NCBI RefSeq assembly: GCF_900115705.1
Contig: NZ_FOXL01000002.1
Location: 124,001 to 188,000, forward strand
Reading direction: 5' to 3'
DNA: 64,000 nucleotides
DNA from: Frateuria terrea
GTDB taxonomy: Bacteria > Pseudomonadota > Gammaproteobacteria > Xanthomonadales > Rhodanobacteraceae
The notes beneath the pieces are model-generated. The model saw only the letters and a program-made list of their open reading frames with translations, did not search any database and was not told the DNA's origin. The position numbers and the translations under genes are program-made. Below, in pieces: positions 1 through 64,000 of this stretch; within the stretch, counting starts at the first letter, position 1; each line of letters starts with the position of its first letter.

Positions 1-634
1 TCACCGGAATCTCCAGCGCATGGGTAACCCGTTCCCCCAGCGCGCTGGGAACCCCTTCGAGCACCAGCAGGTCGGCACCGGCGGACTGCACGGCAAGCGC
101 GTCGGACAGCACGCGATCGGCCGCCTCCCGCTCGCGTCCCTGGATACGGAAGCCGCCGAATTTGTGCACCGACTGCGGCGTGAGCCCCAGGTGCGCACAC
201 ACCGGCACGGCACGCGCGCCGAGGGTGGCAATGGCATCGAGGATGTGCGGCGCGGCGCCTTCGAGCTTCACTGCTGCCGCGCCCGCCTCGCCGACCAGGC
301 GCGCGGCGGCCTCCAGCGTATGCGCCACGTCGCGGTCGGCCATGAACGGCAGGTCGGCGATCAGCAGCGTGGAGCTGAGCCCGCGCGCGACTGCGCGCGT
401 GTGGTAGGCCATCTCGTCCAGGGTCACCGGCAGGGTACTGCGATGGCCCTGCACGACCATGCCCAGCGAGTCGCCGACCAGCGCCACGTCCACCCCAGCG
501 GCCTCCAACTGCCAGGCGAAGCTGGCGTCGTAGGCGGTCAGCATCACGATCTTGCGCCCTTGCGCTTTCATCGCGCGCAGGCCCGGCACGGTGACCGGCT
601 TGCGGGCGGGAACGCTGGCGTTGTCGACGTACAC
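1..634 (-). CDS. panB: 3-methyl-2-oxobutanoate hydroxymethyltransferase (partial, 3' end outside window)
   Basis: This enzyme uses 5,10-methylene-THF to hydroxymethylate 2-oxoisovalerate to ketopantoate, the first committed step of pantothenate/CoA synthesis in the cytoplasm. About 211 residues are present. They include the family features MLTAYDASFA, the metal-binding VGDSLGMVVQG, KLEG and the AHLGLTPQS stretch, so the family call is secure. The start is a GTG at 634 with AAGGA about 9 nt upstream. The gene runs off the left edge, so the C-terminus is unseen. It lies downstream of pcnB and folK on the same strand, the usual pcnB-folK-panB order, and panC would be expected next outside the window. 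Confidence 0.95.
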   Translation of the reverse strand, partial: MYVDNASVPARKPVTVPGLRAMKAQGRKIVMLTAYDASFAWQLEAAGVDVALVGDSLGMVVQGHRSTLPVTLDEMAYHTRAVARGLSSTLLIADLPFMADRDVAHTLEAAARLVGEAGAAAVKLEGAAPHILDAIATLGARAVPVCAHLGLTPQSVHKFGGFRIQGREREAADRVLSDALAVQSAGADLLVLEGVPSALGERVTHALEIPV

Positions 635-769
635 GGCAGTTCCTTGCGGAGGCGAGCAGGCGATTATCCGGCCGCCGGGCGCGCAGGCCAAGCGCTACAC
701 GAAGAGGCAACAGAGCGGGGCCTCACCCATGCTCTCGCGCGACGGCGGCGCGCCGGGCCAAGCCAGCCT

Positions 770-1252
770 CTACGATTCGACGCTGCAACCAGCGGCGTCG
801 ACCGCGGCCAACAGCGCATCCACCCTGCCCTGCCCAGGCAGCTCGAGTTCCGGCGCCAGTTCAGCCAGCGGCAGCAACACGAAGGCCCGCTCGCCAATGC
901 GCGGGTGTGGCAGCGTCAGGCGTTCGTCGTGCAGCGCCACCCCATCCATGTGCAGCAGGTCCAGGTCCAGGGTGCGCGGGCCCCAGCGCTCGCCCTCGCG
1001 CACGCGGCCCGCTGCGCGCTCGATATAGAGCAACGCGTCGAGCAGCTCGTGGGGAGCCAGGGAGGTTTCCAGCTCCGCCGCCGCGTTGAGGAACGGCGGC
1101 TGCTCGCGCATGCCCCACGGCGGCGTGTGGTAGAAGCGCGAGCGCGTCACCAGGCGCGTCCGTGGCAGCGCGGCCAAGGCATCCAGCGCCCGGTCCAGGT
1201 ACGCACGCGTGTCGCCCAGGTTCCCGCCCAGTGCGACGAAGGCCCGTGTCAT
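770..1252 (-). CDS. folK: 2-amino-4-hydroxy-6-hydroxymethyldihydropteridine pyrophosphokinase (HPPK)
   Basis: HPPK transfers pyrophosphate from ATP to 6-hydroxymethyl-dihydropterin in folate synthesis. The 160-residue protein has the normal family length. It opens with the ALGGNLGD motif and carries the GPRTLDLDLL signature with the catalytic Asp pair, then LPHPRIGERAFVLLPL. The ATG at 1252 gives the canonical N-terminus MTRAFVALGGN; an upstream extension in the same frame has no HPPK similarity. Only 14 nt separate it from the pcnB stop, so co-transcription with pcnB is likely. The 135 nt before panB hold no other gene that I can see. Confidence 0.95.
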   Translation of the reverse strand: MTRAFVALGGNLGDTRAYLDRALDALAALPRTRLVTRSRFYHTPPWGMREQPPFLNAAAELETSLAPHELLDALLYIERAAGRVREGERWGPRTLDLDLLHMDGVALHDERLTLPHPRIGERAFVLLPLAELAPELELPGQGRVDALLAAVDAAGCSVES

Positions 1253-1266
1253 GGACTGGACAAGTC

Positions 1267-2661
1267 TCAGGCCGATCCGGACTTGCCCGACGGCTTGCGC
1301 CGGCGACGCTTGCGGGGGGCCACGGCGGTGGTCAGGCCGATGGACGACCCCGTACTGGCCGGCAACGCGGCTGCCAGCACGTCCTGGGGCAGTTGCTGCG
1401 CGTGCGCCCACCACTGGCCAAGCTCACGTATCGCCGGCGACTCGGCCGCGCGCAGCAGCAGGAAATCGAACGCCGCACGGAAGCGCGGGTGCGCCATCAG
1501 GCGGAACACCCGCTTGCGCTGGATCTGCTCGAAGCGCGGCTGCAAAGACCAGATCTCTTCCATCGTCAGCGTAAAGCGGCGCGGGATCGCCACGCGCTGG
1601 CACTGTTCGCCCACCACGTGCGCGGCTGCGCGTGCCCAGGCCTCGTTGCCGTCCACGCCCTTGGCCATCCAGCCATGCGCCAGGTCGCGCACCTCGCCCC
1701 ACAGCAGCACCGCGAACAGGAATGCCGGCGTCACCGACTTGCCCTCGGCGATGCGCTGATCGGTGTTGGCCAGGCCCTGCTCGATCAGCGAACGCAACGC
1801 CTCGTCACCGCGCTTCAGTGCGCGTGCCGTGGCCGGAAACAGGAATTTCAGCAGCCCGCATTGCTCGAGCATGCGGAAGCTCTTCAGGCCGTTGCCGGCC
1901 AGGAACATCTTGAGCGACTCGTCGAACAACCGCGCCGGCGCCGCGTCGCCCAGCAGCGGGCCAAGCTCCTCGAACGGACCGGACGCCTTCGGGTCGATGG
2001 TGAAACCGAGCTTGGCCGCCAGCCGTGCCGCGCGCAGCATGCGCACCGGATCTTCGCGGTAACGCGTGGCGGGGTCGCCGATCAGGTGCAGTTCGCGGCT
2101 CTGAAGATCCTGCATGCCGCCGACGTAGTCGCGCACCGAGAAGTCGCTGATGTCGTAGTACAGCGCGTTGACGCGGAAGTCGCGACGCACCGCATCCTCC
2201 TCGATCGTGCCCCACACGTTGTCGCGCACGATCAGGCCGTCGACGATGTGGCGGCCTTCGCCACCTTCCTCTTCGCCGGTACCGCGGAACGTGGCGACCT
2301 CGATGATCTCCGGCCCGAACACCACGTGCGCGAGGCGGAAGCGCCGGCCGATCAGCCGGCAGTTGCGGAACAGCCTCTTGACGTCCTCGGGTGTGGCGTT
2401 GGTGGCCACGTCGAAATCCTTCGGATGGCCGCCGAGCAGCAGATCGCGCACGGCGCCGCCGACCAGGAACGCGTCGTAGCCGGCGTCGTGCAGGCGGTAG
2501 AGCACGCGCAATGCGGCCTTGCTGATGTTCTTGCGGGAGATCACATGCTGCTCGCGCGGGATGGTCGCGGGCACGGGCGTGATGGAAGTCTTTGGTACTG
2601 GGTTCAAGCGGTCTGGATCCTTGGCGGCGCGTCGGGCGCCGATGCAACAATCGCCGCGCAA
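1267..2661 (-). CDS. pcnB: Poly(A) polymerase I
   Basis: This enzyme adds 3' poly(A) tails to RNA and promotes its decay. Visible features are the nucleotidyltransferase signature LVGGAVRDLLLG followed by DFDVATNATPE (catalytic Asp pair), then RRDFRVNALYYD, and the tRNA-nucleotidyltransferase/PAP RNA-binding region around RYREDPVRMLRAARLAAKLGF. A basic tail ending in RKRRRRKPSGKSG is typical of PcnB and unlike CCA-adding enzymes. At 464 residues it matches the usual PcnB length. The start is uncertain: ATG at 2661 is the only ATG before the core, but a GTG about 40 codons in (before ISRKNISKAA) is possible. It is first in the pcnB-folK-panB run. Confidence 0.93.
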   Translation of the reverse strand: MRGDCCIGARRAAKDPDRLNPVPKTSITPVPATIPREQHVISRKNISKAALRVLYRLHDAGYDAFLVGGAVRDLLLGGHPKDFDVATNATPEDVKRLFRNCRLIGRRFRLAHVVFGPEIIEVATFRGTGEEEGGEGRHIVDGLIVRDNVWGTIEEDAVRRDFRVNALYYDISDFSVRDYVGGMQDLQSRELHLIGDPATRYREDPVRMLRAARLAAKLGFTIDPKASGPFEELGPLLGDAAPARLFDESLKMFLAGNGLKSFRMLEQCGLLKFLFPATARALKRGDEALRSLIEQGLANTDQRIAEGKSVTPAFLFAVLLWGEVRDLAHGWMAKGVDGNEAWARAAAHVVGEQCQRVAIPRRFTLTMEEIWSLQPRFEQIQRKRVFRLMAHPRFRAAFDFLLLRAAESPAIRELGQWWAHAQQLPQDVLAAALPASTGSSIGLTTAVAPRKRRRRKPSGKSGSA

Positions 2662-2737
2662 CGCGCTGCGTCCGTCCGCTCGGCAGAGGAGCCGGCGGCC
2701 TGTTCCGGACGGCAGCGTGAAGGGTCTTCACGAGGCA

Positions 2738-2765
2738 TTGCCGGGCGAAACAATTCCGCTATACT
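2738..2765 (+). promoter_or_regulatory. Sigma70-type promoter of the tRNA-Glu gene
   Basis: A -35 box TTGCCG (2738-2743) and a -10 box TATACT (2760-2765) are separated by 16 bp and lie about 20 nt upstream of the mature tRNA. The predicted transcription start is near 2772. The pcnB start is 77 nt away on the opposite strand, so this is a divergent promoter region. Confidence 0.7.
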
Positions 2766-2785
2766 AGCGCGCCTCGCAGCTCTGC

Positions 2786-2861
2786 GCTCCCTTCGTCTAG
2801 TGGCCTAGGACACCGCCCTCTCAAGGCGGGAACACGAGTTCGAACCTCGTAGGGAGCGCCA
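2786..2861 (+). tRNA. tRNA-Glu (anticodon CUC), CCA encoded
   Basis: The cloverleaf can be drawn by hand. The 7-bp acceptor stem is GCTCCCT (2786-2792) with AGGGAGC (2851-2857). The anticodon stem is CCGCC/GGCGG around loop CTCTCAA, giving anticodon CTC for GAG codons. The T-arm carries GTTCGAACC. Discriminator base G2858 is followed by an encoded CCA. Sequence and D-arm (CTTCGTCTAGTGG) closely follow bacterial tRNA-Glu. Confidence 0.95.
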
Positions 2862-3046
2862 TTTATTCGTGCGGTTCGTCCGGAATCGCCGCTGTCTGGA
2901 TGGCCGGCCACGAGCCTGCCGGCGATCGCAATCGGCCAGATCAGAAGCGGCCATCCATGGCCGCACTCTTCACAAGAGCCGCGCCCTGGCTGGTATTCTC
3001 CGAACCGCCTGGCCCACTCCTTTACAAGCCGACTAAAGCCGCGTCC

Positions 3047-3370
3047 ATGACCTTTGTCGTTACCGACAACTGCATCAAGTGCAAGTACACCGATTGCGTC
3101 GAGGTTTGCCCGGTCGACGCGTTCCACGAAGGCCCGAACTTCCTGGTGATCAACCCGGACGAGTGCATCGACTGCACCCTGTGCGAGCCGGAGTGCCCGA
3201 TCAATGCGATCTATCCGGAAGACGACGTGCCTGCCGGGCAGGAGCAGTACGTGGGGATCAATGCCGAGCTGTCGCGGGAGTGGCCGGTGATCACCGAACG
3301 CAAGGACGGCTTGCCGGACGCCAAGGAGTGGGAAGGCAAGCCGGACAAGCTCAAGCTGCTGGAACGCTGA
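3047..3370 (+). CDS. fdxA: 7Fe ferredoxin (3Fe-4S/4Fe-4S), FdxA family
   Basis: A small soluble electron carrier of 107 residues, the usual FdxA length. The N-terminus [22 protein letters not shown] supplies the 3Fe-4S/4Fe-4S cysteine pattern. A second set, [12 protein letters not shown], completes the Azotobacter FdI-type 7Fe arrangement. The C-terminal tail ([10 protein letters not shown] and beyond) is also conserved in the family. The ATG at 3047 was chosen because homologues begin MTFVV; the frame is open further upstream but without similarity. It is monocistronic, between the tRNA and a strong terminator. Confidence 0.93.
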
Positions 3371-3390
3371 GCGATCCGCCAGGTTCTGCG

Positions 3391-3418
3391 ACGCCGCCAT
3401 CGGGCGGCGTTTTGTTTT
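3391..3418 (+). terminator. Rho-independent terminator of fdxA
   Basis: An 8-bp GC stem ACGCCGCC/GGCGGCGT with an ATCG loop is followed by a T-rich run (TTTTGTTTT). It begins 20 nt after the ferredoxin stop codon. Confidence 0.85.
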
Positions 3419-3440
3419 CCGGGATTCAGGCTTGGCGGCG

Positions 3441-3537
3441 GCGTCTCGACTTCGCCCTTCGGACTACGCTCACGCAAACGGTTCAGGGTATCCGTTCGCC
3501 CTGAGCGTAGGCGCGCAGCGCCGAAGTCGAAGGGCCT
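3441..3537. repeat. Inverted pair of a dispersed REP-like repeat
   Basis: Two head-to-head, imperfect copies of a sequence of the type CTTCGACTTCGGCGCTGCGC followed by CTACGCTCAGGGCGAACGG: one on the plus strand (about 3441-3480, diverged) and one on the minus strand (about 3486-3537). Another copy lies at 56546-56590. The pair could fold into a long hairpin. It sits between the two convergent terminators of fdxA and the lipoprotein gene, a typical place for REP elements. Confidence 0.65.
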
Positions 3538-3550
3538 CGCCGCAAGCCCA

Positions 3551-3578
3551 AAAACACAAACGCCGCCCGAAGGCGGCG
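3551..3578 (-). terminator. Rho-independent terminator of the BamC-like gene
   Basis: Read on the minus strand, the stem CGCCGCC/GGCGGCG with a TTCG tetraloop is followed by TTTGTGTTTTT. It starts 27 nt beyond the stop codon of the lipoprotein gene at 3605. Confidence 0.85.
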
Positions 3579-3604
3579 TCTGGCTGCGAGCTGGCAGGCC
3601 GGCA

Positions 3605-4183
3605 TCAGCCGCCGAGCTTCGCCTTCAAGGTATCGACGACCTTGGCTACCGCCGCGGCCTGGCCCTGCGCACGCACCTCGCTGGCGTTGTCGCCGCTGGC
3701 GGTGACAGTCACCTGCACCTGGCGCGCGGCCTTGCCGGAGGTGGCTGCGTCACCCTTGCCGTTGCGATGGAAAAGGCGGCCGAAGAAGCCGCGCTTCTTG
3801 GTCGGCGCGGCAATCACGTTCACCGTGTAGCTGTGCGCGGCATCGTCGTGTCCGGTCACCTGACCCACGTCGCCCAGCACCTCGCCGACACGGCGATAGG
3901 TGTTGTCGACGCTGTCCGTCAGCACGAAGCCATCGGCCATCGTGCCGCCGGCGCCGCCAACGTCGGCGGTGACCCCCGCGGCAGTCGGGTTGTTCGCGCC
4001 CGGCGGCGGGATCACCAGCGCATCGCTTGCCGTCGGCGTATCCAGGCCCGGCGGAATTTCAAGCGGGGATTCCTGGCGCGCGGTGTCCCAGGCCTTGTGC
4101 GAGCGGAGCATGCCGCAACCGGAAAGCAGCAGGCCGCTCAGGACCAGGGCTGGAAGGGCGACGACGAGCGAGGTTTTCTTCAT
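3605..4183 (-). CDS. Short BamC/NlpB-like outer-membrane lipoprotein
   Basis: A 192-residue lipoprotein with signal peptide MKKTSLVVALPALVLSG and lipobox LLSGC (Cys23). A Pro-rich, disordered N-terminal part follows (IPPGLDTP, VIPPPGANNP). One small alpha/beta domain starts near residue 85 (GFVLTDSVDNTYRRVGEVLGDVG), resembling a BamC helix-grip fold. It lies directly after dapA (41 nt gap), the position of bamC/nlpB (dapX) in E. coli. BamC normally has about 340 residues and two helix-grip domains, so this is a reduced version. In the BAM complex it would help outer-membrane protein assembly. Family membership is inferred from synteny plus weak motif likeness. Confidence 0.7.
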   Translation of the reverse strand: MKKTSLVVALPALVLSGLLLSGCGMLRSHKAWDTARQESPLEIPPGLDTPTASDALVIPPPGANNPTAAGVTADVGGAGGTMADGFVLTDSVDNTYRRVGEVLGDVGQVTGHDDAAHSYTVNVIAAPTKKRGFFGRLFHRNGKGDAATSGKAARQVQVTVTASGDNASEVRAQGQAAAVAKVVDTLKAKLGG

Positions 4184-4224
4184 GAATGTTTTTCCGAAAA
4201 AGGAGGCGAACAGCAGCCGGAAGA

Positions 4225-5142
4225 TCAGGCGACGGCCACCAAGGATGCCAGAGCAGCCAGCGCTTCGTGCAGACGGATGCGGTCCGGTCCGTCGGCCAGT
4301 TCGACCAGCGGCAGCCGTGGCTTGGCCGAACCGAGCCCCAGCGCCGGCAGCATCGCCTTCACCGCGATCGGGTTGGGCGCGCAATTGAGCGCCTGCACCA
4401 GCGGATCGAGCCGGTCGTGCGCGGCGACGGCGGCCGCCCTGTCGCCCGCCGCCGCCGCGTCGCACAACGCGCGGAACGCCTGCGGCACCAGGTTGGCCAC
4501 CACCGAAACGGTCCCGGCCGCGCCGGCCAGCATGGCCTTGCCTGCCGTACCGTCGTCGCCGGACAGGTAGACGAAATCCGGGCGCGCAAGTTCCGCAAGC
4601 GCGTGGATGCGCTCGTCAGTGGCCACCGCTTCCTTGATACCGACGATCGCCGGGTGGCCGCGAAGCTGCGCGACCGTCTCCGGCAACAGGTCGCACGCAG
4701 TGCGCGTGGGTACGTTGTAAAGCAGCACCGGCAAGCCGCCGTGCTCGGCGACATCCAGGAAATGCCGGCGCAGGCCTTCCTGGGTGGGACGCACGTAGTA
4801 AGGCGCGACGACCAGCGCCGCGTCGGCCCCCAGCGTGGCAGCGCGGCGGGTCTGCGCCACGGTGCGGGCAGTGCCGGCTTCGCCGGTACCGGCGACCACC
4901 GGTACACGGCCGGCCACGCGTTCCACAGCAAAGGCGAGCAGCCGCTCGAACTCGTCATGCTCGAGCATGTGCGCCTCGCCGGTGGACCCGGCGACGACCA
5001 CCGCCTGCGTGCCGCCGTCGAGCTGGTAGTCGAGCAGCCGCCCGAACGCCGGCAGATCGAGCGAGCCATCGGCGGCAAACGGCGTCGCCAGCGCGCAGAT
5101 GCTTCCACGAATGTCCAAGACGCGATTCCGGCCTGAAGGCAA
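4225..5142 (-). CDS. dapA: 4-hydroxy-tetrahydrodipicolinate synthase
   Basis: DapA condenses pyruvate with aspartate semialdehyde in lysine/diaminopimelate synthesis. The (beta/alpha)8 aldolase features are present: AGSTGEAHMLEHDE (the GTTGE-type loop), PYYVRPTQEGL, LYNVPTRTACDL, and IVGIKEAV with the Schiff-base lysine. A length of 300-305 residues is slightly above the usual 290. No ATG is available at the N-terminus. Candidate starts are TTG at 5142 and TTG at 5118 (giving LDIRGSICAL), the latter with GGA about 9 nt upstream and a better fit to homologues. It is followed by the BamC-like lipoprotein gene and is divergent from gcvR. Confidence 0.9.
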   Translation of the reverse strand: MPSGRNRVLDIRGSICALATPFAADGSLDLPAFGRLLDYQLDGGTQAVVVAGSTGEAHMLEHDEFERLLAFAVERVAGRVPVVAGTGEAGTARTVAQTRRAATLGADAALVVAPYYVRPTQEGLRRHFLDVAEHGGLPVLLYNVPTRTACDLLPETVAQLRGHPAIVGIKEAVATDERIHALAELARPDFVYLSGDDGTAGKAMLAGAAGTVSVVANLVPQAFRALCDAAAAGDRAAAVAAHDRLDPLVQALNCAPNPIAVKAMLPALGLGSAKPRLPLVELADGPDRIRLHEALAALASLVAVA

Positions 5143-5282
5143 GCCGAAGATGTTACCGGCGGCCCGTGCACAGTGGAAGGGACGCCCGCGCGGCAGGCTT
5201 CGTCGGGCCCACGATTTCCGCTGCGTCCTAAGCTAAGCTGATCAGGTTCCCGCCTGGCGGGATCCCAACAGGTAGCCTCACC

Positions 5283-5840
5283 TTGAATCGTCCCTCTGCG
5301 CGCGCCGGTACCGACAACCAGCTGTTGATCCACACGCTCACCCCGGCGCCGCGCACGCCGCTGCTCACGCTGACCAAGCGCATCGCCGACGCAGGCTGCA
5401 GCCTGTCCGACGCACGCGTCTCGACGATCGGCAACGACACTTCGCTGCTGATGCTCGCCACCGGTGCCTGGGATGCCATCGCCAAGCTCGAAACCGCGCT
5501 GGCCAAGCTCGGCCGCGACGAGGAACTGCGCCTGTCGCACTACCGCACCGGCCCGCGCGAACAGACCGGGACGCTGCTCCCCTACCTGGTCGAAGTGGTG
5601 GCAGCCGACCGCCCAGGGATCCTGGTCAAGGTGGTGGAGTTCTTCAGCCGCCACGACATCCGTGTGGAACAGCTGAGCTCGATGCGCTACCAGGCCATGC
5701 AGACCGGCGCTCAGATGTTCCAGGCGCAGATCACCATCGGCATTCCCTCGCAGATCCACCTGGCCACGCTGCGCGACGATTTCCTGGAGCTGTGCGACGG
5801 GCTCAACCTCGACGCGATCATGGATCCGGTGAAGTTCTGA
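5283..5840 (+). CDS. gcvR: GcvR-type double-ACT regulatory protein (glycine cleavage system repressor)
   Basis: A 185-residue protein with two tandem ACT domains: residues about 12-85, and about 98-180 beginning LVEVVAADRPGILVKVVEFF. GcvR binds the activator GcvA and represses the glycine cleavage operon when glycine is low. The predicted start is TTG at 5283 with AGGTAG upstream; I see no ATG close enough. The order dapA (divergent), gcvR, bcp is the same as in E. coli, which supports the name. There is no DNA-binding domain, as expected. Confidence 0.85.
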   Translation: MNRPSARAGTDNQLLIHTLTPAPRTPLLTLTKRIADAGCSLSDARVSTIGNDTSLLMLATGAWDAIAKLETALAKLGRDEELRLSHYRTGPREQTGTLLPYLVEVVAADRPGILVKVVEFFSRHDIRVEQLSSMRYQAMQTGAQMFQAQITIGIPSQIHLATLRDDFLELCDGLNLDAIMDPVKF

Positions 5841-5977
5841 GGATCGCGCGTCGCACGCCGTTCGACAAGCCTGTTGCACGCCGCGCGCAGCGCGCTAGTC
5901 TTTCCCCCCGAGGGCCGAAGAAGCGCCAGGCCGGCGCGCTTCCCCAATCGATTCATCGATGACCTCGCGGAGACCCC

Positions 5978-6436
5978 ATGCCCCCAATCGGCAAACCGAT
6001 TCCCCCCCTGATCGGCACCACCGGCGACGACACCGAACTGGAACTTTCCGGACTCCAGGGCCGCTGGGTGGTGGTTTACTTCTATCCGAAAGACTCCACC
6101 CCCGGATGCACCACCGAGGCGCAGGATTTCCGCGACCTCTATGACGACTTCAAGAAGCGCAACGCCGAAATCGTTGGCGTCTCGCGCGATTCGGTCACCT
6201 CGCACGCCAACTTCGCCGACAAGCAGGCCCTGCCCTTCCCGCTGATCGCCGACACCGACGAGAGCTGGTGCAAGGCGTTCGACGTGATCCACGAGAAGGT
6301 GCTCTATGGCAAGACCCACCTGGGAATCGTGCGCAGCACCTTCCTGATCGACCCGAAGGGTCATCTCGCACAGGAATGGCGCGGCGTAAAAGTCGCCGGC
6401 CATGCCCAGGCCGTACTGGACGCCATTCCCGCCTAG
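5978..6436 (+). CDS. bcp: Peroxiredoxin, Bcp/PrxQ family
   Basis: A thiol peroxidase of 152 residues that reduces H2O2 and organic peroxides. The peroxidatic Cys44 sits in the motif PKDSTPGCTTEAQDF. The resolving Cys found five residues later in E. coli Bcp is Gln here, and the helix position used in Xanthomonas PrxQ is Ala (NFADKQ). The only other Cys is Cys98 (ESWCKAF). The enzyme may therefore work as a 1-Cys type or use Cys98. It starts at the ATG after GCGGAGACCCC and follows gcvR. Confidence 0.93.
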   Translation: MPPIGKPIPPLIGTTGDDTELELSGLQGRWVVVYFYPKDSTPGCTTEAQDFRDLYDDFKKRNAEIVGVSRDSVTSHANFADKQALPFPLIADTDESWCKAFDVIHEKVLYGKTHLGIVRSTFLIDPKGHLAQEWRGVKVAGHAQAVLDAIPA

Positions 6437-6494
6437 TGAAGCCCTCCGGCATCTTCGATGCATCCCTTTGCACGGCGCGCAGCCGTGCTCTCCG

Positions 6495-6532
6495 GCGGCC
6501 TGCGACCCTCATGGTCCGGGCCGCTTTTCTTT
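6495..6532 (+). terminator. Rho-independent terminator after bcp
   Basis: The stem GCGGCC (6495-6500) pairs with GGCCGC (6519-6524), with an inner GACC/GGTC pairing, followed by TTTTCTTT. It lies between bcp and the PhoH gene. Confidence 0.7.
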
Positions 6533-6560
6533 GGTCCGACAAAAGCGAGGCCTCTTCCGC

Positions 6561-7943
6561 ATGACCGGAAGCAAGCGTATCTACGCGCTCGACACCAACG
6601 TGCTGCTGCACGACCCCACCTCGCTGTTCCGCTTCGAGGAACACGACGTCTTCATCCCGATGACCGTGCTGGAGGAACTGGACGAAAAGAAGAAGGGTGG
6701 ATCGGAAGTCTCGCGCAACGGCCGCCAGGTCAGCCGCTTCCTCAACGAACTGATCGAGCGCGGCAACGGCCACGGCATCAGCAATGGACTGGAACTGTCC
6801 AATCCCAAGGGCGTCAACCTCAAGCGCGGCGGTGCGGTGGGTCGCCTGTATTTCCAGCAACGCACCTCCGCCAATGGCCACAGCAAGGCGGACAACCTGA
6901 TCCTCGCGGCGGTGATCGAGCTGCGCGACCAGAACCCCGACCGGTCGGTGATCCTGGTCACCAAGGACATCAACCTCAGGATCAAGGCCAAGATCTACGG
7001 CATCGACGCGGAGGACTACGAGAACGACCGCGCGCTGGACGATTTCGCGCTGCTCTATACCGGCTCGGCGGAACTGCCGGAGGACTTCTGGGAGCGCCAC
7101 CCGGAAGTGCAATCCTGGACCGAGCGTGGCCGCACCTTCTACAAGCTCGACCGGCGCGAAGAGGAGGACTGGTACCCCAACCAGTGCCTGTTCCTGCCTG
7201 GCGACAACAGCGTCGAGCTGCGCGTGATGCATGTCGACGAGCAGCTCGCCACGCTGGTGCTGCTGGACGACCACAGCCATCCCAATCACAGCGTCTGGGG
7301 CATCGCCGCGCGTAACCGCGAACAGAATTTCGCGCTCAACGTGCTGATGGATCCGGACGTCGATTTCGTCACCCTGCTCGGCACCGCCGGCACCGGCAAG
7401 ACCTTGCTGGCGCTCGCCGCGGGCCTGGCCCAGGTGATGGACCAGCAGCGTTACCGCGAGATCATCATGACCCGCGCCACGGTGTCCGTCGGCGAGGACA
7501 TCGGTTTCCTGCCAGGTACCGAGGAAGAAAAGATGACGCCGTGGATGGGCGCGCTCACCGACAACCTGGAGGTGCTCGCCAATCCGGAGGAAGGCGGCTC
7601 GTGGGGACGCCAGGCCACCAACGACCTGCTCGCCTCGCGCATCAAGATCCGCTCGCTCAACTTCATGCGCGGGCGCACCTTCCTCAGCCGCTACCTGATT
7701 ATCGACGAGGCGCAGAACCTCACGCCCAAGCAGATGAAGACGCTGATCACCCGCGCCGGCCCCGGCACCAAGATCGTCTGCCTGGGCAACGTCGAGCAGA
7801 TCGACACGCCCTACCTCACCGAGACCACCTCGGGCCTCACCTACGCTGTCGACCGCTTCAAGGGCTGGGAGCATTCCGCACACATCACGCTCCGGCGCGG
7901 CGAGCGCTCGCGGCTGGCCGACTTCGCCTCCGAAGCACTCTGA
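6561..7943 (+). CDS. PIN domain-PhoH ATPase fusion (PhoH2/YlaK family)
   Basis: A 460-residue protein. The N-terminal PIN nuclease domain (about 4-155) has the acidic set Asp11 (ALDTNVLL), Glu38/Glu39 (VLEELDEKK), Asp111 and Asp136. The C-terminal PhoH P-loop ATPase (about 250-450) has Walker A GTAGTGKT (274-281), Walker B LIIDEAQN and the motif MTRATVSVGEDIGFLPG. PhoH2 proteins elsewhere are sequence-selective RNA unwinding ribonucleases. It is monocistronic, with the ATG at 6561 chosen because the PIN domain starts there. This is the long stand-alone form, not the short phoH of the ybeY operon. Confidence 0.9.
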   Translation: MTGSKRIYALDTNVLLHDPTSLFRFEEHDVFIPMTVLEELDEKKKGGSEVSRNGRQVSRFLNELIERGNGHGISNGLELSNPKGVNLKRGGAVGRLYFQQRTSANGHSKADNLILAAVIELRDQNPDRSVILVTKDINLRIKAKIYGIDAEDYENDRALDDFALLYTGSAELPEDFWERHPEVQSWTERGRTFYKLDRREEEDWYPNQCLFLPGDNSVELRVMHVDEQLATLVLLDDHSHPNHSVWGIAARNREQNFALNVLMDPDVDFVTLLGTAGTGKTLLALAAGLAQVMDQQRYREIIMTRATVSVGEDIGFLPGTEEEKMTPWMGALTDNLEVLANPEEGGSWGRQATNDLLASRIKIRSLNFMRGRTFLSRYLIIDEAQNLTPKQMKTLITRAGPGTKIVCLGNVEQIDTPYLTETTSGLTYAVDRFKGWEHSAHITLRRGERSRLADFASEAL

Positions 7944-7954
7944 GCAAGACGCGT

Positions 7955-7974
7955 GCGGGCCCGCCCGGGCCCGC
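7955..7974. other. GC hairpin after the PhoH gene
   Basis: An 8-bp perfect stem GCGGGCCC/GGGCCCGC with a 4-nt loop lies 12 nt after the PhoH stop. No T-run follows, so a classical terminator role is uncertain. Confidence 0.5.
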
Positions 7975-7979
7975 AGCGC

Positions 7980-8015
7980 GACAGTACGGGCGTGCCAGAC
8001 AGTACGGGCGTGCCA
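7980..8015. repeat. Two-unit 18-bp tandem repeat
   Basis: The unit GACAGTACGGGCGTGCCA occurs twice head-to-tail without a mismatch (7980-7997, 7998-8015). It lies in the 287-nt gap between the PhoH gene and the GNAT gene, where I see no other feature besides the hairpin at 7955. Confidence 0.9.
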
Positions 8016-8230
8016 GTGCGCGGCCCGCGTTTGGAACGCCGGACGCAAGCTCCCGGATCGCACGCGGGTGCGCCCTGCACGATCCAGATCGCCTCCTCTT
8101 CTGCCGCACCGCCGCAAGGTGCGCGCAGCCACCCGCCTGCCTGTTCACGCCGGCTGCGCGCCGCTTGGCCCATAACGGCGCTCTCTTCGCGCCGCGCATT
8201 CATGCTGCAGCGCAAACAATACGCTAGAGT

Positions 8231-8845
8231 ATGGACATGACCATCCAGCCCGCCATCGACTTCGCCAGCCCCATCCGCAACGCGCCGCTGCCCCCACGCA
8301 GCAACCAGCGGTTCGCCCGCACCGAACCGGCGCCGGCTGCCGCCGATCCCGTCACCACCCGCGACGGCCGCGTGCTGCACCTGCGCTCGATCGAACCAGG
8401 CGACGTCGCCGCACTGCGCCGCTGTTTCACGCGCCTGCCGGCCGAGGACATCCGCCGCCGCTTCATGCATACGCTGACCGAACTGCCCGAGCCGATGGCA
8501 CGACGCCTGTGCCACATCGACCCGTCCACCGAAGCGGCCTTCGTGCTGGTCGACGACAACGTGGCGCCTGCGGAACTGCGCGGGGTGGGCCGCATCTTCA
8601 TCGACGAGGCGACCGACAGCGCCGAGTTTTCGGTGCTGGTCGAGCGCGAGTGGACACGCCTGGGCCTGGGTGCGGAGCTGATGCGCCGCCTGGTCGCCAC
8701 CTACCGCGAGCGCGGCCTGGCCGAGCTGTGGGGCTACGTGCTGGTGGAAAACCGCCCGATGCTGGCCCTTTGCAGTGAGTTGGGCTTCAGCTCGCGCATG
8801 GTGCCGGACGAGCCGGGCGTGGCGCAGATTACGCTGCGGCTCTGA
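8231..8845 (+). CDS. GNAT family N-acetyltransferase
   Basis: A 204-residue protein with an unstructured N-terminal 40 residues and a GNAT domain (about 45-204). Recognisable parts are VLHLRSIEPGDVAALRRCF, the acetyl-CoA loop region RLGLGAELMRRLV and LVENRPMLALCSELGF. It resembles the C-terminal catalytic domain of Pat/YfiQ-type protein lysine acetyltransferases, but the large NDP-forming acyl-CoA-synthetase part is absent. The substrate is unknown. ATG at 8231 or 8237 could be used. Confidence 0.8.
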   Translation: MDMTIQPAIDFASPIRNAPLPPRSNQRFARTEPAPAAADPVTTRDGRVLHLRSIEPGDVAALRRCFTRLPAEDIRRRFMHTLTELPEPMARRLCHIDPSTEAAFVLVDDNVAPAELRGVGRIFIDEATDSAEFSVLVEREWTRLGLGAELMRRLVATYRERGLAELWGYVLVENRPMLALCSELGFSSRMVPDEPGVAQITLRL

Positions 8846-9069
8846 CGGCGTCATCCGGGCCTGACGCAGGGCCGATCCGCCTCCGCAATGTCTGCGTGCT
8901 GACTGCGAGCAGCCTGCTCGCGTAGCCATGGCCATGGGTGACAAAGCCGCCCGGTGAGCGATAACCCGGGATGACAGCAGGATGGCCTGCGTCCGGAGCG
9001 CGCACCTCTGCCGCGTTAAACTCCTGCGCTTTCCCCCGTCGCGGTTCCCCCGCGCGACAAGCGATCCCG

Positions 9070-12000
9070 ATGCCCCAGATTCCCCATCCGCCCCTGCCCA
9101 CCACGCCCAAGCAGCGCCGCTTCTGGACGCCACCCCACGGTTCGTCGCGTGCGCTGCTGATCGCCGAAGCCGCACGCGACCAGGCAGGCCTGCTGGTGGC
9201 CGTCACGCGCGACACGCAGCGAGCCTCGGCGCTCGAAGACGAGCTGCGCATTTTTGCCGGCGAGCTGCCGGTGCTGCATTTCCCGGACTGGGAAACGCTG
9301 CCCTACGACATCTTCAGCCCGCATCCGGAGATCGTCTCCCAGCGCATCGCCACGCTCTATCGCCTGCCAACGGTGCAACGCGGCGTGCTGGTGGTGCCGG
9401 TGGCCACGTTGATGCAGCGCATCGCCCCGCGCTCGCACGTCACCGGCTCGGGCCTGATGCTCGCCAGGGGCCAGAAGCTGGATCTGGCCGCCGAGCAGCG
9501 CCGGCTGGAAGCGGCCGGCTACCGCCACGTGCCGCAGGTGTCCGAGCCGGGCGACTACGCCGTGCGCGGCGCACTGATCGACATCTTCCCGATGGGCACC
9601 GCCGAGCCTTACCGCATCGAGCTGTTCGACGACGAGGTCGATTCGATCCGCAGCTTCGACCCGGAGACCCAGCGCTCGCAACAGCCGGTGGAAAAGGTCG
9701 AGCTGCTGCCGGCGCGTGAGTTTCCGCTGACCGAGGAGGCGGCGAAGGACTTCCGCGCCAACCTGCGCGAACGCTTCCCCATCGACATCCGCCGCTGCCC
9801 TCTGTACCAGGACATGAAGGAGGGCGTGACGCCCGGCGGCATCGAGTACTACCTGCCGCTGTTCTTCCAGCAGACCGCCACGCTGTTCGATTATCTGGGC
9901 GAAGGCGCGCTGTTCGTGCTGGGCGAAGGCGCCAGCGAAGCGGCCGAACAGTTCTGGAGCAACACGGCCGAACGCTACGACCAGCGCGCGCACGACGTCG
10001 AGCGCCCGGTATTGCCGCCGGCCGAGCTCTACCTCTCGCCCGAGCAACTGCGCGAGCAGCTGAACAGGCGGCTGCGCGTGGAAGTGGTGCCTTCCGGCCA
10101 TGAGCACGCCATCGATTCGGGCACCCTGCCCGCGCCCGAGGTACCGCTCAACCGCAAGGGCGAGGAACCCGGCACCTCCCTGCGCCATTTCCTGCAGAAC
10201 TATCCTGGGCGCGTACTCATCGCGGCGGACTCGGCGGGCCGGCGCGAGGCGCTCGCCGAAACGCTGGCCGGCGCCGGTCTGAGGCCCGATGCGGTGGATG
10301 GATGGCCCGGCTTCCTCGCGGCCGCGGCCACACGGCTGGCGATCAGCGTCGCCCCACTCGAACAGGGCTTTGCCCTCAAGCAGCCGGTGCTCACCGTCCT
10401 CACCGAACGCGAACTGTACGGCGAACGCGTGCGCAGCGACCGCAAGCGCCGCCGTGGCGCCGCGCGCGACCCGGACGCCATCATCCGCGACCTCACCGAA
10501 CTTTCGGTCGGCGCACCCATCGTGCACGTCGACCATGGCGTCGGCCGCTACCAGGGCCTGGTATCGATGGAACTGGGCGGCATGGAAGGCGAGTTCCTGG
10601 TGATCGAATACGCCAAGGGCGACAAGCTCTACGTGCCCGTGGCGCAGCTGGGCCTGGTCAGCCGCTACTCCGGCACCGCACCGGAACTGGCGCCGCTGCA
10701 CTCGCTCGGCGGCGACGCGTGGGAACGTGCGCGCAGGAAAGCCGCCGAGAAAGTCCGCGACGTGGCCGCCGAACTGCTGGCGATCTACGCCCAGCGCGAA
10801 GCGCGCGGCGGTGAGTCGATCCCCATCGACCGCGGCCTGGTCGAGGAATTCGGCGCCAGCTTCCCGTTCGAGGAAACGGCCGACCAGGAACAGGCCATCG
10901 ACGCCGTGCTCGCCGATCTTGCCGCGCCGCGCGCGATGGACCGGGTGATCTGCGGCGACGTCGGCTTCGGCAAGACCGAGGTGGCCCTGCGCGCTGCCTT
11001 CGCCGCGGCCACCGCCGGCAAGCAGGTCGCCGTGCTGGTGCCAACCACCCTGCTCGCCCAGCAGCACTACCGCAACTTCGCCGACCGCTTCGCCGACTGG
11101 CCGGTAAAAGTCGACGTGCTCTCGCGCTTCAAGTCGACCAAGGAAGTCAACGACGCGCTCAAGCGCCTGGCGGACGGCCAGGTCGACGTGATCGTCGGCA
11201 CCCACAAGCTGCTGCAGTCGGACATCAAGTTCAAGGACCTCGGCCTGGTCGTGGTCGACGAGGAACAGCGCTTCGGCGTGCGCCAGAAAGAGCAGCTCAA
11301 GAAGCTGCGCGCCGAAGTGGACCTGCTCACCATGACCGCCACGCCGATCCCGCGCACGCTCAACATGGCGATGGCCGGCCTGCGCGACCTTTCGCTCATC
11401 ACCACCCCACCGGCGCACCGCATGGCCGTGCGCACCTTCATCAGCGCGTGGGATCCGGCCACCATCCGCGAGGCCTTCCAGCGCGAGCTGTCGCGCGGCG
11501 GCCAGGTGTATTTCCTGCACAACGAGGTGCAGACGATCGAGCGCACCGCGCGCGAGCTGGAAGAACTGATTCCCGAAGCGCGCATCGGCGTCGCCCACGG
11601 CCAGATGCCCGAACGCGAACTCGAGCGCGTGATGGCCGACTTCCATCGCCAGCGCTTCAACGTGCTGGTGTGCACCACGATCATCGAGACCGGCATCGAC
11701 ATCCCGACCGCCAACACCATCATCATCGACCGCGCCGACCGCTTCGGCCTGGCCCAGCTGCACCAGCTGCGCGGCCGCGTCGGCCGCTCGCACCATCGCG
11801 CGTATGCCTACCTGATCGTGCCCGACCGCAAGGCGATGACGCCCGACGCCGAGAAGCGCCTGGAAGCGCTCGCCTCGCTGGAGGAGCTGGGCGCCGGCTT
11901 TACCCTGGCCACCCACGACCTCGAGATCCGCGGCGCCGGCGAGCTGCTGGGCGAGGAACAGTCCGGCCAGATCCAGGAAATCGGCTTCGGCCTGTACACC

Positions 12001-12519
12001 GAGCTGCTCGACCGCGCCGTGCGCGCGCTCAAGTCAGGCAAGGTGCCCGACTTCGATCTGTCCTCCGAGCACGAAACGGAAGTCGAGCTGCACCTGCCGG
12101 CACTGATCCCGGACGACTACCTGCCTGACGTGCACACGCGCCTGACCCTCTACAAGCGCATCGCCAGCGCCAGGAACGAAGACCAGCTGCGCGACCTGCA
12201 GGTGGAGATGATCGACCGCTTCGGCCTGTTGCCCGAGCCGGCCAAGACATTGTTTGCCCTGTCCGGACTCAAACTCATGGCGACGCCGCTGGGCATCCGC
12301 AAGCTGGACATGGGCGCCAGCAACGGCCGCATCACCTTCCGCGACAAGCCCGACATCGACCCGATGGCGATCATCCGCCTGATCCAGAGCCAGCCGCGCA
12401 TATACAAGCTCGACGGCCAGGATAAGCTCAGGATCACCCTCGACCTCCCCGGCGCCACCGAACGCATTCGCGCCGCGCAGGAAGTGCTGGTCCAGCTCGG
12501 CGCCCGCCGCCCCGCCTGA
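9070..12519 (+). CDS. mfd: Transcription-repair coupling factor
   Basis: Mfd removes stalled RNA polymerase from DNA lesions and recruits UvrA. Its 1149 residues are the expected length. Domains in order: UvrB-like module (about 15-330); RNA-polymerase interaction domain (about 475-560, with IVHVDHGVGRYQGL); SF2 translocase with Walker A GDVGFGKT near residue 630, DEEQ box near 730 and motif LTMTATPIPRTLNMA; the helicase C half (HGQMPERELE, VCTTIIETGIDIP, QLRGRVGRS); and the C-terminal TRCF domain. The ATG at 9070 was preferred over an upstream in-frame start with no family similarity. Confidence 0.97.
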   Translation: MPQIPHPPLPTTPKQRRFWTPPHGSSRALLIAEAARDQAGLLVAVTRDTQRASALEDELRIFAGELPVLHFPDWETLPYDIFSPHPEIVSQRIATLYRLPTVQRGVLVVPVATLMQRIAPRSHVTGSGLMLARGQKLDLAAEQRRLEAAGYRHVPQVSEPGDYAVRGALIDIFPMGTAEPYRIELFDDEVDSIRSFDPETQRSQQPVEKVELLPAREFPLTEEAAKDFRANLRERFPIDIRRCPLYQDMKEGVTPGGIEYYLPLFFQQTATLFDYLGEGALFVLGEGASEAAEQFWSNTAERYDQRAHDVERPVLPPAELYLSPEQLREQLNRRLRVEVVPSGHEHAIDSGTLPAPEVPLNRKGEEPGTSLRHFLQNYPGRVLIAADSAGRREALAETLAGAGLRPDAVDGWPGFLAAAATRLAISVAPLEQGFALKQPVLTVLTERELYGERVRSDRKRRRGAARDPDAIIRDLTELSVGAPIVHVDHGVGRYQGLVSMELGGMEGEFLVIEYAKGDKLYVPVAQLGLVSRYSGTAPELAPLHSLGGDAWERARRKAAEKVRDVAAELLAIYAQREARGGESIPIDRGLVEEFGASFPFEETADQEQAIDAVLADLAAPRAMDRVICGDVGFGKTEVALRAAFAAATAGKQVAVLVPTTLLAQQHYRNFADRFADWPVKVDVLSRFKSTKEVNDALKRLADGQVDVIVGTHKLLQSDIKFKDLGLVVVDEEQRFGVRQKEQLKKLRAEVDLLTMTATPIPRTLNMAMAGLRDLSLITTPPAHRMAVRTFISAWDPATIREAFQRELSRGGQVYFLHNEVQTIERTARELEELIPEARIGVAHGQMPERELERVMADFHRQRFNVLVCTTIIETGIDIPTANTIIIDRADRFGLAQLHQLRGRVGRSHHRAYAYLIVPDRKAMTPDAEKRLEALASLEELGAGFTLATHDLEIRGAGELLGEEQSGQIQEIGFGLYTELLDRAVRALKSGKVPDFDLSSEHETEVELHLPALIPDDYLPDVHTRLTLYKRIASARNEDQLRDLQVEMIDRFGLLPEPAKTLFALSGLKLMATPLGIRKLDMGASNGRITFRDKPDIDPMAIIRLIQSQPRIYKLDGQDKLRITLDLPGATERIRAAQEVLVQLGARRPA

Positions 12520-12544
12520 TCCGCGCCCAGACGAGGCCGAGCTA

Positions 12545-12579
12545 CCTCTCCCTCCGGGGAGAGGGCCGGGGTGAGGGGT
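12545..12579. repeat. Dispersed palindrome CCTCTCCC..GGGGAGAGG
   Basis: A short inverted repeat (CCTCTCCCTCCGGGGAGAGG plus a GGGGTGAGGGG tail) lies between the convergent mfd and integrase genes. Related copies are at 21484, 56475, 60168 and 60267. They are always intergenic and could act as terminators or transcript-end structures. Confidence 0.65.
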
Positions 12580-12599
12580 CGGGGCTCCGGAAGACCTCC

Positions 12600-13607
12600 C
12601 TACCTCCGGTCCAACGGACTCATGACTCCCCGTCCGCCCCGATTGAGCACATGCGTGTAGATCTGCGTGGTCGACACGTCGGCATGGCCCAGCAGCTCCT
12701 GGATCGTACGCAGGTCATACCCGTCTTCGAGCAAGTGCGTGGCAAACGAGTGCCGCAACGTGTGGCAGGTAGCCGGCTTTGCCAGCCCTGCCCGCACGCG
12801 CGCCTGCTTGACCGCCCGCTGCAGCCGCGACTCGTCCAGGTGGTGGCGCCGTTCCTGCCCTTCGCGCGGATCGCAACTGCGCGCCGATGCCGGGAACACG
12901 TATTGCCATCCCCATTCGGCATCGGCGTGCGGAAACTTGCGCGCCAGCGCATCCGGCAGCCACACCCGCCCGAACCCCGCGTCCAGGTCGCGCCGATGAA
13001 TCCGCCGGGCCTCCTCCACCTGCGCCTGCAACGGCGCCGCCAGCGCGCCCGGCAGCATCGTGCGGCGATCCTTGCCGCCCTTGCCCTGCCTCACAACCAA
13101 CTCGCCCTTGCCGAAGTCGACGTCCTTCACGCGCAGGCGCACGCACTCCATCAGCCGCAGACCCGCGCCATAGAGCAGGCTCGCCATCAGCCATGGCGTT
13201 CCCGTCAGCTCACCCAGCAGCGCGGCGACTTCCGGCCGGGTCAGCACCACCGGCAACCGTTGCGGCTTCTTCGCCCGCTCGATCCCATCCAGCCAGGGCA
13301 ACTCGATCCCGAGCACCTGCTTGTAGAGAAACAGCAAAGCCGACAAAGCCTGGTTCTGTGTGGACGCCGACACGCTGCCATCTACCGCCAAGCCCGTAAG
13401 AAACCGCTCGATTTCCGGCGCCCCCATTTCCGTCGGATGCCGTTTGTCGTTGGCCAGAATGAACCGCCGGACCCAACCGACATACGCCTCTTCCGTCCTG
13501 CGAGCCAAGCCCAGCCGCCGGACCCGCTGCCGAACCTGGTCCAGCAAACGTGGAGGCTGTACGGGCACCAAGCTTGCAGCGCCATCTACCCCGTGAAAGG
13601 ATGCCAA
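12600..13607 (-). CDS. intI: Integron integrase (IntI-type tyrosine recombinase)
   Basis: IntI captures and excises gene cassettes by recombining attI with folded single-stranded attC. The catalytic set is complete: Arg151 ([10 protein letters not shown]), Lys176/Lys179 (GKGGKDR), His282 and Arg285 ([13 protein letters not shown]), His308 (LLGHADV) and Tyr317 (IYTHV). The diagnostic IntI-only insertion is present at about 214-245 ([20 protein letters not shown]), which separates it from XerC/D. It faces away from attI and the cassettes, the classic integron layout. The 5' end lacks an ATG: TTG at 13607 or GTG/TTG near codon 13 are candidates. I saw no obvious LexA box upstream. It looks functional. 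Confidence 0.95.
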
Positions 13608-13726
13608 GCATGCACTCCCGCCAAATCCAAGCTGGTGAGATTAGTCCGCCGGATTAGGCTGCAAACAGCCGCGGAAGTCGTTGATTGTTGTAGGCTCGGG
13701 CAGAATCTGGATGTAGGTCACCAGCC

Positions 13727-13733
13727 GTTAGGC
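13727..13733 (+). other. attI core site (GTTAGGC) of the integron
   Basis: GTTAGGC fits the GTTRRRY crossover consensus and lies 120 nt from the intI 5' end, where attI belongs. Recombination between G and TT would set the start of the first cassette at 13728. Together with the attC1 core at 14245 this defines a 518-bp first cassette. The flanking 13608-13797 region should hold integrase-binding sites and promoters; I could not assign these securely. Confidence 0.75.
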
Positions 13734-13797
13734 TGCGCGATTACATCCCAATTTGAAACCTACTTTAAGTTATACCGCGCAAGCACAGGGAAGAATC

Positions 13798-14184
13798 ATG
13801 CAAAAGCTAGCCTATTCACTGCTATCCCTGTTTGCCGTAGTTGCGGCTGCACAGAGCTCTCCGGCGGGCGCCAAGGAGATGAGAGCCGGCGATCTTCAAC
13901 AGATCTGTAGCAGTTCAAACCGGGACGTCGATGCGCCATGTAGGTACTACATCATGGGCATTGTTCAGGGCATCAATATCGGGCTGAGCATGGCCGACGG
14001 CAAAGTCGCATCGGGGAGGCCGTGCATTCCCGACGATGTGCAAGATTCAAAGTTTGAAATGCTCGTAAAGGCAAAGCTGGGCGCAGACTTAATGGTCAAT
14101 CCCGGAGATAAAGAGCTGCCTGCCTCTAGTCTCGTAGGCGCCGTCATTGCCACGACTTTCCCGTGCAACAAAGCTCGGCAATAG
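13798..14184 (+). CDS. Cassette 1: secreted Rap1a/Tai-like immunity protein candidate
   Basis: A 128-residue protein with a clear Sec signal peptide (MQKLAYSLLSLFAVVAAAQSSPAGA). The mature domain has four spaced cysteines (QQICSS, DAPCRYYI, GRPCIP, FPCNK) and the pattern C..YIMG.VQG, which resembles the Rap1a/Tai family of type VI secretion immunity proteins (established family trait; the match here is by eye). It is the first cassette of the integron. Base composition is visibly more AT-rich than the neighbouring core genes. A good Shine-Dalgarno (AGGGAAG) precedes the ATG. No T6SS effector is seen nearby, so its role is open. Confidence 0.75.
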   Translation: MQKLAYSLLSLFAVVAAAQSSPAGAKEMRAGDLQQICSSSNRDVDAPCRYYIMGIVQGINIGLSMADGKVASGRPCIPDDVQDSKFEMLVKAKLGADLMVNPGDKELPASSLVGAVIATTFPCNKARQ

Positions 14185-14194
14185 GGTGGGCGCG

Positions 14195-14251
14195 GTATAA
14201 CATTTCGTTCAAGGCGGACGGCTTCGCCGCCGCTTAACTCCAGCGTTAGAT
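14195..14251 (+). other. attC site 1 (complete)
   Basis: A 57-bp cassette recombination site. The left core GTATAAC (14195-14201) deviates at one base from RYYYAAC. The right core GTTAGAT (14245-14251) fits GTTRRRY. Between them, GTTCAAGGCGG and CCGCCGCTTAAC form the imperfect hairpin arms with a central TTCG. It lies 11 nt after the cassette 1 stop codon. Confidence 0.9.
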
Positions 14252-14261
14252 CGCACCAAAC

Positions 14262-14471
14262 ATGACTGAGAAATTGTTTGAGGACTACGGCATTACTCTG
14301 TTCAGGCGGAGCGACAAGTTCTTTGTCCGTTACGATGCCGGGCATCTCGTCGTGCAAATGCGCGAAGATGAGGTCACGGAAGAACAGGCGGTGCAGCTAC
14401 AGCAAGACGAGCAGTCGGCCTATCACGTTCTTTTGGAAGTCGAGCGCTCACGTGGCAGCCATGCGACCTAA
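14262..14471 (+). CDS. Cassette 2: 69-residue protein of unknown function
   Basis: This small acidic soluble protein begins 11 nt after the attC1 core. It has no signal peptide, membrane segment or cysteine. A central acidic helix (REDEVTEEQAVQLQQDEQSAYHVLLEVE) suggests an alpha-helical domain. No Shine-Dalgarno is visible, as is common for cassette genes. The TAA stop lies inside the left core (ACCTAAC) of the second attC. I do not recognise the family. Confidence 0.7.
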   Translation: MTEKLFEDYGITLFRRSDKFFVRYDAGHLVVQMREDEVTEEQAVQLQQDEQSAYHVLLEVERSRGSHAT

Positions 14472-14477
14472 CCATTC
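14466..14477 (+). other. Left fragment of attC site 2, interrupted by an IS
   Basis: ACCTAAC (14466-14472) fits the RYYYAAC consensus exactly and is followed by CATTC, after which the insertion element begins. The other half of the site is at 15986-16034. Confidence 0.85.
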
Positions 14478-14594
14478 CGTAAGAGACTTCCGATCAACCC
14501 CGGGCGCATGACGCTTTTGCCCCAGGCATTCGAGCCACTGCCCATCATCGTGTTGTCCTCCGGTGATACGTGTTGCAAGTCGATGCTGCGCGGT

Positions 14595-14770
14595 TGCAAC
14601 GGATGCCAGACTGCATTTCCGTAAACGGTCTTGTGGAGTCGATGCCGCCGACTCGGACCAGGGTATAAACCGCACCCGGCGACCTCATTCATTCATCGGA
14701 CTGACCGGCGTGCGGGGATCGGCCGCAGCGCGGAATGGACGTCCAAATGGTTAGTCAGGCTCTCGCCGGG
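14595..14770 (-). ncRNA. Predicted guide RNA (bridge RNA/seekRNA) of the IS1111-type element
   Basis: This lies in the non-coding end downstream of the transposase, where IS1111-type elements encode their guide RNA (family knowledge). On the RNA strand the segment from 14754 to 14740 reads CUAACCAU then UUGGACG. The first 8 nt can pair with the bottom strand of the left attC flank, and the next 7 nt with the top strand of the right flank. This segment lies in a hairpin closed by CTGAC/GTCAG (14701-14706 with 14754-14759). A second small hairpin at 14608-14631 contains UUUACGGA, resembling the element's own ends (donor guide). Exact RNA ends are unknown. Confidence 0.75.
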
Positions 14771-14821
14771 GTGGTCTGACCCGTTGTCTACCGCATCGCA
14801 CTGACGCGAATCGAATCCTTC

Positions 14822-15901
14822 TCAAGCGGCTTGCACCGTGTTCGTCTGGTGATGCCTCGGGTGCTGCAGGCACGCGTGCGGGTCGTAGTCGACGTCGCGC
14901 GCCAGCATCGCCCACGCCTGCCGCGCATGCTTGTTGGCGATCGCCACCAGCACCTTGCCGAACGGCATCCGCCGATCCAGCATGCGTATCCACAACTGCT
15001 CCGGTGTGGCCTGCTCGGTTGCTGCCGCCTTGGCCCGCTGCAGGCTGCTGCGCGCGCCCTGGATCAGCAGCGTGCGCAGGTAGGCGTCGCCACGGCAGCT
15101 GATCGTGCCCAGGCGTGCTCGCCCACCCGTGGAGTGCTGCATCGGCACCAGACCGAGCCAGGCGGCCCAGCTGCCGGCCATTGCAAAGTCGGTTGCGGAG
15201 CCCAGCGTCGCCACCACCGCGTCGGCGGCGATTGGCCCGATACCCACCATCGAGCGCAGCCGGATGCAGCGCGCATCCTGTCGCGCGTGGGCGTCGATGT
15301 GGGCATCGCACGCGTCGAGGCGCGCGCGCACTTGCGCCCAGTGGGCGGCCAGGTCGCGCAGCAGCTCGCGCAACTCGCCGGGCAAGCCAGCCTGCGCCTC
15401 CAGGTCGGCCAGCACCCGGCGCAGTGCCACGTCACTGTTGGCCACCACGAGGCCGAACTCGGCCAGCAGGCCACGCAGCCGGTTGCCGATGGCCAGGCTC
15501 TCGGCCTTGTAGCCCTCGCGCACCCGGTGCCAGGCCAGCCGCGCCTGCTGCTCCACCGACTTCACCGGCACGAAGCGCATGTTGCCCTGCCGGGTGGCGG
15601 TGGCGATCGCCTCGGCGTCGTTGCGGTCGTTCTTGGTCGTGCGGCTCTTGCGGAACGGGCCGACGAACTGCGCGGCGATCAACCTCGGCTGCAGCCCGAG
15701 TGCAACACAGCGACGCGCCCAGTGGTGCGCTCCGCTGCACGCCTCCATCGCCACCACGGTGCCGGCCGGCTGCTGGCCAAGCCACGCGGCAAAGGCTTCG
15801 CGCTTCAACTCCTGCCGCCGCAGCACGTGTCCGGCGGCATCCATCTCGCACACCGAAAACACGCGCTTCGCCAGGTCCATACCCAGGGTTATAGTGCTCA
15901 C
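14822..15901 (-). CDS. IS110-family transposase/recombinase (IS1111 subgroup)
   Basis: A 359-residue RNA-guided recombinase. The N-terminal RuvC-like DEDD domain has Asp9 (GMDLAK), Glu53 (AMEACSG), Asp92 and Asp95 (NDRNDAEAIA). The C-terminal Transposase_20 domain has VGIGPIAADAVVATLG and HSTGGRARLGTISCRGD, which includes the conserved serine region. The start is a GTG at 15901. No frameshift or stop is present, so it looks active. GGAGACTTCC, a third copy of the terminal repeat motif, lies immediately upstream (15902-15911) in inverted orientation to 15968-15977. Confidence 0.95.
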   Translation of the reverse strand: MSTITLGMDLAKRVFSVCEMDAAGHVLRRQELKREAFAAWLGQQPAGTVVAMEACSGAHHWARRCVALGLQPRLIAAQFVGPFRKSRTTKNDRNDAEAIATATRQGNMRFVPVKSVEQQARLAWHRVREGYKAESLAIGNRLRGLLAEFGLVVANSDVALRRVLADLEAQAGLPGELRELLRDLAAHWAQVRARLDACDAHIDAHARQDARCIRLRSMVGIGPIAADAVVATLGSATDFAMAGSWAAWLGLVPMQHSTGGRARLGTISCRGDAYLRTLLIQGARSSLQRAKAAATEQATPEQLWIRMLDRRMPFGKVLVAIANKHARQAWAMLARDVDYDPHACLQHPRHHQTNTVQAA

Positions 15902-15985
15902 GGAGACTTCCTCCTTTGCTGACGGTTGTGTCGAAACACCATCATGGCCCTCGAGGCCGAAAGGGGTGGAAGTCTCCTTTTTACT

Positions 15986-16034
15986 CGTCCAAGCCGACGC
16001 CGCTCCGCGGCGCGACTCAACTCAGGTGTTGAGC
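15986..16034 (+). other. Right fragment of attC site 2
   Basis: The sequence resumes after the IS with CGTCCAAGCCGACGCCG, a central hairpin (GCCGCTCCGCGGC), the matching arm and the right core GTTGAGC (16028-16034), a perfect GTTRRRY. Joined to 14466-14477 it forms an attC of about 60 bp similar in size and layout to attC1. Confidence 0.85.
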
Positions 16035-16056
16035 GGAATCGTGGCGAACAGACACA

Positions 16057-16407
16057 ATGGGAGAGTCAAGCGTGATGTCGAAAGGTCCCGGCTTCGCGGT
16101 CCTCTATCGTTGGAAGCTCCACGAGGGCGCAGAAGAGAAGTTCGTTGCTGCCTGGTCGCGAATTTCAGCGCTTTTGCTGGAGCAGAAGGGGTCACTGGGC
16201 TCGCGGCTTCACAAGGGGCCGGATGGCTGGTGGTACAGCTATGCTCAGTGGCCGAGTGCTGAGACCAGAGAACAGGCGTTTGCGGGCCCGTCGGCAGATG
16301 GCGAAGCCAGCCGCCAGATGAGAGAGGCCATCGCCGAAAGTTTGCCGGAGCTGGAGCTTGAATCAGTCGCTGATTTCATGGTTCTCCCGCCAGTCCGCCG
16401 CACCTGA
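16057..16407 (+). CDS. Cassette 3: ABM/dimeric alpha-beta barrel monooxygenase-like protein
   Basis: A 116-residue protein whose start (FAVLYRWKLHEGAEEKFVAAWSRIS) and WYSYAQWPS stretch resemble the antibiotic biosynthesis monooxygenase (ABM)/EthD ferredoxin-like fold. Function is unknown: such proteins include quinol monooxygenases and stress proteins. It begins 22 nt after the attC2 core, so it occupies the third cassette position. I found no attC after it; the downstream sequence lacks a convincing RYYYAAC/GTTRRRY pair, so it may be fixed in place. ATG at 16057 or 16075. Confidence 0.75.
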   Translation: MGESSVMSKGPGFAVLYRWKLHEGAEEKFVAAWSRISALLLEQKGSLGSRLHKGPDGWWYSYAQWPSAETREQAFAGPSADGEASRQMREAIAESLPELELESVADFMVLPPVRRT

Positions 16408-16523
16408 CCAGGCCATCGGGCCGACGTCTTCCTGTCGCGGGTGCCGTCGGCATGCCGGACGTAGCCGGGAAAACGATGCTCGCTATCCTCGATTGAACTC
16501 CGAGTCACTACCCAAGGCCTGGG

Positions 16524-17531
<1,008 letters not shown>

Positions 17532-17762
17532 GCGGCGCTCCTGCGGCGGATGGCCGGTATCTGGGGGCGACGTGCCGCCAATGCCAGCAGATACAGGAAA
17601 TCGCCCGGGTCTGCGCGGCGCCGCCAGGGCGCGACGAAGGAGCGCGGGCCCGTGGCGCGGACCGCCAAGGTCGGCCGGTCCATCGAAAGATTGCGCGCGC
17701 AGCTACACTTTCCTATCCGCCGGCCGATACAGCGCGAAGCACGCAATGGGACTCGCATCGGG

Positions 17763-18782
17763 ATGATTGCCATGTGGCGGCACCTGTTCGCCGCGAGGAA
17801 AGCCTCGCCCCGCCCTGCCCCCGCCCCACGGGTGGTGGTGGTCGCCGACGTGCCTGCGCCGGCGGATGCCGGGCCGCCGCTGGCGGTGGTGCAGGACCGC
17901 TTCCATCGTTTCGTCCTCGGCCTGCCGGAAGCCATCGGCGACGCCATCAGCGCACCCGAACAGGCCACGCTGCGCAGGCTGGAAGCCATCGCCGAACGCT
18001 TCGACGTGAGCGGTCTGCCACGCCTGCCCAGCGTCCTGCCGCAACTGCTGCGCGCACTGAAGAACGACAACCTCGCCGGTTCGCAGCTGGCGGCCATGAT
18101 CGGGCGCGATCCGGTGCTGGTCGGCGAGGTGATGCGCGTGGCCGGCAGCGCGCATTTCCGCACGGCGCAGCCAATCCACAGCCTGCAACACGCCGTGGTG
18201 CTGCTGGGCCGCGACGCCCTGCGCCAGGTCGCCACGCTGCACGTGATGAAGCCGATCCTGCAGGCCAGTGCGGGGATGCGCGGGCACATGGCCGGACCTT
18301 GGCTGTGGGAGCATGCCGAACGCTGCGCGCATGCCGCCGCCTTCCTCGGCCGCCATGGTGGCTGCGATACCTTCGAGGCATTCCTCGCCGGCATGGTCTG
18401 CCATACCGGCACCGGTGCGGTCGTGCGCCTCCTCGACCAGGAGGCGCCACCTTCGCTGGGGACCTTCTCTTCGGCGTTCCTGGCCGGCTGCATGCGCATC
18501 GGCGCGCGGCTGTCGCTGCGCGCGGTGCGGCACTGGGACATGCCCGCCAACGTGATCGAGGCGCTGGTCGATCGGGTGAATGCGCCGGAACCGCCGGCTT
18601 CGGCCCTCGGCAAGGCACTGGCCTGCGCGGACCCGCTGGCGATGGTGCAACTGCTGGTGGAGCGCGGATTGCTCGGCGCGGACCTCGATTACAGCAGCAC
18701 ATGGCCCACCTGCTTTCCGACACCGGTATTGCTGCGCGGGCAGCACGACCTGCGCCGGCAGTTCATGCCGGCACAGGCCTGA
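17763..18782 (+). CDS. HDOD-domain protein
   Basis: A 339-residue soluble protein. After a variable N-terminus, an HDOD domain spans about residues 80-280 (LPRLPSVLPQLLRALKNDNLAGSQLAAMIGRDPVLVGEVMRVA, then a degenerate HD-like core with WEHAERCAHAAAFL). HDOD proteins are signalling scaffolds related to HD phosphohydrolases and often lack the metal site. No GGDEF, EAL or receiver domain is attached. Start ATG at 17763 or 17772; neither has a strong Shine-Dalgarno. It is convergent with the lipoprotein gene 7 nt downstream. Confidence 0.85.
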   Translation: MIAMWRHLFAARKASPRPAPAPRVVVVADVPAPADAGPPLAVVQDRFHRFVLGLPEAIGDAISAPEQATLRRLEAIAERFDVSGLPRLPSVLPQLLRALKNDNLAGSQLAAMIGRDPVLVGEVMRVAGSAHFRTAQPIHSLQHAVVLLGRDALRQVATLHVMKPILQASAGMRGHMAGPWLWEHAERCAHAAAFLGRHGGCDTFEAFLAGMVCHTGTGAVVRLLDQEAPPSLGTFSSAFLAGCMRIGARLSLRAVRHWDMPANVIEALVDRVNAPEPPASALGKALACADPLAMVQLLVERGLLGADLDYSSTWPTCFPTPVLLRGQHDLRRQFMPAQA

Positions 18783-18789
18783 TCGACGG

Positions 18790-19311
18790 TCAGTGCGGCG
18801 TGGCTTCCACGTTCGCGCGCAGCTGGCGGGCGATGTCGTCCGCGCCGGTGGCGAGCAGTGAGGTGAGCGCCCTGGCGTAATCGGCCCGCGCCGGCGCCGG
18901 CATCGACGGGGAGACGTGGTAGGTCGCGTTGGAACCACGCCCGCGCGCGTTGATCGTGCAGTGCGTGCCCAGTTCCAGCGTGATGCTGGCTGGTGTCGCC
19001 TCGGTGTCCACCCGCATCTCGGCGAAAACCTGCTCGCACTGCACCACCAGATCGGTGAAATAGGCCGGCTCCAACCCATGGCGCAGGCGCGCCTGCAACA
19101 CCTCGGACACCGACGGCGTGGGCGTCAGCGTGACCGGCTCGTCCAGGCCGCGCACCTGCACGTCCTGTTCCTGCCTGTCCACCTGCAGCCACGGCGCCGA
19201 GTCCGGCGTCACCAGGCTGCCCAGTGCCACCGGGACGCGTGTTTCCTGCGAACCCCCACATGCGGCCAGCAGCATGGCGCCACCGACTACCCACACGAAT
19301 TTCTTCATCAC
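18790..19311 (-). CDS. Uncharacterised lipoprotein
   Basis: A 173-residue protein with signal sequence and lipobox (MMKKFVWVVGGAMLLAACGG), so it is probably membrane-anchored. The mature part is mixed alpha/beta with two further cysteines (VVQCEQVF, GTHCTIN) that could form a disulfide. I do not recognise a domain. It is monocistronic, convergent with the HDOD gene. Confidence 0.75.
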   Translation of the reverse strand: MMKKFVWVVGGAMLLAACGGSQETRVPVALGSLVTPDSAPWLQVDRQEQDVQVRGLDEPVTLTPTPSVSEVLQARLRHGLEPAYFTDLVVQCEQVFAEMRVDTEATPASITLELGTHCTINARGRGSNATYHVSPSMPAPARADYARALTSLLATGADDIARQLRANVEATPH

Positions 19312-19469
19312 CCGTTCCCCCGTGAAGCGATAAGCCTCACGAATCTACAGGCGCGAGCCTGCGCGATCAACGCAACGGGCAGGCAAGTGCGAGCCAGTGC
19401 ACGTTCGGACGTCCATCCGCGCCGGGCAAGGTTGGCCGGTCGAGCTTCCCGCCGACGCAGCGCTCCGCC

Positions 19470-20597
19470 TCAGCCGCGGGTGCGCACGGGATGGTCAAGC
19501 CCGCCGGCAACGCGCAGGAACTGGCGCCGCGCCGGACCGAAGTGCATCAAGCGGGGCACCAGCACGTCCCGCAGTTCGCGCAGCGCGGCTGGGCGCCCAT
19601 GCATCAGGCGGGTCAATGCGGCGATGCGCCTGACTACCTGCCGGTGCACCGAGTGGCGCAGCTGCGCGTAGCTGGCCAGGCGCGAGAGGCGGCCGGCGAG
19701 GGCGTCGGCGGCACAGTCGGCAAAGACGTAGGCATCCTCGATGCCCAGGTTCATGCCGCGCGCGCCGAGCGGCGAATGAATGTGCGCCGCGTCGCCGCCG
19801 AGCAGCACGCGGCCCACGCCGGCGCGCTCGGCAACGCGGTGCGCGATGTGAAAGTGCGATTGCCAGCGCACCTCGCCGCAGACAGTGCCCGCCGGCAGCC
19901 CCGCCAGCGGCTGGGTGCCATTGCCCATCACGCGCCAGAGATCGCCGCGCACGCGCAGAGCGAACAGGAACCCGTCCGGCAGCAGCATCAGGTGCACGCG
20001 GTCCGGGTCCAGCGGCGTGGCCAGGTGCAGGTCCCACAACAGCCAGGGTTCGGGCAACGCTTCGCCCGGGAAGGCCAGGCCGAGCGCCTGGCGCACCGCG
20101 CTGTGTGCGCCATCGGCGCCGTACAGCAGCGGGGCACGCGTACGCTCGACGCTGCCATCGACGTGCACCAGGCTGGCCGTGACGCCATCGTCGCCCTGCT
20201 CCAGCGCGTCGAGCTTGACACCACGCTCGACGGTGACGCCCTGCGCCTCGAGCGCCTCGGCAAGCAGCGCTTCGGTACTCGCCTGCGGCAGCGAGATGAG
20301 CGAGCGTCCGGTATCCAGCAGCGGGGAGAGCGGCACCGCGACGTCGTCATGCCCGGGACGATGCAGGGTGACCCCGCGCACGGCCCAGCCCTCGACCAGC
20401 ATGCGCGCGGTCACGCCGGTGTCTTCCAGCAGTTCCTGCGTGCGCGGGTTGACCGCCAGCGCCTTGGAATCGCGGCTGGGCGTAGCGGCCTTGTCGATGA
20501 TGCGCACCGCCACCCCACGCCGCGCGAGCAGCAGCGCGGCCGCCAGCCCGGTCGGGCCGGCGCCGGCAACCAGCACGGGCATGGCGTTCGACGGCAT
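19470..20597 (-). CDS. FAD-dependent aromatic monooxygenase (PheA/TfdB, UbiH-like group)
   Basis: A 375-residue class A flavoprotein hydroxylase. The ADP-binding Rossmann motif VLVAGAGPTGLAAALLLARRG is at residues 8-28, the DG motif in LLYGADGAHSAVRQALG, and the second FAD motif GRVLLGGDAAHIHSPLGARGMNLGIEDA in the C-terminal half. It lacks the extra thioredoxin-like domain of phenol hydroxylases. The substrate is unknown; PheA/RdmE-type enzymes act on phenols or polyketides. Isolated gene, no pathway partners nearby. Confidence 0.88.
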   Translation of the reverse strand: MPSNAMPVLVAGAGPTGLAAALLLARRGVAVRIIDKAATPSRDSKALAVNPRTQELLEDTGVTARMLVEGWAVRGVTLHRPGHDDVAVPLSPLLDTGRSLISLPQASTEALLAEALEAQGVTVERGVKLDALEQGDDGVTASLVHVDGSVERTRAPLLYGADGAHSAVRQALGLAFPGEALPEPWLLWDLHLATPLDPDRVHLMLLPDGFLFALRVRGDLWRVMGNGTQPLAGLPAGTVCGEVRWQSHFHIAHRVAERAGVGRVLLGGDAAHIHSPLGARGMNLGIEDAYVFADCAADALAGRLSRLASYAQLRHSVHRQVVRRIAALTRLMHGRPAALRELRDVLVPRLMHFGPARRQFLRVAGGLDHPVRTRG

Positions 20598-20665
20598 GCC
20601 GGGAGACTAGCAGGGGCGCGTGCACGGGCTGTGTCCGCTGAGCAAACAGGCGACCACGCGCAGCG

Positions 20666-20848
20666 TCAGGGCAGCGTCAGGTCGGGATGGCGCACGCGCC
20701 ATGCCTCCAGTGCGGCCTGGTAGCGTGCCATCGCCTCGTCGTAGCGATCGAGCACGCAATGCACGCAGCCCTCGCCGCAGCAGTCACCCGGGTCGGGCTC
20801 GGCCGGGCGGGCCGGCGGCGGGTCGTCGATCGGAAACGCAGGGGCCAT
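20666..20848 (-). CDS. Small Oxidoreductase-like domain protein
   Basis: A 60-residue protein with the motif GDCCGEGCVHCVLDRYDEAMARY, the pattern of the short Oxidored-like (PF09791-type) family, in which a CCG.GC..C cluster is followed by an amphipathic helix. The function is not established; a metal site is likely. ATG at 20848 gives MAPAFPIDD; a longer in-frame extension exists but has no similarity. Confidence 0.75.
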   Translation of the reverse strand: MAPAFPIDDPPPARPAEPDPGDCCGEGCVHCVLDRYDEAMARYQAALEAWRVRHPDLTLP

Positions 20849-20966
20849 GCGGCGATAGTACGGCGGGCGCTCACGCCATGGACACCCGCAACCGACACGC
20901 CGCCAACCCGTCCTGCCCAAGGATGGCTCGCGGGTCGCCGCGCCCGCCGCAAACGCCAGGAGCGCC

Positions 20967-21464
20967 ATGAAGAACCGCCACGTATTCAGTACGCCCAACG
21001 TCGAGTCCGCCAAGACCGTCATGCAGGCCGCCCGCGCCGCCGGCATTCCCGAGGACGACATTTCACTGATCGCGCGCGCCGACATCGAGCTGGAGGCTAC
21101 ACCCGAGCAGCACAAGGAAGCCGGTAGCGATTTCTATCCGGCCGCCCTGCGCGGCGTGGTCGGCGGCGGCGCGATCGGGCTGCTGGCCGGACTGGTGGCG
21201 GTGGCGATCCCGCCCATAGGCATCACCGTGGCCGGCGTGGCGGGGCTGACCATCGCCGGCGCACTCACCGGTGGCTGGTCGGGCGCGCTGACCGGCGCCT
21301 CGGTGCCCGATCCGGTGCGGCGCAAGTTCGAGGACGAGATCGAGGCCGGCCGCATCCTGGTGGTGCTCGACGGTGACAACGAGGTGCTGGCGCGCGCCGA
21401 GCCGGCGCTCACCCGTGCCGGAGGCACGATGCTGCCGTTCGACCGGCCGACGGCGTTGACGTAG
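20967..21464 (+). CDS. Conserved hypothetical with a glycine-rich membrane-inserting segment
   Basis: A 165-residue protein. The N-terminus (VFSTPNVESAKTVMQAARAAGIPEDDISLIAR) looks like a small ferredoxin-like alpha/beta unit found in stress proteins. Residues about 60-112 form a Gly/Ala-rich hydrophobic hairpin (VVGGGAIGLLAGLVAVAIPPIGITVAG). A C-terminal alpha/beta part follows. The layout resembles general-stress or glycine-zipper proteins. AGGAGCGCC before the ATG is a good ribosome site. Function unknown. Confidence 0.75.
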   Translation: MKNRHVFSTPNVESAKTVMQAARAAGIPEDDISLIARADIELEATPEQHKEAGSDFYPAALRGVVGGGAIGLLAGLVAVAIPPIGITVAGVAGLTIAGALTGGWSGALTGASVPDPVRRKFEDEIEAGRILVVLDGDNEVLARAEPALTRAGGTMLPFDRPTALT

Positions 21465-21483
21465 GCACCGCAGAGATTTGAGC

Positions 21484-21513
21484 CCTCTCCCCGCCGGGGA
21501 GAGGCTGGTGAGG
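21484..21513. repeat. Dispersed palindrome CCTCTCCCC..GGGGAGAGG
   Basis: Inverted repeat of the same type as at 12545, followed by GGTGAGG. It lies 20 nt after a stop codon, in a 269-nt intergenic stretch without any other feature I can support. Confidence 0.6.
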
Positions 21514-21733
21514 AGCCAAGGCTCGCAGGAAAGGGCATCGTGCTGGTTGGCCCGTTTTAATTAAAGACGAGCCTTCTCTCCATCCTTCCTTGATGGGTGC
21601 AGGAGGAGAGGGAGCACCAGCCAACAGGCGCACACCGGCTTTGCACGCGTCTTTCATGGTCCGCGCACACCGCATTCAACCGGGCGCGAGGAACATCCAC
21701 GCCGTCCCCGATTCCCGCCGTCCCGGAGTGCCC

Positions 21734-22153
21734 ATGCATCTCGACCGCCTGATGACCCGCAACCCGAAGTTCTGCCTGGCGACGTCGCCTCTGGACGAGG
21801 TCGCCCGCGCCATGCGCGACGAGGACGTGGGCGAGATCCCCGTGGTGGATCTGGACCGCCATCCGGTTGGCGTGATCACCGACCGCGACATCGTGGTGCG
21901 CACGTTGGCCGCCGGCCGCAATCCGCTGGAAGTGCGGGTGCAGGAATGCATGACCGCGCCACCGGTGGTGATCCAGGAGGACGCCAGCGTGGAAGACTGC
22001 GCCAACCTCATGGAGCGCCAGAAAATCCGGCGCGTGCCGGTCGTCGATGCCAAGGGCGCGCTGTGCGGCATCGTCTCGCTGGCCGACCTGGAACGCTCGG
22101 ACGCACGCTCGCTGCAGAACGAAGTGACCCGCGCCGTATCCCAGCCGCACTGA
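21734..22153 (+). CDS. Tandem CBS-domain protein
   Basis: A 139-residue protein made of two CBS domains (about 1-60 and 70-130): MTRNPKFCLATSPLDEVARAM, IPVVDLDRHPVGVITDRDIVVR, then MTAPPVVIQEDASVEDCANLM and RRVPVVDAKGALCGIVSLADL. Such Bateman modules bind adenine nucleotides or NAD and sense energy state or stress. It is followed 24 nt later by a small lipoprotein gene, so the two may be co-transcribed. Confidence 0.88.
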   Translation: MHLDRLMTRNPKFCLATSPLDEVARAMRDEDVGEIPVVDLDRHPVGVITDRDIVVRTLAAGRNPLEVRVQECMTAPPVVIQEDASVEDCANLMERQKIRRVPVVDAKGALCGIVSLADLERSDARSLQNEVTRAVSQPH

Positions 22154-22177
22154 CCCGTCCCACTGAAGGAGACTGCC

Positions 22178-22447
22178 ATGAAGATCCGCCTGCTCTGCTG
22201 GAGCCTGCTGCTGGCTTCCTCGTTCGCGCTTTCCGCCTGCAACCATGCCGGCAACGGAAACGCCGAGTCCGGCGCGGCCACCTCGTCGACCGCACCGGCT
22301 ACCACGCCACCGGCCACCCAGCCGACCACGCCTATGACGCCACCGCCGGCCTCCACCGCGATGACCCCGCCCGCCACCATGCCGCCCTCTTCCTCGACGG
22401 CGGGCATGCCGGCGCCGGCATCGACGAAACCAAGCGGCACGCCGTAA
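22178..22447 (+). CDS. Small Pro/Thr-rich lipoprotein
   Basis: An 89-residue protein with signal peptide and lipobox LSAC (Cys21), then a low-complexity tail of Pro, Thr, Ala and Ser (PATTPPATQPTTPMTPPPAST) without a folded domain. It could be a periplasmic or surface spacer. AAGGAG precedes the ATG. It follows the CBS gene. Confidence 0.7.
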   Translation: MKIRLLCWSLLLASSFALSACNHAGNGNAESGAATSSTAPATTPPATQPTTPMTPPPASTAMTPPATMPPSSSTAGMPAPASTKPSGTP

Positions 22448-22658
22448 CCGCGACGCGGGCACGTGCATGGATGCGCACAGGGCCAGGGATGGCCTGAGGC
22501 CAACGGATCGAGCGGGCCTGGGATGCCGGGCCCGCGGCGTGTGTGCCTGCCCAAGGGAGCGGCACCCGCCGGCCCTTCCTGCCCCCCCCAAAAGTCACGG
22601 CTTTCCTGCGTCCGGGGCGGGCGCACAATCGCCATCCCAACACCCGAAGGAGCCTGAC

Positions 22659-23426
22659 ATGCGCACGCTCGTCCTTGCCGCCGTGATCGCCCTCGCCCTG
22701 CCCGCCGCACACGCCGCACACGCTTCGCCGCAGCACGCGCAACCGCCCTATCTCACCGCTGCCATCAACGACCCGGGTCGCCAGGCCGACCGCAAGGACG
22801 ATGCCCGCCGCAAGATCGCGCAGGTGATGGCCTTCGCCCAGGTCAAGCCCGGCGACAAGGTGCTCGAATTGATCCCCGGCAGCGGCTATTTCACCCGCGT
22901 GTTCAGTGGCGTGGTCGGACCGAAGGGACACGTCTACGCGCTGTGGCCCAACGAGTACGCCAGCGAGGCGCAGTCCGACGTGGACAACCTGCGCAAGCTC
23001 GCCAGGCAGCCGCACTACGCCAATGTCAGCGTGCTGACCCAGCCGGCCGCGAAACTCGATGCGCCCGAGTCGGTGGACGTGGTGTTCACCTCGCAGAACT
23101 ACCACGACTACCCGGACAAGTTCATGGGCAACGCCGATCCGGTGGTGCTCGACAAGCAGGTCTACAAGGTGCTCAAGCCCGGCGGCGTGTTCGTGGTGAT
23201 CGACCACGTGGCACCGGCCGGCTCGGGCATGCGTGACACCGACACGCTGCACCGCATCGATCCGGCGATCGTCAGGAAGCAGGTCGAATCGGCCGGCTTC
23301 GTGTTCGACGGCGAGAGCAATGCGCTGCGCAACCCGGCCGACCCGCACGACATCAAGGTCTTCGACAAGTCGATCCGCGGACATACGGACCAGTTCATGT
23401 ACCGGTTCCGCAAGCCGGCCAAGTGA
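22659..23426 (+). CDS. Secreted class I SAM-dependent methyltransferase-like protein
   Basis: A 255-residue protein with a Sec signal peptide (MRTLVLAAVIALALPAAHAAHA) and a Rossmann methyltransferase domain: KVLELIPGSGYFTRVFSGVVG (motif I) and a late LKPGGVFVVIDH motif. The family is widespread in proteobacteria and predicted periplasmic, yet SAM is cytoplasmic, so its activity is puzzling. CGAAGGAGCCTGAC before the ATG at 22659 fixes the start. Confidence 0.85.
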   Translation: MRTLVLAAVIALALPAAHAAHASPQHAQPPYLTAAINDPGRQADRKDDARRKIAQVMAFAQVKPGDKVLELIPGSGYFTRVFSGVVGPKGHVYALWPNEYASEAQSDVDNLRKLARQPHYANVSVLTQPAAKLDAPESVDVVFTSQNYHDYPDKFMGNADPVVLDKQVYKVLKPGGVFVVIDHVAPAGSGMRDTDTLHRIDPAIVRKQVESAGFVFDGESNALRNPADPHDIKVFDKSIRGHTDQFMYRFRKPAK

Positions 23427-23561
23427 GCCTGGTGCCGTCTTCGGACCGTTCGCCCCGGGCGTGGCGCGGCGGCGCCGGAAGGCCCCTCGACCCCGGCACT
23501 CCGCGCCTGCGCCTGCACCTGGGACGAAGGCGAGCGTCGCCCAGGGTGAACGGGTGACGGC

Positions 23562-24275
23562 ATGACCATCCGCATCGGCTGCGCCGGCTGGTCGATACCG
23601 AAGGCGCACGCCGGCGCCTTCCCCACCGCTGGGAGCACGCTGGAGCGCTACGCGCAGGTGTTCGACTGCGTCGAGATCAACTCCAGCTTCTATCGCCCGC
23701 ATCGCCCGTCCACCTGGCGGCGCTGGGGCGACAGCGTGCCGGCGGACTTCCGTTTCGCGGTCAAGATGCCCAAGGCGATCAGCCACGAATGCCGCTTGCG
23801 CGCCTGCGACGGGCTGGTCGATGCGTTCCTGGACCAGGCCGGCGAGCTTGCGGAGAAGCTGGGCTGGCTGCTGCTGCAGCTGCCGCCAGGCCTGGTGTTC
23901 GATCCTGCGGTGGCGCTGCCCTTCCTGGAGCAGTTGCGCGGACGGCACGCAGGTCCGATCGCCTGCGAGCCCCGGCATCGGTCGTGGTTCCGTGCCGACG
24001 TCGACCAAGCACTGCGCGACCTTCACGTCGCGCGCGTCGCCGCCGATCCTGCCCGCGTGCCGCGCGCGGCCCTGCCCGGCGGCGACCGCAGCCACATCTA
24101 CCTGCGGCTGCACGGCTCGCCGCGCATGTACTACGACGCCTACCCGCGCCAGGTGCTCCGACGCCTGGCTAAGCGAATGCGGCGGCGGCACGCGTGGTGC
24201 ATCTTCGATAACACGACGCTGGGGCACGCCACGGGCAACGCGCTGGAACTGCAGGCGATGCTGAGCGTGTCGTAG
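23562..24275 (+). CDS. DUF72 (YecE-like) family protein
   Basis: A 237-residue TIM-barrel-like protein. Conserved parts are IRIGCAGWSIPK at the N-terminus, FDCVEINSSFYRPHRPSTWRRW, FRFAVKMPKAISHE, LGWLLLQLPP and the C-terminal IYLRLHGSPRMYY. The function is not established in the family. It precedes the nei-CDF-alkB run with a 98-nt gap. Confidence 0.88.
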   Translation: MTIRIGCAGWSIPKAHAGAFPTAGSTLERYAQVFDCVEINSSFYRPHRPSTWRRWGDSVPADFRFAVKMPKAISHECRLRACDGLVDAFLDQAGELAEKLGWLLLQLPPGLVFDPAVALPFLEQLRGRHAGPIACEPRHRSWFRADVDQALRDLHVARVAADPARVPRAALPGGDRSHIYLRLHGSPRMYYDAYPRQVLRRLAKRMRRRHAWCIFDNTTLGHATGNALELQAMLSVS

Positions 24276-24373
24276 GGGTGGCGCCCATTGCCGAGCCGGG
24301 CCCCCCGGTGCATTCACCTGGGCATGGCCCCAGGCCGGCCACAATGGGCACCGATAGCCATGACAGGTGATCC

Positions 24374-25111
24374 GTGCCCGAAGGCCCCTCGATCGTCATC
24401 TTGCGCGAGGAACTGGCGCCCTTCACCGGGAGCACGATCCGCCGCGCCGAAGGCAACGCGAAGATCGACATGCAGCGGCTCGCCGGCCAGCGCATCGTGG
24501 CCTTCCGCAGCTTCGGCAAGCAGACACTGATCGAACTGCCGGACGCCACCATCCGCATCCACCTGCTGATGTTCGGCAGCTACCGCATCGACGAGCGCAA
24601 GGAGACCGCGCCGCGGCTGAGCCTCCAGCTCGACGAGGGCGAGCTCAATTTCTACAGCTGCTCGGTGCGGCTGCTGGAGGGCGACCTTGACGAACTCTAC
24701 GACTGGCGCGCGGACGTGATGTCCGACGCCTGGGACCCGGCGCTCGCGCGCAAGCGCCTGCGCGCGATGCCGGACACCCTGGCCTGCGATGCCCTGCTCG
24801 ACCAGGATGTATTTGCCGGCGTGGGCAACATCATCAAGAACGAAGTGCTGTTCCGGATCCGCACGCATCCGCTATCGACCATCGGCGCACTGCCGGCGCG
24901 CAAGCTGCGCGAGCTGGTCGAGCAGGCGCGCCAGTACAGCTTCGAGTTCCTCGCATGGAAGCGCGCGTTCGTGCTGCGCAAGCACTGGCTCGCGCACAAC
25001 AAGAGCATCTGCCCGCGCGACCACGTGAAGTTCCACCGCGCCTACCTCGGCCGGACCAACCGGCGCAGTTTCTTCTGCGAGCTGTGCCAGCGGCGCTACG
25101 TGGAGGACTGA
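24374..25111 (+). CDS. Fpg/Nei family DNA glycosylase (endonuclease VIII-like)
   Basis: A base-excision-repair glycosylase/AP lyase of 245 residues. It starts PEGPSI after a GTG initiator, with Pro1 nucleophile and Glu2 of the mature protein. Asn of the helix-two-turn-helix is in DQDVFAGVGNIIKNEVLF. The C-terminal finger reads ICPRDH..CELCQRRY, so the first metal pair appears to be Cys-X3-His rather than the usual CxxC. It differs from classical Fpg and E. coli Nei and fits the Nei-like subgroup. Only 5 nt separate it from the CDF gene. Confidence 0.88.
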   Translation: MPEGPSIVILREELAPFTGSTIRRAEGNAKIDMQRLAGQRIVAFRSFGKQTLIELPDATIRIHLLMFGSYRIDERKETAPRLSLQLDEGELNFYSCSVRLLEGDLDELYDWRADVMSDAWDPALARKRLRAMPDTLACDALLDQDVFAGVGNIIKNEVLFRIRTHPLSTIGALPARKLRELVEQARQYSFEFLAWKRAFVLRKHWLAHNKSICPRDHVKFHRAYLGRTNRRSFFCELCQRRYVED

Positions 25112-25116
25112 CGGCA

Positions 25117-26076
25117 ATGTCCTCGTCCAACTCGCGCCTGGTCGTCTACGCCGCGCTGGCCGGCAACCTGGCGATCGCCATCGCCAAGTTCGTGGCCGCC
25201 GGGTTTTCCGGCAGCTCGGCCATGCTCAGCGAAGGCGTGCACTCGCTGGTGGACACCGCCAACGAGCTGCTGCTTCTCTACGGCATGCACCGCGCCGCGC
25301 GACCGCCGGACGCGGTCCATCCCTTCGGCCACGGGCGCGAGCTGTACTTCTGGAGCTTCATCGTGGCGCTGCTGGTGTTCGCGCTCGGCGCGGGCGTGTC
25401 GCTGTTCGAGGGCGTGGGCCACGTGCGCCACCCCGAGCCGATGAGCGATCCGCTGATCAACTACGTCGTGCTTGGCGTGTCGATGTTGTTCGAGGGCGGC
25501 TCATGGACGATCGCGCTGCGCGAGTTCCGGGCGGCCAAGGGCTCAATGGGCTACTTCGAAGCGTTCCGCAAGAGCAAGGACCCAAGCACCTTTACCGTGT
25601 TGCTGGAGGATTCGGCCGCGTTGCTCGGCCTGCTGATCGCGCTGGCCGGCGTGGCCTGCGCGCGCGTGTTCGACATACCCGAGCTCGACGGCGCCGCCTC
25701 CATCGGCATCGCGGTGGTGCTGGCGATCGCCGCTTCGCTGCTGGCGCGCGAGAGCAAGGGCCTGCTGATCGGCGAGCCGGCACATCCCAGGCTGCGCGAG
25801 TCGCTGCTGGAGATCGCCGCCAACGATCCCGGCGTCGGTCACGTCAACGGCGCGCTGACGGTACAGATGGGCCCGCATACGGTGGTCGCCGCGCTCAGCG
25901 CCGAGTTCGAGGACCAGCTGACCACGCCGCAGATCGAGCAGTGCATCGACCGCATCGAGAAGGCGGTCAAGAGCCGGCACTCGGATGTCACCTCACTGTT
26001 CATCAAGCCGCAGACCACCGAGACCTGGCGCAAGCGCCAGCGGGCGATCGAGCAAGCCAACGAGCCGAAGGACTGA
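25117..26076 (+). CDS. Cation diffusion facilitator (CDF) transporter
   Basis: A 319-residue inner-membrane divalent-cation/H+ antiporter with six predicted TM helices. The metal-site motifs are SEGVHSLVDTANE in TM2 and LLEDSAALLG in TM5, followed by a cytoplasmic C-terminal domain (about 205-300). It belongs to the COG0053/FieF-like group, as does the second CDF gene at 59250. It sits between nei-like and alkB genes with gaps of 5 and 10 nt, so it is likely part of one transcript. The substrate (Zn, Fe, Mn or Cd) cannot be read from sequence by eye. Confidence 0.88.
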   Translation: MSSSNSRLVVYAALAGNLAIAIAKFVAAGFSGSSAMLSEGVHSLVDTANELLLLYGMHRAARPPDAVHPFGHGRELYFWSFIVALLVFALGAGVSLFEGVGHVRHPEPMSDPLINYVVLGVSMLFEGGSWTIALREFRAAKGSMGYFEAFRKSKDPSTFTVLLEDSAALLGLLIALAGVACARVFDIPELDGAASIGIAVVLAIAASLLARESKGLLIGEPAHPRLRESLLEIAANDPGVGHVNGALTVQMGPHTVVAALSAEFEDQLTTPQIEQCIDRIEKAVKSRHSDVTSLFIKPQTTETWRKRQRAIEQANEPKD

Positions 26077-26086
26077 GGCCGCCACC

Positions 26087-26710
26087 ATGGGTTCATTCTC
26101 GCTGTTCGGCGCCACACCGCAGGTGCTGTTCGACGATGCCAGTGGCCGCGTCACCTATCTCCCCGACGTGGTGCCCGCGGCCACCGCGCAGGCGTGGTTC
26201 GAGCAGTTGTTCGAGGGCATCGCCTGGCGCGGCGGACGACGCATGATGTACGAGCGCGAAGTGGATGTGCCGCGGCTGCGCGCGCACTTCGACCTGGACG
26301 ATCCGGCGCTGCCCGCGCCGTTGCCCGAGGCGCTGGGCGCGGTGCGTGCCATGGTCGATGCACCCTTTACCAGCGTAGGCTTGAACCTCTACCGCGACGA
26401 GCACGACAGCGTGGCGCCGCACAACGACAAGCTGGAAGACCTGGTGCGCGGGCACCCGATCGCGCTGCTGTCGCTCGGCGCCACGCGCGAGATGGTGATA
26501 CGTGCCAAGCGCCCGCCGCGGCGCGTCCTGCACCTGGACCTGGCCGCCGGCAGCCTGCTGCTGATGGACTACGCCAGCCAGTTCCACTACGACCACGGCA
26601 TTCCCAAGCAACGCGCGCCGATGGGGCCAAGGATCAGCCTGGCGTTTCGCGTGCGGCCGACCCTGCGAATGGACGAAACACCGCCGCCGGCGGACCCTGG
26701 CACGGCTTAG
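26087..26710 (+). CDS. alkB: AlkB-family 2-oxoglutarate/Fe(II) dioxygenase
   Basis: A DNA/RNA demethylase of 207 residues that repairs 1-methyladenine and 3-methylcytosine by oxidation. Fe(II) ligands are His112 and Asp114 (APHNDK) and His170 (YDHGIPK). Arg182 and Arg188 (RISLAFR) bind 2-oxoglutarate and substrate. It resembles the shorter ALKBH2/3-like bacterial group. It follows the CDF gene by 10 nt and is downstream of a DNA glycosylase, giving a small repair cluster. Confidence 0.9.
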   Translation: MGSFSLFGATPQVLFDDASGRVTYLPDVVPAATAQAWFEQLFEGIAWRGGRRMMYEREVDVPRLRAHFDLDDPALPAPLPEALGAVRAMVDAPFTSVGLNLYRDEHDSVAPHNDKLEDLVRGHPIALLSLGATREMVIRAKRPPRRVLHLDLAAGSLLLMDYASQFHYDHGIPKQRAPMGPRISLAFRVRPTLRMDETPPPADPGTA

Positions 26711-26793
26711 GCCGCCGAGGGCGCGGAACAGCCCTTGCACCCGCGCCGGATCGGCGCAGACTTCTCCCCGGTGCCTTGCACTGGAGCTTCGCG

Positions 26794-28146
26794 ATGCCTT
26801 TCCCCCGGCCGCTCCCTGCCTGCCTCGCCGCCATGCTGCTGAGCTGTGGCATCGCTGTGGCCATGCCCACGCAGACGCCGCCACCCTCGCCCGAGCAGTG
26901 GCACGCGATGCAGATGCGCGCTGCCGACAAGGCCGACGGCATCATGCGCCAGGCCAACAGGCGCAAGAGCCTGCTCGGGCGATACGAAGCCATGCTCGCC
27001 GCCGCTAGCGCCGGCGACGCCAATCCGGCCTTCCAGGCGATCATCGTGCAGTACCTGAGCTGGTACGAGACCTTCATCGGCGATTACCCGAACGCGGCGG
27101 CGAACTTCTCGATCCAGGAACTGCTGCAGGCCGGCGACCGGCCCTCGCCGCTGGATGGCCATGCGCAGGCGAAGCCGGCGGTCGAGGCAGTCGCCGCACT
27201 CGCGCGCGACCGCCAGGCGGTATTCTTCAACGAGGCGCACCATCTGCCGCTGACCCGCACGCTGACTATCCCATTGCTGGCCAAGCTGCGCGCGGAGGGC
27301 TTCGACACCTTCGCCGCCGAAACGCTCTACGCCAGCGACGACCAGCTGGCCAGGCGCGGTTATCCGGTCGAAGGCACCGGCTTCTACACGCAGGAGCCGA
27401 TCTGCGCGGAAATGGTGCGCACCGCGCTCAAGCTCGGCTACCGCGTGGTGGCTTACGAGGCCGAGGCCGAAAGCGCCGGCGACGCGCGGGAAAGCCGGCA
27501 GGCACGCAACCTCTACACCCGGGTCTTCAAGCAGCATCCGCAGGCCCGGCTGGTGCTCGACGCCGGCTACGGGCACATCCAGGAGAGCGGTGTGTACCTG
27601 GGCGGGCGGTCGATGGCCGAATACTTCCGCCAGATCAGCGGCATCGATCCGCTGACGGTGGAGCAGACCGTGCTGATCCCGCACCCGGACCCCGCGCACG
27701 ACCATCCCTACTACCTGCCGGTCATGCAGAAGCTGGCGCCGGACCAGCCGCTGGTGTTCCTGCACAAGGATGGCACGCCGTGGGCGTTGCGCGCAGGCTA
27801 CGACGTAAGCGTGTTCTTCCCGCCGCCGGTGCTGCGGCGCGGCCGCCCGACCTGGCTTGCGCTGGGCGGCCTGCGCAAGCCCTATGCGGTGCGCGGCGAG
27901 GATCTGTGCAGGGACGAGTATCCGTGCCTGGTCGAGGCGCGCTATACCGACGAGGGCGACGACGCGATCGCGGCCGACCGGCTGGCGTTCGATCCGCCCC
28001 CCCGCTACGCCAAGGCCGACGACGCGCTGCGCCCAGCCGATGGCGCCTCCGTCGGCGAGCTTTACCTGCGGCCGGGCAAGTACCGGCTGCTGGCGACCGA
28101 TGCGCAGGGGCATCCGCTCGGCCGCAGGATCATTACGGTACCGTAA
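26794..28146 (+). CDS. Secreted Tiki/ChaN/EreA-like superfamily protein (predicted)
   Basis: A 450-residue protein with an N-terminal signal (MPFPRPLPACLAAMLLSCGIAVA). A core near residue 145 reads AVFFNEAHHLPLTRTLTIPLLAKLRAEGFDTFAAETL. This resembles the GExH...R motif of the Tiki/TraB/ChaN/EreA hydrolase-like superfamily, whose first Glu and His residues bind metal. The second typical element may be LVLDAGYGHIQES. A C-terminal beta-rich extension (from about 400) is extra. The exact function is unknown; the assignment is inferred from motif shape. Confidence 0.65.
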   Translation: MPFPRPLPACLAAMLLSCGIAVAMPTQTPPPSPEQWHAMQMRAADKADGIMRQANRRKSLLGRYEAMLAAASAGDANPAFQAIIVQYLSWYETFIGDYPNAAANFSIQELLQAGDRPSPLDGHAQAKPAVEAVAALARDRQAVFFNEAHHLPLTRTLTIPLLAKLRAEGFDTFAAETLYASDDQLARRGYPVEGTGFYTQEPICAEMVRTALKLGYRVVAYEAEAESAGDARESRQARNLYTRVFKQHPQARLVLDAGYGHIQESGVYLGGRSMAEYFRQISGIDPLTVEQTVLIPHPDPAHDHPYYLPVMQKLAPDQPLVFLHKDGTPWALRAGYDVSVFFPPPVLRRGRPTWLALGGLRKPYAVRGEDLCRDEYPCLVEARYTDEGDDAIAADRLAFDPPPRYAKADDALRPADGASVGELYLRPGKYRLLATDAQGHPLGRRIITVP

Positions 28147-28149
28147 GCG

Positions 28150-28174
28150 CTCCCCCGGCCCGGGGCCGGGGGAG
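28150..28174. terminator. Bidirectional hairpin between convergent genes
   Basis: A perfect 11-bp stem CTCCCCCGGCC/GGCCGGGGGAG with a CGG loop lies between the two convergent stop codons (28146 and 28183). There is no T-run, but the position suits a shared transcription stop. Confidence 0.55.
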
Positions 28175-28182
28175 ACGCGCAC

Positions 28183-29844
28183 TCACTTGCGCTGGTCGGC
28201 GGTCTGCTCGCGCGCGGCGCGGAATTCGGAATCCTTCGACCATTGGGGCCAGCTGTCCGAATCGGCCAGCTGGTAGCCGAGCTGGTAGAGCAGGCGCAGG
28301 TCGTGGGCCATGCCGGCGAAGCTCCAGCCGGCCTGCCATTCGTCCGAGGGCTGGTGGTAGTGCTCGCGGTTGTAGAGCTTGCCGGCGGCCTCGCCGGCCG
28401 CCTTGCCGCCCTTGATCAGGTCGTCGCCCGACTCGAACGAAATCGCCGGCACGCCCTGCTTGGCGAAGGAGAAATGATCGGAGCGGAAGAAGCTGCCCGC
28501 TTCCGGATGCGGGTCGGACGCGTAGATCATGCCGTAGGTCCTGGCCAGGGCGATCAACTCGTCGAGCAGGCCAAGCTTCGCGTTGCCGGAGATGGTGAAG
28601 TTGCGCGCCACGCCCTGCGGGTCGAGCGCGTCGAGGTTGATGTCGGCTACCGTCTTGGCCGTCGGGTACAGCGGGTGCGTGGCGTAGTACTCCGAGCCCA
28701 GCAGGCCTTTCTCCTCGGCGGTGACGTTGAGGAAGATCACCGAGCGTTCGGGCTTCGGCGCATGCGCAAAGGCGCGGCCCAGCTCGATCAGCGCGGCGGT
28801 GCCGGTGGCATTGTCGACCGCGCCGTTGTAGATCCGGTCGCCCCGTGCATCGGGCGCGCCCACGCCCAGGTGGTCCCAATGCGCGCTGTAGATCACCGTC
28901 TCGTCGGGGCGCTTGCTGCCCTCGACGCGGCCGACCACGTTTTGCGAGGTGATCACCTTGGCGTCGACGTCGTACTTCGCCGAGAAAGTCACGCCCTTGA
29001 GCGTCACCGGCTTGAAGGCGCGCGTCTGCGCCTGCTTCTTGAGCGCCGCGAAGTCCAGCCCCGCGGCCTTGAACATCTGCACCGCCAGGTCGTGCTGGAT
29101 CCAGCCTTCCAGCGTGGGATGTTCCGCGGCCGGCTTGTCGCGCACGATGTCGAACTGCACGTTGATGTTTGAATTCTTCACCGTGGCCCAGCCGTAGGAG
29201 GCCGGCGCGGTCTCGTGCACCACCAGCATGCCCAGCGCGCCCTGGAGCGCGGCTTCCTCGTACTTGTAGGTCCAGCGGCCGTAGTAGGTCATCGCCTTGC
29301 CGCCGAAGTCGCCGTGGCCGCTCTCGAAATCCGGGTCGTTGACCAGTACCACGCCGATCTTGCCCTTGAGGTCGACGCCCTTGAAGTCGTCCCAGTGCCG
29401 CTCGGGCGCCTGGACGCCGTAGCCGACGAAGACCAGCGGCGCGTGTTCGATGTCGACCTTGCGGGTGCCATCCATCGACGCGCGCACGGCGATCTGCTCG
29501 CCCTGGGTGAGCGGCACGGCCTTGCCGTCCTCGCTCAGCGAGAACGCCGGCGTGCCGACGATCTCGAAGCGGCCCAGCGGCACCGGCTGGGTCCAGGTGC
29601 GCTTGCCGTCGACCACGGCGCCGCCCGGCTGCAGCCCGGCTGCCTTGTACTGCGCGATGAGGTAGTCGACTGTCTTGCTCTCGCCCGGCGTGGCCGGGCC
29701 GCGGCCCTCGAAGGCGTCGGAGGAGAGCGTCCTGACTTCCTGCGAGAGGCGGTGCGGGTCGAACGTGGGCAGGTCGGTGGCCAGCGCGGCGACCGCGGGC
29801 GTGAGCAGGGCCGCGGTGATGGCGGAAGCGAGCAATCGGTTCAC
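28183..29844 (-). CDS. M28-family zinc aminopeptidase, secreted, with PA domain
   Basis: A 553-residue protein with signal peptide (VNRLLASAITAALLTPAVAALA). A PA domain spans about 130-265. The M28 catalytic domain has its di-zinc residues in AHWDHLG (His), NGAVDNATG (Asp), TAEEKGLLGSEYY (catalytic Glu and ligand Glu), INLDALD (Asp) and HYHQPSDE (His). It probably degrades peptides in the periplasm or outside the cell. GTG at 29844 with AAGG 8 nt upstream is preferred over an upstream start that would disrupt the signal peptide. Confidence 0.92.
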   Translation of the reverse strand: MNRLLASAITAALLTPAVAALATDLPTFDPHRLSQEVRTLSSDAFEGRGPATPGESKTVDYLIAQYKAAGLQPGGAVVDGKRTWTQPVPLGRFEIVGTPAFSLSEDGKAVPLTQGEQIAVRASMDGTRKVDIEHAPLVFVGYGVQAPERHWDDFKGVDLKGKIGVVLVNDPDFESGHGDFGGKAMTYYGRWTYKYEEAALQGALGMLVVHETAPASYGWATVKNSNINVQFDIVRDKPAAEHPTLEGWIQHDLAVQMFKAAGLDFAALKKQAQTRAFKPVTLKGVTFSAKYDVDAKVITSQNVVGRVEGSKRPDETVIYSAHWDHLGVGAPDARGDRIYNGAVDNATGTAALIELGRAFAHAPKPERSVIFLNVTAEEKGLLGSEYYATHPLYPTAKTVADINLDALDPQGVARNFTISGNAKLGLLDELIALARTYGMIYASDPHPEAGSFFRSDHFSFAKQGVPAISFESGDDLIKGGKAAGEAAGKLYNREHYHQPSDEWQAGWSFAGMAHDLRLLYQLGYQLADSDSWPQWSKDSEFRAAREQTADQRK

Positions 29845-29934
29845 AGGAGCACCTTTGCGTGGGAATAACCCCTGCATGGTAGGCAGGCGGCAGCCGTTTG
29901 CCCACCGCCAGGCGTCCCCGGGCGGGACCTGCCG

Positions 29935-32721
29935 CTAGCCGCCGACCACCGCCCGCACCTTGCGCTCCAGTTCGTCGTCGCGGAACGGCTTCTGCACCAC
30001 GCGCTCCTCGCCCACCCCGGCCAGCGCGGTCTGGTCCGCATAGCCGGTGACGAACAGCACCGGCAGCTCGGGCCGCCGCATGCGCGCCTGCTGGGCGACC
30101 TCGACGCCGTTCATGCCCGGCATGGCGAAGTCGGCCACCAGCAGGTCGACCTGCGGAGTGCGTTCGAGCAGGTCCAGCGCCGCCCCGCCGGAGCCGGCCT
30201 CCACCACGTCAAAACCAAGCTTGCGCAGCCGTGCGGCAGTGACGTCGCGCACCGCGCCGTCGTCGTCGACCAGCAGCGCGAAGCGGCGCTGCGTCAGCGG
30301 CTCGGCGGGATGAGGGCTGGCCGGGGCCGATGCGTGCGCAGCCGCGCCGGCATGCGCGCGCGGCAGATAGACCCGCACGGTGGTGCCCACGCCCTGCCGG
30401 CTCTCGATCCGCACGCCGCCTCCGGATTGCTGGGCGAAACCGAGCACCTGCGCCAGCCCGAGCCCCGAGCCCTTGCCCACGCCCTTGGTGGTGAAGAACG
30501 GCTCGAAGGCCCGCGCGCTCACTTCCTCGGACATGCCCGTGCCGGTGTCGACCACGCTGATGGCGACGTAGTCGCCCGGCTCCGGCTCGCCCGGTTGCCG
30601 CTGCACATCGTCAAGCGTCGCGTTGGCCGTCTCGATGGCGAGGCTGCCGCCTACCGGCATCGCATCACGCGCGTTGATCGCCAGGTTCAGGATCACCAGC
30701 TCGATCTGCGTGGGATCGACCAGCGCGCTCCACAGCCCCGGCTGCAGGTGCGCACTGACCGCGACGCTGCCCCCCATCGTGCTGCGGAGCAGGTCGCTCA
30801 TGCCCTGCACGGTTTCGTTGAGATCGAGCACTTTCGGCTCCAGCCGCTGACGGCGCGAAAACGCCAGCAGCTGCGAAGTCAGCGTGGCCCCGCGCAGGGC
30901 CGCCTGGCGCATCAGGTCCAGCCGCCTTCGCACCTTCGGTTCGTCGACCGCCATCTCGATCAGGTCCAGGTTCCCCAGCACGATGGTCAGCAGGTTGTTG
31001 AAGTCATGGGCTACGCCGGAGGTGAGCTGGCCGACCGCTTCGAGCCGCTGCATCTGGCGCAGCGTGGCCTCGACCCGTTCGCGGCTTTCGATCTGGTTGC
31101 GCAGCTGGCGGTTGGCCGCCTCCAGTTCACGCGCAGCGAGCTTCTCGTGGGTGACGTCGCGGCCGACCGTGTAGACCAGCTCGTCCTCGGACACGGCGGT
31201 CCAGGCGATCCAGCGCCAACCGCCGTGGTGGCAGGGCATGCGGACCTCGAACGGCGGCGCCACGTTGCCGCGCTTGAGACAGGCCATCACCGCGCTAGCG
31301 CCGGCACGGTCCTGCGGCTCGATCAGCTCCAGAAAGGGGCGTGCGACCAGGTCGAGGGCGTCGTAGCCCAGGATGCGCGTCCAGGCCGGGTTGGTCGCCC
31401 TGAGGTCGCCGTCGAAACCGACCACGCCGAACATGTCGCGGCTGAGCTCGAACAGGCGCTCGCGCTCGCGCCCGATCTGCGCCGCTTCCTCCTGCAGGGC
31501 GCGGTTGCGGTCTTCCAGGGCGAGCTTCTGGTGGTGCGAGCTGGTGACGTCCTGGTTGACGCCGATCATGCGGGCGCGGCCGTCCGGTGTGGTGACGGGC
31601 GTGCCCTTGGAGCGCAGCCAGCGCGTCTCGCCGTTGGCGCGGATGCGAAACTCGACGTCCAGCGATCGGCCGTTTTCCGTGCTGTGACGGACCGCTTCGT
31701 CGACGGCGATGCGGTCTTCCGGGAACACCCCGGCAAACCAGGCCTGCTCGGGCGTGATCCCGGCGTCCGGGTCGAGCCCGAACAGGAGGTACATCTCGCG
31801 CGACCAGCGGGCGTCGCCCGAAGGCAGCTCCCACTCCCACACGCCGATGTCGCCGACCCGCTGGGCCAGCTGCAGGCGTGCCTCGCTGGCACGCAACGCT
31901 TCCTCGGCGCGGCGGCGATCGGTGACATCCATCATCACGCCCATGGCTCGCGCCGGCTGGCCTCCGTCCAGTTCGATCTCCGCGCGCAGCAACAACCAGC
32001 GTTGCCGGCCGCCCGGGTGGCCGTAGCGGAACTCGCTTTCGAAGAAGCGATCGCCGCGCGCCAACGCTTCACGCATGCAGGCCTGCAGGCGCTCGCGCTC
32101 GCCCGGGGCATAGCCGGCGCGGATCTCCTCCATGGTCGGATGGGCGTCTTCGGGAAAGCCCAGCACGCGGTTGAGATCGGCCGAGCCGGACACGGTGTCG
32201 TTGCGCAGGTCGGCCTCCCACACCGCCATGTGCCCGGCCTCGATGGCCAGGTGCAGGCGCGCCTGGCTGGCATCCAGTGCCTCGCGAAGCTGGCGCTGCT
32301 CGGTGGCGTCCTGCAGCGTGCCGATGTAGCGCACGGCGCGGGTCACGCCGTCGACCGTGGAGAACGTTGCCTCGCCGGTGGCGACCACCCAGCGCACCTG
32401 GCCATCCGGATGCACCACGCGGTACTCGTACGGCTGGCGCTCGCGCACGGCCGGGTCGAGCGCACGCAGCAACATGGCATGGGTGCGCGGCATGTCGTCG
32501 GGATGGGTCAACGCTTGCAGCTGTTCCAGCTGCAGCGGCTGGTCGTCCTGTGGCAGGCCGCAGATCTCGCGGGCGCGCGGGGAATAGACGAAGGTATTGT
32601 CGAGCAGGTTCCACTCCCAGAAGCCGAGCTCCGCCGCACGCATCGCCAGGTGCAGGCGTGCATCGCCGGCTGACGTGTCGGCGGACGCCTGCGTGGTGAG
32701 CGGGGCGGTCCGGTACTGCAT
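29935..32721 (-). CDS. Hybrid sensor histidine kinase, four PAS domains and receiver
   Basis: A 928-residue soluble kinase without TM segments. Four PAS/PAC units lie at about 22-145, 152-270, 280-395 and 422-530. The phospho-acceptor domain has the H-box GVAHDFNNLL (His572). The HATPase has NLAINARDAM (N box), DTGTGM and KGVGKGSGLGLA (G boxes). A C-terminal receiver starts near 812, with acidic pocket DDD and Asp864 (VADFAMPG). The HDFNNLL subclass is typical of large PAS kinases. It is followed by a second, related kinase upstream on the same strand; I see no dedicated output regulator. Confidence 0.92.
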   Translation of the reverse strand: MQYRTAPLTTQASADTSAGDARLHLAMRAAELGFWEWNLLDNTFVYSPRAREICGLPQDDQPLQLEQLQALTHPDDMPRTHAMLLRALDPAVRERQPYEYRVVHPDGQVRWVVATGEATFSTVDGVTRAVRYIGTLQDATEQRQLREALDASQARLHLAIEAGHMAVWEADLRNDTVSGSADLNRVLGFPEDAHPTMEEIRAGYAPGERERLQACMREALARGDRFFESEFRYGHPGGRQRWLLLRAEIELDGGQPARAMGVMMDVTDRRRAEEALRASEARLQLAQRVGDIGVWEWELPSGDARWSREMYLLFGLDPDAGITPEQAWFAGVFPEDRIAVDEAVRHSTENGRSLDVEFRIRANGETRWLRSKGTPVTTPDGRARMIGVNQDVTSSHHQKLALEDRNRALQEEAAQIGRERERLFELSRDMFGVVGFDGDLRATNPAWTRILGYDALDLVARPFLELIEPQDRAGASAVMACLKRGNVAPPFEVRMPCHHGGWRWIAWTAVSEDELVYTVGRDVTHEKLAARELEAANRQLRNQIESRERVEATLRQMQRLEAVGQLTSGVAHDFNNLLTIVLGNLDLIEMAVDEPKVRRRLDLMRQAALRGATLTSQLLAFSRRQRLEPKVLDLNETVQGMSDLLRSTMGGSVAVSAHLQPGLWSALVDPTQIELVILNLAINARDAMPVGGSLAIETANATLDDVQRQPGEPEPGDYVAISVVDTGTGMSEEVSARAFEPFFTTKGVGKGSGLGLAQVLGFAQQSGGGVRIESRQGVGTTVRVYLPRAHAGAAAHASAPASPHPAEPLTQRRFALLVDDDGAVRDVTAARLRKLGFDVVEAGSGGAALDLLERTPQVDLLVADFAMPGMNGVEVAQQARMRRPELPVLFVTGYADQTALAGVGEERVVQKPFRDDELERKVRAVVGG

Positions 32722-32819
32722 GGCAACCTCAAACCTCGTACCTGCGGGTCAGCCTCGGGCACTGTACCGTAGGCTGTGTGCGGGAGATGTCGCGCCCGCC
32801 CTCCATTGCCGCCGCAGGG

Positions 32820-34760
32820 TCAGCCGGTCTCGTCCGCCACGCCGACCTGACCCAGCGCATCGCTGATCGCCCGGTACAGGTCGCGCTTGGTGAATGGCTT
32901 GCCCAGGCGGACCATGTCGGGCACGGGCAGCTCGGGCAGTTCCGCGTAGCCGGAGGCCAGCACGATGGGCAGCCCGGGATGGCGCTGGCGCAGCAGCCGC
33001 GCCAGCCGCGCGCCGGTGATGCCTGGCATCGCCTGGTCGGTGACGAGCACGTCGGCCGCGCCGCCGCCGTCGACGTATGCCAGGGCTTCCTCGGCGCACT
33101 TCACGCCATGCACGACGTAGCCCATGTCTTCGGCCATCGCCATCGTGCTCAGCAGCACCAGGTCGTCATCATCGACGACCAGCAAGGTCAGCGCCGCGCT
33201 GGCCTGCAGTTCGCCGTCGGGCTCGCCGGCGACTACCATTGCCGGTACCGTCGCCCCTGCCGTGGCGACCGGCAGCCAGATCTCCACCGTAGTGCCCTTG
33301 CCCGGCTGGCTCTGCAGCAGCAGGCGCCCGCCCGACTGCTCGGCCAGGCCATAGGCCATCGACAGGCCCAGGCCGGTGCCCTTGCCCACGCCCTTGGTGG
33401 TGAAGAACGGCTCGGTGGCACGCCTGAGGGTATCCGGATCCATGCCGTGGCCCTCGTCGGCCACCCACAGGCACACGTACTCGCCCGGCGGCAGCACGGT
33501 CGAATGCCCCTCGGCCACGTGCTCGCCGCGCGCGCCGATTTCCAGCCGGCCGCCCTGGCGCATGGCGTCGCGGCCATTGACCGCCAGGTTGAGCAGGGCC
33601 AGCTCCAGCTGGTTGGGGTCCATCAATACCCGCGGCAGCTGCAGCGAAAAACTGGTGCTGATGCGGATCTCCGGTCCCAGCGAGCGCCTGAGCAGGTCGG
33701 CCATGCCGTGCACCAGCAGGGCCACGTCGACCGGGCGCGGATGCAGCTCCTGGCGCCGCGCGAACGAGAGCATGCGCTGGGTCAGCGAGGCGCCGCGCTG
33801 CGCGCCTGCCATGGCGTTGTCCAGCAGCTGGTGCGGGCGGGGCGCGGCGGGCAGCCACTTGCGCAGCAGCTCCAGATTGCCCATCACCGCCATCAGCAGG
33901 TTGTTGAAGTCGTGCGCCACGCCGCCGGTGAGCTGCCCGATCGTCTCGGTCTTCTGCGCCTGGAACAGGGTCTCGCGGGCGTTTGCCAGTTCTTCCTCGG
34001 CGAGCTTCTTCTCCGTTATGTCGCGGGTGATCTTGGCAAAGCCGACGATCTCGCCGTCCGCATCGGTCAGCCGGTCGATCACAACGTGGGCCCAGAAAAG
34101 CGAACCGTCCTTGCGCCGGCGCCGACCCTCGCCCTCGTACACGCCCTGCTTGCGCGCGATCTCCAGATTGCGCGCCGGCCGCCCGGCGCTGGCGTCCTCG
34201 TCAGCGTAGAAATGGCTGAAGTGCTTGCCCAGCACCTCGGCCTCCGTGTAGCCCTTGATGCGCTCGGCGCCAGCGTTCCAGCTGGCCACGTGGCCCTGCG
34301 GGTCGAGCATGTAGATGGCGTAGTCGCGCACGCCCTGCACGAGCAGCCGGAACTGCTGCTCGTTGCTGCCCATCGCCTCGTTCACCCGGTGCATCGCCGA
34401 GATGTCGCGAGCCACGCAGGTGTAGCCGAGCAGCTCGCCGGCATCGCCGTAGAGCGCCTCCAGGAGACTGCGGACCCATACCCGCCGGCCCTGCTTGTCC
34501 AGGCGCCAGCCCACTCCTTCGTCGTGGCCGAACTGCCTGGCCGCCTCCAGCGCCCGCGCAGGCTGGGCGCTCGACCTTTCCTCGGGGGTGTAGAGCGCGT
34601 CCCACGGCTGGCCGACGATCTCGTCGACAACGTAGCCGAAGATGCGTTCGGCGCCTGCGTTCCAGCTCGCTATACGTCCGTCGGGGTCGAGGGAGACCAT
34701 GGCAAGCATGCCCAGCGACTGCACCATCCGGCCGTAGGTGCTTTCCCCGGCTATCGACAT
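32820..34760 (-). CDS. Hybrid sensor histidine kinase, two PAS domains and receiver
   Basis: A 646-residue cytoplasmic kinase. PAS domains at about 12-120 and 135-250 each contain an ISWN/ASWNAGAERI.GY signature, so they look like an internal duplication. H-box GVAHDFNNLL (His283), HATPase (NLAVNGRDAM, DEGHGMD, GVGKGTGLGLS) and C-terminal receiver (VVDDDDLV, VTDQAMPG) follow. The start is ATG at 34760 with TGAGGAAG upstream. It is transcribed in the same direction as the kinase at 29935 (98-nt gap). The two share the same HisKA subclass and may have arisen by duplication. Confidence 0.92.
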   Translation of the reverse strand: MSIAGESTYGRMVQSLGMLAMVSLDPDGRIASWNAGAERIFGYVVDEIVGQPWDALYTPEERSSAQPARALEAARQFGHDEGVGWRLDKQGRRVWVRSLLEALYGDAGELLGYTCVARDISAMHRVNEAMGSNEQQFRLLVQGVRDYAIYMLDPQGHVASWNAGAERIKGYTEAEVLGKHFSHFYADEDASAGRPARNLEIARKQGVYEGEGRRRRKDGSLFWAHVVIDRLTDADGEIVGFAKITRDITEKKLAEEELANARETLFQAQKTETIGQLTGGVAHDFNNLLMAVMGNLELLRKWLPAAPRPHQLLDNAMAGAQRGASLTQRMLSFARRQELHPRPVDVALLVHGMADLLRRSLGPEIRISTSFSLQLPRVLMDPNQLELALLNLAVNGRDAMRQGGRLEIGARGEHVAEGHSTVLPPGEYVCLWVADEGHGMDPDTLRRATEPFFTTKGVGKGTGLGLSMAYGLAEQSGGRLLLQSQPGKGTTVEIWLPVATAGATVPAMVVAGEPDGELQASAALTLLVVDDDDLVLLSTMAMAEDMGYVVHGVKCAEEALAYVDGGGAADVLVTDQAMPGITGARLARLLRQRHPGLPIVLASGYAELPELPVPDMVRLGKPFTKRDLYRAISDALGQVGVADETG

Positions 34761-34846
34761 TGCTTCCTCACCCGTAGGTATCGCCCGCAAACGGAGCGGG
34801 CGGACAGCCGATTATGCGTCCAGTCTACATTTGCGCCGTGAACGGC

Positions 34847-35455
34847 CTAACCTGCGACCTGCGCGCGTTCCAGCGCGGCGATATGGCGCTCCAGCCGCGG
34901 CCCCAGGTAGCAGTGCGAGCCGCAGGGCAAAAGCCCGGCCTGCGTGAACTGGCGAAGGTACCAAGACGGCGGGCGCGAGAGAAAGCCCTCGCGGTCGCCG
35001 ATCACGTCGTCGCGGCTGGTGAACGCTTCCAGGAAGGCCACGCCTTCGAGCATCTCGCCGATGCCCGCCAGCCCCGCACGGATCTCGCCGGGCCTGAGGT
35101 AGTGCAGCACGTCGGTGCAGACGATCAGGTCGAAACGCGCGTCGAAACGCAGGTGCTCGAGCTGGCCGAAGCGTGCCAGTCCGATGTTGCGGCTGCGCCC
35201 GTAGCGCGCCACCACATAGGCGCTGGCGTCCAGGCCGCGGTATGCGACGCCCGGCCGCAACGCGCGCAGCGGCGCGCGCCAGGGCGCTTCGCCGCAGCCG
35301 ACGTCCAGCACGTTGCGCAGCGGCCGGCCCAGGTAGTACTCGGCCTGCGCCACCGCCAGCGCCACCTTGCGCTTGAGTTCAGCCGCCGAAGCCACGGCAT
35401 GGCGCGGGTCGCGGTACCACTTGTCGAAGTAGGCGCGGTCGTAGGTCTTGGGCAT
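34847..35455 (-). CDS. Class I SAM-dependent methyltransferase
   Basis: A 202-residue Rossmann methyltransferase: NVLDVGCGEAPWRAPL (motif I), YRGLDASAYVV (motif II acidic), FDLIVCTDVLHYL (motif IV). It is a small-molecule type, with the substrate unknown. ATG at 35455 (MPKTYDRAYFDKWY) matches the usual N-terminus of such proteins better than the in-frame start at 35497. It is divergent from the 97-residue gene at 35557. Confidence 0.85.
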   Translation of the reverse strand: MPKTYDRAYFDKWYRDPRHAVASAAELKRKVALAVAQAEYYLGRPLRNVLDVGCGEAPWRAPLRALRPGVAYRGLDASAYVVARYGRSRNIGLARFGQLEHLRFDARFDLIVCTDVLHYLRPGEIRAGLAGIGEMLEGVAFLEAFTSRDDVIGDREGFLSRPPSWYLRQFTQAGLLPCGSHCYLGPRLERHIAALERAQVAG

Positions 35456-35556
35456 GGCCGGGAAGTCCGCAAAGAAACCGATGGTACGGCCTGGCAATCA
35501 CCCGGCGCACACGCTGCGCACTCCAGCATTTTGCCGACGCCCCGCTGGAGCCCACC

Positions 35557-35850
35557 ATGTCCATGATCCGCCTCCGCCTGATCGGCAACCGCGACGCCGC
35601 CGACTCGATCATCAGCGTGCTACACGGCATCGACGGCATCGAGCACGTCGAGGAGATCGAGGACCTGATGCTGGGCGTGCGCGACGATTCCAGCTCGGCC
35701 AACCTCGTCGACGACAGCGAAGGCAGGGTCTTCATGCTGGAGGTCGACGCTCCCAACGACATGTGCGCGGATGCGGTGCGCGTGGTCGCTGAATCCGAGG
35801 CACGCCGGCTGGACGCGGGCCTGGAGATCGTCGACGACGAGGATTTCTAG
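35557..35850 (+). CDS. Conserved hypothetical acidic protein
   Basis: A 97-residue, strongly acidic protein (MIRLRLIGNRDAADSIISVLHGIDGIEHVEEIEDLM...). The N-terminal part looks like a small beta-alpha-beta ACT/ferredoxin-like unit. No known motif, no signal and no TM segment. Coding is supported by clean codon usage and a clear start, with a divergent neighbour. Function unknown. Confidence 0.7.
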   Translation: MSMIRLRLIGNRDAADSIISVLHGIDGIEHVEEIEDLMLGVRDDSSSANLVDDSEGRVFMLEVDAPNDMCADAVRVVAESEARRLDAGLEIVDDEDF

Positions 35851-35943
35851 CCTGCCGGCCCAGCCACACCTCCGCGGGACGGGCTTCGGCCTGGCACCCG
35901 CGTAACAGAACCCTTGTGGGCTGGGGCCCACCCATGCAGGGAA

Positions 35944-36864
35944 TCAGCCGCCGCGGACCAGCAGGTGCCGCGCCACGCGGCCGTGCATGCGCCCCAGTCC
36001 ACGCGCCAGGTGCAGCGTGGCGAACAGCAGCAGCACGCCCAGGATGCACAGCACGATGGCGTCGCCCCAGCCCGGCACGTGCTGGCCCCAGCCCCAGTTG
36101 ATGACCGGCCGGTCGTTGACGTACGCGTCCGATATCCATCTTGGGGCGAACGCCCAGGCGATCGGGGCGCCGATGAAACCGACGGCGACCGACACCAGCG
36201 TCACCGCGATGGTGAAGTACACGATGCCCAGCGGCAGCATCAGCAGCATGTAGAGCAGCGTGGTCCAGGTGCGGGCATCGGTGAACATGCGGCCGATGCG
36301 CTTCATCAAGGTCAGGTTCTGCGCCGGATACGGCGGGCGCCGCGGCATGCGCGCGCCGAGCATCGCCTCGACGATGCGGCCCTCGACCAGCGACAGCGCC
36401 CGCACCGAGCCGAAGAACAGCACGATGAAGGGCAATCCGACGATCAGCACCGACAATCCCGCCGACAGCGACACCCCGGTGACCACCCAGGTGAAGTAGA
36501 AGATGCCGGTCGCCAGCGCCAGCACCATGTAGAACAAGGCGCCGTAGGTGCGCGGATCGGCCGCCACGCCGAAGAAGCGTCCGGCGAGCGAGCGGCGCTT
36601 CGGCGGCGGCGGTGGACGCAGCGCCCGCTGGATCCTGATCTCCTGGTCGCGGTACAGCTCCGCCACTTCGTCCGGGGCCCCGTAGCTGCCCACCACGTGC
36701 GCCAGCATGTCCGCCTCGCTGCGCTGCGGCTGTTCGGCCAGCTCCGCGCGCAGGTGTTCCTCCGCGTCGTAGAGCGCGTCCTGCACCAGCGCCGGATCGG
36801 CGCCGCGCAGGGCGGCCTTCAGCTGATGGAGGTATTCGTTGATCGTGCGCGGTGCGTTCATCAC
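35944..36864 (-). CDS. HAAS-signalling/sensor-domain membrane protein (PadR partner)
   Basis: A 306-residue protein. An N-terminal helical HAAS-type domain spans residues 1-75 (TINEYLHQLKAALRGADPALVQDALYDAEEHLRAEL, HVVGSYGAPDEVAELY). After a Pro-run linker, four to six TM helices (about 105-300) form a putative sensor region. Genes of this type are routinely paired with a PadR regulator. Here its start overlaps the PadR stop by 4 nt, implying translational coupling. It probably senses membrane or envelope conditions; the mechanism is unknown. Confidence 0.8.
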   Translation of the reverse strand: MMNAPRTINEYLHQLKAALRGADPALVQDALYDAEEHLRAELAEQPQRSEADMLAHVVGSYGAPDEVAELYRDQEIRIQRALRPPPPPKRRSLAGRFFGVAADPRTYGALFYMVLALATGIFYFTWVVTGVSLSAGLSVLIVGLPFIVLFFGSVRALSLVEGRIVEAMLGARMPRRPPYPAQNLTLMKRIGRMFTDARTWTTLLYMLLMLPLGIVYFTIAVTLVSVAVGFIGAPIAWAFAPRWISDAYVNDRPVINWGWGQHVPGWGDAIVLCILGVLLLFATLHLARGLGRMHGRVARHLLVRGG

Positions 36865-37223
36865 ACCTCTCCTTGAAGGACCTTGTCGACGGAATCACGC
36901 GTGGCGTTCCAGGCCGCGACCCATTCGCGCAGCACCTCCCGCCCCGGCTTGGTAACGCGGTAGTAGCGGCGCGGCGGCCCGCTCACCGAAGGCTCCACTT
37001 CGCTGGCCAGCAACCCGGCCGCCTCCAGGTTGCGCAGCACCGGGTAGAGCGCGCTCTGCTTGCCGGCAAGCACGCCCTCGCCCAGCTCCTCCAGCCGCTT
37101 GGCAATCTGGTAGCCGTACAGCGGCTGCCGCGATTGCCCCAGCACCGCCAGCAGCACCAGCGAGACGGTGCCTGCCGACAGCTCCTTCTGGAACTTCTTC
37201 AGATGGCCGACCCTATCGTCCAC
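36861..37223 (-). CDS. PadR-family transcriptional regulator
   Basis: A 120-residue winged-helix repressor. It has the PadR core LVLLAVLGQSRQPLYGYQIAKRLEELGEG, then ALYPVLRNLEAAGLLASEVEPS and the wing RRYYRVTKPGREVLREW. It is the short PadR subfamily type and likely autoregulates the padR-HAAS operon. The start is a GTG at 37223. A short inverted repeat TAGTG/CACTA at 37262-37280 is a possible operator. Confidence 0.88.
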   Translation of the reverse strand: MDDRVGHLKKFQKELSAGTVSLVLLAVLGQSRQPLYGYQIAKRLEELGEGVLAGKQSALYPVLRNLEAAGLLASEVEPSVSGPPRRYYRVTKPGREVLREWVAAWNATRDSVDKVLQGEV

Positions 37224-37261
37224 ACGCTCGCCTGCACTGCCACTTGGGTTGCTGTGCAGGT

Positions 37262-37280
37262 TAGTGTGAAGTTAGCACTA
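37262..37280. promoter_or_regulatory. Possible PadR operator (inverted repeat)
   Basis: TAGTG-N9-CACTA lies 39 nt upstream of the padR GTG, in an AT-richer patch. PadR proteins bind such short dyads near their own promoters (family knowledge). The arms are only 5 bp, so chance is not excluded. Confidence 0.35.
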
Positions 37281-38037
37281 GTTCATGGGCCTGAAGTCAT
37301 GCCGGCGCGGCCCGGTCGCGCAGTGTGCGCTGGGGCACCGCGACCGTAGAGCTAGGTTGTGGCTTGCCCGCGAGCCAGTCCATCGGCACCGAAACGTGCA
37401 CTTGGAGTCCCAGCGGATTCCATGCGAGGCGGGCTCGCCAGCGAGCTGTTCGCGGAGAGTCGGATCAACCAGCCGGGACCGGCTCCGGTCCGCTGCGGCG
37501 CCTGCATGACGGCCTACCGTGCTCGGACCCATGCAGGATGAAAAGCGCCCCCCCCGCGCGCCGCACACGTTCACGCGCCCGCCGAACACCGCGAAGGCGC
37601 CCTACTGATCGACCACCTGGACCATGGCCCGGGTGGCGTCGATGACCCGTTGGAGGATATCCAGCTGTGGAGCTTCAGCGGCCAGCTTGTTGGTTGCGCC
37701 GGAAGGTTTCGGCGGTGGGCTCGGCCGGACCTGTTGTCGGGCCATGGTGCGGTCGCGCCCCAGCTGCCGTTGGTGCCTCCGGAAACGGTGGCACGCGTGG
37801 TGCCTGCGCGTGCCACTGAAGCTGTCGCCCGCACTGCGCGGCGCGTTGCGACGAGCCGGTCCATGGAGATGGACGCGGCGCTCGATGAAGGTGGCTGGTC
37901 GAGGGGTCAACGTTGCGCCGGCAGGCCCGGAAATCATGGCCCTGGAACGGGCCCGCAGCTTTCGCTGCCAAGAGCCGGCGGAGTGAAGCCCCGGCCGCGG
38001 CAGCCGCGCCGAGCCACCGGTTCGACCGCAGATGCGC
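37281..38037. other. 757-nt gap with no convincing conserved gene
   Basis: Reading frames here are short and Arg-rich, the pattern of non-coding high-GC DNA. A hairpin-capable stretch GGTCGCG..CGCGACC lies near 37315-37346. The only plausible coding sequence is the 47-residue ORF listed separately. The region could be decayed coding sequence between the padR operon and the YfiR/kinase operon. Confidence 0.5.
37602..37745 (-). CDS. Possible small protein (47 residues)
   Basis: The second half (LAAEAPQLDILQRVIDATRAMVQVVDQ) has the amphipathic, balanced composition of a real helix, unlike the Arg-rich noise around it. The first half is basic and Pro-rich. The ribosome site is weak (GGGGCG). It could be a small gene or a remnant C-terminus of a decayed one. 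Confidence 0.3.
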   Translation of the reverse strand: MARQQVRPSPPPKPSGATNKLAAEAPQLDILQRVIDATRAMVQVVDQ

Positions 38038-38415
38038 TCAGGCTTCCAGCGCTGCGTTCACCATCTCCGGCAGCGTTTCCAGCGAGAACGGCTTCTGCAG
38101 CACGCGGTAGACCACCGAATGCAGCGACGGCGGCAGCGGTGAGGGTGCATAGCCGGTCATCAGGATGACCTTCATGCCAGGCCGCAGTGTGCGCGCCGCT
38201 TCGGCGACCTGGTAGCCGTCGATGTCGGGCAGCTTGATGTCGCTCAGCAGCACATCGATGCGCAGGTCCGACTTGAGGGCCTGCACGCCGGAGGTGCCGT
38301 CGCTGGCTTCGACCACGCTGAAGCCGGCCTCCTGCAGGCCTTCCATGACCAGTTCGCGCAGGAACGCTTCGTCTTCGACCAGCAGGATGTGGGGGGCGGT
38401 GTCGACAGCAGGCAT
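38038..38415 (-). CDS. Single-domain response regulator
   Basis: A 125-residue CheY-like receiver with no output domain. It has the acidic pocket LLVEDEAF, phospho-acceptor Asp in VLLSDIKLPDIDGY, Thr in LMTGYAP and Lys in LQKPFS. The start codon overlaps the kinase stop by one base (TAATG), so it is translationally coupled and is the probable phosphate acceptor of that kinase. The output must be by protein-protein contact or phosphorelay. Confidence 0.9.
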   Translation of the reverse strand: MPAVDTAPHILLVEDEAFLRELVMEGLQEAGFSVVEASDGTSGVQALKSDLRIDVLLSDIKLPDIDGYQVAEAARTLRPGMKVILMTGYAPSPLPPSLHSVVYRVLQKPFSLETLPEMVNAALEA

Positions 38416-39920
38416 TACGCTTCCTCCGGAATGGCGTCGCGGGGAGCCCGCGGAAGGATGATGTGAATGGTGGTGCCGCGGCCGGGCCGGCTCTCGATGC
38501 TAGCCACGCCGCGCGACTGCTCGACGTAGCCCAGGATGGTGCTCAACCCCAGCCCGGTGCCCTTGCCCACCGGCTTGGTGGTGAAGAACGGATCGAATGC
38601 CTTGCGGCGCACGTCCTCGCTCATGCCCACGCCGGTGTCGACCACCCGCAAGTGCACGTAGTCGCCGTCGGCCAGCTCGCTCAGCGGGTGGCTGGCGTCC
38701 ACGCGCACGTCGTCGGTGCAAATGGAAATCTGCCCGCCCTCGGGCATCGCGTCGCGCGCGTTGATGACCAGGTTGAGGATCGCGTTTTCCATCTGGTTGG
38801 AGTCGCACAGCACCGCCCAGCTCGAACCCAGCCGGTAGTCGATCTTCCAGCTGGAGCCCACCGAGTGGTCCAGCAGCGGCTCGATGTTGCGGATCAGTTC
38901 GTCCAGCCGCAGCGACTTGGGCGACAGCGGCTGCCGGCGCGCAAAGCTCAGCAGGCGTTGGGTGAGGCTGGCGGCGCGGTCGATGCCGTCCTGGGCCATG
39001 CCCAGGTAGCGCTGGATCTGCGCGTGGCGCGCCTGGCGCTGGCGGAAGAACGCGCTGTCCTGGTCGGGCGCCAGCCGGGCGGCGGCAGACCGCTCGGCAC
39101 GGTCCCCGGCCGCGACCCGCTCGCGCTCGATCTGTTCCTCGCGCTCGGCCATCGGTTCGCTTTCCAGCAGCAGCCGCTGCAGGCGCGCCAGGCTGCCGCG
39201 GATGATCATCAGCAGGTTGTTGAAATCGTGCGCGACGCCACCGGACAGCTGACCGATCGCCTCCATCTTCTGGCTCTGCCGCAACGCCTCCTCGGTGCGC
39301 GCACGCTGCTCCATCTCGGCGCGCAGCCGCCCGTTGGCGTTGGCCAGTTCGCGCGCGCGCCGCTGCAACACGGCGTTCGCGCGCGTGAGCACGCGTTGCG
39401 CCACCGCCAGTGCGGCAAGCATCAGCAAGGCCATGATCGTCAGCAGGACGACGCCGCTGTAGCGAACCATCTGGACCATCAGCGGCGCGGTGGTGGCGCG
39501 CAGGTAGACGCTACCGATGGCGGTGGTGCCCTGCTGGGCCAGCGCGGCCACCAGCAGGTGGCCAGGAGGCAGGTGTCCGCCGTTGGCCAGGCTGTCGGCG
39601 ATCGGTTCGCTGCCCGGGCGTTGGAAGCCGGCGATCTGGTGGTGCGCCTCGTCGTACACCGCCGCGGCATCCAGGCGCGGGTCGAGCATCAACGCGTTGA
39701 CGTATTCCTGCGCCGTGGCGCGGTCGTTGAATGCCACTGCGGCGGTCACGCTCGCGGCCAGGATTTTCGCCTGCACGGACAACTGCCGCTGCCGCTCGGA
39801 GGTGGCCGAGTGGTACTGGTAGCCCGTGGCAAGCGCCCCGGCGAGCAGCAGCAGTGCGGCGGCGACCAGCGCCACGCCCGGCCGGAAGGCGAACGACTGG
39901 CCGAGCCCGCGCGCCTTCAC
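38415..39920 (-). CDS. Membrane sensor histidine kinase with CHASE8-like periplasmic domain
   Basis: 501 residues. TM1 spans about 15-35, the periplasmic region 36-150, TM2 152-175 and a coiled coil 180-220; H-box GGVAHDFNNLL (His231) and HATPase (NLVINARDAMPEGG, DTGVGM, KGTGLGLS) follow. The periplasmic segment (AKILAASVTAAVAFNDRATAQEYVNALMLDP..AAAVYDE) resembles CHASE8, the sensor of YfiN/DgcN that binds YfiR. About 46 charged residues (near 255-300) are inserted in the HisKA domain relative to the two other kinases in this window. The GTG start overlaps the yfiR stop (GTGA). Confidence 0.88.
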   Translation of the reverse strand: MKARGLGQSFAFRPGVALVAAALLLLAGALATGYQYHSATSERQRQLSVQAKILAASVTAAVAFNDRATAQEYVNALMLDPRLDAAAVYDEAHHQIAGFQRPGSEPIADSLANGGHLPPGHLLVAALAQQGTTAIGSVYLRATTAPLMVQMVRYSGVVLLTIMALLMLAALAVAQRVLTRANAVLQRRARELANANGRLRAEMEQRARTEEALRQSQKMEAIGQLSGGVAHDFNNLLMIIRGSLARLQRLLLESEPMAEREEQIERERVAAGDRAERSAAARLAPDQDSAFFRQRQARHAQIQRYLGMAQDGIDRAASLTQRLLSFARRQPLSPKSLRLDELIRNIEPLLDHSVGSSWKIDYRLGSSWAVLCDSNQMENAILNLVINARDAMPEGGQISICTDDVRVDASHPLSELADGDYVHLRVVDTGVGMSEDVRRKAFDPFFTTKPVGKGTGLGLSTILGYVEQSRGVASIESRPGRGTTIHIILPRAPRDAIPEEA

Positions 39921-40522
39921 GTCGGTTGCCTCACCGTCAGGGCGAGATTGAGCAGCTTGGAACTGATGCTGATGTGGTTGCGCGCGGCCTGTGCGGTATC
40001 GATCACGAAACGCACGCGCCCGCGCTCGATCACGAACTGCACGATGCCACCCGGGTTGTCCGTGGTGGAGTCGAGCACCGTCAGCACCGGCCTGCCGCTC
40101 ACGGCATCGAGCGCCTGGCGGACGCTCTGCGACGGCAGGTGGCTGATGAAGACGATCTGGCACGCCGCGTCGGGCGTGAGCGAGTCCATCCGGCGCACCT
40201 CGAAGGGGTGCGTGCCCAGGCTGCGCCCGGCCACGGCCTTCTCCAGGTAACGGCCGAACGGATCGTCGCCGGCCACGCAGATGTGGAAGGGCTCGTTGGC
40301 CGCGGTGAAGGTGGTGGGCGGCCAGTTCACGAACGGCGCCAGCTTGTAGAGGTAGGTCGCCTTGACCGCGTATTCGAGCGAAACATCCGCTTGCCCGGCC
40401 CGCGCCCTGGCCTGGCCCGTGGCGCACGCCAGCAGCAGCGCGAGCAGGCAGGCGCGCGGGGCGACCGCCCGGGTACGCAAGCTGGCGGATCGGAACGTGG
40501 CGCGACGGCTGGGCTTGGGCAT
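39917..40522 (-). CDS. yfiR: YfiR-family periplasmic protein (DUF4154)
   Basis: A 201-residue protein with a basic N-terminus and hydrophobic signal segment (ACLLALLLACATGQARA), then the YfiR domain: EYAVKATYLYKLAPFVNWPP, FHICVAGDDPFG and QIVFISHLP. In Pseudomonas, YfiR represses the cyclase YfiN from the periplasm and responds to redox. Here its gene overlaps a histidine kinase with a CHASE8-like sensor, so the kinase is the likely partner. The TonB receptor gene is 22 nt upstream. Start ATG at 40522; a TTG three codons earlier is possible. Confidence 0.88.
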   Translation of the reverse strand: MPKPSRRATFRSASLRTRAVAPRACLLALLLACATGQARARAGQADVSLEYAVKATYLYKLAPFVNWPPTTFTAANEPFHICVAGDDPFGRYLEKAVAGRSLGTHPFEVRRMDSLTPDAACQIVFISHLPSQSVRQALDAVSGRPVLTVLDSTTDNPGGIVQFVIERGRVRFVIDTAQAARNHISISSKLLNLALTVRQPT

Positions 40523-40544
40523 CGGGTGCAATCTTCGCGCGCGT

Positions 40545-42494
40545 CTAGAAGTTCACGCGGGCGTCGAGCGACACGCTGCGCCCGATCCGGTCGCTGCCCG
40601 GGAACACGTATTCCTGGTGCCAGCTGCGCAGCAGGTTGAAACCGGACAGCGACAGTTCCAGCTTGTCGTTCACCAGCCATCCCAGGCGCGCGTCCAGTTC
40701 CACGTAGCCGGGCACCTTCGGGTCGGGCAGTGGGCCGACGCCACGCAGTTCGGTATACAGCGTCCAGCGGTCGGAAAGGTTGACCGTCGAGCGCACGAAG
40801 CCCTGCCGGTCGGGATCGTCGCCGGCCTGCGCCAGGCCCAGCAACCCGCTCCCGTCCGGCTTGAAGCGCAGGTGCTGGCGCCGGGTAGTGAAGCCGGCAC
40901 CCAGCTGCCAGCGCTCGCTGACTGCATAGCTGCCCCAGGCCTCCAGGCCCAGGGTGTGGCCCTGCATGTTGTTGCCCCAGGTCAGCGGCAGCACCGTGAC
41001 CGGCGCGAACTCGACCGTGCGCAGGTCGTCGTAGACGTTGTAGTAAACCGAGACCGACACCGTCGCGCGCGTGGCAACCTGGGCGCGCCAGCCCGTCTCG
41101 TAGGCGGTCAGCTTCTCGCGGCGGAAGTCCGGGTTGCCGGCGAGGAAGGTGACCGCGCCCTGCTTCTCGATCACGTCCTCGTCGAACGGCGTGGGCGTGC
41201 GCACGGCACGCGAGGCGGCGGCCCACAGCAATACGTTGCGGGTGGGTTGCCAGGACAGGCGGGCGTTGGGCATCAGCGACACGCCCGAGTAAGGATCGTC
41301 CTCGGCTTTCAGGCCCAGCGTCAGCTGCGTGCGCGCGTCCAGCGCGATCTGGTCCTGGACGAACGCGTTGGCGAGGTTCTGGGTGTTGCGCGTCGGATCC
41401 CACAGCAGCGAGCTGTCCACGCCGATGCGCGGCTTGATGTCGTAGCGGTAGATGCGGTCGCCGACGCCCCAGACCAGCTGGTTGCGCTCGCCCAGCGCCA
41501 GGTTGTGCTGCGCTTCGATGTCCCAGGTATCGAGCTTGAAACCGCTGCCGTCGCCCTGGTTGCGGCGATACACGTGGTCGTAATAGGTCTGCAATTGCAA
41601 ACTGGATGTCTCGCTGAGCGCATGCTGCCAGCGCGCGAGCAGGTCACCCTCGCTGCTGCGCGCCTCCGGACCCGCAGGTTGGTCCTGCCGGCCGTCGTGC
41701 AGGTCGCCCTGCAGCATGAGCGCATCGCCGTCGCCGGCATCCCAGTCCAGCCGGAAGCCTGCCTGCGGCTTGCGCCAGCCATCGTGCGCGTCCTGGCCGG
41801 CGCTGTCGTCGAAGGCGCGCCGCCGTATCTCGCTGGCATACACCCGGTAATGCGCGTGCGGCCCCAGCGTACCGCCATACTGCACGGCCGCGCTGCTCTC
41901 CAGGTTGCCCGCGCTCAGGCTCAACAGGCCCCCCTGGGTGTCGGCCGAGGCGCGGGTGATGATGTTGATCACGCCGTTGACCGCGTTGGCGCCCCACAGC
42001 GCGCCACCGGGCCCGCTGATGACCTCCACGCGCTCGATGTTCTGCGGCAGCACAAACTGGTCGTCCCAGTACATGCCCGAGAAGATCGGCGAATACACGC
42101 TGCGCCCGTCGATCAGCACCAGCAGCTTGTTGGGGAAGTTCTGCGCGAAGTTGTTGCCGCTGAACCCGCGCGCGGTAATGGTGTAGCCGCTGGGGCTGGT
42201 CTGGAAAATCTCCAGATTGGGCGCCAGCCGCAGGATGTCGGGCAGGTTGCGTGCGCCCGAACGCATGACGTCGTCGTGGCTGATCACGTACACCGCGGCG
42301 GGCGCCTCGCTGAGCGCTTCGGGTTTCTTGGCCACCGAGGACACCACCACCTTGCCCAGGTCCTCCAGCGAAAGGCTGCCAAGGTCGGTGGCCGGCACGG
42401 CCATGTCACCGGCCTGGGCGGCCTGGGCGACCTGGATCGACAACGCAAGCAGGATCGATGCGGCGAGGCCGCTCCTGTGGGTTACCGCATTCAT
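40545..42494 (-). CDS. TonB-dependent outer-membrane receptor
   Basis: A 649-residue protein with a signal peptide (MNAVTHRSGLAASILLALSIQVAQA). An N-terminal sequence with a TonB-box/linker (LSLEDLGKVVVSSVAKKPEAL) is followed by the plug (AVYVISHDDVMRSGARNLPDILRLAPNLEIF, VLIDGRSVY) and a 22-strand-type barrel ending in aromatic Phe (RVNF). It is first in an apparent operon with yfiR, a kinase and a response regulator. It resembles receptors that occur with YfiR in other gammaproteobacteria. The ligand is unknown; it may feed a signal into the kinase pathway. Confidence 0.9.
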   Translation of the reverse strand: MNAVTHRSGLAASILLALSIQVAQAAQAGDMAVPATDLGSLSLEDLGKVVVSSVAKKPEALSEAPAAVYVISHDDVMRSGARNLPDILRLAPNLEIFQTSPSGYTITARGFSGNNFAQNFPNKLLVLIDGRSVYSPIFSGMYWDDQFVLPQNIERVEVISGPGGALWGANAVNGVINIITRASADTQGGLLSLSAGNLESSAAVQYGGTLGPHAHYRVYASEIRRRAFDDSAGQDAHDGWRKPQAGFRLDWDAGDGDALMLQGDLHDGRQDQPAGPEARSSEGDLLARWQHALSETSSLQLQTYYDHVYRRNQGDGSGFKLDTWDIEAQHNLALGERNQLVWGVGDRIYRYDIKPRIGVDSSLLWDPTRNTQNLANAFVQDQIALDARTQLTLGLKAEDDPYSGVSLMPNARLSWQPTRNVLLWAAASRAVRTPTPFDEDVIEKQGAVTFLAGNPDFRREKLTAYETGWRAQVATRATVSVSVYYNVYDDLRTVEFAPVTVLPLTWGNNMQGHTLGLEAWGSYAVSERWQLGAGFTTRRQHLRFKPDGSGLLGLAQAGDDPDRQGFVRSTVNLSDRWTLYTELRGVGPLPDPKVPGYVELDARLGWLVNDKLELSLSGFNLLRSWHQEYVFPGSDRIGRSVSLDARVNF

Positions 42495-42652
42495 GCGGTC
42501 GCCTCGGCGCGGGCGATCGGGCTGCGCATTGAGGTCATCCTTATCTTGACGTTTCTTGGGGGCATGCGTTTGCGCGGCGCGCGGACGATGGAAGGGTAGC
42601 CGATCCGGTCCGGGTCACCGTGTAGCGGATGTCTGTGACCGAGAGTGTAACG

Positions 42653-43153
42653 TCAATGCCGTGAGCCAGTTCTCGCCCGCAGCACTATCGCGGCTCGGCG
42701 GCTTTCGTATTTGCCTGCGGTTGCGCGTCGAGCGCGCGCACGAACCAGCGGATCGACGGCGATGTAGTGCGCCCAGGTGTCGATCCCGCGGACCAGGTCT
42801 TCCTCGTCGCGGCCCAGGGAATGCAGGTAGGCCAGCGCACTGCCCCAACGCCGGCTACGTACGGCAAGGTCGTTCGCGTTGTGCAACCTGGCGCGGATCT
42901 TCTTCTCGTTGCGGATCATGCCCCCGGCGGCCATCAGGCCGGCAATCTGCTCGTCCGGCCAGGCGGCCACCGCCGCCAGGTCGAAGCCGGCGAAGGTGCG
43001 ACGGATCGCCGCCCGGCGCGCCTGCACCACGGCCGGGCGGAAGCGCGCCTGGAACAGCGCGGCGGCGAGCAGTTCGAACACCTGGTCGTCGCTTCGCGCA
43101 GGCTGGTCGTCGAGCGGGTTCCAGCCTTCCACGATCCACGGGAGCATGGGCAT
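42653..43153 (-). CDS. DNA-3-methyladenine glycosylase I-like protein, likely frameshifted 3' end
   Basis: 166 residues as read. The core (ELLAAALFQARFRPAVVQARRAAIRRTFAGFDLAAVAAW, GGMIRNEKKIRARLHNAN) resembles the helix-hairpin-helix Tag family that excises 3-methyladenine. The last about 30 residues turn Arg-rich (ARARRATAG...). The alternative frame reads WFVRALDAQPQANTKAAEPR and stops at 42685, with better GC3. One missing or extra base near 42749-42752 would explain this. It is shorter than typical Tag and lacks its N-terminal Cys zinc ligand, so a divergent subfamily is possible. Confidence 0.75.
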   Translation of the reverse strand: MPMLPWIVEGWNPLDDQPARSDDQVFELLAAALFQARFRPAVVQARRAAIRRTFAGFDLAAVAAWPDEQIAGLMAAGGMIRNEKKIRARLHNANDLAVRSRRWGSALAYLHSLGRDEEDLVRGIDTWAHYIAVDPLVRARARRATAGKYESRRAAIVLRARTGSRH

Positions 43154-43195
43154 GCAGGGTGGCCGGCGGCGGCCCGCCGCCGCCGGCGCATTGCG

Positions 43196-44248
43196 TTACG
43201 CGGCGAGCGAGGCGTTGTCGATCACGAAGCGATACCTCACGTCGCTGCGCTGCATGCGGTCGTAGGCCTGGTCGATCTTCTGTGCCGGGATCATCTCGAT
43301 GTCCGCGACGATCCCGTGCTCCGCGCAGAAATCGAGCATCTCCTGCGTTTCGGCGATGCCGCCGATCAGCGAGCCGGCGATCGAGCGGCGGCCGAAGATC
43401 AGCGTCCCGACGTTCGGGCTCGGGTGTGCATGCTCGGGCACGCCGACCAGGCACAGCGTGCCGTCGCGCTTGAGCAGACGGGTATAGGCATCGAGGTCGT
43501 GGCTGGCCGCGACCGTGTTGAGGATGAAGTCGAAGCTGCCCGCGTGCCTGGCCATGTCGTCCGGATCCTTCGAGATCACCACCTCGTCCGCGCCGAGGTC
43601 GAGCGCGTCCTGCCGCTTGGATTCGGACGTGGTGAAGGCCACCGTGTGCGCGCCCATCGCATGGGCCAGCTTGATGCCCATGTGGCCCAGCCCGCCGATG
43701 CCGACGATACCGACCTTCTTGCCGGGGCCGGCGCCCCAGTGGCGCAGCGGAGAGTACGTGGTGATGCCCGCGCACAGCAGGGGCGCGACCGCGGCCAGCT
43801 GCTCTTCGGGATGGCGGATCTTCAGCACGAAGCGATCGCTCACCACGATCTGCTGCGAATAACCGCCCAGCGTATGCCCGGGAGCATCCGGCGTCTTGCC
43901 GTTGTAGGTGCCGGTGAAGCCGTTCTCGCAGAACTGCTCCAGCCCCTCGCCGCAGGAGGCGCAGTGCTGGCAGCTGTCGACCAGGCAGCCGACGCCGACG
44001 GTGTCGCCGACCTTGAAGCCGGTGACCTCGCTGCCGACCGCGCTGACGTGGCCGACGATCTCGTGGCCGGGCACGCAGGGATACAGCGTGCCGGCCCATT
44101 CCGAACGCACCGTATGCAGGTCCGAATGGCAAACGCCGCAATAGGCGATGTCGATCTGCACGTCGTGCGACCCGGGCTGGCGGCGCTCGATGTCCATCGC
44201 TTCGAGCGGCTTGTTGCTGGCGTGGGCACCGTAGGCTTTGGTCTTCAT
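43196..44248 (-). CDS. Zinc-dependent alcohol/aldehyde dehydrogenase (YahK/CAD type)
   Basis: A 350-residue medium-chain dehydrogenase that probably reduces aldehydes with NADPH. Catalytic zinc ligands lie in CGVCHSDLH (Cys), PGHEIVG (His) and LLCAGITTY (Cys). Structural zinc cysteines cluster in CQHCASCGEGLEQFC. The cofactor motif is GIGGLGHMGIKLA. The start at 44248 (MKTKAYGAH) is standard for the group. It follows a cupin gene on the same strand (57-nt gap), and a collapsed LysR gene lies divergently beyond the cupin. Confidence 0.92.
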   Translation of the reverse strand: MKTKAYGAHASNKPLEAMDIERRQPGSHDVQIDIAYCGVCHSDLHTVRSEWAGTLYPCVPGHEIVGHVSAVGSEVTGFKVGDTVGVGCLVDSCQHCASCGEGLEQFCENGFTGTYNGKTPDAPGHTLGGYSQQIVVSDRFVLKIRHPEEQLAAVAPLLCAGITTYSPLRHWGAGPGKKVGIVGIGGLGHMGIKLAHAMGAHTVAFTTSESKRQDALDLGADEVVISKDPDDMARHAGSFDFILNTVAASHDLDAYTRLLKRDGTLCLVGVPEHAHPSPNVGTLIFGRRSIAGSLIGGIAETQEMLDFCAEHGIVADIEMIPAQKIDQAYDRMQRSDVRYRFVIDNASLAA

Positions 44249-44305
44249 GGATGGTTCCTGTGCAGGTGGGGATGAGTGCAACCGGACGACGGTAGCAAAG
44301 CAGGC

Positions 44306-44725
44306 TTAGCTCTTTCCAACCTTCGCCGGGCCGGCGAGGTACTGCGCGTCGCTGACGTGCTCCATCCAGTCCACCAGCTTGCCGTCGAGCGCTTCCTGGA
44401 TGGCGATGTGGGTCATCGACGTGGTCGGCGTGGCGCCATGCCAGTGACGGTGGCCGGGCGGGCAGAAGATCACGTCGCCGGCGCGGATCTCCTCGACCGG
44501 GCCGTCCTCGCACTGCGTCCAGCCGCAGCCGGCGGTGACGACGAGGATCTGGCCCAGCGGATGCGAGTGCCAGGCGGTGCGCGCGCCCGGCTCGAAGGTG
44601 ACACTGGCGCAAGCGGTGCGCCCGGGCGCGGGCGCGGTGAACAGCGGGTCGATACGCACCGCGCCGGTGAACCATTCGGCCGGTCCCTGTATCGACGGCT
44701 GGGAGCCATTGCGCTTGATCTGCAT
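44306..44725 (-). CDS. Cupin-domain protein (carboxymuconolactone/quercetinase-like)
   Basis: A 139-residue single cupin. Metal-site motif 1 is [19 protein letters not shown] and motif 2 is [16 protein letters not shown]. Similar small cupins are commonly beside alcohol dehydrogenases of this type and LysR regulators, as here. The reaction is unknown. ATG at 44725 with GGAG upstream was preferred over the start at 44749. Confidence 0.85.
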
Positions 44726-44843
44726 GGGGTGCTCCTGGAAACGGACCAACCGCTAGTGTGGAGACGCCAGTGGCGCGTGATTAGCCGCTCGATCGCGCAT
44801 GCACCTGTGATCGGCGCTCATCCATCGGACCGAGGCGCGCGGC

Positions 44844-45130
44844 GTGGCCCGGCGGAACTACAACGATCTACTCGCCTTCGTATCGTTGGCGCGTGAGCTG
44901 GCTTTCAACAGCATTACGCCCATCCTCGCCGCAGCGATCGATGGGTTCTGCGTGTCCTACCGCCGAGGACCAGGTGTTGCCGCACGTGCACGCCGGACGC
45001 CTGCTGCGTGTGCTGGAGGACTGGTGCCCGCCCTTCCCCGGCTACCACTTCTGCTACCCCGAGCCGCCGGCAGCCTTCGGCCGCCTTCGCGCTGGTCGTG
45101 GAGGCGCTGCGGTACCGCGGAATCCGCTGA
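44844..45130 (+). pseudogene. LysR-family regulator remnant (internal deletion plus frameshifts)
   Basis: The first about 18 codons read MARRNYNDLLAFVSLARE, the typical start of a LysR helix-turn-helix. They are then joined directly to C-terminal LysR sequence (LAFNSITPILAAAIDGFCVSY). A shift to the next frame gives AEDQVLPHVHAGRLLRVLEDWCPPFPGYHFCYP, and a second shift gives FALVVEALRYRGIR and a stop at 45130. So roughly two thirds of the gene (most of the HTH and effector domain) is gone. It is divergent from the cupin/ADH pair it probably once controlled. Confidence 0.88.
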
Positions 45131-45145
45131 GCGTTCGGCCCCTGC

Positions 45146-45190
45146 TTGACAGCCGCACAGATATTTCCATAATTCCCGAATGATGGAAAT
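45146..45190 (+). promoter_or_regulatory. arsR promoter with overlapping palindromic operator
   Basis: The -35 TTGACA (45146-45151) is a perfect consensus. The -10 CATAAT (45168-45173) has a 16-bp spacer. An 8-bp perfect dyad ATTTCCAT (45163-45170) / ATGGAAAT (45183-45190) covers the -10 box and the start codon. The expected transcription start (about 45180) coincides with the ATG, so arsR mRNA is probably leaderless. An ArsR dimer bound here would block transcription. Confidence 0.8.
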
Positions 45191-45518
45191 CAAAGCCGCG
45201 CTGGCTGCCCTAAGTTCACTCGGCCATGAGACCCGCCTTGCCGCCTTCCGGCAGCTGGTGCAAGCCGGGCCGGACGGCCTTTGCGTGGGCGATCTGCGCG
45301 CACGCCTGGACCTGCCGCCGGCCACGCTCACCGCGCACCTCAACGTGCTGCGCGCCGCCGGGCTGGTGCTCGACGAGCGCGAGGGCCGGGTGATCCGCCT
45401 GCGCGCCGACTACGCGCAAATGGACGCGTTGATCGGCTACCTCACCGAAAACTGCTGCGCCGGGTCCGCCAGCTGCGGCCCGGTGCAGGCCTGCAAACCA
45501 CGCCGCAAGGGAGCCTAG
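45180..45518 (+). CDS. arsR: ArsR-family metalloregulatory repressor
   Basis: A 112-residue winged-helix protein: ALSSLGHETRLAAFRQLVQAGPDGLCVGDLRARLDLPPATLTAHLNVLRAAGL. The core lacks the ELCVCDL As(III) motif of E. coli ArsR. Cysteines instead lie at the C-terminus (ENCCAGSASCGPVQAC), a plausible alternative As(III) site as in Acidithiobacillus/Corynebacterium-type ArsRs. Two ATGs in tandem (45180, 45183) have no Shine-Dalgarno; see the promoter entry. It is first gene of arsR-arsI-arsC-aquaporin. Confidence 0.9.
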   Translation: MMEIKAALAALSSLGHETRLAAFRQLVQAGPDGLCVGDLRARLDLPPATLTAHLNVLRAAGLVLDEREGRVIRLRADYAQMDALIGYLTENCCAGSASCGPVQACKPRRKGA

Positions 45519-45522
45519 AGCC

Positions 45523-46011
45523 ATGAACCGATTCCACGTGCACCTGAACGTCGCCGACCTGGAAACAAGCATCCGCTTCTACACGGCACTGTTCGGCGCC
45601 GAACCGACCGTGCGCAAGGACGACTATGCCAAGTGGATGGTGGACGACCCGCGCGTCAATTTCGCAATCTCCAGCACCGGCCGCGTGCCGGGCGTCGACC
45701 ACCTGGGCATCCAGGCCGACAGCGGCGAGGCGCTGGCTTCGCTCGGCCGGCGGCTGGACGCGGCCGGTGGCGCGCTCGTGCCAGAGGAGGCGACCGTCTG
45801 CTGCTATGCACGCTCGGACAAGTTGTGGACCGAGGACCCGCAGGGCACGCGCTGGGAAACCTTCCACACCTTCGGCGAGGCGACCACCTATTACGAAGGT
45901 GAGGCGCCCTGCGCGACGGACGGTGCAAACTGCAGCCCCGACCTGCGCGCGGCCAAGCCGAAAGTGGACAAGGGCGCGGTCTGCTGTGCGCCGGGCTCCG
46001 GTTGTTGCTGA
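45523..46011 (+). CDS. arsI: ArsI/CadI-family dioxygenase (organoarsenical C-As lyase-like)
   Basis: A 162-residue vicinal-oxygen-chelate protein. Likely Fe(II) ligands are His5 or His7, His60 and Glu112. A vicinal Cys93-Cys94 pair (TVCCYARSDK) matches the As(III)-binding cysteines of ArsI. ArsI cleaves the carbon-arsenic bond of methylarsenite, whereas some members are annotated only as CadI cadmium-induced proteins. The Cys-rich C-terminus (VCCAPGSGCC) may bind metal. It starts 5 nt after arsR and is co-transcribed with it. Confidence 0.85.
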   Translation: MNRFHVHLNVADLETSIRFYTALFGAEPTVRKDDYAKWMVDDPRVNFAISSTGRVPGVDHLGIQADSGEALASLGRRLDAAGGALVPEEATVCCYARSDKLWTEDPQGTRWETFHTFGEATTYYEGEAPCATDGANCSPDLRAAKPKVDKGAVCCAPGSGCC

Positions 46012-46039
46012 GGCGCGGCCGGGGGACGGAGATCAACGC

Positions 46040-46426
46040 ATGAAAAAGCGCGTCCTGTTCGTGTGCGTCGAGAACTCGAACCGCAGCCAGATGGCCGAGG
46101 CCTTCGCGCGGATGCACGGGGGCGAAGGGGTCGAGGCATGCAGCGCCGGTTCCGCGCCCTCGGGCCGCATCAACCCGCGTGCGGTGGAGTGCATGGCGGA
46201 ACTGGGCTACGACCTTTCCGCCCATGTTTCCAAGTCGCTGGACGAGGTCTCGGGCACCTTCGACGCCGTGGTCACCATGGGCTGCGGGGACCGTTGTCCG
46301 TGGGTACCGGCGCGCCGGCGCGAGGACTGGAACCTGCCCGACCCGAAGCACCTGGACGACGACGGCTACCGGCGCGTGCGCGACGGGATTTCCGCACGCG
46401 TCCAGGCACTGCTGGCGTCGCTCTGA
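46040..46426 (+). CDS. arsC: Arsenate reductase, LMW-phosphatase family
   Basis: A 128-residue thioredoxin- or mycothiol/glutaredoxin-type arsenate reductase, which converts As(V) to As(III). The N-terminal loop VLFVCVENSNRSQMAEAF is the ArsC version of the CX5R phosphatase site. The acidic loop is NLPDPKHLDD. A second cysteine pair lies in MGCGDRCPWVPAR. It follows arsI by 28 nt and precedes the aquaporin by 2 nt. Confidence 0.92.
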   Translation: MKKRVLFVCVENSNRSQMAEAFARMHGGEGVEACSAGSAPSGRINPRAVECMAELGYDLSAHVSKSLDEVSGTFDAVVTMGCGDRCPWVPARRREDWNLPDPKHLDDDGYRRVRDGISARVQALLASL

Positions 46427-46428
46427 CC

Positions 46429-47094
46429 ATGCTGCCGCGCAAGCTGCTTGCCGAGTTCATCGGCACCGCCATGCTGCTCGCCGCCGTGGTCGGCTCGGGC
46501 ATCATGGGCGTGATGCTCTCGCCCGGAAACGCCGGCATCGCGCTGCTCGCCAACGCGGCCGCGACGGCAGGCGCGCTGTATGTCCTGATCGTGCTGTTCG
46601 GGCCGATCTCAGGCGCGCATTTCAACCCCGCGGTCACGCTCGCCCTGGCGCTGCGTGGCGACCTGCGCGCGGGCGACGCGCTCGCCTACGTGCTCGTGCA
46701 GGTCGCTGCCGCGGTCGCCGGCGTGCTGCTGGCCCATGCCATGTTCGGCCTGCCGCTGCTGCAGCCGGGCACGCACGCGCGCAGCGGCGCCGCGCAGTGG
46801 CTGAGCGAGGGCGTGGCGGCGTTCGGCCTGCTGCTGGCGATCCTGCTCGGCAGCCGCCAACGTCCGCAGGCTGTCGCCGGGCTGGTAGCGAGCTACATCT
46901 TCGCCGCGTACTGGTTCACCGCGAGCACCTCCTTCGCCAACCCGGCGGTGACCCTTGCGCGCTCGCTGACGCAGAGCTTCGCAGGCATCCGGCCGTCCGA
47001 CGTGCCGGGGTTCGTGCTGGCGCAGCTGGTCGGCGCGCTCTGCGCGGTCCCCGTCGCGCGCTGGCTCTCGCCGACGCCACAGGCGCCCGGCTAG
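46429..47094 (+). CDS. aqpS: Aquaglyceroporin-family channel, probable arsenite efflux (AqpS-like)
   Basis: A 221-residue MIP-family channel with six TM helices and both half-helix motifs: HFNPAVTLALAL (first NPA) and SFANPAVTLARSL (second NPA). In an ars operon such channels let As(OH)3 formed by ArsC leave down its gradient, replacing ArsB/Acr3 pumps (known from Sinorhizobium aqpS). No arsB or acr3 gene is visible nearby. Its stop codon overlaps the stop of the convergent Crp/Fnr gene by 4 nt. Confidence 0.88.
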   Translation: MLPRKLLAEFIGTAMLLAAVVGSGIMGVMLSPGNAGIALLANAAATAGALYVLIVLFGPISGAHFNPAVTLALALRGDLRAGDALAYVLVQVAAAVAGVLLAHAMFGLPLLQPGTHARSGAAQWLSEGVAAFGLLLAILLGSRQRPQAVAGLVASYIFAAYWFTASTSFANPAVTLARSLTQSFAGIRPSDVPGFVLAQLVGALCAVPVARWLSPTPQAPG

Positions 47095-47918
47095 CCGGGC
47101 ATGCGCGAGCCGGGAGAAGCGGCGCCCGCGTTCAACTTGAGGACGGTGCTTTCCTCCTCCGTCGGGTACACGCCCTTGAGCACGTCGTCGAAATGGGCGC
47201 GCACCGCATCGTTGCATCCGCACGAAAGCTGGTGCAGCTGGTCCCTGTCGCGCACGCGCACGCCACCGCGGCGTGTTTCGAGCACGCCGCGCGACTTCAT
47301 GTTTTGCACCACCCGGCTGATGTAGCTGCGGCCCACGCCGAGCATCGAGGCCAGCTGTTCCTGGGTCAGCGGCACGTCGTGGTCGCCGGTGCGATCCAGC
47401 GCGGCCGTCAGCCATTTGGCGACGCGTTGCTCGATGGTGTGGGTCGCATTGCAGGCGACGGACTGGAAGACCTGGGCCAGCAGGCAGTCGGCGTAGCGGG
47501 CGAACAGGTAGCGCAAGGTCGCCGATTGCGCCTTCGCTTCCTCCAGCGCCCGCGACTCGATGCGATAGAAGGGCCCGGGAAACTGCACGAGGCCGCGTGC
47601 ATAGGCGGGCAAACGGCCCTGGCTGACGATGCCGCCAAGGGCACCCTCGCGCCCGACCAGGGCGGTTTCCACGCCGCGCCCGTCTTCGAGCATGACCACG
47701 TAAGAGACCAAGCTCGGGCCGCACGGAAAATAGACGGTCTGCACCGTATCACCCGGCTCGTAGAGAACCGTTTCCGTGTCGGCGAACCAGGGGCTCAGGT
47801 GCGGCGTCAGCAATGACAGGTCTTCCGCGCGCAACGCACGAAGCAGATTGTTGGCAGGCCGTTCGACGCGGAGCTCCCGGACGTCACCCGCTTCGCCGCC
47901 GTTCATGTGCCGGTCCAT
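47091..47918 (-). CDS. Crp/Fnr-family transcriptional regulator
   Basis: A 275-residue protein: an N-terminal cyclic-nucleotide-binding-like beta-barrel (about 35-150, VLYEPGDTVQTVYFPCGPSLVSYVV) and a C-terminal HTH_Crp (about 180-250, RVAKWLTAALDRTGD, LTQEQLASMLGVGRSYISRVVQNMKSRG). It lacks the N-terminal FNR iron-sulfur cysteine cluster and the cAMP-contact motif of CRP, so the signal is unknown. It belongs to the group often controlling chemotaxis, redox or stress responses. ATG at 47918 with GGAGG 7 nt upstream was chosen over an upstream start. Confidence 0.9.
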   Translation of the reverse strand: MDRHMNGGEAGDVRELRVERPANNLLRALRAEDLSLLTPHLSPWFADTETVLYEPGDTVQTVYFPCGPSLVSYVVMLEDGRGVETALVGREGALGGIVSQGRLPAYARGLVQFPGPFYRIESRALEEAKAQSATLRYLFARYADCLLAQVFQSVACNATHTIEQRVAKWLTAALDRTGDHDVPLTQEQLASMLGVGRSYISRVVQNMKSRGVLETRRGGVRVRDRDQLHQLSCGCNDAVRAHFDDVLKGVYPTEEESTVLKLNAGAASPGSRMPG

Positions 47919-48181
47919 GCCTACCTCCAGGGCAGGCGTGGCCTGCCGCTCAACCGCTGAGCACGCTCTCAGCGCCGTCGTCATCTAACACCCACAAAGG
48001 TATTGGCGATGTGATCCCGCGTGCGTGCGTGTCCACAAGTGAACATACACAGCGGGAGTTGCGCACCTACAGTGCTGGCCCATCGCCGTGAACGCAGCGT
48101 CGCTGCCGCGTGCGGCGACCGCCCGTCCGGCCCCACACCTCCTGCCTGGACGCGACGCGCTCCGGCGGCATTCGGGATCCC

Positions 48182-49744
48182 ATGCGACAAGACATCCAAT
48201 CCGGCGGAGCCCCCCATACCGTCCCGTCCCTGGAACGTGCCGCGATCCAGGCGCATGGTGCGCTGCTGGCGATCGACGACACCGGCCGCATCGCGTCGCT
48301 CGCGGGCGCCACCGACCGGTTGTTCGGCCGCACGCCGCACGATCTGATCGGCAGCCCGCTGGTGGACACGCCGGGCGCGCCGTACGGTCCGTTACCAGCC
48401 GTACCGCCGGACCTCACGACACGCCCCCGACATGTGGGGCGCTGGCTCGATCGTGACCGCGGCCGCTGGGACGTCTCGGCCCATCGCAGCGGGCCGTATA
48501 CGCTGCTGGAGTTCGAGCCGGCACCCGTGCACGAGCCCCTTGCGGCGGCAGCCGTCGCTGCCATCCTCCGCGCCTGCGCGGCCTTCGAGTCCTGCGCCGA
48601 CGTACAGGCCGCCTGCGCGGCCTGCGCAAAGGCCTTGCGCCAGCTGACCGGATACGATCGCGTGGCGATCGGGCGCTTTGCCGCCGGTACCGTTGCCGTG
48701 GCAGCGGCCGTGGAGGAAGCCGCCCCTCCATCGCTGCCATCGCTCGCTGGCTCCCTCCCCTTGCCATTCGCGCCCGACGGGGCAGGTCTGCCCCACGCAG
48801 TGCCCGACCTCGCCTGCCTGCCGACGCCGGTGTTTCCTGCCCGGGCGGACGGCGGGGAACCTGACCTCGGCCACTGTGTCCTGCGCCCCATCGGAGCGGC
48901 GCAACGCGGGCACCTGGAAAGCCAGGGCGTGGAGGCGTCGCTGTGGTTGCCGATCGTCGTGGGCGGCCGGCAGTGGGGAGCGGCCGCCTGCCATCACGCC
49001 ACGCCGCGAGCCATGCCTTGCGCCCTTCGCCTTGCCTGCGAAACCGTGGTGCGCGAGTGCGCGTTGCGGATCGAGGCGTGCGAGGCACACGAGCGGCAGC
49101 GGCAGGCCGGCCTGCTGGTGCAGGAAGCCCATCACCGCATGCAGAACAGCCTCCATATCGTCGCCGCGATGCTGCGGTTGCAGGCGCGACAGGCGACCGG
49201 GGACGAGGTCCGTTCCGAACTCGAGGCCGCCGCGGAGCGCCTGGCCGCCGTCAGCGCGGTGCACCGGCAGCTGAGCCAGCCCGACGGCGCGCGCGAGGTG
49301 CGGCTGGACGCGTACCTGGGGCAGCTGTGCACGGAGCTTGCGCGATCCTGGGGCGACGCCTGGCTGGAACAACTTTCGATCGATGTCTGCCGCGCGTCGC
49401 TTGCCGCCGAGAGCACCATCAGCCTGGGACTGGTGGTGACCGAACTGCTCACCAACGCAGCCAAGTACGCCTACCGCGGCGCACCCGGGCCGATCGAAGT
49501 GCGCGCCCGTACGCACGGCACCTGGCTGCACGTCACCATCAGCGATCGCGGCTGCGGCATGCACAGCGAGGTGGCGGGAACCGGGTTCGGCTCGAGGCTG
49601 AACCGGCTGTTCGCCGCGCAACTGGGCGGTGACATCCAGCTGGCCTCCGGCGAGGCCGGCACCACCGCGACGCTGCGCGTTCCGCTGCTGCCGACCCGTC
49701 GGGGCCGCGTGGCCGGGGCGACCGCCGGAGCCGACACACACTGA
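48182..49744 (+). CDS. Phytochrome-like PAS-GAF sensor kinase, HisKA_2/HWE type
   Basis: 520 residues. The PAS_2-like N-terminus (about 18-110, AAIQAHGALLAIDDTGRI) and GAF (about 130-310, LTGYDRVAIGRFAAG, LESQGVEASLWLPIVVGGRQWGAAACHH) match bacteriophytochromes. The bilin-binding Cys expected about 15 residues before IQ.HG is absent, the GAF PASDIP motif is lost, and there is no PHY domain. The kinase part has EAHHRMQNSLHIVAAMLRLQ and a HATPase (VVTELLTNAAKYAY). Probably a photochemically blind relative or a ligand sensor. ATG at 48182 has only a weak ribosome site; an upstream start is possible. Confidence 0.82.
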   Translation: MRQDIQSGGAPHTVPSLERAAIQAHGALLAIDDTGRIASLAGATDRLFGRTPHDLIGSPLVDTPGAPYGPLPAVPPDLTTRPRHVGRWLDRDRGRWDVSAHRSGPYTLLEFEPAPVHEPLAAAAVAAILRACAAFESCADVQAACAACAKALRQLTGYDRVAIGRFAAGTVAVAAAVEEAAPPSLPSLAGSLPLPFAPDGAGLPHAVPDLACLPTPVFPARADGGEPDLGHCVLRPIGAAQRGHLESQGVEASLWLPIVVGGRQWGAAACHHATPRAMPCALRLACETVVRECALRIEACEAHERQRQAGLLVQEAHHRMQNSLHIVAAMLRLQARQATGDEVRSELEAAAERLAAVSAVHRQLSQPDGAREVRLDAYLGQLCTELARSWGDAWLEQLSIDVCRASLAAESTISLGLVVTELLTNAAKYAYRGAPGPIEVRARTHGTWLHVTISDRGCGMHSEVAGTGFGSRLNRLFAAQLGGDIQLASGEAGTTATLRVPLLPTRRGRVAGATAGADTH

Positions 49745-49918
49745 CCCGCCGCGAGCCGCAAGCGCAGAGGCTTGGCAATGCCGTGCTCGCGATACGCGTG
49801 CGCTCGTTAGGGAAACGTCGACGCAATTGCTCGGCGATCCGCGACGAATGTCTAGCGGATGCTTAACCGCAGCTGTGTTGGAGTGCCTCCCGAGTACGCC
49901 GATTACCGAGGTGTAGCC

Positions 49919-50074
49919 ATGCACGACGCACTCGACATCCGCACCGCGCCACGGTACCGGGCTGCCGCCATCACGGCCGCTCCCGTCCTTCGCCGGGGCG
50001 CGCGCCGCCTGTTCCCGCGGGAGGCGTTCGACGACTGGGAGAACGTCCGCGACCGCGGCCTTGCGCCGGCCTGA
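49919..50074 (+). CDS. Small basic hypothetical protein (51 residues)
   Basis: Reads [17 protein letters not shown]... and ends [20 protein letters not shown], with a good Shine-Dalgarno (GAGGTG, 6 nt before the ATG) and consistent codon usage. No domain is recognised. It stands alone, 174 nt after the kinase and 140 nt before the sulfate operon, and could be a member-specific small protein. Confidence 0.5.
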
Positions 50075-50214
50075 TCCGGCGTCAACCTTCCGGCATCGGC
50101 TACGCCGGACCCAAGCCGAACATGCCATGCCTGTGGCCCCTGCCGCGGGAACGGCATCGCGCCTCCCGGCGAGGCGACGGCGTGCGCAGCAGAACCTTTG
50201 ACCAGGGAGGCTCC

Positions 50215-51213
50215 ATGAAGAAGCTGATTGCGCTTTGCGCCATCCTCGGCACGCTGGCCGCGGGCGCGGCGGCGGCCAAGAACGTGACCCTGCTGAACGC
50301 CTCATACGACCCGACGCGCGAGCTCTATCGCGACGCCAACAGCGCCTTTGTCACGCAATGGAAGGCACAGCACGGCGACCGCGTGACCATCCGCATGTCG
50401 CACGGCGGTTCCGGCAAGCAGGCGCGCGCGGTGGTCGATGGCATGCCGGCCGACGTGGTGACGCTGGCCCTGGCGCACGACATCGATGTGCTGGCCGAGC
50501 GCGGCCTGCTCGCGCGCAACTGGGAACAGCGCCTGCCCGACAACAGCGCGCCCTACACCTCGACCATCGTGTTCCTGGTGCGCAAGGGCAACCCCAAGAA
50601 GATCCGCGACTGGTCCGACCTGATACGCCCCGGCGTGCAGGTGATCACGCCCAACCCCAAGACCTCCGGCGGTGCGCGCTGGAACTTCCTCGCCGCCTGG
50701 GGCTACGCGCTCAAGCAGCCGGGCGGCAACGAAGCCAAGGCGAAGGCCTTCGTGCACGAGCTGTACAGGCACGTGCCGGTGCTCGACACCGGCGCGCGTG
50801 GCGCCACCAATACCTTCGTCCAGCGCGACATCGGCGACGTGCTGCTGGCGTGGGAGAACGAGGCCATGCTCGCCCGGCAGGAGATGGGCGGCGCCGACGT
50901 GGAGATCGTGGTGCCGTCGATGAGCATCCTGGCCGAGCCGTCGGTGGCCGTGGTCGACCGCAACGTCGACAAGCACGGCACCCGCGCGGTGGCCGAGGCC
51001 TACCTGAAGTTCCTCTACTCGCCGCAGGGCCAGGAAATTGCGGCCAGGCACCACTACCGCCCGCGCTCGGAACAGGTGATGGCCAGGTACGCGAACCAGT
51101 TTCCGAAGGTCCACCTGTTCACGCTCAAGGACACCTTCGGCAACTGGACCGAAGTCAACACCAGGTTCTTCGCCGACGGCGCGATCTTCGACCAGATCGG
51201 CCCGGGGACATGA
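50215..51213 (+). CDS. sbp: Sulfate-binding periplasmic protein (ABC transporter)
   Basis: A 332-residue protein with signal peptide [20 protein letters not shown]. It has the Sbp family motifs [59 protein letters not shown] and [12 protein letters not shown]. It captures sulfate or thiosulfate for the CysTWA permease encoded just downstream (gap 1 nt). AGGGAGGCTCC before the ATG is a strong ribosome site. Confidence 0.94.
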
Positions 51214-51214
51214 C

Positions 51215-52042
51215 ATGCGGCGGCGACGGATCCTGCCTGGTTTCAACCTGAGCCTGGGCTACTCGCTCACCTACCTGGGCCTGATCGTGCTGCTGCCACT
51301 GGCGGCGCTGGCCTGGAAAGCCTCCGGGCTGGGCCTGGAAGGGCTGATCGGGTTGTTGCGCGTGCCGCGCACGCTCGCGGCGCTCAAACTCAGCTTCGGC
51401 GGCGCGACGCTGGCGGCCGCGATCAACGTGGTGGTCGGCCTGCTGGTGGCATGGGTGCTGGTGCGCTACCGCTTCCCCGGGCGACGCCTGTTCGACGCGA
51501 TCGTCGACCTGCCGTTCGCCTTGCCTACCGCCGTCGCAGGCATCGCGCTGACCGCGCTGTACGCGCCCAACGGCTGGATCGGGCAGTGGCTGGCCGCGCT
51601 CGGCATCAAGGTTGCCTACACACCGTGGGGCGTGCTGGTGGCAATGGTGTTCGTCGGCTTTCCGTTCGTGGTGCGCACGCTGCAGCCGGTGCTGGAGACG
51701 CTGGAGCACGACGTGGAGGAAGCGGCCGAGACGCTCGGTGCACGGCGCTGGCAGATTTTCCTGAAGGTGATCCTGCCGATGCTGGTGCCGACCCTGCTGA
51801 CCGGCTTTGCGCTGGCTCTGGCACGCGCGGTGGGCGAGTACGGCTCGGTGATCTTCATCGCAGGCAACATCCCGATGAAGTCGGAGATCGCGCCGCTCCT
51901 GATCGTGCAGAGTCTCGAACAGTTCGACTATGCCGGCGCGGCCGCGCTGGGTGCGGCGATGCTGGCGTTCTCGTTCGTGCTGCTGCTGGCGATCACGCTG
52001 TTGCAGCGCTGGAGCCACCGCTGGTCGGAGTCCACGCCATGA
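51215..52042 (+). CDS. cysT: Sulfate ABC transporter permease CysT
   Basis: A 275-residue inner-membrane permease with about six TM helices. The EAA loop is [21 protein letters not shown], with [22 protein letters not shown] (the CysT signature). It starts 1 nt after sbp and overlaps cysW by four bases (ATGA), so it is translationally coupled. With CysW it forms the channel of the sulfate importer. Confidence 0.95.
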
Positions 52043-52899
52043 GCCGGAAGCGTACGCAGGCCTTGGGTTGGCCAAGGTTGCTCGGGCGCGGCCTGCTCAC
52101 GCTGGGCGCGGTGGCCTTCCTGATCGTGTTCCTGCTGTTGCCGCTGTCGGTGGTGTTCGTCGAGGCATTTCGCCAGGGCGCCTGCGCATTTTTCGACGCG
52201 ATCGGCCAGGACGAGGCACGCTCGGCGATCTGGCTGACGGTGCTGGTGGCGGCCATCGCGGTTCCGGTGAATCTCGTTTTCGGCGTTGCCGCGGCGTGGG
52301 TGATGGCGCGCTTCGAGTTCACGGGCAAATCGCTGCTGGGCGCCTTCATCGACCTGCCGTTCTCGGTCTCGCCGGTGGTTTCGGGCCTGGTCTACGTGCT
52401 GCTGTTCGGCGCGCAGGGCTGGTTCGGGCCGTGGCTGGAAGCGCATGGCGTAAGCGTCATCTTCGCCGTTCCGGGGCTGGTGCTGGCGACGATGTTCATC
52501 ACCCTGCCGTTCGTGGCGCGCGAGCTGATCCCGCTGATGCAGGCGCAAGGCGACGAAGAGGAGGAAGCGGCCCGCGTGCTGGGCGCCAACGGCTGGCAGA
52601 TGTTCTTCCGCGTGACGCTGCCGAACATCCGCTGGGCGCTGCTCTACGGCGTGCTCTTGTGCAACGCGCGGGCGATGGGCGAATTCGGCGCGGTGTCGGT
52701 GGTTTCGGGCCACATCCGCGGGCTGACCACCACGATCCCGCTCGAAGTGGAGATGCGCTACAACGAGTACGACTACGTCGGCGCGTTCGCCGTCGCGTCG
52801 CTGCTGGCCTTGCTGGCATTGCTGACGCTGGCGATCAGGATCGCATTGGAATGGCGCTACGGCGACGAGCTCGCCGCACATGCACCGGGCGGGCGCTGA
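52039..52899 (+). CDS. cysW: Sulfate ABC transporter permease CysW
   Basis: A 286-residue permease. EAA loop [24 protein letters not shown] and the CysW-typical [23 protein letters not shown] are present, with six TM helices. Its start overlaps the cysT stop. CysA follows after 87 nt. Confidence 0.95.
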
Positions 52900-52986
52900 C
52901 GCCATGCCCGCTTACCTGCCCGCCCTTGCTTTCCTTCCGCCTGCAGGCGATGAAGCCCGGGGGCTTGTCTCGCGAGGAACCGACGC

Positions 52987-54174
52987 ATGACTCTCGAACT
53001 GACCCGCATCAACCGCCGCTTCTCCGACTACCCGGCGCTCAACGACGTCAGCCTGAGCATCGCGCCGGGCGAGTTCCTGGCACTGCTGGGGCCGTCCGGC
53101 TCGGGCAAGACCACACTGCTGCGCATCCTCGCGGGGCTGGACTATCCGGAAAGCGGCCGGGTGGAATTCAACGGCAAGGATTTCCTGGCCGCGGCGCCGC
53201 GCGAGCGCAACGTCGGGCTGGTGTTCCAGCACTACGCCCTGTTCCGGCACCTGACGGTAGCGGAGAACGTGGCCTTCGGCCTGCGCGTGCGGTCGCGGCG
53301 CATGCGCCCGAAGCGCGCCGAGATCGATGCGCGCGTGGAGCAATTGCTCAAGCGCGTACAGCTAGATGGCTTCGGCAAGCGCTATCCCTCGCAGCTCTCC
53401 GGTGGCCAGCGCCAGCGCGTGGCGCTGGCCCGCGCACTGGCGGTCGAGCCGGACCTGCTGCTGCTCGACGAGCCGTTCGGCGCGCTGGACGCGCAGGTCC
53501 GCGTGGCCCTGCGCCGCTGGCTGCGCCGGCTGCACGAGGAGCTGGGCCTGACCACGGTATTCGTCACCCACGACCAGGAAGAGGCGCTGGAATTGGCCGA
53601 CCGCATCGCGGTGATGAACCGCGGGCGCATCGAGCAGGTCGGCACGCCGCGGGAGATCTACCAGCGGCCGGCGACGCCTTTCGTGTGCGAGTTCATCGGC
53701 AAAGCCAACCGGCTCGCATTGCGCCGCGAGGACGAGCGCTTCGTCGCCGGCGGCTGGACCTTTGCCGCCGATCCGTGGATGGGCGAGCACGCGCAGGCGA
53801 TCGCCTACGTGCGTCCGGAGCACCTGACCCTGTCCACCGAGCCCGTACCCGGCGCTTGGCGCGCGCGCCTGCGCCACGTGTACCTGGCCGGCAGCGTGGC
53901 GCACCTGGAGCTGGACGTGGCGGCGCTGGACCACGCGCTGGAGGCCGACATCGCCGGCGAGGACCTGGCGCGGATGGGCCTGCACGCCGGCGACGGGCTG
54001 TATGTCTCGCCCAGCCACGCGGTGATCTTTCCACTCGATCGCGACGGCAGGCCGATCGCCGGCGATCGCTGGCTGTGGCGGGCCGGCATGGCGACGACGC
54101 CGACCCGCCTGCCGCTTCGCCGGTCAGAAGTTGAGCTGGACGCGCATCGCGTAGATGGTGGGATCCAGCGGTAG
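52987..54174 (+). CDS. cysA: Sulfate/thiosulfate ABC transporter ATPase CysA
   Basis: A 395-residue ATPase energising CysTW. Walker [10 protein letters not shown] (37-45), Q-loop VFQHYALF, signature [15 protein letters not shown], Walker [13 protein letters not shown] and H-loop FVTHDQEE are intact. A TOBE-like regulatory region follows from about 240. The last 17 codons (from 54124) overlap the 3' end of the convergent porin gene by 51 nt, so the extreme C-terminus is probably a read-through extension over the porin's antisense strand and not conserved. Confidence 0.95.
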
Positions 54175-55263
54175 GTTGCCGCGGTCGCTGAAGGCACGGA
54201 TCACGTTGGCCTGCAGCTTGAAGTGGTCGTTGATGTACCAGTTCAGGCCCAGCGTCCAGTCGTGTTCGCGCCCGCCCATCACGGCGCCATCGTCCAGGTC
54301 GAGCGTGGCGTAGCGCAGCGCCAGTTCCAGCGCGCCCCAGGGATGCTGCGGCGTGAGGCCGGCGACCGAGCCGGTCTTGTAGCCGCGCGATTCGCCGGTC
54401 AGCGCCCAGGTACCGAACACGTAGTAGCCGCGGGCATGGAAGTCGCGCAGGCCGGGGCGCACCGCCTGCATCGCCAGGTATTCGCCCTGCAGCAGCATCG
54501 GGCCATGGATCCAGGCCGCTTCCAGGCCCTGGCGGTCAAGCCGGTCGACGCCATCGAGCGTGCCGGTATCGACCAGGCGCACCGGCGTCAGGTTCACCTC
54601 CGGGCGCGCGCGGATGCGGCCGGTGCGGTCGTCGCGCAATTCGCGCGAAGCGGTCAGGCCCAGATGCACCACCTCGCCCGGCTCCTGCACCGGGTTGTAG
54701 ACGACCCGTCCGGCGAAGGTTTCGCCGGCGGCATCGTCATTGAGGTCGTGGCGCGTAAAGAAGGCCACCTGCAGCAGCCAGTGCGGGATACCCTGGTAGA
54801 ACCAGTCCACGCCGACGCGGCGGCCCTCGTGCACCGCCTGCTCGGGCAGGCTGCGCTCCATGAAGGTGACGTTGCTGGTGGACGTGTTGCCGTCTTCCCA
54901 ACCCACCGGCGTCTTGAACTGGCCAAGGCGGAAGCGGCCTGCCCTGGTCTCCAGGCCGATGTAGTTGTCGACCCAGCTGTTGGCCTGGAAGTCGTAGCCG
55001 GCGTTGATCGTGAAGACGCCCTTTTCGACATAGAGATTGAATTCCTGCCGCCGCCAGGTTTGTGCGTCGTCGAACCGGTCGCTGCCATCGGCCAGGCGAT
55101 CATGGGTGAAGCGATTGAGGTCGTATTGCAGCAGGCCTTTGAGGCCCGCATCGACACCGTTGCCCAGCTCCACGCTGGTGGGCCATGAGCCGGCATCGCC
55201 TGCAAGCGCCGGCGGGGCCAGGCTCCAGGCGATGGCGGCGGCCGCCAGGATACGTAGACGCAT
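54124..55263 (-). CDS. Phosphate-selective porin O/P-like outer-membrane protein
   Basis: A 379-residue protein with signal peptide ([21 protein letters not shown]). The beta-barrel matches OprO/Opr[69 protein letters not shown], the late [21 protein letters not shown] and a terminal Phe (VQLNF). OprP transports phosphate; next to a sulfate ABC operon this one may handle sulfate or other anions (inference). GGGAGCGACT before the ATG supports the start. It is convergent with cysA. Confidence 0.9.
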
Positions 55264-55522
55264 AGTCGCTCCCAATGAAAGAGACCCCTGATTGTCCTGC
55301 TGGCGGTAGCGCGCCGGCACACGGTTCGAGCGCAGCAATAGCATCGCGCTGGTTAGACGATGATCGCCGTGGCGTCGGCGGCCAGTCATGACGCAGGTCA
55401 ACGGAAACCAAACGGGTGCGTGCCCGTATAGCCCTTCGGGCGGATCGCGATCGCCGTTGTTCCGCACGGTCGCGTGAACGCTATAAGCTTCGGCCCTCAT
55501 CCATGCCAGCAGGGGACCTCGC

Positions 55523-56437
55523 ATGCGCCGCACGCTTCTTGCCATCACACTCGCCAGCCTGTTCGCCCTGCCCGTGCTGGCCGACCAGACCAGGCCCACG
55601 CCGACAACGAAGGAACTGCTGGCGCAGTCGAAGCCGCAGGAATGGCGCACGCCTGCCCCGGCCAACCTGCTCGACATGAAGCTGCCCGGCGGCCACGTAC
55701 TGATCGAGCTGGCGCCGGACTTCACCCCGCTGCACGCGGCCAACATCCGCACGCTGGTGCATGAGCACTACTTTGACGGGCTGGCGATCGTGCGCGTGCA
55801 GGACAACTTCGTCACCCAGTGGGACGACCCCGCGGCAGACGACGAGGACAAGGCGCACGTCAAGCCGCTCGGCGAGGCAAAGGCGACCCTGCCACCGGAA
55901 TTCACCCGTGCGATCGATCCGAAGCTGGAGTGGACGCCGCTGCCTGATGGCGACGTGTACGCGAAGGAGGTCGGCTTTTCCGAAGGCTTTCCCGTCGCGC
56001 GCGATCCGGGCCACGGGCGCGAGTGGATCGCGCATTGCTACGGCACGGTAGGCGTGGCGCGCGACGTCGGTCCGCAGACCGGCAACGGCAGCGCGCTCTA
56101 CGCGATCATCGGCCAAGCCCCTCGTGGACTGGACCGCAACCTGGCCGTCGCCGGCCGCGTGATCGAGGGGATGGAACTGCTCTCCGCCTTGCCGCGCGGG
56201 CCGGTGCCGATGGGCTTCTATACCGACAAGTCGATGCGGGTGCCCATCGAGTCGGTGCGCCTGGCGGCCGACCTGCCGGCGGCCGAGCGGCCAAAGGTCG
56301 AAGTGCTGCGCACCGACAGCCCCACCTTCGCCAGGTTGGTCGAGGCCAAGCGCAATCGGCGCGATGCGTTCTATACGCAGCCGGCCGGCGCCATCGATCT
56401 GTGCAGCATCGGCATTCCCTCGCGCATGATCAAGTGA
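55523..56437 (+). CDS. Secreted cyclophilin-type peptidyl-prolyl isomerase
   Basis: A 304-residue protein with signal peptide ([20 protein letters not shown]) and a cyclophilin domain. It shows [15 protein letters not shown] (the RVI.GFVVQGGDP counterpart), [18 protein letters not shown] (GTVSMAR counterpart), [30 protein letters not shown]. Several consensus active-site residues are altered, so catalytic strength is uncertain. The C-terminal about 70 residues are an extension. The protein is periplasmic. The 259 nt upstream hold the shared promoter region with the porin and nothing else obvious. Confidence 0.88.
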
Positions 56438-56474
56438 CGAACCGGCAACGGCGGAGTCCTCCCGCTCGGCCCGG

Positions 56475-56530
56475 ACCCTCACCCGCCTGTCGGCACCTTC
56501 TCCCGGAGGGAGAGGGGTTCGGGTGGAGGG
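56475..56530. repeat. Dispersed palindrome CTTCTCCCGGAGGGAGAGG with CCCTCACCC arm
   Basis: A longer version of the repeat seen at 12545 and 21484: CCCTCACCC ... CTCCCGGAGGGAG ... GGGTGGAGGG. It lies in the 287-nt gap after the cyclophilin gene. Confidence 0.6.
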
Positions 56531-56545
56531 CTTGAGCCAGGCGGC

Positions 56546-56590
56546 GCTTCGACTTCGGCGCTGCGCACCTTCGCTCAGCGCGAACGGGTT
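56546..56590 (+). repeat. REP-like repeat (single copy)
   Basis: A sequence beginning GCTTCGACTTCGGCGCTGCG and continuing CACCTTCGCTCAGCGCGAACGG differs from the inverted copy at 3486-3537 at about four positions over 40 nt. Confidence 0.65.
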
Positions 56591-56608
56591 GGGGCACGGG
56601 GCGGGTTG

Positions 56609-56635
56609 AGCCGCTCTCTTTCCGGGAGAGCGGCT
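56609..56635. other. Perfect 10-bp hairpin upstream of the EamA gene
   Basis: AGCCGCTCTC and GAGAGCGGCT pair perfectly around a 7-nt loop. There is no T-run on the plus strand. It is probably another short dispersed palindrome or a weak terminator. Confidence 0.45.
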
Positions 56636-56724
56636 GGGTTGAGAGCCGTTCTTGCCGCACGCTGCCCTGTCTGCGCCAGCTGCCGCCTACAATGCGTGTC
56701 TCCCACCAACGCGCGACACACCCA

Positions 56725-57651
56725 ATGCAAGCCATCAGCAAGGCCCGCCTGCAGATCCATTTCTGCGTGGTGTTGTGGGGCTTCACCGCGATCCTGGGCA
56801 AGCTGATCACGTTGCCGGCCTCGGCGCTGGTGTGGTGGCGCATGCTGCTGGTGACGCTGGCGCTGTTGGCGACGCCGCGTGTGTGGCGCGGGCTGCGGGC
56901 AATGCCGGCACGCCTGCGCTGGGCGTATGCAGGCATCGGCGTGCTGGTATCGCTGCACTGGCTCACCTTCTACGCGGCGATCAAGCTTTCCAACGCCTCG
57001 GTGGGTGCCACGTGCATTGCGCTGGGACCGGTGTTCCTGGCCTTCGTCGAACCGTGGATCGCGCGCCGCCGCTTCGACCCGCGCGAGCTGCTGATCGGCG
57101 TGGCCGTGGTGCCGGGCGTGGCGCTGGTGGTCGGTGGCGTGCCCACGGCGATGCGGCTCGGCCTGGTGGTAGGTACCGCTTCGGCGCTGCTGGTGGCGTT
57201 GTTCAGCGCGTGCAACAAGCGGCTGGTCGAGCACGGCGACCCGCTGACGGTAACCTGCCTGGAACTGGGCACCGGCACGCTGTTCCTCGGCCTGCTGGTG
57301 CCGTGGCTGCCGCATGCCGGGGCAGCGTTCGTGCTGCCGGACGTGCATGACGCCATCCTGCTGGCGCTGCTGTCCTTCGGCTGCACGCTGCTGCCGTTCG
57401 CACTGGCGCTGGTCGCGCTGCGCCACCTGAGCGCGTTCGGCACGCAGATGGTGACCAACCTCGAACCGGTCTACGCGATCGTGCTGGCCGTGGTGCTGCT
57501 GGGCGAGCAGCGCGAGCTGGCCTGGCCATTCTACCTCGGCGTGGCGGTGATCCTCGCGGCCGTGTTCGTGCATCCATGGCTGAGCCGGCGCAGCGAGGCG
57601 GCACAACCGGAACTGATGGGCGTGAGCGAGGCGCACAACGCCACGGACTGA
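56725..57651 (+). CDS. EamA/DMT-superfamily transporter
   Basis: 308 residues with ten predicted TM helices in two EamA repeats (about 8-135 and 148-290). Repeat 1 has FCVVLWGFTAILGKLITLPA; repeat 2 ends TQMVTNLEPVYAIVLAVVLLGEQ, the conserved EamA close. Substrates in this family are metabolites, often amino acids or nucleotide sugars. ATG at 56725 (MQAISKARLQIH) gives a short cytoplasmic N-terminus. It precedes rlmJ by 24 nt. Confidence 0.88.
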   Translation: MQAISKARLQIHFCVVLWGFTAILGKLITLPASALVWWRMLLVTLALLATPRVWRGLRAMPARLRWAYAGIGVLVSLHWLTFYAAIKLSNASVGATCIALGPVFLAFVEPWIARRRFDPRELLIGVAVVPGVALVVGGVPTAMRLGLVVGTASALLVALFSACNKRLVEHGDPLTVTCLELGTGTLFLGLLVPWLPHAGAAFVLPDVHDAILLALLSFGCTLLPFALALVALRHLSAFGTQMVTNLEPVYAIVLAVVLLGEQRELAWPFYLGVAVILAAVFVHPWLSRRSEAAQPELMGVSEAHNATD

Positions 57652-57675
57652 AGGCGCGCCGCCTATACTGGCGCG

Positions 57676-58596
57676 ATGAATTACCGCCACGCCTACCACG
57701 CCGGCAATTTCGCCGACGTCCTCAAGCACGTCGTGCTGTCCGCGCTGATCGACGCGCTCAAGGCCAAGCCCACGCCCTTTGCCGTGATCGACACCCACGC
57801 CGGCAGCGGCTGCTACGCGCTGGAGGGCAAGGAAGCGGAGAAGACCGGCGAGTGGCGCGACGGCGTGGGCCGGCTGCTGTTTCCCGACGTCGGCCCGCAC
57901 GCCAGTGCAGGCGGGACGCTGCCGCCGCTGCTGCGGCACTGGCTGGACGGTCTGCTCGCGTTGCCCGGCAACGAGCACGGGCTGAAGCTCTATCCCGGTT
58001 CGCCGCTGCAGGCCGCCCGCGCCCTGCGCGAGACCGACAGCGCGCAGCTGTGCGAGCTGCACCCTGAGGAAGCCGCGCGTCTGCGCGAGCTGTTGCACCA
58101 TGACGGGCGCATGCACGTGCACGAGCGCAACGGCTACGAGGCGCTCAAGGCGCTGCTGCCGCCGAAGGAGAAGCGCGGCCTGGTATTGATCGACCCGCCC
58201 TACGAGGCGCAGGAGGCCGAGTACCGGCTGATCGAACAGGCGCTCAAGGCTGCGCTGGTGCGCTGGCCGACCGGCATCTACGCCGTGTGGTACCCGATCA
58301 AGCAGCGCAGCCAGGTGCAGCCGTTCCTGCGCTGGCTCGGCCACTGTGGCGCCCGCCGCGTGCTGCGCGCCGAGCTGCTGGTGCATCCGGACGATTCTCC
58401 GCTGCGGCTCAACGGTTCAGGCATGGCGATCCTCAACGCGCCGTGGAAGCTCGACGACACCTTGCGCGAACCGCTGCGCGCGCTCGCCCGGCTGCTCCGG
58501 CAGGAGCGCCAGGCCGAATGGCGGCTGGACTGGCTGGCCGAGGAAGGTGCCGCGCCCCCGCCGTCGCCGCTACCGCGTTCACGCGGTCGCCGCTAA
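57676..58596 (+). CDS. rlmJ: 23S rRNA (adenine(2030)-N6)-methyltransferase
   Basis: A 306-residue methyltransferase that modifies A2030 of 23S rRNA. N-terminal MNYRHAYHAGNFADVLKHVVL is the RlmJ hallmark. The SAM motif is VIDTHAGSGCYAL and the catalytic motif is LIDPPYE. The C-terminal 20 residues (PPPSPLPRSRGRR) look disordered. The family in E. coli is about 280 residues. It is a core house-keeping gene. Confidence 0.94.
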   Translation: MNYRHAYHAGNFADVLKHVVLSALIDALKAKPTPFAVIDTHAGSGCYALEGKEAEKTGEWRDGVGRLLFPDVGPHASAGGTLPPLLRHWLDGLLALPGNEHGLKLYPGSPLQAARALRETDSAQLCELHPEEAARLRELLHHDGRMHVHERNGYEALKALLPPKEKRGLVLIDPPYEAQEAEYRLIEQALKAALVRWPTGIYAVWYPIKQRSQVQPFLRWLGHCGARRVLRAELLVHPDDSPLRLNGSGMAILNAPWKLDDTLREPLRALARLLRQERQAEWRLDWLAEEGAAPPPSPLPRSRGRR

Positions 58597-58657
58597 GCTC
58601 GCTCCGCGCCGCGACGGCATCCGCCGCGGTCCTTCCCGTCCAGGTCAGGAGCCTGCC

Positions 58658-59173
58658 ATGCGCATCCGCCTCGCTTCGCTCATGTTCCGTTCGCTCGTGC
58701 CCGCCGCACTGCTCATGCTCGCGGCCTGTGCGCCGGCGCCGATCTACAAGGCCGCGCCCGATGCAGTGAGCGCGCAGCCGTTCCAGGTCGCGCAATCGCC
58801 CGAGCAGTTTGCCAGCCGCCAGGTGATCTGGGGCGGGCGCATCGTCGGCGTGGACAACCTCGCCGACCACAGCGAGGTGGAGATCCTCGCCTATCCGTTG
58901 GACAAGTCGCAGCGGCCGCAGGCCAACGACAGCGGCAGCGGGCGCTTCATCGCGGTGATGCCGGGCTACGTCGAATCGCTGGACTATCCGGCCGGCGGGC
59001 TGATCACGGTGAGTGGCCAGCTCAACGGCAGCCGCGCGGGCAAGGTCGGCCAGGCCGACTACGTGTTCCCGCTGGTCCAGGTGAACCAGTCGCACGTGTG
59101 GACCGCCGACGAGTTGAACAAGGGCAAGAACAACGTGCACTTCGGCGTGGGCGTGGGCGTGGGCATCCGCTGA
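58658..59173 (+). CDS. slp: Slp-family outer-membrane lipoprotein
   Basis: A 171-residue lipoprotein with lipobox LAAC (signal MRIRLASLMFRSLVPAALLMLAAC). The Slp domain is recognisable in VIWGGRIVGVDNLADHSEVEILAYPLDKSQRPQ, GRFIAVMPGYVESLDYPAGGLITVSGQL and YVFPLVQVNQSHVW. Slp is induced by carbon starvation and stationary phase in E. coli. AGGAG precedes the ATG at 58658. Confidence 0.9.
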   Translation: MRIRLASLMFRSLVPAALLMLAACAPAPIYKAAPDAVSAQPFQVAQSPEQFASRQVIWGGRIVGVDNLADHSEVEILAYPLDKSQRPQANDSGSGRFIAVMPGYVESLDYPAGGLITVSGQLNGSRAGKVGQADYVFPLVQVNQSHVWTADELNKGKNNVHFGVGVGVGIR

Positions 59174-59249
59174 CGCCCGACATCGTGCCGAACGGCTCTC
59201 CCAGCCTGCGCCTGCCCTAAACTGACCGGTCACCCGCAGGAACCTACGC

Positions 59250-60158
59250 ATGTCCGGCCACGCCAATTCGCTCAAGGCGATCTTCCTCGCGCTCGGCGCA
59301 AACTTCGCCATCTTCGTGGCCAAGCTCGTCGCCGCACTGCTCACCGGCTCGGGCGCCATGCTCGCCGAGGCGGTGCATTCGCTGGCCGACTGCGGCAACC
59401 AGGGCCTGTTGTTGCTGGGCATGCGCCAGGCGAAGAAGCCGCCGTCGGACGAATACCCGCTGGGTTGGGGCCGCGCGCTGTACTTCTGGTCGTTCCTGGT
59501 GGCGATCCTGCTGTTCAGCGTGGGCGGCATGTTTTCGGTCTACGAAGGCGTGCACAAGATCAGCCATCCGGAGCCGCTGAAATGGCCATGGCTGGCATTG
59601 GGCGTGCTGGTGTTCGGCATCGTCGCCGAAGGCATCTCGATGCGCGGCTGCCTGCAGGAGGTCAACAAAGCGCGCGGCGAGCAGAACCTGTGGACGTGGT
59701 TCCGCGAGACCCGTTCCAGCGAGCTGCTGGTGATCTTCGGCGAGGACCTGGCGGCGCTGATCGGCCTGTGCCTGGCGGCGTTGGCGGTGGGCGCGACCAT
59801 GCTCACCGGCAACCTGATGTTCGACGCCATGGGCACGATCGCGATCGGCGTGCTGCTGGTGGTGGTCGCGGTGGCTCTGGCGGTGGAGGTCAAGGCGCTG
59901 CTGATCGGACAGGGCGTGGAGCCGCGGCGCCGTACCGAGCTGCAGGCGTTCCTGCAGCACCGGCCGGAGGTGGCGCAGGTGCTCAACCTGATCACGCTGC
60001 AGATGGGCGCGGACGTGATGGTGTCGGTCAAGGCGAGGATGGAGCCGTGCGCCAGCGACCGGGCGCTGATCGAGGCGATCAATACCGTCGAGCGGGCGAT
60101 GAAGGCGCAGTTCCCGGACATCCGCTGGAGTTTCTTCGAGCCGGATGTGACCGACTAG
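59250..60158 (+). CDS. Cation diffusion facilitator family transporter
   Basis: A 302-residue CDF protein with six TM helices. The TM2 metal motif is AEAVHSLADCGNQ and the TM5 region FGEDLAALIG, with FDAMGT beyond. The C-terminal domain starts near 205. It is a paralogue of the gene at 25117 but of a divergent lineage: metal-site residues differ and the helix 1-2 hydrophobic pattern is longer. The substrate is unknown. Confidence 0.87.
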   Translation: MSGHANSLKAIFLALGANFAIFVAKLVAALLTGSGAMLAEAVHSLADCGNQGLLLLGMRQAKKPPSDEYPLGWGRALYFWSFLVAILLFSVGGMFSVYEGVHKISHPEPLKWPWLALGVLVFGIVAEGISMRGCLQEVNKARGEQNLWTWFRETRSSELLVIFGEDLAALIGLCLAALAVGATMLTGNLMFDAMGTIAIGVLLVVVAVALAVEVKALLIGQGVEPRRRTELQAFLQHRPEVAQVLNLITLQMGADVMVSVKARMEPCASDRALIEAINTVERAMKAQFPDIRWSFFEPDVTD

Positions 60159-60167
60159 CACGCTTTG

Positions 60168-60200
60168 CCCCTCTCCCCTCCGGGAGAGGATCGAGGTGAG
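60168..60200. repeat. Dispersed palindrome CCCTCTCCC..GGGAGAGG
   Basis: Same family as 12545, 21484 and 56475, starting 10 nt after the CDF stop codon. A related second copy follows at 60267-60302 (CCCTTACCCCC..CCCCGGAGGG). Confidence 0.6.
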
Positions 60201-60266
60201 CGGCGCGGCTCGTGGGGGGAGCGCCACCAGAGCCACGCATCGATCTGTTTCTCTCGCGAGAGCGAG

Positions 60267-60302
60267 CCCTTACCCCCAGCCCCTCCCCGGAGGGAAGAGT
60301 GA
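60267..60302. repeat. Second, diverged copy of the dispersed palindrome
   Basis: CCCTTACCCCCAGCCCCTCCC then CCGGAGGGAAGAGTGAG: the same CCCTCACCC/CCGGAGGG frame with several changes, 70 nt from the previous copy, before lpxO. Confidence 0.5.
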
Positions 60303-60370
60303 GCCGGACCTGGCTCTGCCCGACCGTTCGTGCCGGCGTAGAATGAGCCGCCCCACCCGCGACCGAGCCC

Positions 60371-61315
60371 ATGATCCTTACACCGCGCCTGATCGTCCTG
60401 CTGCTGTTCCTGCTGTTCGCGTTCTGCGTGCTGCTGGTGCACCTGCGCGGGCGGGCGCGGCTGCGCTTCGATCGCCAGCTGGTCGACCACTCGGCGATCT
60501 TTGCGCCCTATAACCTGCTGATGTACGCCTTCTCGGCGGTGCCGGCGCGACCGATCCTGGACCGCCGCGGCTTCCCCCAGCTGGATCTGCTGCAGGCCAA
60601 CTGGCAAACCATCCGTGAAGAAGCGCTCCACCTGTTCGACGAGGGCCATATCCGCGCAGCGGAGAAACACAACGACGCCAGCTTCAACAGCTTCTTCAAG
60701 CAGGGCTGGAAGCGCTTCTACCTCAAGTGGTACGGCGAACCGCTGGCTTCGGCCGAGGCGTTGTGCCCCAGGACCGTCGAGCTGCTCAAGGCGATCCCCA
60801 GCATCAAGGCGGCGATGTTCGCCACGCTGGCACCGCACAGCAAGCTCAACCCGCACCGCGATCCGTTTGCCGGCTCCCTGCGCTACCACCTGGGCCTGAT
60901 CACGCCCAACTCGCGCGACTGCCGCATCTTCGTCGACGGCGAGGAACACGCCTGGGGCGACGGCAAGGACGTGGTGTTCGACGAGACCTACGTGCACTGG
61001 GTGGAAAACAACACCGACCAGACCCGCGTGATCCTGTTCGCGGACGTCGAGCGCCCGCTGCGCACGCGCTGGATGGGGGCAATCAACCATCGCGTGGGCG
61101 CGTTCATGGGCAAGATCACGGCATCGCCCAATTCGGATTCCGGCGCCGAGAAGGTCGGCTTCGTCAACCGCATGTTCGCGCTCAACCAACGCAGCCGCGA
61201 GCGCAGCAAGGCATTCAAGCGGCGGCATCCGAAGCTGTTCCGCGGGCTGAAATATGCCGGCATCGTGTTGCTGATCTGGCTGGTGTTCCTGGCGCCCTGG
61301 CCGCTGGTGCGCTGA
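60371..61315 (+). CDS. lpxO: Aspartyl/asparaginyl beta-hydroxylase family, LpxO-like
   Basis: A 314-residue membrane-anchored Fe(II)/2-oxoglutarate dioxygenase that hydroxylates the 3'-acyl chain of lipid A (LpxO role, from family). TM1 spans about 7-25 and a C-terminal TM is near 295-312. The catalytic domain includes LNPHRDPFAGSLRYHLGL (metal His and Asp) and FDETYVHWVENNTDQTRVILF (distal His and Arg). The C-terminal TM extension is typical of LpxO. It is preceded by two palindromic repeats and followed by the sigJ-type promoter. Confidence 0.85.
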   Translation: MILTPRLIVLLLFLLFAFCVLLVHLRGRARLRFDRQLVDHSAIFAPYNLLMYAFSAVPARPILDRRGFPQLDLLQANWQTIREEALHLFDEGHIRAAEKHNDASFNSFFKQGWKRFYLKWYGEPLASAEALCPRTVELLKAIPSIKAAMFATLAPHSKLNPHRDPFAGSLRYHLGLITPNSRDCRIFVDGEEHAWGDGKDVVFDETYVHWVENNTDQTRVILFADVERPLRTRWMGAINHRVGAFMGKITASPNSDSGAEKVGFVNRMFALNQRSRERSKAFKRRHPKLFRGLKYAGIVLLIWLVFLAPWPLVR

Positions 61316-61320
61316 AGGCC

Positions 61321-61347
61321 GGTCACGTCCTGCACCCTTCGCGCGTC
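61321..61347 (+). promoter_or_regulatory. Candidate ECF41-type autoregulated promoter
   Basis: GGTCACG (61321-61327) and CGTC (61344-61347), spaced by 16 bp, resemble the ECF41 promoter signature (TGTCACA and CGTC, from published descriptions of the group). It lies 27 nt upstream of the sigma gene. Confidence 0.5.
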
Positions 61348-61373
61348 CTGGCCGTATCCCATCGGAGTAGCCC

Positions 61374-62276
61374 ATGGATAGCCAGACCGCCCTGTTCCAG
61401 CAACACCGCCCGCGACTGTTCGGGCTGGCCTACCGCATGCTCGGCTCGCCAGCCGACGCCGAGGACGTGCTGCACGACGCCTGGCTGCGCTGGCACGCGC
61501 AGGACACCGCCGTGCTCGATGACCCGGAGGCCTGGCTGGTCACCGTGACCACGCGCCTGGCGCTGGACCGCCTGCGCCGCGCCAAGGCCGAGCGCGAGCA
61601 CTACACCGGTCCCTGGCTGCCCGAGCCGCTGGTGCCGGAGGCGGACCGCCCCGAGGCCGAACTCGAGCGCGGCGAGACGATCACCCTGTCCTTCCTGCTG
61701 CTGCTTGAACGGCTGAGCCCGGACGAGCGCGCCGCTTTTCTGCTCAATGAAGTGTTCGACTACAGCCATGCCGAGGCCGCTGCGATCCTGGGCATTGGCG
61801 AGGATGCCTGCCGCCAGCGCGTGCACCGCGCCAGGACCCGCCTGCGCGATGGGCGCCCGCGCTTCAGCGTCGATGTACAGGCCAGGCAGCGCATGATCCA
61901 GCGCTTCATCGCGGCGATAAAGAAGCCCGACCTCGAATCGCTGCGCGCGCTGTTTGCCGAAGACGCGATAGCCATTTCCGATGGCGGAGGCGTCGTTCGG
62001 GCCGTCCTGCGTCCCTTGCAAGGTGCCGATCGGCTGGCCCGCCTCTACACGCAGGTCGCCACCCGCTTCTATGCACGCCCCGACGTGCGCTTCACCACCA
62101 CGATCCTCAACGGCGAGCCCGTGCTGCTGGCCTGGTTCGACGACACGCTGGTCAGCGCAATCTGGATCGAGTGCGAGGACGACCACATCACCGCCACGCT
62201 CGCCTTGCGCCACCCCGGCAAGCTGGCGCGTCTGGCCGCCGTCACGAAAGGCGGGGTTGCCGCGTCCTTGCAATGA
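61374..62276 (+). CDS. sigJ: ECF41-type RNA polymerase sigma factor with SnoaL-like C-terminal domain
   Basis: 300 residues. Sigma region 2 is at about 5-70 (LAYRMLGSPADAEDVLHDAWLRW), sigma region 4 at 105-165 (LLLLERLSPDERAAFLLNEVFDYSHAEAAAILGI), and a SnoaL-like C-terminal domain follows. The ECF41 markers are seen: WLPEPL in the linker (81-86), DGGG (about 203) and a C-terminal RHPGKLARL (NPDKL-like). In this group the C-terminal extension modulates activity and no membrane anti-sigma factor is used. It forms a two-gene unit with the CMD gene downstream (41-nt gap). Confidence 0.92.
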   Translation: MDSQTALFQQHRPRLFGLAYRMLGSPADAEDVLHDAWLRWHAQDTAVLDDPEAWLVTVTTRLALDRLRRAKAEREHYTGPWLPEPLVPEADRPEAELERGETITLSFLLLLERLSPDERAAFLLNEVFDYSHAEAAAILGIGEDACRQRVHRARTRLRDGRPRFSVDVQARQRMIQRFIAAIKKPDLESLRALFAEDAIAISDGGGVVRAVLRPLQGADRLARLYTQVATRFYARPDVRFTTTILNGEPVLLAWFDDTLVSAIWIECEDDHITATLALRHPGKLARLAAVTKGGVAASLQ

Positions 62277-62317
62277 ACGGCCCAATCCGGGCCGCCCTCC
62301 AAGCCAAGGAATCGTCC

Positions 62318-62779
62318 ATGTCCCGTTTCGCCCTCCAACGCCACTACAAGTCGATGATGCCGCTGGTCGAGCTCGGCAAGCAGGTCCACAGCGCCGGCCG
62401 CCTGGAGCCGGCGCTGATCGAGCTGGTGCTGATGCGTTGCTCGCAGATCAATGGCTGCGCCTATTGCCTGGACATGCACAGCAAGGACGCGCGCGCCGCC
62501 GGCGAGACCGAGCAGCGCCTGTACGTGCTGCCGGCCTGGCGCGAGACCACCCTGTTCAGCGAGCGCGAGCGCATCGCTCTGGCCTGGGCCGAGGAGCTGA
62601 CCGAACTCGCCTCGCACGAGGCGGTGTCCGACGCATTCTATGAACGGGCCCGGCAGCACTTCGACGAGGAGGCGCTGGTCGACCTGACCCTGCTGGTCGT
62701 GACGATCAACAGCTGGAACCGCATCAACATCGCGGCGCGCACGATCGGCGGGAGCTACAAGCCGGGCCAGCACGGCTGA
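62318..62779 (+). CDS. AhpD/carboxymuconolactone decarboxylase-like protein, ECF41 partner
   Basis: A 153-residue CMD-fold protein. The redox-type motif is QINGCAYCLDMHSKDARA (CxxC followed by His), as in AhpD. The neighbouring helix is ERIALAWAEELTEL. COE/CMD oxidoreductases are the typical genomic partners and targets of ECF41 sigma factors, so a redox-stress role is likely. It is co-transcribed with sigJ and begins after AAGGAATCGTCC. Confidence 0.9.
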   Translation: MSRFALQRHYKSMMPLVELGKQVHSAGRLEPALIELVLMRCSQINGCAYCLDMHSKDARAAGETEQRLYVLPAWRETTLFSERERIALAWAEELTELASHEAVSDAFYERARQHFDEEALVDLTLLVVTINSWNRINIAARTIGGSYKPGQHG

Positions 62780-62833
62780 TCGCCCGCCAGCGCGCAGCGC
62801 AAGGCCGATCCGGCCGTATCGCACTTTCCACGC

Positions 62834-62855
62834 GTCCGATCCGGCCGGATCGGAC
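62834..62855. promoter_or_regulatory. 22-bp perfect palindrome, possible operator
   Basis: GTCCGATCCGGCCGGATCGGAC is exactly self-complementary and lies 61 nt upstream of the serine hydrolase ATG. A related partial copy (GCCGATCCGGCCGTATCG) lies 25 nt earlier. The absence of a T-run argues against a terminator. Confidence 0.5.
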
Positions 62856-62915
62856 GCCCTGGCCCAGGCCCCGCGGCCATCCTGCCCTCCTCGTCCACAT
62901 GCCCGGGAGGGCGCC

Positions 62916-64000
62916 ATGCATCATTCCAAGTCCATGCGCTGGCACAGGCCGGCTGCCTTGCTGCTCGTATCCCTGCTGGTCGCCGCGGCGGCGGTCGTGC
63001 TGCTCAACCGGGAGGCCCTGCACGTCGCCACCGGCTCGGTCAGCCGCTCGCTGTGCGCGGCCGCTTTCGTCTCCAGGGTCGATCCCGAGCGCATCTACGT
63101 CGAAGAACAGCGGCCGCTGATGAGCAGCATCGGCTGGGCCGTGCGCCACACGGTGGATCGTCCACGCCGGGAAGTGCGCAGCAGCGTGCTCGGCCTGTTT
63201 CCTGCCCGGGCGGTGTACCGCCCGGGGCTGGGTTGCCTGGTCATGCACGGCGACGGCCCGGTTCCGCAGGCGGCCGGCCTGGCCGAAGACACCGGACCGG
63301 ATGGCTTCGGCAAACAGGTGGTGGCGCCGGCTGATCCGGCCTTGCGCCACGCGCTGGACCTGGCCTTCGCCGAACCCGACCCGGCGCATCCGCGCCTGAC
63401 CAAGGCCGTCGTGGTGCTGCACGACGGCCGGCTGATCGCCGAGCGCTACGCGCCCGGCTACGGACCGGAAACCCCGATCTGGGCCCATTCGGTCACCAAG
63501 TCCGTGACCCAGGCGCTGATCGGCATCCTGGTCCGCCAAGGCCGTTTGCGGCTGGGCCAGCCGGCGCCCATCGCCGCCTGGCAAGGCCCGGGCGACCGGC
63601 GCCGCGCGATCACCCTGGACCAGCTGCTGCGCATGGATTCGGGCCTGCCCTTCGACGAGACCGCGGGCCCGGTCAATCCCGCAACGCACATGTGGTTCCG
63701 CGAGCCCGACACGGCCGCCTATGCGGCGAGCATGCCGCTGCAGTACGCGCCGGGCACCGCCTGGGGCTACAGCAACCTCGGCTACGCGTTGCTCTCCAAG
63801 GTGGTGGGCGACGCGACGGGCGGCACCGCGGTGGGCGCCGAACGCTTCGCCCACGAGGAGCTGTTCGCGCCGCTGGGCATGCACCACACCACCATCGAGA
63901 CCGACGCCGCCGGCACCCTTCTCGGCTCCGGTTTCATCTACGCCTCCGCGCGCGATCTCGCCCGTTTCGGCCAGCTCTTCCTGGACGACGGCGTGGCCGG
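62916..64000 (+). CDS. Serine hydrolase, beta-lactamase (class C) family; 3' end outside window
   Basis: 361 complete codons, cut by the window edge. An N-terminal membrane anchor or signal (LLLVSLLVAAAAVVLL) precedes the catalytic domain from about 150: VVLHDGRLIAERYAPG, the SxxK motif in HSVTKSVTQALIG, LLRMDSGLPFDE and the YxN motif YSNLGY. The HxG/KTG motif is not yet reached. Homologues act on esters, D-amino peptides or nylon oligomers. The Shine-Dalgarno is GGGAGGG. A perfect palindrome (62834) lies upstream. Complete C-terminus unseen. Confidence 0.88.
   Translation, partial: MHHSKSMRWHRPAALLLVSLLVAAAAVVLLNREALHVATGSVSRSLCAAAFVSRVDPERIYVEEQRPLMSSIGWAVRHTVDRPRREVRSSVLGLFPARAVYRPGLGCLVMHGDGPVPQAAGLAEDTGPDGFGKQVVAPADPALRHALDLAFAEPDPAHPRLTKAVVVLHDGRLIAERYAPGYGPETPIWAHSVTKSVTQALIGILVRQGRLRLGQPAPIAAWQGPGDRRRAITLDQLLRMDSGLPFDETAGPVNPATHMWFREPDTAAYAASMPLQYAPGTAWGYSNLGYALLSKVVGDATGGTAVGAERFAHEELFAPLGMHHTTIETDAAGTLLGSGFIYASARDLARFGQLFLDDGVA

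What the first reader, a model, noticed from the sequence alone, without database searches (positions are those of the whole stretch)
14740..14754. Readable target guide: 15 nt in the IS non-coding end match both flanks of the attC insertion point
Plus-strand 14740-14754 is CGTCCAA followed by ATGGTTAG. CGTCCAA equals the right attC flank at 15986-15992. ATGGTTAG is the complement of the left flank CTAACCAT at 14468-14475. As RNA from the transposase strand, one guide half pairs with each target strand, exactly the logic of bridge RNA/seekRNA. The segment sits in a hairpin closed by CTGAC/GTCAG. Two adjacent 7- and 8-nt matches to the very flanks of this insertion are unlikely by chance. The programming of attC targeting can thus be read from the sequence.
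Basis: partly seen in the sequence, partly recalled or inferred. Interest (0 to 1): 0.95.

Follow-up and report, generated by a model that had tools for sequence, protein, structure and literature searches.

The report
RNA-guided insertion sequence in an integron

Summary
The 15-nt match is real and correctly placed. The element is an IS1111-type IS110 insertion sequence (14478-15986, minus strand) in an integron attC site. Relatives (50 insertions, 38 groups) reveal a ~186-nt structured RNA (14599-14784, minus) with the two loops of a bridge RNA/seekRNA. The TTGGACG half (14740-14746) is not supported: no covariation with targets (p 0.35-0.39), and it lies in a conserved helix. The left-flank guide is ATGAATGA, 14689-14696 (permutation p 5e-5, the floor, uncorrected). 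Reprogrammed relatives agree: L093 (8 of 8 nt), L127 and L137 (10 nt each); three others gave no significant left match. A donor guide, TTTACGG (14619-14625), equals the element's own right end over 5 nt in 34 of 38 groups, and in 9 of 12 with a changed end. The window's own left guide fits its target imperfectly. RNA-guided attC targeting by IS1111 elements is published (PMC11187229), so this is a new member of a known kind, with a corrected guide map and natural donor-guide covariation.

The parts
14478..15986 (-). Insertion sequence, 1509 bp, IS1111 type; insertion TTGGAC|GAATGGTTAG in IS orientation
   Evidence: Ends fixed by comparing flanks and ends of relatives; the position of one or two bases is ambiguous (shared G/GA).
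14822..15901 (-). DEDD transposase/recombinase, 359 aa, IS110 family (Transposase_20 + DEDD_Tnp_IS110)
   Evidence: Pfam; NCBIfam NF033542 'IS110 family RNA-guided transposase', 2.8e-88
14599..14784 (-). Structured guide RNA (bridge RNA / long seekRNA) in the non-coding region downstream of the transposase gene
   Evidence: Alignment A1, 36 sequences: 41 pairs, 98.4% of cells paired, 16 pairs with changes on both sides, 0 of 500 shuffles as high
14746..14754 (-). Right-flank target guide CUAACCAUU, 5' strand of the target-binding loop
   Evidence: Best site of the whole-NCR scan for the right flank, permutation p 3e-4 uncorrected; 3 nt after CTAAC covary, p 1e-4
14689..14696 (-). Left-flank target guide AUGAAUGA, 3' strand of the target-binding loop
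   Evidence: Best site of the whole-NCR scan for the left flank, permutation p 5e-5 = floor, uncorrected; L093, L127 and L137 match their own left flanks in this loop
14740..14746 (-).
   Evidence: UGG (14745-14743) pairs with 14699-14697 in 36 of 36 rows; no covariation with the target, p 0.35-0.39
14661..14669 (-). Possible guide for the element's left end, UUUAUACCC, 5' side of the donor loop (its UUU is paired in the consensus fold)
   Evidence: Resembles the complement of left end GTAAAAA; the scan with the left end found no site here because that end hardly varies
14619..14625 (-). Guide for the element's right end, UUUACGG, 3' side of the donor-binding loop
   Evidence: Permutation p 5e-5; 5-nt identity with the right end in 34 of 38 groups, 9 of 12 with a non-TTACG end
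15968..15978 (-). Left subterminal inverted repeat AGGAGACTTCC
14481..14491 (-). Right subterminal inverted repeat GGAAGTCTCTT (reverse complement AAGAGACTTCC)
14465..14477 (+). Left part of the interrupted attC site (R'' side); target right flank in IS orientation
   Evidence: intact counterparts
15987..16034 (+). Rest of the interrupted attC site (L'' to R'); target left flank in IS orientation
   Evidence: intact counterparts
12600..13607 (-). Integron integrase IntI
   Evidence: TIGR02249 integron integrase, 4.3e-143
14196..14251 (+). Uninterrupted attC of the preceding cassette

Best explanation
The non-coding end encodes a two-loop guide RNA that works with the IS110/IS1111 transposase. 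In the donor loop, UUUACGG (14625-14619) reads the element's right end and perhaps UUUAUACCC (14669-14661) its left end, so the RNA could bring the closed circle and attC together. Supported by comparison: the fold, both target guides, the right-end guide, attC targeting. Inferred: transcription (a junction promoter TTGATC-17-TAAAAA would form only in the circle), binding of the RNA by this protein, the left-end guide, and the recombination steps.
For: Scans of the whole NCR over 50 insertions in 38 groups: best site for the right flank 14754-14745 (p 3e-4), for the left flank 14696-14689 (p 5e-5), for the right end 14625-14619 (p 5e-5); the six best sites of an outer-flank control had p 0.011-0.038. 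The three sites found this way fall in the two internal loops of a fold obtained without them (16 of 41 pairs with changes on both sides, 0 of 500 shuffles). Natural reprogramming: L093 flank CCGACAGA, guide CCGACAGA; L127 TTTTCAAATG and L137 TACCGCGAAT, 10 nt, shuffle p 0.001 (floor) each, in the 3' part of the same loop. Right end and donor guide differ together from the common form on 8 separate tips of the transposase tree. The order of target guides (top-strand complement first) is that reported for IS1111 in PMC11187229.
Against: The p values are not corrected for the roughly 340 positions scanned; runner-up sites reached p 0.004 (left flank) and 0.0016 (right flank). Without the G125 and L093 groups the left-guide test falls to p 0.02. 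Permutations ignore shared ancestry. The window RNA alone folds only modestly better than shuffles (z -1.71, 13 of 200 at least as stable). Donor-guide misses: L012, L091, L100, L101. Of five diverged elements, the left-flank matches of L041, L125 and L126 were not significant (p 0.22-0.80). No RNA data.
Confidence: 0.9

Rival explanations
1. One reading: one continuous 15-nt guide at 14740-14754, with TTGGACG reading the left flank.
For: Perfect 7- and 8-nt match in the window; two 7-nt matches within 10 nt in only 51 of 100,000 Markov copies. A G-T wobble would let UGGACG also pair with the common attC variant TTGAACG (inference).
Against: No covariation with the left flank (p 0.35-0.39); mean fit 3.36 of 6 against 6.18 of 7 for the downstream guide over 36 groups; UGG positions paired in 36 of 36 rows, and one pair of the helix extension is compensated, T-A 13 / C-G 10 / T-G 1 in 24 rows; L093, L127 and L137 follow the downstream guide.
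Confidence: 0.05
2. The RNA only recognises the CTAAC half of attC; the protein or DNA structure (folded attC) supplies the rest.
For: CTAAC is the only near-invariant guide part; the same RNA in G207 sits at four different attC spacers; the G125 copies share mainly GTTAG and C|GA.
Against: The left-flank guide and the 3 nt after CTAAC covary with targets; L127 and L137 lie at sites without the attC left flank, with left guides matching 10 nt.
Confidence: 0.04
3. No guide: the matches are a remnant of attC DNA carried in the element.
For: attC-like words do occur in the NCR (one search lists further 7-nt matches to the right flank).
Against: The two matched segments are in opposite sense, as for pairing with opposite strands; the fold is conserved with compensated pairs; the donor guide changes with the element's end.
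Confidence: 0.01

Closest known systems
IS1111 elements targeting attC with a seekRNA: ISKpn4, ISPst6, ISPa25 (PMC11187229; Tetu and Holmes 2008 and Post and Hall 2009 known to me only as citations)
   Same: Transposase family, non-coding region downstream of the gene, subterminal inverted repeats, attC target, top-strand complement before bottom-strand match in the RNA.
   Different: Different host lineage (a Frateuria-like genome, by inference). Their sequences were not compared here. The parts of the paper that I read (1-4 of 9) describe target matches and no donor guide.
Bridge RNA of IS621 / IS110 (PMC11208160, passages)
   Same: Two internal loops, each with two guides for opposite strands, one loop for target and one for donor.
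   Different: IS110-group RNA lies upstream of the gene, and the guide order of IS1111 is reversed (PMC11187229). PMC11208160 predicts guides by inspecting six elements of both groups and says that in many IS1111 orthologues the donor nucleotides lie in a multi-loop; here it is a simple internal loop, with covariation of the right-end guide.

Membership tests
IS1111 group of IS110-family elements | DEDD transposase with IS110 C-terminal domain | tested here: met
   Pfam PF01548 and PF02371; NF033542
IS1111 group of IS110-family elements | Subterminal inverted repeats of about 11-13 bp, extensions 7 (or 6) and 3 bp (PMC11187229) | tested here: met
   AGGAGACTTCC / AAGAGACTTCC, 10 of 11 identical. 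With ends as drawn the extensions are 8 and 3 in the window, which has one extra G; 7 and 3 in relatives with left end GAGTAAAAAGAGACTTCC
IS1111 group of IS110-family elements | Long non-coding region downstream of the transposase gene | tested here: met
   344 bp, 14478-14821
seekRNA / bridge RNA | RNA segments complementary to both strands of the target, covarying with it | tested here: met
   uncorrected permutation p values, ancestry not modelled
seekRNA / bridge RNA | IS1111 order: top-strand complement 5' of bottom-strand match | tested here: met
   14754-14746 precedes 14696-14689 on the minus strand
bridge RNA | Second loop that reads both donor ends | tested here: inconclusive
   Right end met (34 of 38); left end not decidable because it hardly varies
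seekRNA / bridge RNA | RNA is made and bound by the transposase | not testable with these tools
   No RNA data
IS1111-attC elements | Insertion in attC at a fixed position and orientation | tested here: met
   Window: yes. Relatives: 36 of 50 insertions fit an attC-like left flank and GTTAG-like right flank by pattern; 9 lack the left flank (8 G125 copies, L093), 3 lack the right, 2 have no left flank in the data
IS1111-attC elements | Close kinship with ISKpn4, ISPst6 or ISPa25 | not tested
   None named in the 60 rows listed of at least 5000 plasmid records

The most novel reading that the evidence does not exclude
Both segments act: the helix strand UUGGACG opens when the complex meets an attC of the TTGGACG/TTGAACG type and serves as a second left guide beside the regular one, giving the element a two-register reading of variable cassette sites.
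Probability: 0.05. Interest if true: 0.65.

Novelty: new member of a known kind. Interest (0 to 1): 0.42.

Why it matters
Natural variation in one family shows which bases are guide and which are scaffold, in both the target and the donor loop of IS1111 elements, and gives ready examples of natural retargeting (L093, L127, L137, the G125 copies). It also warns that a perfect match seen in one element can belong to the RNA's own stem.

Tried and rejected
Rfam at gathering thresholds found only a tRNA in the window. A second full copy in the own genome was sought and not found, only a 28-residue fragment match. The class-level search added one diverged relative, L137. Most relatives below 46% identity lack the GGTCAGACC anchor that I searched for and were not analysed. 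Single-sequence folding was not decisive. The scan with the left end gave no useful site (best p 0.02). ISKpn4, ISPst6 and ISPa25 do not appear by name in the 60 rows listed. No structure prediction of the protein was run.

Rows dropped before counts: places with identical flanks, incomplete non-coding regions and those outside 300-460 nt (for example one L024 place and L039) left 51 rows; L035 (same as L103) was dropped, giving 50. L128-L136, fetched later, are not in the counts. Right ends of L025, L014 and L019 were set by hand. Permutation p values were computed only for the six best sites of each scan, and for chosen sites. Alignment A1 holds 36 of 38 group representatives; I left out L019 (near L014) and L101 (26-nt insert in the RNA). 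The tree has 36 of 38 groups; L103 and L107 are not in it. Joint changes were read off the tree by eye; no ancestral states were computed. Of the diverged elements with the RNA anchor, five were tested, with junctions chosen by hand; L124 and L082 were not.

Full report
What is there. The window holds a chromosomal integron: IntI at 12600-13607 minus (TIGR02249), an intact attC at about 14196-14251 and a second attC split by an insertion sequence. The insertion sequence encodes a 359-aa DEDD transposase on the minus strand (14822-15901) and has a 344-nt non-coding region downstream of it. Its ends carry subterminal inverted repeats, and comparison with relatives sets it at 14478-15986. The own genome has one full copy. 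The host genus is probably Frateuria: G094, of the window's genus, carries the same relative with the same flanks as Frateuria flava L004; this is an inference.

The observation. The empty site exists elsewhere in the family, in 5 of 233 genomes at 9 places; of the 8 printed, 7 show a full attC arm and L140 does not. Two 7-nt matches within 10 nt arose in 51 of 100,000 Markov copies of the non-coding region.

The relatives. A protein scan of genome contigs kept 80 loci of 247 relatives; family, order and class searches gave matches at E 1e-80 in 27 of 233, 18 of 398 and 2 of 369 genomes, the own genome included in each. After dropping duplicates and incomplete ends, 50 insertions in 38 groups of non-coding regions were compared. 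By pattern, 36 of 50 have an attC-like left flank and a GTTAG-like right flank; 9 lack the left (8 G125 copies and L093), 3 lack the right, and 2 have no left flank in the data. The 36 are all in one orientation, which the pattern demands; reversed insertions were not searched for separately, and the flanks printed showed me none.

Which bases are guide. I slid each flank along the whole non-coding region and asked where an element's RNA fits its own flank better than the flanks of others. Best for the right flank: 14754-14745, 6.55 of 10 matched, p 3e-4. Best for the left flank: 14696-14689, 6.29 of 8, p 5e-5, the smallest value the test can give. Best for the right end: 14625-14619, p 5e-5. 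The left end hardly varies and gave no useful site. These p values are not corrected for about 340 positions; runner-up sites reached p 0.004 (left flank) and 0.0016 (right flank), and the six best sites of an outer-flank control had p 0.011-0.038. CTAAC hardly varies on either side, and the next 3 nt covary (p 1e-4). Leaving out the G125 and L093 groups weakens the left guide to p 0.02, while the 5 nt after CTAAC stay at p 3e-4. The permutations do not model ancestry.

Natural reprogramming. L093 has left flank CCGACAGA and guide CCGACAGA. Among five diverged elements, L127 and L137 share 10 nt with their left flanks in the corresponding part of the RNA (shuffle p 0.001 each, the floor), while L041, L125 and L126 gave no significant left match (p 0.22-0.80). 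Right-flank matches had p below 0.05 in L126 and L137 only, and right-end matches in L041, L127 and L137 only. The donor guide equals the right end over 5 nt in 34 of 38 groups, and in 9 of 12 with an end other than TTACG; the misses are L012, L091, L100 and, with a TTACG end, L101. On the transposase tree the joint changes lie on 8 separate tips: L083, L122, L094, L096, L023, L111, L033, L123 (by eye).

The fold. The consensus fold of 36 sequences has two internal loops. The target loop has GACUAACCAUU on one side and AUGAAUGAAUG on the other. The donor loop has AUACCCU on one side and GUUUACG on the other; the last G of UUUACGG forms a U-G pair at its edge. Of its cells 98.4% pair, 16 of 41 pairs show changes on both sides, and 0 of 500 shuffles reach this. 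The window sequence alone folds only modestly better than shuffles (z -1.71).

How it probably works. [quoted passage not shown] I read parts 1-4 of 9 and passages). The junction of right and left ends would place TTGATC and TAAAAA 17 nt apart, like the junction promoter described there; this is inference. PMC11208160 (passages only) predicts donor guides for some IS1111 elements by inspection. PMC11208158 names IS1111 only in its references by the passage search. PMC12444791, on Xanthomonas integrons, mentions insertion sequences that target attC only in passing in the passages shown.

Print. My searches for IS1111 with seekRNA, attC and bridge RNA, for IS110 with bridge RNA and covariation, for seekRNA, for ISKpn4, and for IS110 with 'donor-binding loop' (in only part of the hits is listed) showed no title that reports donor-guide covariation in IS1111 elements. 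Most subscription papers are not in that library.

Verdict. The finding is sound in kind and half wrong in detail. The element is a new member of the known RNA-guided IS1111 elements that target attC.

Noticed in passing
L092, L111, L115-L120 (genome G125): Eight copies of one 76%-identical relative sit at sites that share a GTTAG-like right flank (GCTAG in one) and C|GA but lack the attC left flank; its left guide (AAAGACGA) differs too. A lineage that appears to have left attC.
   Followed up: partly
L093 (genome G167): A relative at a CCGACAGA/CTAGC site, with a perfectly matching left guide.
   Followed up: partly
L114 (genome G207, C1 2162142-2169165): Two closely related copies about 2 kb apart in sites with the same attC left flank and different spacers.
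   Followed up: no
L138, L139 (own genome, C12 about 102800-103717): The own genome has two further intact attC sites on another contig, so unoccupied possible targets remain.
   Followed up: no
window 13753-14184: First cassette encodes a Rap1a-like immunity protein (Pfam PF18602).
   Followed up: no
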